22,457 nucleotides of DNA from Gracilaria domingensis (Eukaryota; Rhodophyta; Florideophyceae; Gracilariales; Gracilariaceae). Shown here piece by piece: positions 1 through 22,457 of this stretch. The number at the start of each line of letters is the position of its first letter. Position 1 is the stretch's first letter. Both the position numbers and the translations under genes were made by a program. Under the pieces are notes generated by a model that was not told the DNA's origin, searched no databases, and was given only the letters and a program-made list of their open reading frames with translations. The DNA lies in NCBI GenBank assembly GCA_022539475.1, contig VCMS01000500.1:1-22457 (forward strand), in the 5' to 3' direction.

Positions 1-2655
1 TGGACGTTCCCGAAAGCGAGTCAGGTTGCCACTGACGTTCGCGCTTGTATCGTGCGACGAATGAAAGTCGTATGTGATACGCAAGTGCGGTCGGTCGAGT
101 GTCAACGACGCATTTGGTCAAATTGGGCCAACCAACATACCGAAACTGTCATGCCCGGTTCACTCAGCATGCAAGACATGCGCAAACCTATATGGCTTGC
201 CACTATCTTTGCGTACAGCGAGAGATTTTCAGCGAGATGTTCATGCCGTCTGATGACTGGCGAAGCGATGAACTACTAACCACTGGGATCTAGTGCATTG
301 GCCGATCCACGTTGCATTAGATAGATAAGTGGTTGCTGATATAAATGGTCGCTTTGATGGCTTGTTGATATACTCCTGATGCTGCGGCGATCCGATTTCG
401 CCATTGAGCTGTTTGCGTGTGCAGCAGAATTCATGATGCATTGTTCAGATAACGAGACATCATATCTGATGAGTCAGAGGGCTGGGTGATACCAACGAAT
501 GCATTTTAAGGTTCTCATGCGCAGAAGAAGAACCGATATGTCGACTTACAGAGGAAAGAGCCGCCCGCGTGTACGGTAAGCTCACAAGTGACGCTGATTA
601 CAATCGATGGAAAGGCATCCGTTGCGTACAACAGAGAACATGCAGGAGACAAGGAGCCTGTGTTGACGCTATCGATACTGTTAAGGCTGATTCTGCTGCG
701 CGTTTGATGCGCCCATGAACCGATCAATGAAGTTGGCAGGAGCGCATGTATGAAGCGGCGAGCGACCCGGCCCTGCAGGAAACGAACTGGCGAATGGGCT
801 CGTCAAGCCAAGGGATCATTCGCGATTCCACCATCGTGTGGCACGTTGGGTGCTATACAGTAGAAAAGATTGGAGTGTGCCGTTGGACAAACTCTCTCTC
901 GAAGCAGATGAGAGCCGTAAACCCGAGTCCAACGAGGAATGCTTGGATCTCTGAAACGCGGAAAAGAGTGTAGTCAAGATAACCGGGCGGTCAGCGCCGA
1001 ATCAGCTTAGAACAACTGAGACGAATGGGCCCATTATAGCAATAATCCGTACAAATTATACTCGAACAGTCTACAATACCGTGTCAGTTATTGCTGATGG
1101 AGCTAAACTAAAGGGCCGCCAAAGTGCCTTGCGTGCTTGTAGACGGCTGTTACTACCGTCATAATCTTTCGCAATGAATCGATGATACCGAAGCCGAGGC
1201 GACTGTAAGTCCACCGAAGACTCCCCCGAAGCATTAGCCACCTATGGAAGAATGTTGAACCCTATACGGGATACCTCATCAGTGACTATAGCAAAGCAAT
1301 TGGGACTTTATGTAGCTTTGCTAGAGGAGTGAATTGGGAAGAGATTCTCGTTGCAAGTTGAAATGACGCGTCCATACACGCAAATATAACCCACTCCACA
1401 ATGCGCATAAAGACTGACAAAAGCTCGTACATCACTTCTTCCAGCAGCCGAAATACACGGCTAGATCGTCGGAACGAGTGTACGAGAAGAGAGCGCATCG
1501 GCAAGTAGGCATTGCATTGACACTGCGAGGTTTGAGAGGATGGTATGCATCTGACCAGCAAATGATATCGAGAAGAGGAAATGGAACCGGTTGAGGCAAT
1601 GAAGCGAATGGGACAGCGTGAGCGGAGTTGAAGAAAACGTGGAAAAAAAGGTGAGAACGTGCAACAATACATGAGGTAAAGCAACAAGGGAATCGACGAC
1701 CGATGATTCGAGACTGATCCAGAAAAGTAAATTCGATAACGATCTCATGATGTAGTTTCGTAGGCGACATGATAAGTAGCAGGTTAGACAAATGCAGAAA
1801 CGAACCACTTCTGTACCAAAATTAAAGGTTGCGCTGAGACGCATCGGACCTTTTATTAGATATTTGGGAACGACCAATAAGGAAGGCAGAACCGAAAACG
1901 AACGGAGAAGTAGAAAGTATGAGTAGTCTTGTAAGTCGCTCTTCGGAATAATAAAAAAGCGGGGACGTCAGATTGGAAGAGGCAGATGAGAGAGACGGCC
2001 AGCATCACAGGAGTACGATAGAAGGATGGACACGACTTATACGCAGGGTGTCAGAACCACACGCTTGAGAGAACGGTAATCGAGTGATGATTCGCAGGTT
2101 GATCGCGCCATAAGTATCTACCAGAGGATTGACAACAGGACGTGAACATGAAAGGAAGACGCACAATACAGTGATGTAACAGCCAAACTCAGACTGAGCG
2201 ACTATATAAGCATTAGAGAGGCGTCAGAAGTGTGACAGCTGTTGTGCACAATAAAGCGCAACACATACTATAAAAACACAGGAGCACACAATGTTGACGG
2301 TGCACAAGAGCCAGAGGATGAACCCGTGCGATGTCCTCGCTCAAGTAGCGCCCGTACGAAGAGGGGATCAAAAGGCACGGTGGCAAATCATGAGGAATGC
2401 GCAACCTCCTATGCATAATAGAATCGACATGCTCAGTCGACAACACGAAAAGAATGCTTAGCCGAAAAGTACCCAAACGCTCGATGTCAACCGATCGACA
2501 AGGGCAGCTCGAGAAGACAGGCTAAAATATCGAGCAACCTCTTCAGAGTTTATTATCCAAACAATGCGCGCCACTGTGTGCGCGACAAGTATGACTTAGA
2601 GACAATAGAGAAGCCAACGACGCGTCTGGTGCGTGGTAGAAAGGATCCCAAAAAG
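1..2655. other. Gene-free stretch, nothing recognised
   Basis: Reading frames on both strands are short, overlap one another and match no protein family I know. The longest cluster, on the minus strand at 1286-1877, has three overlapping frames of similar length, which is what random AT-moderate DNA gives. I see no tRNA, rRNA, tandem array or transposon terminus here. It may be intergenic or decayed repeat DNA. Confidence 0.5.
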
Positions 2656-3165
2656 TCGGGAGCTTAATCACAAACACGCCGCACTCCAAGCGCGCCGCAA
2701 GCCGCGTCGGAGGCGCCCGAATTGAGGCGGGAATACACGGATGGAGTGATTAGGAAAGTGACACTCCTGCCAAAGGCCCGGCCAGGCCCGGGGAGAGGGG
2801 GCAAAAGGAACTATTCTAATCATTCTTGCCAGCAGCCGCTGTTGGCAATCAAGGCGCACGCTATGAGCGCGCCGCCATTGGCGTCGCATAAGTCCAGCTT
2901 TTGGCGCAACGCGCGCGCTCATTGGGCCGCGGCGCGCGCATCGGTGACGTGTTGTGTTCTGTCTCGCGGCGCGTGAGATTTGCTCCCTTCCACCGTCGTC
3001 TGGTTTGCCGCGCTCGCGCCATCCGGCGGGCGCTCCACGCGTGGCCGTCGTCGTTTTTCCCGAAAACCGCTAAGCGCAGGCCCGCGGGGGAGGCCCCTCC
3101 CCGGTCCTCCCCTCGAAGCAGGCGCCACTTCGCGCCGGCAGCACCTTTACCATGAGCGCGTTTAA
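2656..3165. other. GC-rich, CpG-dense island without a recognised gene
   Basis: Base composition rises abruptly; in 2881-2940, for example, 42 of 60 bases are G or C, with many GCGC and CGCG steps. Open frames appear on both strands (such as 2722-2976 and 2980-3165), but their translations are Arg/Pro/Ala-rich in every frame, as expected from composition alone, and no domain is recognisable. The island contrasts with AT-richer DNA on both sides. It could be a promoter-like island, a decayed first exon or inserted DNA; the sequence does not decide between these. Confidence 0.4.
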
Positions 3166-4250
3166 CGCTTTACCGCCCGTCGCACGACCGCAATCGACAG
3201 ACGTGCCACAACGTGCTCGTGCACCGCGCACACCCCATATGATCGCAGGTCTAAGAAGCGTCACATCTCCCACGCTCCGAACGTCAGGGTGACACTGCCC
3301 CCATACCGGTTGCACTGCAGCCCCTTTGTCGACTAGTGGAAGCAAGGCAGTCGTACGAATCTCACGCTCTTCTACGCAGGAGAACGACAACACCTCGTGA
3401 CGACTGGGACGTCATTCTCGCAGATAATCGCGCCTCAACACGAGATGCAAACGCGAGTCTGATGAGAGCACTTCTGCCGCTGTGGCTCTTCGCACATAAC
3501 GCTTAGTCTGACGCGTGCGTGCTGCAATTGTGTCATGCGAGAATCTGTCCAGGTATCAACACGTCATAAAGAAGTACACACTTTGTCTAAAAAACCAAGT
3601 TGTTTAGAAGGCTTATAAAGCACTGACAGGATCCACGCGAACCGTACTGGACAAACCAAACACGTAGCCAGTGTCGGATCAAGCGGCGGTTTGAATCTTA
3701 GAGCGAATTGTCGCGCCATTGAAGCGCGTATCACCAGTACTTGCCATCAGCGCGGATGGCAGCCCACGCCTCCACAAGATTTTCTGAGGAAATACACAAA
3801 GGTCGTCAGCCATCCAACATATGATAATAGACATCGCATAACCCACACAAATAGCTAACCTGCGTTTCGAAAAAAAAAGAGACAGCCGTGCTTAAATCAC
3901 GCTGCCTCACCGAATGTTTAAGTGATTAGTGTGGAAAGCGACTCTCTGCTATAAGTTCTGCAAATCGTGATCCAGCGAGCCAACCAACGACACGCTTTAA
4001 GAACTGGTTTATCGCTAAATAAAAGTAGACTGATCAGTCCAGAGGCAAAAGAGGCCCCCAAATGCTTCCTCGCCTCTACATCGAGCAGAATTGAATGAGA
4101 AGGATTGTTGTAATTGGTGGTGAGCGGAGGAGCCGGAAACTCAAAACCAAGGAGTGATGTTGTGCTTACCTTGAAAAAGACAAAGAAATACTGTAGACGA
4201 TAGCAGATCGCGAGGTGCATCAAGGTTCTGACCCGACGTTCCTTCTCTCC
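3166..4250. other. Gene-free stretch, nothing recognised
   Basis: No frame is convincing on either strand. There are short A runs (for example near 3870) but no recognised repeat family, RNA gene or coding domain. Confidence 0.45.
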
Positions 4251-6775
4251 ACTGCCATCCACTCGGTCTACACAGACAAGAGAAGACACAACAACAAAAA
4301 CATACACGATATAGACATAACACTGTCAGCACAAACACAGAACTTAAACGAGAACTTAACCAACACCACGACGAACTAACATATAAATAAATGCGCGTTC
4401 ATGGGCTTAAGATACGTGTAATCTGAATTCACATCGGAAGTGTGATTCCGCTGCATATTTTGCCGGGTATACAGAAAACCGAAGACACGTGGAAGAGCGA
4501 CTGGCGGAGGCTCAGAATCGACAGGGGCACCAACGATGGGCGTCCTCAGAAGAGAGAACTGGAAGTAGGAGGTGTGAATTTGCGTGCAAGTTCTGCAGAA
4601 TGCTCATAAGAACGAGGGGACAGTGCAAAATTTGTTGTCGCATTCATTTGCTCACTCTCATAACGACAAATCAAGACCACATGAATTATTTGTGCAAACC
4701 CACCACACACACCAACCCAACACATCAATAAAACAAAGCGATCAAATGTGTTGAGAAAAAACAATTTTTCGAAAATATAGTTCACAGTGATGGTACATAT
4801 CCGCAACTAAAAGCAACACCGACAACACACACCACAGATCGACTGCTACACGAAACCTATTCCCCGTAAACTCGAAGACGAATGTTTGTTGAGGCGTTGT
4901 TGGCCTATTCACACGTTTTACATAGCGACGGCTACATACCCATTCACACACAAATGCGCAATAGAAAAACGCGCGTAGTTGCAAGAAACACAAAACCCAC
5001 TACTACTCCACAAAGTTATACAGACAGAACGAGGGCCACACAACTAATCAGAGAAGCAACAACGAATCACGAACAATCTATTCATAGAAACGCAATCGTT
5101 GCTAAACGAGTAGCCTCCTTGTCGCTGGCAGACCTGAGCAAGCATAGCGCATCGATAGAGGCTAGTCGATACACTATAACTACAGCCAGTGGGAATACCC
5201 CAACTCCGATGTTCCACTGTGTGAAATGTCACGCCTATGACGCGGAGATGATAGGAAAGACAAGTACAGCCGAATCTAACGAACAGAACTACCTCCAAGA
5301 CAGGCATTACGGCTCTAGTTCGTACTGTGTCAGACATCACACACGCCTCGCCATTGAACATATCAAGTAAGACAGCATACAACCAAATTGGTACTATAAT
5401 AACAATTAGATAAAAAAACACATCAAGAGTCACTGGTCTGACATTTCGGAAAGAAACGTAAAAACTAAAAGAAACTGAAGCGGCGCATAGCATGTGCACA
5501 AGAAGCTGCACCCTTCAGCGACACCTAAAAGGAGTTGTTTTGGCCCGGATATGTCAAAATATTGTTCTGATCGATTAGATCAGGGTCGTTTAGTGCCGTT
5601 AGTTGGAAGAACTTCGAAAATATGAACAAAAAGCTCTGGAAAAAGAAGCTCTCCGAAGAACAATCGCTTGTATGTCTCGCAGCGCAGTGTGTAATTCATC
5701 ACCCAATGTCATGGAGATTGTCCATCTACGCGAAAGCAGAAGAGCAGCTAGCCCTGCTGAAGGAGAGGGCATACAGTAACAATTAAAAAACAAACAGAGA
5801 CCATATGGCAGTACCTTAACATTCATCCGTAGCCAAGCGCGAACTGGACTAAGTGTATCACGTCGCGCCAATTCGCATGCCCACACTCACGTAACACACA
5901 TCGATCTCCACAAGCGCCCCACCGAAAATACGATAATCACATAAAACAACAAGGGAAACAAAACAATCTGTCACCAAGCACGTAGAACTACACACACCAA
6001 CAAACCATAACTACCACGCAAGAATACACCCATACATGCATCGATCATTACAAACAGAAAGTTAAACATAGTCGCCGAAACGATCGCAGAGTGCAAGATA
6101 ACATTATCGTTATGCGCAGGCATAAGTCGGAACTTTAAAAATAAGATACATAACAAGACATCAACAACTAGATTATCGGACGAAGGGTAGAGTGTGTGAG
6201 CGAAAAACTGGCGAAACCGATTTGTCATCACAAGAGTGCGTCGTGTAGACAACAGATGCTTGCGTCGGTACAGCTTGTCGTCCGTGATGTATGGTTCACA
6301 AACAATCCACTCACCAGAGCTACACGACACCCAGATAAACGATAGTCAGACATAAACACACCAAATAACATAATTCGAGCTGAGCCGGTCGCAATGGCTG
6401 CAGTGGTAGCTCGTAAAGAAAATCCTTCACACTTCCTCCGCTTGCTCATGCATGGACGTCAAGTGTTACCACAAAAAAAAACGTGCTAACACGATCACAT
6501 GCCTAAGCTGGACGAGGTAGCACCAATCAAACTAACCAGCACGGTATAAAGATATCTACGAGGCACGCTAAACTGATCAAATGCCCCACCTGCAAACACA
6601 TACAACACGACAAACACCCCCAACCAGACCACCACCGAAAGAAGGTCGCCCGTGACGAACAAAAACAGAAGAAGCAGCAACCAAACAAATGTCAAGCGAA
6701 AAAGTGGTTGCAGAAATCAACAAGGAAGCTATCCAAAAAACACTCACATACTCCTCGAAGACTACATATTCACTA
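4251..6775. other. A/C-rich strand-asymmetric region
   Basis: The plus strand is strongly enriched in A and C, with runs of ACA, CAAC and AACA, so the minus strand is rich in T and G. The bias is visible by eye, for example across 4680-4740 and 6590-6640. The asymmetry explains why minus-strand frames here (5044-5511, 5971-6330, 6495-6695) translate into Val/Leu/Phe-rich, membrane-like peptides; I do not regard them as genes. The plus-strand frame 4882-5370 (162 codons) has no recognisable domain and is rich in Thr, Ser, Arg and His, as composition predicts. No tandem unit is evident. Confidence 0.45.
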
Positions 6776-6782
6776 ATCACAG

Positions 6783-7383
6783 GATAACACGTTGGCTGGA
6801 AAGAACGGAGAGCTGAACACTAACTTTTCGAACAACACCAATCACGAAAACCTTACAAGAGCGGGCAGCTGATGTCGCACAACTGGCACGGGTACGGATG
6901 TTACGAAGTTCGCATGCCGTCCCGTTGCACAACCTGGAGTGATCACAACGTTCTTCTCGTACACCGGGCCCTGGGATGCGGCGCCTGGCAAGAGCAAAGC
7001 GCACAACGAGATTGACGTTGAATTCGTATGGAAGAACGGAAAGCTTACGTTGCAGGCGAATTACTTCACAAATGGACAGGGAGGCAACGAGCACCTCTTC
7101 CGATAAACTTCAATCCGGCAGCATCGATGAACAACTACGGATTCAATGGACAAGCAATTCCATCATGTGGTTCGTGAACGGAAAGATGGTGTACAAGACT
7201 TCAAAGAACATTCCCAAAGCACATCAAGCGCCGCATAAGATCATGATGAGCCTGTGGCCGGTGAGCTGGCAGGCGGCTCAATGGGGAGGAACTTACGAAT
7301 ACAAGGGTCACCGTACAGCGGCTTACGCAGCGGTAAGATTCACAAAGGGGCACGACTGCCAGATCATGAACTGGTTTCCGTAG
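6783..7383 (+). CDS. GH16 family endo-beta-glucanase (lichenase-like), frame-broken
   Basis: Glycoside hydrolase family 16 enzymes cleave beta-1,3 or mixed beta-1,3/1,4 glucans and are usually secreted. The catalytic core is clear at 7002-7025, reading HNEIDVEF, with the family's E-x-D-x-E box (nucleophile Glu at 7008-7010, acid/base Glu at 7020-7022). Upstream are YKSGQL (from 6854) and a YGCYEVRMP segment; then PGVITTFFSYTGP; downstream are the NYFTNGQGG, WFVNGK and KIMMSLWP blocks typical of lichenase-type GH16. The stop is TAG at 7381-7383. The frame changes about four times, near 6851, 6921, 7100 and 7142, each at a short C or T run. The N-terminus and any signal peptide are not identifiable; a CTAAT...CACAG sequence at 6773-6782 could be a 3' splice site. 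It is either a pseudogene or an intact gene with assembly errors. The family call is secure; the boundaries are not. Confidence 0.8.
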
Positions 7384-7517
7384 AATGTTTGACTATGTAG
7401 ACAGAGTGTCACAGTCCTATGCTTTTCGTTTCTCCGTGTGGCTTCTTTTCTCCCTCGAACAGGGTGAACTGCGCATGTACATGCCAACATTTTTCGCCAT
7501 GAGCGCCGCCACAGGGC

Positions 7518-7703
7518 ATGGCGTCCGATGTTGCGGCAGACGCGTGGCGTGATGCGCGCAGCGCGCTGGTAAGAGCTGTCGCTTGGGAAGGTCAGCTTCC
7601 GCGCCATCTAGTTAAGTGTCTGGAGCTGAGCAGAGAAACTGTTGATAGATTGAAGAATGTAAAGGGAGTGCAGCTTGATGCAACCAAGGCCGCGGTTGCG
7701 TAA
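7518..7703 (+). CDS. Short ORF, possible leader exon of the downstream hydrolase
   Basis: A 61-codon frame opens with ATG in a good context (GGGCATGGC) and encodes an Ala/Arg/Leu-rich, probably helical peptide with no recognised domain. Just before its stop, the sequence GTAAGG at 7700-7705 resembles a 5' splice donor, and CCCCAG at 7758-7763 could be an acceptor, giving an intron of about 64 bases. The downstream hydrolase lacks an ATG in its own frame, so an upstream exon would be welcome. However, the frame after the proposed splice does not match the hydrolase frame without further shifts. It may instead be a spurious ORF. Confidence 0.25.
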   Translation: MASDVAADAWRDARSALVRAVAWEGQLPRHLVKCLELSRETVDRLKNVKGVQLDATKAAVA

Positions 7704-7768
7704 GGGTAGGCATTTTCTACGCGCCGAATGACGAGCATCGTCAAATATCTGCAAATGCCCCAGTCACC

Positions 7769-9114
7769 TTGAGCGTTCGCACGAATCGACATCTGCTCCT
7801 TCCCCGACACCGCCGACCGCATTGCCGCCGCCTTCCTCGCCCCGTCCCCCGTCCCGTCGCGTACTCTGGCTGGCCTACTTACCTCATTTGCGCCACCCAT
7901 CATGGGTACCACCTTGTCGCGCATACTCCCTACCTTCCGTATCTACACGCCGTGCGCCACCGCTTGTCCCTCCGCCCAATACCCGATCAACGCCGCGACG
8001 CATTCACATCGTCTCCGCACAAGTCCTTCTCCGCAGTGGAGCAAGCCGAGAACATTTTGCTTGAACATCTCACCCATGTTAAGTACACCAAACGACGTGT
8101 GGCGCTACCGTCAGGTCACACGCTCAACATGTTGTCGGCGGGCGATGTCTCGAATCCACCGCTCGTTCTGCTGCACGGATGGGGCGCTGGGCTCGCGTTT
8201 TTCGGACGTAACATAGCGGGTTTGGCTCCCTTTTACCGCCTTCATCTGCTGGACTGGCCAGGATTCGGCGGCAGTTCGCGTCCGTACCACTCGACCTCGC
8301 TTTCGGTTGATCATGCCGAGGCCTACTTTTGGACGCCTTCGATGGATGGGTGCAGCACATGCGCAAACAAGAACCTAACTTTCAACGCTTCCATATTGTT
8401 GCCCATTCAATGGGCGCATACCTTGCCGCTGTTTATGCTCTACGAAGTCCGCAAAACGTGTTGACGCTCACGCTTGCGAGTCCAGTTGGTCTGCCAGCTG
8501 CTCCACCGCAGAAGATACCGAGAGGGCCGTTGCTGCGTCGCGCTATTTTCTGGATAGTGTTCCGCATGTGGGACTGGGGCTTTACGCCGCAGTACTTTAT
8601 CCGTCAGGCAGGTACAAGTCTTGGGCGGAAAATGGCAAAGCGTTTCATTGAGCCACGCTTCAGTTTTCAGTCACAGAGCACCAAGGATGCTTTCATCGAG
8701 TATTTCTATCAGATCTCAGTCGCGGACGCAGCTGGGGAGCATTCACTCTGTACAATCCTGGAGAGCGGTGCGTATGCTAGGAAACCGCTTGCTGAACGCA
8801 TGGTTAAACTTCGAACTCCTACCTCATTCCTGTACGGCGATGGCGACTGGATGAGCTTCAAGTACGCTGAAAAGGTATGCGAGCAAATGAAAGCTCCGGC
8901 CACGGTACACATTGTCGAAGGGGCAGGTCATCACGTCTACTACGACAATGTGCAGATGTTTACAAAACTCATTTTGGAAAGCTGTGGTCGGGTGAGTGAG
9001 GAGATGCCGAAATCTTCGTCGTTTCTCACCGATTTCGAGGAACACCCCAGCACTACAATTGCTCAACCCACTGAACAGCAGTCCGAGTTTTCATCAACAC
9101 ATTACCAGGGGTAG
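7769..9114 (+). CDS. ABHD4/ABHD5 (CGI-58/ICT1)-type alpha/beta hydrolase, one frame break
   Basis: This looks like a lipase or lysophospholipid acyltransferase of the ABHD4/5 group, acting on lysophospholipids or lipid-droplet lipids. In order, I see the AENILLEHL segment that precedes the fold in this family, the oxyanion-hole HGWGAG (about 8175), DWPGFGGSSRP, the nucleophile elbow AHSMG with Ser at 8407-8409, GDGDW with the likely acid Asp near 8845, and GAGHHVYYD from about 8920, which contains the catalytic His and the HX4D motif. The reading frame shifts by -1 at a run of four T (8327-8330) between the DWPGFGG block and the nucleophile. The two parts together cover the whole fold, about 360 residues from AENILLEHL onward. 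The N-terminus is unresolved: the frame starts at TTG 7769 and has no in-frame ATG before the fold. Candidates are an upstream exon, or ATG 7902 in another frame. The stop is TAG at 9112-9114. Confidence 0.82.
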
Positions 9115-9129
9115 CACTGGGGTAGCACT
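9108..9129 (+). repeat. 11-bp tandem duplication across the hydrolase stop codon
   Basis: GGGGTAGCACT occurs twice back to back (9108-9118 and 9119-9129), followed by a partial third start (TGGGTA). The stop codon of the hydrolase lies in the first copy. It is probably a simple replication-slippage duplication. Confidence 0.75.
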
Positions 9130-10073
9130 TGGGTATTTATCGTGCCCCCCTTAATCCCATTTCTATTCTCGAGTTTGAACTAGAATTGTCTTATAAGCAC
9201 ATTTCACTCATCAAACGCGTAATTGTACAGTATATAGAGTCCACTTTACAACTAATTCTAGCTCCTGAGCAGCAGTTCCCGGACTTAAAACGGCACCAAC
9301 TGATAACTGATAAGGGGCTTAGATTCAATCCGCAAGGCACCGAGTAAACATAGATGACGGGCAAACCACTCTCACGTCATGACAAGGATGCTTTGTTCGA
9401 CTGCTACTGTACGAAGGTACTTGCTCAGACACTTGGTGTTTGTCTTGACTGTGATACTAATTCCTTACTGCTCTGCTCTGTAATGTCGAGAGTATTGTAG
9501 GACTTCTCTCGAGCTGATCTACATCAAGATGGAAAATTGTATCTCGCACCGAGGTTTCAATTTCCATCTTTGCTTTCAAAACTTCGATACGCTATAATGT
9601 CTATGCGGGCGGAACTATCTTCGACTATCCGGGCAAACCAGGATTTGCGAGTTGGAACGCAGAAACCGGGCCCACACACAATTCAGCATTGATTTATGAT
9701 CTGACAGAAGCTTCTTTTGCGGGTCTGTTTTGTTGGACAAACCGAAGCACAAGTGGAGACGTTTGCGGCTTTTATGTGTGTCGCATGCATGCTTATAAAT
9801 CTGTTCCCTATCTCTTAAGAAAAGAAGAGACCTGGCATTCAAGAAGATGCCGCTAGAGATGCGTTGCAAAACTTTTGTCCTATATATTAAAATTCTACGT
9901 GAATCGAGTTGGGGATCACTCTCATCTCGGTGCATTGTGTACTCATTTTCAGTCGGTGGTAGTGGTAGCACATACCCGTAGTGACTCCAGATAAAGCAGC
10001 TGAGTGTCCATGTGCATCCATGAGCAAACCATCATCATATCGGCTGTATCTCGGATAGTGAATGGGATCAACA
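9115..10073. other. Convergent intergenic region between hydrolase and endoribonuclease
   Basis: The plus-strand hydrolase and the minus-strand EndoU gene end here, tail to tail. The frame at 9129-9347 has no family match and starts with TTG, so I do not call it. I see no canonical AATAAA for the hydrolase soon after its stop. No repeat or RNA gene is recognised. Confidence 0.5.
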
Positions 10074-11075
10074 TTAGCCCAATGGTGGGAACTCTTCTGA
10101 ATCATTCAAAGCTGCGGCATCAACTTGCTCAAGCTGATCGCCCTCCGCTTCACCTCCATCGTATTGATCCTCATTCTTCTGCTTTTGGTAATAAAGGTCC
10201 TCCTCTAAAGATTCCGTATCGACCCCTTTCAAGCATGGGAAGGCAGTAGTCATGTTAGAGCGGAAGGAATATATACGAAACTGGACCAAGTAGCGCCCAA
10301 ACGAATATTCCGCCTCAATCTGATCACTCCCATCCCTACTAAACCAAAGCAAAGTATACAGGGCTATCTCGTATTCCGGAGAAGTGCCAATAAACATAGA
10401 CGAAACACTCTTTAGACAACCAAACCACTCAAAACGAATAATCAAAGCGTGTTGGTTCTCCACGGGGGCACCGCAAAGATCCCCGGCGAAGTCGACGTAT
10501 CCCATGTAATCAAAGTTACCTCGCTGCTCCTCAATGTACACCTGAATGTAGTTGTGAAGACCTTTCACATCATCTCCATCTATCTCCCCACAAAACACAT
10601 GCTCAAATGCCGACGAATCTTTGTCACGGCCGCGATCGTACATTCCAAACCATAAGTCCGCTAAGACTTCTTTGAATTCATCCATAGAAGAAGCTACTCC
10701 ATACCCGTTCTCTCTCAGCCAGTCGTACACAAACCTAACACAATCAGACTCACAAATACATTCCAAGAATCGCTCCTCTTCCTCTTTCTCCTCTTCCGAA
10801 ACGCGTTCCGGGACACCTTGGTTCACAACATAATTATCCAGCAAACATCTGAAGAGTCTGTATGAATCAATCTCCCAGACATCATCCGAAATAAAGTCGA
10901 ACAGCGGGACTCGCGCAGCGTCATCAGAGCGATTTTCGGTTTGACTTTGCGGGGAGATCCTGTAATGCTTCTCAGGGACCAGCCTATTGGTATCTAACTC
11001 CCACAAGAACGAGATTGCCTCACCCAACGACTGAGAGGATCTTGCAAGCGCGTCTTCAACGGAAAGTCGGGTCAT
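10074..11075 (-). CDS. EndoU (XendoU-type) poly(U)-specific endoribonuclease
   Basis: XendoU-type enzymes cleave RNA at uridines and leave 2',3'-cyclic phosphate ends, usually with Mn2+ dependence; they process snoRNAs and other RNAs. The 333-residue product is one uninterrupted frame from ATG at 11073-11075 to TAA at 10074-10076. Residues 20-45 carry LWELDTNRL, a typical domain opening. The catalytic triad is visible: His159 in FEHVF, His174 in LHNYIQVY and Lys222 in CLKSVSS, followed by IGTSPEYEIALYTLLWF (about 229-245). Spacing agrees with known XendoU (two His and one Lys over about 60 residues). There is an acidic stretch at 93-101 and an acidic Gln/Glu/Asp-rich tail from about 287. No signal peptide or somatomedin-B domain is seen, unlike many animal secreted forms, so an intracellular enzyme is likely. 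The gene is intact, in contrast to its neighbours. Confidence 0.93.
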   Translation of the reverse strand: MTRLSVEDALARSSQSLGEAISFLWELDTNRLVPEKHYRISPQSQTENRSDDAARVPLFDFISDDVWEIDSYRLFRCLLDNYVVNQGVPERVSEEEKEEEERFLECICESDCVRFVYDWLRENGYGVASSMDEFKEVLADLWFGMYDRGRDKDSSAFEHVFCGEIDGDDVKGLHNYIQVYIEEQRGNFDYMGYVDFAGDLCGAPVENQHALIIRFEWFGCLKSVSSMFIGTSPEYEIALYTLLWFSRDGSDQIEAEYSFGRYLVQFRIYSFRSNMTTAFPCLKGVDTESLEEDLYYQKQKNEDQYDGGEAEGDQLEQVDAAALNDSEEFPPLG

Positions 11076-11666
11076 ATCGCTTACGGTGAACTCAGAAGTT
11101 TGCCTTCAATACGGGTGGGCCACAAGTTTGGGATGCTCGCAGATCACGCACAACTTCGAACATCCGCTGATCGGGTGCTCGATCCTAGTGGGATGCCTTC
11201 ATTCCTTCCCATGTTAACATTCAACAAAAATATCGAAAGTTCCACTAGAATGCATGGCGAAGGTAATCTACTCTCAATAGGGTATATCGGGTGATCATGA
11301 TGATGATGTACCCATACACGTGCTGAAACGGGAGGCTATTCGTGGGCTTCTGGAGATTAAGTTAAAACACCGGAAAACCTCATACGCAGCTCCACAGGAC
11401 GGGCAGTTTGGGATTCATGGACTGAGAATTTGGCGAGTTTTAAACTGCTGGGCCACAGGGCGTCAAAGCGCAAACTGCGCTGATATCACAATACTGTCGC
11501 AGAATCTGCGTGGGTAAGCTTTGAACCAAGGGTAGGTCTGTCACAGATGCGAAGTATCTTTGATATATACACTATCGGATGCCGACCAAAAGGAAAGCCT
11601 CCACGCGTAGCGTCGTTATGTATATTTAGGAGGCGATGCAAAGCAGACTTCAACCCAGGCCCGTAT
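11076..11666. other. Gene-free stretch upstream of the EndoU gene
   Basis: This should hold the EndoU promoter, since that gene reads leftward from 11075. I recognise no TATA-like element with confidence. A short ATG/GAT trinucleotide run occurs at about 11296-11308. Plus-strand frames 11100-11294 and 11320-11517 have no family match. Confidence 0.4.
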
Positions 11667-11703
11667 TTCTGACTGACTACTTTTACGAAGTGGTCAGTCA
11701 GAA
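11667..11703. repeat. Long inverted repeat with GTCAGTCAG units
   Basis: Arms of 16 bases (11667-11682 and 11688-11703) are complementary except at one position that would still pair as G-U in RNA, around a 5-base loop. CTGACTGAC in the left arm (11669-11677) is the complement of GTCAGTCAG in the right arm (11693-11701), and a third direct copy of GTCAGTCAG follows at 11724-11732. It lies about 110 bases past the 3' end of the hAT transposase remnant, so it could be a transposon sub-terminal structure or a MITE-like tip. Confidence 0.7.
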
Positions 11704-11815
11704 GTCATCTATTTTTGATCGAAGTCAGTCAGATTAGTCATGATGTAGTCATCAAACAAACAGAGACACAAACCCAAGCATTAGAACCCATGATCATCGC
11801 GACACACCTGTTGCA

Positions 11816-12733
11816 TTAGATGTCATCAATCCTACGACACACTTTCACGATAACACGACAAAACCCAGCTGCCTTCGGATGCAACACGGCATTTTGCACG
11901 CCCTGAAAGCTTTCAACTTCCGAATGAACAAAGGAGCGGATAATTTCTGCCATCTCCAACGTTCCCGTTAGCAAAGAGGTCCTGATAGAACATTCTGTCC
12001 GGACAAGATCACTAAAAAGACACTCAGCAGGAGCAGATGATGCCTGAGCGGAGAGCACAGCAAGTGCAACGCGATTAAACGGAACTGGACTGACAAAACC
12101 ATGACGGTCGTTCACCTTTTTCCAGTATCTTAAAGCTATTCCAGGATCCCGGCGTCCCTTTTGCACTAGATCGGTAATCATAGCACGATGAAAGATGCTA
12201 AAAACTGCTCTTAAATCATCTGAATGAGCTGATAGATCTTCGTCCAACTCTACAGCTTCCCTGATAACAGACGTAATTAAAAGCCGTATGTACACCTCTT
12301 TCTCCGTCTGTGTGGCTTTCAGAAAGTCGAGAGTACGTTCGTTAACATCCAAAAGTGCTGCTAAATGAAACAACAGCACTCTGCGTGACCTTCGCAACTC
12401 TATCGGTGGGGAATACTGCAAAGGTAGAGCCCTAATATTGTCATAATTCACTGGTTGATCTGGAGCCCATGTGGCTCTGTTCTCTTCCATCACATTCCAA
12501 ACATGTCCCAAGCGTTCCTTGACATGTTGTGCTAAATTCAAAGCTAAACTCTTTGCATAGGGAACAAGCGATGTTATAGAACGTGCCTCATCTCTCTTAA
12601 AAGCAGCCAATGCACTGCTCTGGCGACTTGGCAGCGCAGTTCCGACGTTAACGTCAGTAGCTCCATCAAATTCGATGTCAAGTGTTGCAGCCTGAGCTAG
12701 TTCATTTTCATGGGCTGACATACTCCCACCCAT
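11816..12733 (-). CDS. hAT-superfamily transposase, C-terminal fragment
   Basis: hAT transposases cut and paste DNA elements with short terminal inverted repeats and 8-bp target duplications. The diagnostic part is the C-terminal dimerisation region: VALAVLSAQASSAPAECLFSD followed by RTSLLTGTLEMAEIIRSF, matching the usual pattern of small and polar residues before a Phe-Ser and a later Arg/Leu-rich helix. I place the start at ATG 12731-12733; the open frame continues to 12898, but only through a GTG and into DNA of different character. The 305 residues are about half a full transposase; the N-terminal BED finger and first catalytic Asp region are absent, so it is probably an immobile remnant or a domesticated piece. 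The stop is TAA at 11816-11818. Confidence 0.65.
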   Translation of the reverse strand: MGGSMSAHENELAQAATLDIEFDGATDVNVGTALPSRQSSALAAFKRDEARSITSLVPYAKSLALNLAQHVKERLGHVWNVMEENRATWAPDQPVNYDNIRALPLQYSPPIELRRSRRVLLFHLAALLDVNERTLDFLKATQTEKEVYIRLLITSVIREAVELDEDLSAHSDDLRAVFSIFHRAMITDLVQKGRRDPGIALRYWKKVNDRHGFVSPVPFNRVALAVLSAQASSAPAECLFSDLVRTECSIRTSLLTGTLEMAEIIRSFVHSEVESFQGVQNAVLHPKAAGFCRVIVKVCRRIDDI

Positions 12734-12898
12734 TATACACAATGTCTCATAAAGTTCTCTCAGCAATCGCGGTGCTCTAGATAGTGTCACTTTTTGTGGT
12801 ATAGCCGATCGGTGCGAGCTGCTAGTGGGGAGCCCTGCGTGGGCTCGACCCGGCAGAGGAGTGAAACACGTGACACCTAATAGGTCGGCAACACCCAC

Positions 12899-14364
12899 CG
12901 TTGCCTATAGTGCACGGTGACCAAGTGGTAAATACGCCTGCACTGGTGTGCGGCAGGCACGTATAACCCTCAAGGTCAGCAAAACTATTAGAAAACTACT
13001 AGACTTACCAATTGGTGACTGTAGAACCGAACTGGTGTCAAATTAGCCTAGTTGGTGCTTGACTTTACCATTTGGTGTGGGAGGTTAGCGTCTCGGGGGT
13101 TTAGTACACCCGAGCGCCCCTCCGGCTCTCACGGGCCTAGTGCCACGTGGGCCACCTGGAGGTGCATTTGTGGTGCACCACCCCGGCCACATATCTATAC
13201 TACCTAGTAATTATTAATTCTAAATCATCGAGAATAGACTAATTAGTCCTGTCCAAGCCTGCGCTGGCGCGTCCCACGTGGTACAGTAAACACACGTGCC
13301 CGGGAGCCCGTGACGTCACCACTTGGTCTTGTAGAGCCCCCGTTGATCTGGCCGAGCTATACTACAGACCCCCCTCCTACCGACAGGCACGCCCCGTGGC
13401 TGCGAAGTTCCCACGGCGTTTGCCGCCTTTTCGCCAAACGGTCGTCGGCGCGCATCGCCTGGCGCACGGCGCGTCTCGCGATGACGCGAAGACGGCGCGG
13501 TGCACGGCGCGGTTCGCCATATGCACTGCACCGCCATTACCCATGTCGCCGTACCCCCTGTGGTAGGTGCGACCGTACCTTACATCCCTCGTGGTATTGG
13601 AACGCGAAACCGCGAACCGCGACCATTCAGGTTGATCTTGTCGCGCGCCTGGTACCACGTGGTTGTCTTCGCCTCTTCAGTCCCTCCCGGAGGAGTCCGC
13701 CACTCCATCTTCCCCTGTCCGTCCTCCCCCTGGGCGGGTTAGTCCCGGCTTACCAGTTGGTTTCGAGCCCCCCGTCGGTGGGGTTCGCAGTTGTCAACCG
13801 ATCGGCACACCGCCCCCTCGTGGTGTCGCTCCTATTCTTTGTTGGCCACTTGGTCTTGTGCCGTACTGAGGTGATACCTCGTTGGTTCCGACACGTACTG
13901 TTTCTCTGCTTGAGTGAGGGCGCCACTGGGGTGTCGTTGCCTTGGGCGGCGGCGTCGAGGGTGAGGAGACTCCTGCCCGTGGCTCTTCAGACTTCGTGAC
14001 CGTACCGGTGCTGACGCCGCTTCTACCTAGTGGTCTGCCTCATCGTGGTGTTCAGGCTTGATTCAGGTCCAGCCGAGGGGTTTACCCGACTGCGCGGCGT
14101 TCAGCGCCCCTCCACCTGGTTCCTCGCGGTCTCCTTCCGTCCCTCAGGTTCCCTCTGGGGTGGTTGTGACCCCCCTTGTTCACGGAACCCGTCCAGCCGG
14201 CTTACAACCCTGGTCATTTTCACGGTGTGTCAGCTCGCTCGAGCGGCGTGCCCGTTCTCTGTGACCCCTCAGGTTTCATCTAGTCATCCAATTGGTGGTG
14301 TTCCCCCTCTCGGTTGGTATCCTCCGTGGCACGCTCTCGCTCCAACTCGCGCCTTTTATACCTC
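12899..14364. other. Non-coding leader or LTR-like DNA at the left edge of the retroelement region
   Basis: No ATG-initiated gene is convincing; the frame 13310-13999 starts at GTG and is Arg/Pro/Leu-rich without a domain. The stretch contains seven ACC-N4-GGT motifs (12919, 13007, 13067, 13318, 13654, 13752, 14025), among the densest clusters in the window, plus short hairpins such as GCCTGC/GCAGGC at 12936-12958. It precedes the plus-strand ORF pair and may be its promoter and 5' leader, or part of a long terminal repeat. Proof of an LTR needs a second copy, which I do not see here. Confidence 0.4.
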
Positions 14365-16299
14365 ATGGGTGATCAACCCGCTTCCCCAACAGGGTGGTCG
14401 ATGACGTTCGAGCGCCGTGAAGACGGTGCCGAGGAGGGCATCGCGCGCGCCCTTCCCGTTGTGGTGGACCCCGGGGGTGAGACGGCGCCGTTTCAATCGA
14501 ATTACCACGTGGTTGACTCTTCGCAGCCCTGTCTGCCGTCCCAGACCGGTACACCTGTGTCCTTTCCATCGGGCGCCGAGGCTCCCGTGGAGGCCAACCA
14601 CTTGGTATTGGAGGAGCCGCACTTCGACCCTATAAAGGGATATTCGGCTTCTGAAGTCTCCCCCTCGGCGGAGGTCAACCGTTCGGTTCGCGAAACTGTT
14701 GCCTCCCGGTCGAGGATGTCTGGCAAGACCCCTGGGGTAGCGCGCGGCCGCGGAGGTGGCATCTTCAAGCCTAACACGCGGTCGAGTACGCGTTCTCGTC
14801 AAGACCCTTACGGTCGCGGTGGGTATGATCCCTACGCAGCCGCCGCGGGCCCGAGCAACGTTAACCCTCTTGCGGTGGCCGGTACGGTGGAGGCTCAACA
14901 GCTGAATCCTCATGACACTAATAGGACGCACGGGCAGCCGCATGCCCATTATGGTGCACGCTTTGCCGATATCTCCGCCGAATTGGTTGCCCTGGGGAAC
15001 TGGCCTTTCCACATCAGTTCCTCACTCTGTCCCTTGCGGTTCCGCCACATGGGTCTCACGCAGTATACCGCAATTGCCCGTTGGGATTGTCGCCGGTTGG
15101 AGGCGGTGCCTATGGCACCTGCTCCACCACGCAAGGGCGAGAAGCAGAGCCGGTTCGGTCGACAACAGTGTTTCCATGCGCGGCAGCGACACACGAAGTT
15201 TCTATACTACATCCCCGTGGCCGTAGCGTCGGATCTCCCCTTCATCCGCTGCGATGGGGAGGTCCACTACTTCCGCCGTTTGGTAGATATCCTTCACCGC
15301 TTGGACGAACCTGCTACGCACATCGAGGTCGATCTGGAGTACGTCGCGTTTGAGCGCCCTTTAGATACCAATTATTGGACTGACCGTGGGAGGTGGGCGA
15401 CCGATGCGATGGCTGAGAACCGTGTTCGTCATCGTAACAACCGTACGCGGACCATGTTCCTGTTCCACAACGTTGAGTATTGGTCGCAGAGCGACCACAA
15501 CCGCCGGACATGGTATGTCAATCGACCCTCTTGGTGGGACCACTATGAAGTATGTCAGTGGCTGGAAGTGCCGACCCCGCCGGTCCTTGCGTACTTTGGT
15601 AGTAGCATCTCCCTCGAGAGGAACAACGCATATGCCGTTTGGTCGGTCGCGCGCAGCGAGTGGGCCGTCATGGTGGCTATCCTCGCCCTTCAGGCTTCCG
15701 TGGAAGGTGTGACTTGGGACACGCGCTGCCCTGACAAGTCTGTCGGGATCAGCGGAACTCAACCAGTTGGTCGTATCTTCAATATTCCCAACGATGTGGT
15801 CGGCGACATTCGTGCCATGGGGCTCTCCAACATCGTGGAGGGCACCAAATATACTGCGCAGCAGTTGGATGGCTACCTCACTGCGGTAAGTAACCACAAT
15901 TGGGGGCCTGAACAGGGTTGGGATGTCTACGACCCGGAGGTTCATAGCATCGTGCCTCTCCAACAGCAGCACATGGCTGGCGAAGACCCATTTGGTAATG
16001 ACGATACCGTGATGGTGGCTGCCGAGAACTATGAGTCCCCCGCATTGCCTCCGTCGGCACCTGTACAGGCTACTCCTCCGACCAGCGTGGCTGCGCCTGT
16101 TCCAAGTGGTCCGGCGAACCCTCAGGCGGCTGCTCACCCTCCCGGACGGGCTGCCCAGGGGCCTCTTCGGGTTGGTTTCCAGTCGCTTCCGGTGAATCCG
16201 GTGCCCCCTGGTGGTGATAGTGGCGCGATACGGAGCGCTCTGGCTCGTCTCAACCACGCCTCGATGGTGCACTTCAACCGTCCTGGTCTCAATGAATGA
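14365..16299 (+). CDS. ORF1, orphan structural-like protein of the plus-strand unit
   Basis: This is a 644-residue frame from ATG 14365 (context CTCATGG) to TGA 16297-16299; the open frame begins earlier, at a TTG. I recognise no family. An N-terminal Pro/Ser/acidic region is followed by a basic Arg-Gly segment (about residues 124-153, including RGRGGG and YGRGG). A long Trp/Tyr/His-rich and probably globular core spans about residues 202-553, and a Pro/Ala-rich tail follows. It lacks the helical Gag signature I know from Ty3/gypsy and has no CCHC knuckle. A nucleic-acid-binding N-terminus plus a large folded core fits a coat or Gag-like protein, but that is inference. It overlaps ORF2 by 8 bases and faces pol tail to tail. 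Four ACC-N4-GGT motifs lie inside it. Confidence 0.6.
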   Translation: MGDQPASPTGWSMTFERREDGAEEGIARALPVVVDPGGETAPFQSNYHVVDSSQPCLPSQTGTPVSFPSGAEAPVEANHLVLEEPHFDPIKGYSASEVSPSAEVNRSVRETVASRSRMSGKTPGVARGRGGGIFKPNTRSSTRSRQDPYGRGGYDPYAAAAGPSNVNPLAVAGTVEAQQLNPHDTNRTHGQPHAHYGARFADISAELVALGNWPFHISSSLCPLRFRHMGLTQYTAIARWDCRRLEAVPMAPAPPRKGEKQSRFGRQQCFHARQRHTKFLYYIPVAVASDLPFIRCDGEVHYFRRLVDILHRLDEPATHIEVDLEYVAFERPLDTNYWTDRGRWATDAMAENRVRHRNNRTRTMFLFHNVEYWSQSDHNRRTWYVNRPSWWDHYEVCQWLEVPTPPVLAYFGSSISLERNNAYAVWSVARSEWAVMVAILALQASVEGVTWDTRCPDKSVGISGTQPVGRIFNIPNDVVGDIRAMGLSNIVEGTKYTAQQLDGYLTAVSNHNWGPEQGWDVYDPEVHSIVPLQQQHMAGEDPFGNDDTVMVAAENYESPALPPSAPVQATPPTSVAAPVPSGPANPQAAAHPPGRAAQGPLRVGFQSLPVNPVPPGGDSGAIRSALARLNHASMVHFNRPGLNE

Positions 16300-17095
16300 C
16301 ATCCTCACCGCTGTGGATACTCTTACCAACTTGCTCCCCGTGGTTGCTCACCACGAGCGGCGCACTTCTGAGCTGCGACAGTTCCGCGACTACTTCCAGC
16401 GCAATCTCTACCGTGAGGTGACAGCCTATGTTGGTCAGTTGAGCAACCTTGTGGAAGGCCACGCGCCGTTACATCGACCCCCTGTGGACAGTTTCAACCC
16501 GTACGCTCCTGCGTCACAGCAACCTGCGACCCCAATGGTAGGCTTTGGTGGCCTTGGTACGTATCAACTCCCTGGTGGACCTCCTGGTGGTGATCCTGCG
16601 GCACCTTTCCATACTCCGCTTGGTCCTCACAACGTTCCTCTTCCTCTAGCAAGTACTGGGACAGGAGCACCAAGTGGTTTCTCAACTGGTTTCCGTTCGG
16701 CTCCGCTTCCGCCGACGTCCGGTGCTTCTAGGCCGCCTACTGGTCTGACCCCCGGTGCAGGGCCGTCTAGTGGTCTTGCTCCTCCGACCTCTGGTGGCAT
16801 CCCTCCGTCTAGCTTACCGCCTTCCTTCCATCCACCCACTGGTCCTGCGAATACCATGCCGGTAGTCAGCAGCGGTACCCCTGCGGGACCTGCTGGTACT
16901 TCTGCTCCCTTACCAAGCGGTGGTGCGCCACCGAGCGCGGCTAGCGGCGGGGGCGGAAGCTCCGCCGGACCTATGTCGGTGTCCTCTGGTCGTGGAGGTT
17001 CCGCTTCATCTCGCGGGACCTCCCGTGGACGTGGTCGCGGTCGTGGAACCAGTCGTGGACGCGGACGTGGCCGTGGGTCCTCCAAGGCCTCCTAA
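16292..17095 (+). CDS. ORF2, Pro/Gly/Ser-rich protein with an Arg-Gly-rich tail
   Basis: This is a 267-residue frame starting at ATG 16292, which overlaps the end of ORF1 in ATGAATGA, a classic stop/restart arrangement. Residues 1-56 look helical and may oligomerise. Residues about 60-225 are low-complexity Pro/Gly/Ser/Thr with recurring PPT, SG and GPP. The last 35 or so residues are built from SRGRGRGRG units, an RGG/GR-type nucleic-acid-binding tail reminiscent of foamy-virus Gag GR boxes rather than of CCHC nucleocapsids. No catalytic motif is visible. The stop is TAA at 17093-17095, with a polyadenylation signal 38 bases on. Function is unknown; genome or RNA binding together with ORF1 is the most economical guess. 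Confidence 0.58.
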   Translation: MNDILTAVDTLTNLLPVVAHHERRTSELRQFRDYFQRNLYREVTAYVGQLSNLVEGHAPLHRPPVDSFNPYAPASQQPATPMVGFGGLGTYQLPGGPPGGDPAAPFHTPLGPHNVPLPLASTGTGAPSGFSTGFRSAPLPPTSGASRPPTGLTPGAGPSSGLAPPTSGGIPPSSLPPSFHPPTGPANTMPVVSSGTPAGPAGTSAPLPSGGAPPSAASGGGGSSAGPMSVSSGRGGSASSRGTSRGRGRGRGTSRGRGRGRGSSKAS

Positions 17096-17133
17096 GTCAC
17101 CTCGTGGTTCCCTCTCGTGGATTCTTCTCGACT

Positions 17134-17139
17134 AATAAA
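17134..17139 (+). terminator. Polyadenylation signal of the ORF1/ORF2 transcript
   Basis: AATAAA lies 38 bases after the ORF2 stop and is followed by a GT/T-rich stretch (about 17140-17180: TGTGTTC, CTTCTTTTGTTTTCC) that fits a downstream element. This supports a real plus-strand transcript ending before the convergent pol gene. Confidence 0.6.
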
Positions 17140-17233
17140 GTGTCTTGCATTGTGTTCTCTGATCTTCTTTTGTTTTCCTGTTAGGTTAGTTAGTTAGCTT
17201 TTCGTGTAGCGTGGCGTTCAACAGCTTCGATAA

Positions 17234-17253
17234 CCCCCCCCCCTTTCCTTAGC
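17234..17253 (-). promoter_or_regulatory. Polypurine tract at the end of pol
   Basis: On the minus strand the sequence reads GCTAAGGAAAGGGGGGGGGG, running through the pol stop codon (TAA at 17249-17251). A purine tract here is where LTR retrotransposons keep the plus-strand DNA primer, immediately before the 3' LTR. If so, the LTR would begin near 17233 and run toward lower coordinates, that is, into the intergenic gap and plus-strand ORFs. No second LTR copy is visible to confirm it. Confidence 0.5.
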
Positions 17254-18928
17254 GACGCGTACCACGCGAAGCAATACCAGTTGGTGGGGGCGTTCGCCCT
17301 TGTTTGCGCCAGTATCGGATGATGAAGTTGTTAGGGATATGACCAGGTGGTTCCATAGAGTCGTGCTCGGGCGACCATCCATACCATCTTACCCGGTAGC
17401 GCATACCCTTTGTGGTGTGTTCGTGACCTACAATGGTGTCAATAGCGCACTCCTGAGCGTCTACTTGAGGGTGTGACTCTTCCATTTGGTCATGGGGTGC
17501 GTGGCTCCCCGTGGGTGGTGTGACCCGTTGGTCTTGCCGAGGCTCGATCTCCTGTGCCGCTTGGGTCGTGGGGTCAGCCGTTACGGCTCTGGTGGAAGGT
17601 TGACCGCTCGGCTGACTCATCATAGGAGGGGGTATGGGAGACGTTTGCTCCCTCTCCGCTTCCTGCTGCGTTGGCTCACCTATTGGTTGTGCATTCGCTG
17701 TCGTCGGTTGTGCGGCCTTGACAATCCTGTCGATGGAGACCGTGTTCTCCAAACCTTCCATTATGACCGTAGCGGTATGCTCGTCGGAGCGAATCACCTT
17801 GTATGGTCCCGTGGACTTGGGTAGTAGTTTAGAATTGATATCCTCCTCAAGGCGGATGTCCTCTTCCATCTCCGCTGGGGTTGGTCGCTTACCTTTTGGT
17901 GGCACGTCAAGGAAGACCATGTCTCCTGCTACCACTTTGGTCACTTTGCTCACCGTTCGGTCATAGTCCGCTTTATACCGTTCTTGGGCTGCTGTCATCT
18001 TAACTTTGGCAGCAGCCAAAGCGGCGCGTAACTTCTGGAGTATGTCTCTCTTGACCTTCGCCGGTGTGAGTGTCCCGGCCGCTTCCGAGCGGTCAGGTCC
18101 AGGCTGGACGATAATACCATGTGGTGTTCGCGAAAGTACCAGGTCGAATGGGGTTGTTTGAGTGACCCTGTGGACCTGGAGGTTGTACGCATATGTCAAT
18201 GGTTGGACATACTCCGACCATGTGGTTTGGTGCTCTTCGACATAGTGCCGTAGGCGTGCCACTAGGGTCTTATTGAAGCGTTCCACTTGGCCGTTTGTTT
18301 GAGGATGATAGGCCGTGGTAAAGTAGTGCTTGACCCCTAGCATTGTACAAACCGCCTCGAAGAACTTAGAAGCTAGGTTCGAACCGTTATCGGTCAGTAG
18401 GTACATGGGAGCACCGTACGGGTAGACCCAATTCTCCAGGAAGGCTGTCGCTAGTGTCGTTGCCGTTTGGTTCTTCAGAGGTATGGCTCTGGTGAGCTTT
18501 GTGAACCTGTCGGTTATGACTACTACAAAGCGATAACCCTCTGAGGTCTTGGGCAGGGGCCCCAGTATGTCGATTGCTACGAATTCCAGGGGCCCCGCCG
18601 CCGGGAATAGCTTTAGGTACTTCCTGTGCTTCGCCACACCACCTCGGGTCTTAATGCACGAATTGCATTGCGCCACATAGGTATATACATCGTTAGCCAT
18701 ATGCGGCCAGTAGAATTGCCTCCGAAGGGTATAGTACAACCGCGTGGCTCCAGGGTGCCCCGAAAGCCGTGGATTGTGTGACAGATATAACACCCTTTGT
18801 CTTAATGACTCAGGTACGACCTTCTGGAGAGCTCCGTCTAAAGGTGAGCGTCTGATGAGGTACCCATTGTGGTCGACGTCGAAATGAGAATCCTTCCTTC
18901 CAAGTACGTCAGCGAGCGTCTTGCACAA
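17249..18928 (-). CDS. Ty3/gypsy integrase with chromodomain
   Basis: The integrase inserts the element's cDNA. Residues 51-91 carry the HHCC zinc-binding domain (His51, His58, Cys88, Cys91). The rve core shows Asp120 in AIDILGP, Asp180 in LTDNGSN and Glu216 in GQVERFN, with 35 residues between the last two, the usual D,D35E spacing. A GPY module follows (Gly374-Pro375-Tyr376 in KSTGPYKV), then a Pro/Gln-rich linker, and a C-terminal chromodomain at about 493-543 (RYRVRWYGWSPEHDSMEP). The chromodomain keeps two aromatic positions but lacks the N-terminal cage aromatic, as in group II chromodomains that may not read histone methylation in the usual way. The frame enters from the preceding segment by a -1 change near 18955. 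This exon-like block is itself uninterrupted for 559 codons and looks functional. Confidence 0.9.
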   Translation of the reverse strand: MCKTLADVLGRKDSHFDVDHNGYLIRRSPLDGALQKVVPESLRQRVLYLSHNPRLSGHPGATRLYYTLRRQFYWPHMANDVYTYVAQCNSCIKTRGGVAKHRKYLKLFPAAGPLEFVAIDILGPLPKTSEGYRFVVVITDRFTKLTRAIPLKNQTATTLATAFLENWVYPYGAPMYLLTDNGSNLASKFFEAVCTMLGVKHYFTTAYHPQTNGQVERFNKTLVARLRHYVEEHQTTWSEYVQPLTYAYNLQVHRVTQTTPFDLVLSRTPHGIIVQPGPDRSEAAGTLTPAKVKRDILQKLRAALAAAKVKMTAAQERYKADYDRTVSKVTKVVAGDMVFLDVPPKGKRPTPAEMEEDIRLEEDINSKLLPKSTGPYKVIRSDEHTATVIMEGLENTVSIDRIVKAAQPTTANAQPIGEPTQQEAEREQTSPIPPPMMSQPSGQPSTRAVTADPTTQAAQEIEPRQDQRVTPPTGSHAPHDQMEESHPQVDAQECAIDTIVGHEHTTKGMRYRVRWYGWSPEHDSMEPPGHIPNNFIIRYWRKQGRTPPPTGIASRGTRR

Positions 18929-19164
18929 CCTATCGGTCGATTGTTCGCGTAAGATTCCTCACGGGTGATTGGAGCGTGTTCCCCTTCCTCCACAGGAAGG
19001 AGGGTCTCCACTACCACTTGGTACGTACTGTCATCATGCCAGTATCCCTTCAGAACTTCATTGACCTCGTGGTTAGCTGGTTCTATAGTAAAGCATGGGA
19101 TGTCGTCGTCCACTGGGTCAGTGTCCAATCCTTCGGTATTCAACCGGGACAATGCATCCGCCAC
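18838..19164 (-). CDS. RNase H end and RNase H-integrase spacer of pol
   Basis: This part of pol opens with ADALSRLN, the conserved end of Ty3/gypsy RNase H, and continues through an acidic spacer (PVDDDIP, EEGEHAP) that leads to the integrase. It reads in a different frame from both neighbours. The frame enters at a C run on the plus strand (19176-19179) and leaves at 18955-18956, a T pair on the plus strand. It would be part of one polyprotein in an intact copy. Confidence 0.7.
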   Translation of the reverse strand: MADALSRLNTEGLDTDPVDDDIPCFTIEPANHEVNEVLKGYWHDDSTYQVVVETLLPVEEGEHAPITREESYANNRPIGCARRSLTYLEGRILISTSTTMGTSSDAHL

Positions 19165-19832
19165 TCGGTGCTTGACCCCGGGCGGTACTGCACATCGTAC
19201 TCAAACTCCGAGAGTCTCAGACGCCATCGGGCCAGACGACCCGATGCGTCCGCCAAGCCTAATATCCACCTCAAGGAGTCGTGATCCGTTCGGAGCGTGA
19301 AGCGCACACCATATAGGTAAGGACGTAGCATGAGCATGCTCCAAACAACCGCTAGGCATTCCTTCTCCGTTACGGTGTAGTTCTGCTCCGCTTGGTTAAG
19401 AGCTCTACTCCAATACCCAATTGGTGCGAGCTTGCCGTCCTCCTGTTCCTGCATTAGGCAGCAACCTATTTGGGCGTCCGACGCATCCGTGTCCAGTGTA
19501 TACGGGAGTCCCGTTTTGGGCAATGCCAGTACCGGTGGGGAGAGAAGCGCTGCTTTCAATGTATAGAACGCCTCTACCTCGTCCTCTTCCAGGTGGTCAA
19601 AGTGTGTGGGCTGCCCCTTCTGCAACCTCCGGTTCAGGGGTGCGGCTATCTTTGCAAACCCTTGATGAACCGCCGGTAGACGTTGCATAGACCTATAAAG
19701 GATCGTATGTCCGTCTGCGACGTAGGGAGCTTCGCTTCCTGTACCGCTCGGATATTCCGTTTGGTCACTTCGAGTTTCCCGGGGCTTATTGTATGCCCTA
19801 GGTACTCTACCTCTTGGTTGAAGAACATACAC
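19140..19832 (-). CDS. RNase H domain of pol
   Basis: This Ty3/gypsy-type RNase H removes RNA from the RNA:DNA hybrid. Meaningful sequence begins at GFAKIAAPLNRRL (about residue 58), just after the frame change from RT near 19656; the earlier residues are out of frame. Visible motifs are YTLDTDASDAQIG (first catalytic Asp about 116), YTVTEKECLAVVW (Glu156) and LRTDHDSLRW (Asp183), then YRPGS before the next frame change. Catalytic residues appear preserved. Confidence 0.85.
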   Translation of the reverse strand: MYVLQPRGRVPRAYNKPRETRSDQTEYPSGTGSEAPYVADGHTILYRSMQRLPAVHQGFAKIAAPLNRRLQKGQPTHFDHLEEDEVEAFYTLKAALLSPPVLALPKTGLPYTLDTDASDAQIGCCLMQEQEDGKLAPIGYWSRALNQAEQNYTVTEKECLAVVWSMLMLRPYLYGVRFTLRTDHDSLRWILGLADASGRLARWRLRLSEFEYDVQYRPGSSTEWRMHCPG

Positions 19833-20470
19833 TTTCGTAGTTTGAGGGTCACGCCTGCCTCTTGTAGCAACTGCAGTACCACTTGGACGTGTGAGAAGTG
19901 CTTCTCTATGGACCTCGAGTAGATGACTACGTCATCTATGTATACCAATGCGGTTGTCCACTTCACTTTAGACAGTATAATGTCTAACGCCCTTTGGAAG
20001 GTAGCGGGGGCGTTTCTTAAACCAAACGGCATGCGTAAGAAGCGATACAGGCCTGCGTGGCATGTAAACGCAGTCTTATCACGGTCACCCTCTGGTATTT
20101 CGATCTGCCAATACCCGCAGTTGGCGTCCAGTGTGGTAAAGATGTTCGCATCTCCTAGGGAGTCGATGCATTCATCCATCCTCGGGATGGGGTACGAGTC
20201 CCTTACCGTTACGGCATTAAGTTTTCTGTAGTCAATACAGAACCTCATACGGGTCTCTCCTCGTTTTTGGACTAGCACTACAGGGCTAGCCCATTCCGAG
20301 TTTGCCGGTTCTATAACCCCCTCGCGGAGCATCCGCTCTACCTCCTCCAGCTCTACCTCACGGGCCTTATGTCCCGCACGGTATGGCTGTTGGTGGATGG
20401 GACGGGAGTCCGGTTTGAGGTCAATCCTGTGCTGGGTGGCCTTAATGGCTCCCAGCTTACCCGACCACAT
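19646..20470 (-). CDS. Reverse transcriptase of pol
   Basis: This is an uninterrupted RT domain. HRIDLKPDSRPIHQQPYR leads into the fingers; then come ASPVVLVQKR, MRFCIDYRKLN, FTTLDANCGYWQIEI (catalytic Asp115), RMPFGLRNAPATFQR and LVYIDDVVIYS (Asp179 and Asp180 of the YxDD box), then YLGHTIS and SFIGLCNVYRRFI. All three metal-binding Asp are present. The same frame continues upstream of the first Met as EELRARILGLLEPFSTMW, back to an in-frame TGA at 20522-20524, and resumes beyond it, so RT and the upstream linker share one frame. The frame leaves RT by a -1 change at 19656-19658 into RNase H. Confidence 0.92.
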   Translation of the reverse strand: MWSGKLGAIKATQHRIDLKPDSRPIHQQPYRAGHKAREVELEEVERMLREGVIEPANSEWASPVVLVQKRGETRMRFCIDYRKLNAVTVRDSYPIPRMDECIDSLGDANIFTTLDANCGYWQIEIPEGDRDKTAFTCHAGLYRFLRMPFGLRNAPATFQRALDIILSKVKWTTALVYIDDVVIYSRSIEKHFSHVQVVLQLLQEAGVTLKLRKCMFFNQEVEYLGHTISPGKLEVTKRNIRAVQEAKLPTSQTDIRSFIGLCNVYRRFIKGLQR

Positions 20471-20521
20471 GGTACTGAATGGCTCCAGGAGTCCAAGGAT
20501 CCGAGCTCTGAGCTCTTCCCT

Positions 20522-20860
20522 TCAAGTCCTATATTCACCTCCGTCTTCCAATTGGTCACTGGGGTCGAGCTCCAGTTTCTGGTCTTCTCGCTCAGCTAGT
20601 CGCTGCACCATATGGTCTGTTCGCGACGAATTCAACGAATTGACACTGCCCCCCCCTTCCTTAGCATCCACGACCTCGTGGGACCATTGTGGTATAATCG
20701 TAAAGATCGTACGGGGAGCCGGTAAGGCAAGACCAATTACGGTGTGTTTTGGCAACTTGACCGGGCGGTTGCTGAAGTTACTCAGGTAGACCTGAAACGG
20801 TTTTGTCGGTATGTTGTCGACTATACCATTCGCCATTAAGGTCATGTGTCGTTCGGCCAA
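20522..20860 (-). CDS. Protease-RT linker of pol
   Basis: The frame contains FQVYLSNFSNRPVKLPKHTVIGLA, the conserved strand-rich segment that lies between protease and RT in Ty3/gypsy polyproteins, then a Glu/Asp-rich linker. It is in the same frame as RT and separated from it by a single TGA codon. It also holds the internal purine tract (encoding DAKEGGGS). Confidence 0.72.
   Translation of the reverse strand: MAERHMTLMANGIVDNIPTKPFQVYLSNFSNRPVKLPKHTVIGLALPAPRTIFTIIPQWSHEVVDAKEGGGSVNSLNSSRTDHMVQRLAEREDQKLELDPSDQLEDGGEYRT
20649..20664 (-). promoter_or_regulatory. Internal polypurine tract, a near copy of the 3' tract
   Basis: On the minus strand it reads CTAAGGAAGGGGGGGG; with the preceding G it shares GCTAAGGAA plus the long G run with the tract at the pol end. 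Some retroelements (HIV-1, Ty1) carry a second, central polypurine tract that primes a second plus-strand. Here the tract is also coding, so the resemblance may be selected or incidental. Confidence 0.4.
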
Positions 20861-21400
20861 CCGTGAATGGTTCTGAACGGATAACAGGCCAGGTTGTTGG
20901 CATGTGACCTTTCACTACCAGGTGGTCATTAGGCGGTATTGTTACGCTTTGCCCATCGCACCTTGTTGGAGAGTGTGTTTCCGGGACCGGTTGGTGTCGA
21001 GTGGCTGGTTCTCTTTCGGAGAGCACCCTTTGTGGTTGACAATAATGGCGATCCGGGGCCATTATGGAAAGCAGACTGTCCTTAGGAACGTGGAAAATTG
21101 CCTGACATGTCTGGTCTATAAAAGGTTGTGCCGAGGATGCAGTCTGTTGCCAGTTGGTTAACACTATGAAGCGAACTTCGGACCCTCATGGTGTCAAATA
21201 AGTACCATTCTGGTAAGCGCTTCCTGATGACGGGTAGTGGTCTGTTGTTGGCGTCACAGTGGGTTAGTTACATGTACATTGTCTGAAGCTTATAAGTTGT
21301 GTTAGTTAATCTTTGGCATTCACAGATTAGGTCCTGCTCCGGTTGTCCGGACAGTACGCATGGTACAGTGGGTTAGAAGTACAACCCGAGGTGCGTTTAC
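20861..21400 (-). pseudogene. Aspartic protease region of pol, degraded
   Basis: Segments in different frames match the Ty3/gypsy protease and its C-terminal flank: a TTGAGPNL box near 21329-21352 where DTGAGPNL is expected, NNRPLPVI, QLATDCILG near 21150, and VTIPPNDHLVVKGHM near 20920-20970. The active-site Asp is not readable in the same frame as the Gly-Ala box, and several stops intervene. Together they place a protease directly upstream of the RT linker, in a damaged state. Confidence 0.5.
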
Positions 21401-22457
21401 GCTTAAGTTACTTATGCTTGAGAAAGCATATCGGTTCGGTGCCGTCATGAGGCTCTCCTCATCCCTGTAAACCAATGGGTATTGTCTATACTGCACCCAC
21501 TTGGTCTGGAAGGCCTTCCGTCGTTCGAGCAGTTGGGGAAGGCCTCGTTATGCCCAACTGTTCGGCGTTCCGGCCTGCGGGGCGGGGGATCCGTTTTGGT
21601 CCTGCTCCGTGACGAGGTGTACCTATGAGGTGTCGGCTTGCTTGGGTCGTCGCATTTGCGTGTCCCGTGCCTGCGCTCCGTGCGGGGGCCCAAATCATAT
21701 CCTGGTGGTTCTGCTGGCGGAGCAGTCAGTGGAAGCGTTCCCTGTTCTGCGGAGCCACTACTTGGGCACGTCTGTTGCCAAGTGGTGGTGCGACAAGACA
21801 GAACCCACAAGAGGGGATGTGCCGGTTGTGGGGTCCTTCATCGCGAGCGACGACGCGCGCGATGGGGACGGCCTCCAGTCGGTATGCACTCTCGTTTGCT
21901 GCGGGTATGGTCCTTGTTACCATATGGCTTGAATGGTACCGCTAGGACCGGGACTGAGACCGGTAACGGATACCTGTGATGGTGGAGCTTGAGGTTGTTC
22001 GAGGGTGGCTCGCCTGGATAAGGGAGCTGGACCAGGAGGATTACCGTGCGATCAGTTGTCGGTTGTGCAGCACCGAAGTGGCTGGGGTGACCCTGGGAGG
22101 CGTATTGTGTGGACGCCTCCCCCGAGTGTCTACTTCTCCTCTACGCGTCCAAACACTGACCGCCTGGTTTTTCCTTTCTCCTTCGATGGTTTGCCAAGTG
22201 GTGCGGAGGTCTTTCCTGGCCCTGACCAGGAACGGTGGTCGCCTACCCTGTGCATGCGGGGCTAGTGCGTGTTAGTCGACGCGTCGGTTGGTAGCTAGGT
22301 AAGTTTATCGAACCTGTGATCGGATAGACTCGCACGGTTGTCCGCGTCATTGAAGTTCAACCTTTTGGTAGTATAAGACGCTTCCACGCGGGAAGCCAAT
22401 GGCCCATAAGGAGGCGAGCGAATTCCAATTCGGGTTTTGTCCGCGCGCTGCGGTACG
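21401..22457. other. Right-edge retroelement DNA without a recognised gene
   Basis: Gag should lie here if pol is arranged conventionally. Minus-strand frames (21445-21810, and an ATG-less frame at about 22050-22275) are Arg/Pro/Ser-rich, but I find no Gag signature and no CCHC knuckle. Plus-strand frames (21501-21932, 21976-22275) have no family match. The ACC-N4-GGT motif and its one-off variants continue to at least 22369, so the element probably extends past the window. Confidence 0.4.

Follow-up and report, generated by a model that had tools for sequence, protein, structure and literature searches.

The window analysed here is the whole 22,457-nt stretch of Gracilaria domingensis DNA (contig VCMS01000500.1). 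Its second part carries part of a single LTR element, and the dyad-rich region described below is the in-window portion of that element (Table 1). Pfam matches, both in the window and in the uninterrupted pol of a copy, C98, place reverse transcriptase (RT), RNase H and integrase plus chromodomain in the gypsy order; judged from these domains, the element is a Ty3/gypsy chromovirus, in a lineage that bears an antisense ORF. The window itself has one LTR, and paired LTRs were found in copies C4, C63 and C28. The second LTR lies past the contig end; alignment with C98 places the remainder of gag and the 5' LTR outside the contig. A search of 12000-22457 for direct repeats at least 20 bases long found none.

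Table 1. Features of the LTR element in the window
Feature	Position	Strand	Basis or remark
3' LTR, 572 bp, TG...CA; gag-pol on minus strand	12795..13366	-	Repeated at the other end of C4, C63 and C28
ACC-N4..6-GGT array: N4 43, N5 28, N6 18	12919..22369	.	First N4 site 12920, last 22360
Antisense ORF, first part; frame broken in the window copy	14365..16299	+	In frame with the start of the C98 908-aa ORF
Antisense ORF, second part, other frame; Pro/Gly-rich, RG-rich end	16211..17095	+	
pol: integrase zinc-binding and core domains, chromodomain	17249..18928	-	Pfam
pol: RNase H	19140..19832	-	Pfam
pol: reverse transcriptase	19646..20470	-	Pfam; RT scored at 141 genome places
Further broken pol frames, 20522-20860 and 20778-21164, without a Pfam match of their own	20522..21164	-	
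pol start and part of gag	21165..22457	-	Window aligned to copy C98

The antisense ORF, 908 aa long in C98, lies between pol and the 3' LTR in the window, in C98 and in C57, an element of a sister family. Across the genome, no fewer than 100 of the 141 RT places, which are the best-scored of 2307 candidates, have it on the opposite strand, 2-8 kb further downstream; the count is a lower bound from 73 of 73, 15 of 149, 79 of 150 and 82 of 110 listed matches, picked by contig and possibly biased. It lies near 4 of the 14 RT places in the 77-90% band. An HMM search of the 79%-RT family, covering two copies, did not find it, though dyads are dense there. Relatives of the ORF exist in other Gracilariales. 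A homologue search with the C98 ORF returned 0 matches at E <= 0.001, a Pfam scan of the antisense ORFs recognised no DNA-binding domain, and an AlphaFold model of the protein (6 sequences) had a mean pLDDT of 42, with no usable fold.

The first-pass annotation had reported at least 32 copies of the palindrome ACC-N4-GGT in this region against one before it. The over-representation is real and stronger than claimed. The window holds 45 copies, 43 of them within 12919-22369 and 2, rather than one, in the preceding 12918 bases; the strong contrast holds. Shuffling the region 200 times with dinucleotides preserved gave 3.8±1.9 copies (maximum 10), and the runner-up among all other NNN-N4-NNN palindromes reaches only 9. 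Under the same shuffling, ACC-N5-GGT (28 vs 4.0±1.8) and ACC-N6-GGT (18 vs 4.1±1.8) were also enriched, and the N3 (6 vs 3.7±2.0) and N7 (5 vs 3.7±1.9) spacings were not. Thus, the signal is ACC-N4..6-GGT. Neither this flexible spacing nor the different dyads of the sister families had been foreseen in the annotation. The 77.9-Mb genome contains 21,944 copies of ACC-N4-GGT, or 2.8 per 10 kb, 16-fold below the 45 per 10 kb of the region, showing that the motif is not equally common genome-wide; the backward-read pattern occurs 18,689 times. The motif is common to close copies of the window's element (sampled in the window, C4, C63, C66, C98 and the right half of C28), and the array runs at one site per 50 to 100 bases across LTR, non-coding and coding parts, with five N4 and three N5 sites in the LTR.

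Could composition, codon use or coding repeats produce such an array? Codon use does add slightly, since synonymous shuffles of C98 pol gave 6.1 N4 sites per 4.7 kb, compared with 3.8 per 9.5 kb in dinucleotide shuffles. However, 500 synonymous-codon shuffles of the open frames of C98 remained far below the observed counts in pol (24 vs 6.1±2.1), gag (13 vs 2.9±1.5) and the antisense ORF (11 vs 2.4±1.4), and the sites are spread over codon phases, occupying all three in both pol and gag and two of them in the antisense ORF. An excess over both dinucleotide and synonymous shuffles was seen in all 8 of the 8 coding stretches tested, from three families (z 7.5 to 23.6). The LTR and leader are as enriched as the genes, density being alike in gag, pol, antisense ORF and LTR, and other palindromes are not enriched. 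The shuffles thus rule out this explanation, to which we give practically no chance. They bear out the earlier view that codon use is not sufficient, and they answer its caveat that copies in the Pro/Gly-rich part of ORF2 might come from coding repeats.

Sites turn over between families, as the annotation had proposed in speaking of their birth and decay. In the aligned pol of two families, with 44 and 41 sites, 17 lie within 3 columns of a counterpart, where 2.8 are expected. Conservation of individual sites was rejected: site bases are 74.9% identical between the two families, against 72.8% (69.5% in the other direction) for ACC/GGT outside sites. Because site identity barely exceeds that of non-site ACC/GGT, density rather than each single site seems to be maintained. 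Even spacing of the stems was also considered and is at best slight in C57 (z -2.1) and C18 (-1.8), and absent or opposite in C98 (0.1), C28b (-0.5), C232 (+2.1) and the first C131 element (+1.2).

The sampled sister families have, in place of the window's motif, different inverted dyads with CC...GG at their core: ACC-N5-GGT, CCG-N3/4-CGG, CCC-N3-GGG, CCG-N2-CGG and CCG-N7-CGG. The families have this core in common and differ in its spacing, in the third base and in how many extra pairs there are; other palindromes showed no enrichment. Samples per family are small: two elements for C28b/C232 and two for C18/C131 (second element), one element and one 2.2-kb piece (L047) for C57, one 3-kb piece and three near-identical 2.2-kb pieces for C41, 4.4 kb for the first C131 element, and 3 kb for C79, which is known solely by its antisense ORF. 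The signal was weak in a 2.2-kb piece (C66:259000), and four control pieces of 3 kb each, from one copia and three distant gypsy families, showed no such dyads. These differences within one genome weigh against the idea that a host protein targets the sites and that the element tolerates or exploits them. A single host protein would not explain them, and a silencing target should disappear rather than persist at the density seen here; we consider a host reader very unlikely.

Two sister families reveal what the dyads may be. In C57, all four Watson-Crick pairs in CCx-N7-yGG occur at 4.8-5.8 times expectation, the pairs inside CC...GG covary, and CC...GG lacking an inner pair is near background (1.0-1.5). 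Enrichment rises with loop length, from 0.91 at 2 to 1.50 at 3, 1.85 at 4 and 2.12 at 5, and thus requires a loop of at least 3; in C18 it is 0.84 at loop 2 and 1.74 at loop 4. The 11.8-kb C57 element holds about 230 stems, genes included, where other outer dinucleotides give 4-79. Polarity is fixed as CC...GG, not GG...CC, and in all six stretches examined the bases next to the stem pair less often than expected (0.07-0.18 vs about 0.25). The dyads of C57 and C18 therefore clearly read as mini stem-loops with unpaired flanks, because their inner bases covary as Watson-Crick pairs, mainly with a loop of at least 3 nt. Stem flanks are asymmetric on the sense strand (G...A 69 vs T...C 34 in C57; T...G 2 vs C...A 21 in C18), which favours a role in RNA; that flank and loop asymmetries vary from family to family counts against it.

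The window's family behaves differently. It does not follow the loop rule, nor do the C28/C232 and C41 families (loop 2: 1.26, 1.35 and 1.14, 1.52, respectively). The two sides of its dyad are nearly independent, the half-sites ACCA/TGGT being additive with symmetric inner bases, and bare CC-N4-GG is still at 1.9 times background, which suits a dimer on double-stranded DNA. Bases past the dyad do not pair, as previously noted, and long RNA hairpins are rejected for this family.

The main rival is accordingly one at the DNA level: a protein of the element, either that of the antisense ORF or integrase with its chromodomain, would bind the dyads of integrated copies as a dimer, and binding would keep the copies active or label them as the element's own, in the manner of VANC and VANDAL elements. 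The additive half-sites of the window's family favour this, as do the strictly Watson-Crick symmetry, the antisense ORF near at least 100 of the 141 RT places with relatives in other Gracilariales, and the precedent of VANC motifs, which are family-specific and dense in their own copies (PMC5735166). G-U inside stems is no commoner than A-C (141 vs 144 in C57), which counts against RNA, since RNA should favour G-U. RNA folding z-scores in 150-base windows were weak (sense -0.36 to -0.94, antisense -0.42 to -0.83). Against DNA binding stand the any-identity inner covariation, loop rule and avoided outer pairing of C57, which are unsuited to a dimer on double-stranded DNA; covariation and the loop rule exclude such a dimer as the sole account of C57 and C18, the window's family excepted. 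The antisense ORF was also not found in the two dyad-dense 79%-RT copies or near most RT places of the 77-90% band (present at 4 of 14), lacks a recognised DNA-binding domain and has a structure model of low confidence; moreover, VANC motifs lie chiefly in non-coding tandem repeats, and the dyads here do not. The first-pass preference for a DNA dimer site over an RNA hairpin fits the window's family and is contradicted by the hairpin behaviour of C57 and C18. As a general account, we regard DNA binding as possible but on the unlikely side.

The dyads could also be a mutational by-product, if RT folded back at CC...GG and copied its own new strand, so that quasi-palindromes were made perfect in each cycle and family differences reflected differences among reverse transcriptases. 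Such copying would leave a minimum loop and strictly Watson-Crick pairing whatever the bases. It does not predict the sharp stop of pairing at CC/GG, the fixed polarity, or the fact that the window's family keeps a specific ACC...GGT and shows no covariation. Sites are about as dense in gag and pol as in non-coding parts, although the RT, RNase H and integrase cores of C98 pol are poorer in sites (0.019 vs 0.036 per residue). We consider this origin improbable.

Our leading reading, which we advance tentatively, is that the dyads are dispersed, family-specific recognition sites for a protein of the element, most likely signals by which Gag packages the genomic RNA; a packaging signal was among the options first listed. 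An array of short inverted-repeat sites would span the full element, genes included, and be read by a putative nucleic-acid-binding protein that the element encodes. The reader would most likely be Gag acting on full-length genomic RNA, the sites would serve as dispersed assembly signals, and selection by this reader would maintain them, such that co-resident families each package their own RNA. The Gag sequences scanned contained no Pfam nucleic-acid-binding domain; fungal zinc-cluster proteins were considered as candidate readers. More broadly, and with the same reserve, each family may write its own spelling of stem-loop or dyad (anchor bases, stem length, loop range) along its genome and over its genes, to be read by its own protein as self versus sister, the code co-evolving with the reader. 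This rule is visible from the sister families; the window's simple motif by itself would have masked it. How related retroelements in one cell separate their RNAs or silencing states is an open question, and parallel, diverged arrays in one genome, legible from sequence, make the reader and its specificity directly testable. The arrays also show the density at which coding sequence can hold a second code.

Among titles and abstract openings on Gracilaria or red-algal retrotransposons and on dispersed retrotransposon motifs, nothing described such a motif. The element resembles other Ty3/gypsy chromoviruses in its LTRs, RT, RNase H, integrase and chromodomain, and differs from them in the antisense ORF and in a dyad array over the whole element. 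An antisense ORF between pol and the 3' LTR also occurs in the plant Ty3/gypsy Retand elements, where passages of one report describe TRP28, thought to bind DNA (PMC11963269). Those elements are flowering-plant non-chromoviruses, whereas a chromodomain is present here; the same passages mention family-specific tandem repeats rather than a dispersed palindrome, and a genome-wide search for the TRP28 domain (PF04195) gave 0 matches at E <= 1. VANC of the Arabidopsis VANDAL transposons (PMC5735166) is an anti-silencing protein whose motifs lie mainly in non-coding tandem repeats. Common to both systems are a short motif that is dense in its own copies, rare elsewhere and different between relatives, and an extra gene. 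The present host, however, is a retroelement rather than a DNA transposon, its sites are both coding and non-coding, outside tandem repeats and palindromic or hairpin-forming, and the antisense ORF is only a candidate counterpart of VANC. RNA viruses and hepatitis B virus are described as having packaging signals in the form of many dispersed, similar stem-loops (PMC6281560), and the C57 and C18 families likewise carry similar stem-loops with a shared feature along the genome, coding parts included. Unlike those signals, the dyads belong to an LTR retrotransposon, have CC...GG, at the base of the stem and not in the loop, as their shared feature, and exist in several diverged versions within one genome; action on RNA through Gag is what we infer here. 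If this reading is correct, dispersed packaging signals would extend to LTR retrotransposons; if the DNA-level one is, anti-silencing codes would extend to retroelements.

The palindrome ACC-N4-GGT occurs 43 times at 12919-22369 and 2 times in the preceding part of the window. Dinucleotide shuffles predict 3.8±1.9 copies for this region, and the whole-genome density is 2.8 per 10 kb. ACC-N5-GGT (28) and ACC-N6-GGT (18) also exceed expectation there; ACC-N3-GGT and ACC-N7-GGT are not enriched in it. Long copies of the same family elsewhere in the genome carry 64 (C4), 68 (C63), 64 (C28) and 61 (C98) ACC-N4-GGT sites. In C98, whose frames are open, the excess survived synonymous shuffles in pol, gag and an antisense ORF, with z of 12.2, 7.5 and 7.7, respectively, when N4 to N6 were pooled.

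In the window copy (12795-22457), the gag-pol and antisense frames are broken; other genome copies are open, among them copies whose pol spans 1552 aa. LTR pairs are 100% identical in C28 (572 bp) and in C57, a sister-family copy (858 bp), and by sequence both copies look very young. The neighbouring XendoU shares 95% identity with a Gracilaria domingensis protein and 72% with an Agarophyton chilense one, which places the host, a red seaweed, at or near G. domingensis. The 360-aa ORF adjoining the element had no Pfam match; by eye, we take it to resemble the C-terminal part of a hAT transposase. The two internal polypurine tracts share a CTAAGG start and resemble central polypurine tracts; the same pattern found all three tracts in C98, one in the sister copy C28b and none in C57 or C18, another sister copy. 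The assembly searched, in which the window is contig C500, comprised 77.9 Mb in 680 contigs, and an excerpt of PMC10388701 gives the G. domingensis genome as 78 Mb.

Features of the window
Feature	Position	Strand	Remarks
Glycosyl hydrolase 16 (partial), host gene	6976-7383	+	Pfam
Alpha/beta hydrolase, host gene	8329-9114	+	Pfam
XendoU endoribonuclease, host gene	10074-11075	-	Pfam
360-aa ORF	11816-12898	-	adjoins element
Ty3/gypsy chromovirus, most of element	12795 to contig end	-	RT, RNase H, integrase, chromodomain by Pfam
LTR, 572 bp	12795-13366		partner LTR present in other copies
Polypurine tract	13369-13378	element sense	beside 3' LTR
Antisense ORF	14365-17095	+	without Pfam match; same family genome-wide
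Polypurine tract	17234-17252	element sense	pol end
Polypurine tract	20649-20664	element sense	inside pol

Every sister family sampled (RT ~62-81% identical to the window's) has its own spelling of an inverted dyad built on a left-hand CC and a right-hand GG. In C28b and C232, ACC-N5-GGT (56 and 59) outnumbers the N4 form (43 and 47). CCG-N3/N4-CGG prevails in C18 (40 and 37) and the second C131 element (31 and 31), both with ACC...GGT at background, and CCC-N3/N4-GGG in the first C131 element (19 and 15 vs 1.9 expected). C41 has 16 CCG-N2-CGG against 1.8 expected, and its three near copies 10-13; C57 has CCG-N7/N6-CGG (45 and 40 vs 9.3) and CCC-N6-GGG (27 vs 3.2). The C79 piece, identified by its antisense ORF only, carries ACC-N8 (12) and ACC-N6 (11) dyads against 1.8 expected, and 7 TCC-N6-GGA (1.0 expected) in the 2.2-kb piece at C66:259000 are suggestive only. 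Three gypsy families farther off (RT 38-43%) and a copia family, each sampled as a 3-kb piece, gave no comparable dyad. Since sister families have their own dyads and these distant pieces none, the trait is, in this sample, confined to one lineage, with a spelling that differs from family to family.

In CCx-N7-yGG of C57, all Watson-Crick combinations reached 4.8-5.8 times expectation (AT 17, CG 18, GC 45, TA 16), against AA 1, TT 1 and GT 0 among non-pairs; some mismatches were raised too (AG 3.3-fold; CA, CC and CT 2.4-fold). The pair adjoining CC...GG may be any Watson-Crick pair, further inner pairs covary as well, and CC...GG lacking an inner pair stays near background (1.0-1.5). Walking inward, pair enrichment is 0.91, 1.50, 1.85 and 2.12 at loops of 2, 3, 4 and 5 bases; pairs are thus enriched only with a loop of three or more, the steric limit of a hairpin. 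C57 (11.8 kb) holds 230 maximal stems of at least 4 bp with a CC foot, against 4 to 79 for the other fifteen outer dinucleotides. Synonymous shuffles gave 17.1±3.9 stems for its pol (109 observed) and 25.6±4.8 3-bp stems for that of C18 (84 observed). The loop rule holds in C18 (0.84 at loop 2, 1.74 at loop 4) and, on small numbers, fits the first C131 element and the C66 and C79 pieces; C98, C28b, C232 and the C41 piece do not follow it. Immediately beyond the stem, the six stretches tested pair less often than chance (0.07-0.18), which gives the stem a defined foot.

In the window's family, A...T is favoured by identity at both the outer and the inner position, with no preference for other Watson-Crick pairs. 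Each side behaves almost independently of the other, bare CC-N4-GG remains 1.9 times background, and ACCA-N2-TGGT occurs 24 times against 1.0 expected. Alone, this dyad would be read as a flexibly spaced dimer site, ACCA-N2-TGGT; from kinship, we infer the same trait as in C57, as a short identity-specific stem. Two families with 63.6% pol identity have 44 and 41 sites, of which 17 nearly coincide (2.8 expected), and conservation at site bases barely exceeds that of other ACC/GGT. Site turnover is high in this comparison, as expected if density, not individual sites, counts.

Candidate readers are Gag and the protein of the antisense ORF that lies between pol and 3' LTR. Pfam found no nucleic-acid-binding domain in the Gag sequences scanned; by eye, C98 and C57 Gag have what we take to be a CCHC-like knuckle. 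The antisense ORF lies on the opposite strand 2-8 kb downstream of RT at at least 100 of 141 RT places; among the matches listed, it was on the same strand only at 3 and not found at 38. It is a mark of the lineage, with forms of ~600, 660, 690, 790 and 935 residues across many families, none matching Pfam, and has relatives among other Gracilariales (Gracilariopsis chorda, Agarophyton chilense). The C57 form lacks an inner stop at 52 of 73 places. It went undetected in two sampled copies of a 79%-RT family with dense dyads, whose reader may be supplied in trans or be a different protein.

Sense-strand flank asymmetries count for the dyads acting as RNA: on the genomic-RNA strand, C57 has 69 G...A against 34 T...C, and C18 avoids T...G (2 vs 21 C...A). 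C28b leans the opposite way to C18 (13 to 6), and C98 has 5 G...A to 10 T...C. Loops of C57, C18 and the first C131 element hold less G than C; in ACC families this lean is reversed without significance. Inside C57 stems, G-U is no more frequent than A-C (141 vs 144, positions summed), which counts against RNA. RNA folding gave weak z-scores for the sense and antisense strands alike. Under the DNA-level alternative, the dyads would function as in VANC, as outlined in part of PMC5735166, by likeness and not membership. On balance we lean slightly towards RNA. Many similar stem-loops along the element genome would then jointly confer specificity, and among related families co-resident in one cell a diverging dyad code would keep packaging selective. 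Dispersed packaging signals, in the excerpted text of PMC6281560, are numerous alike stem-loops over a genome with collective specificity; the element's array would work alike, a likeness of pattern with no claim of membership.
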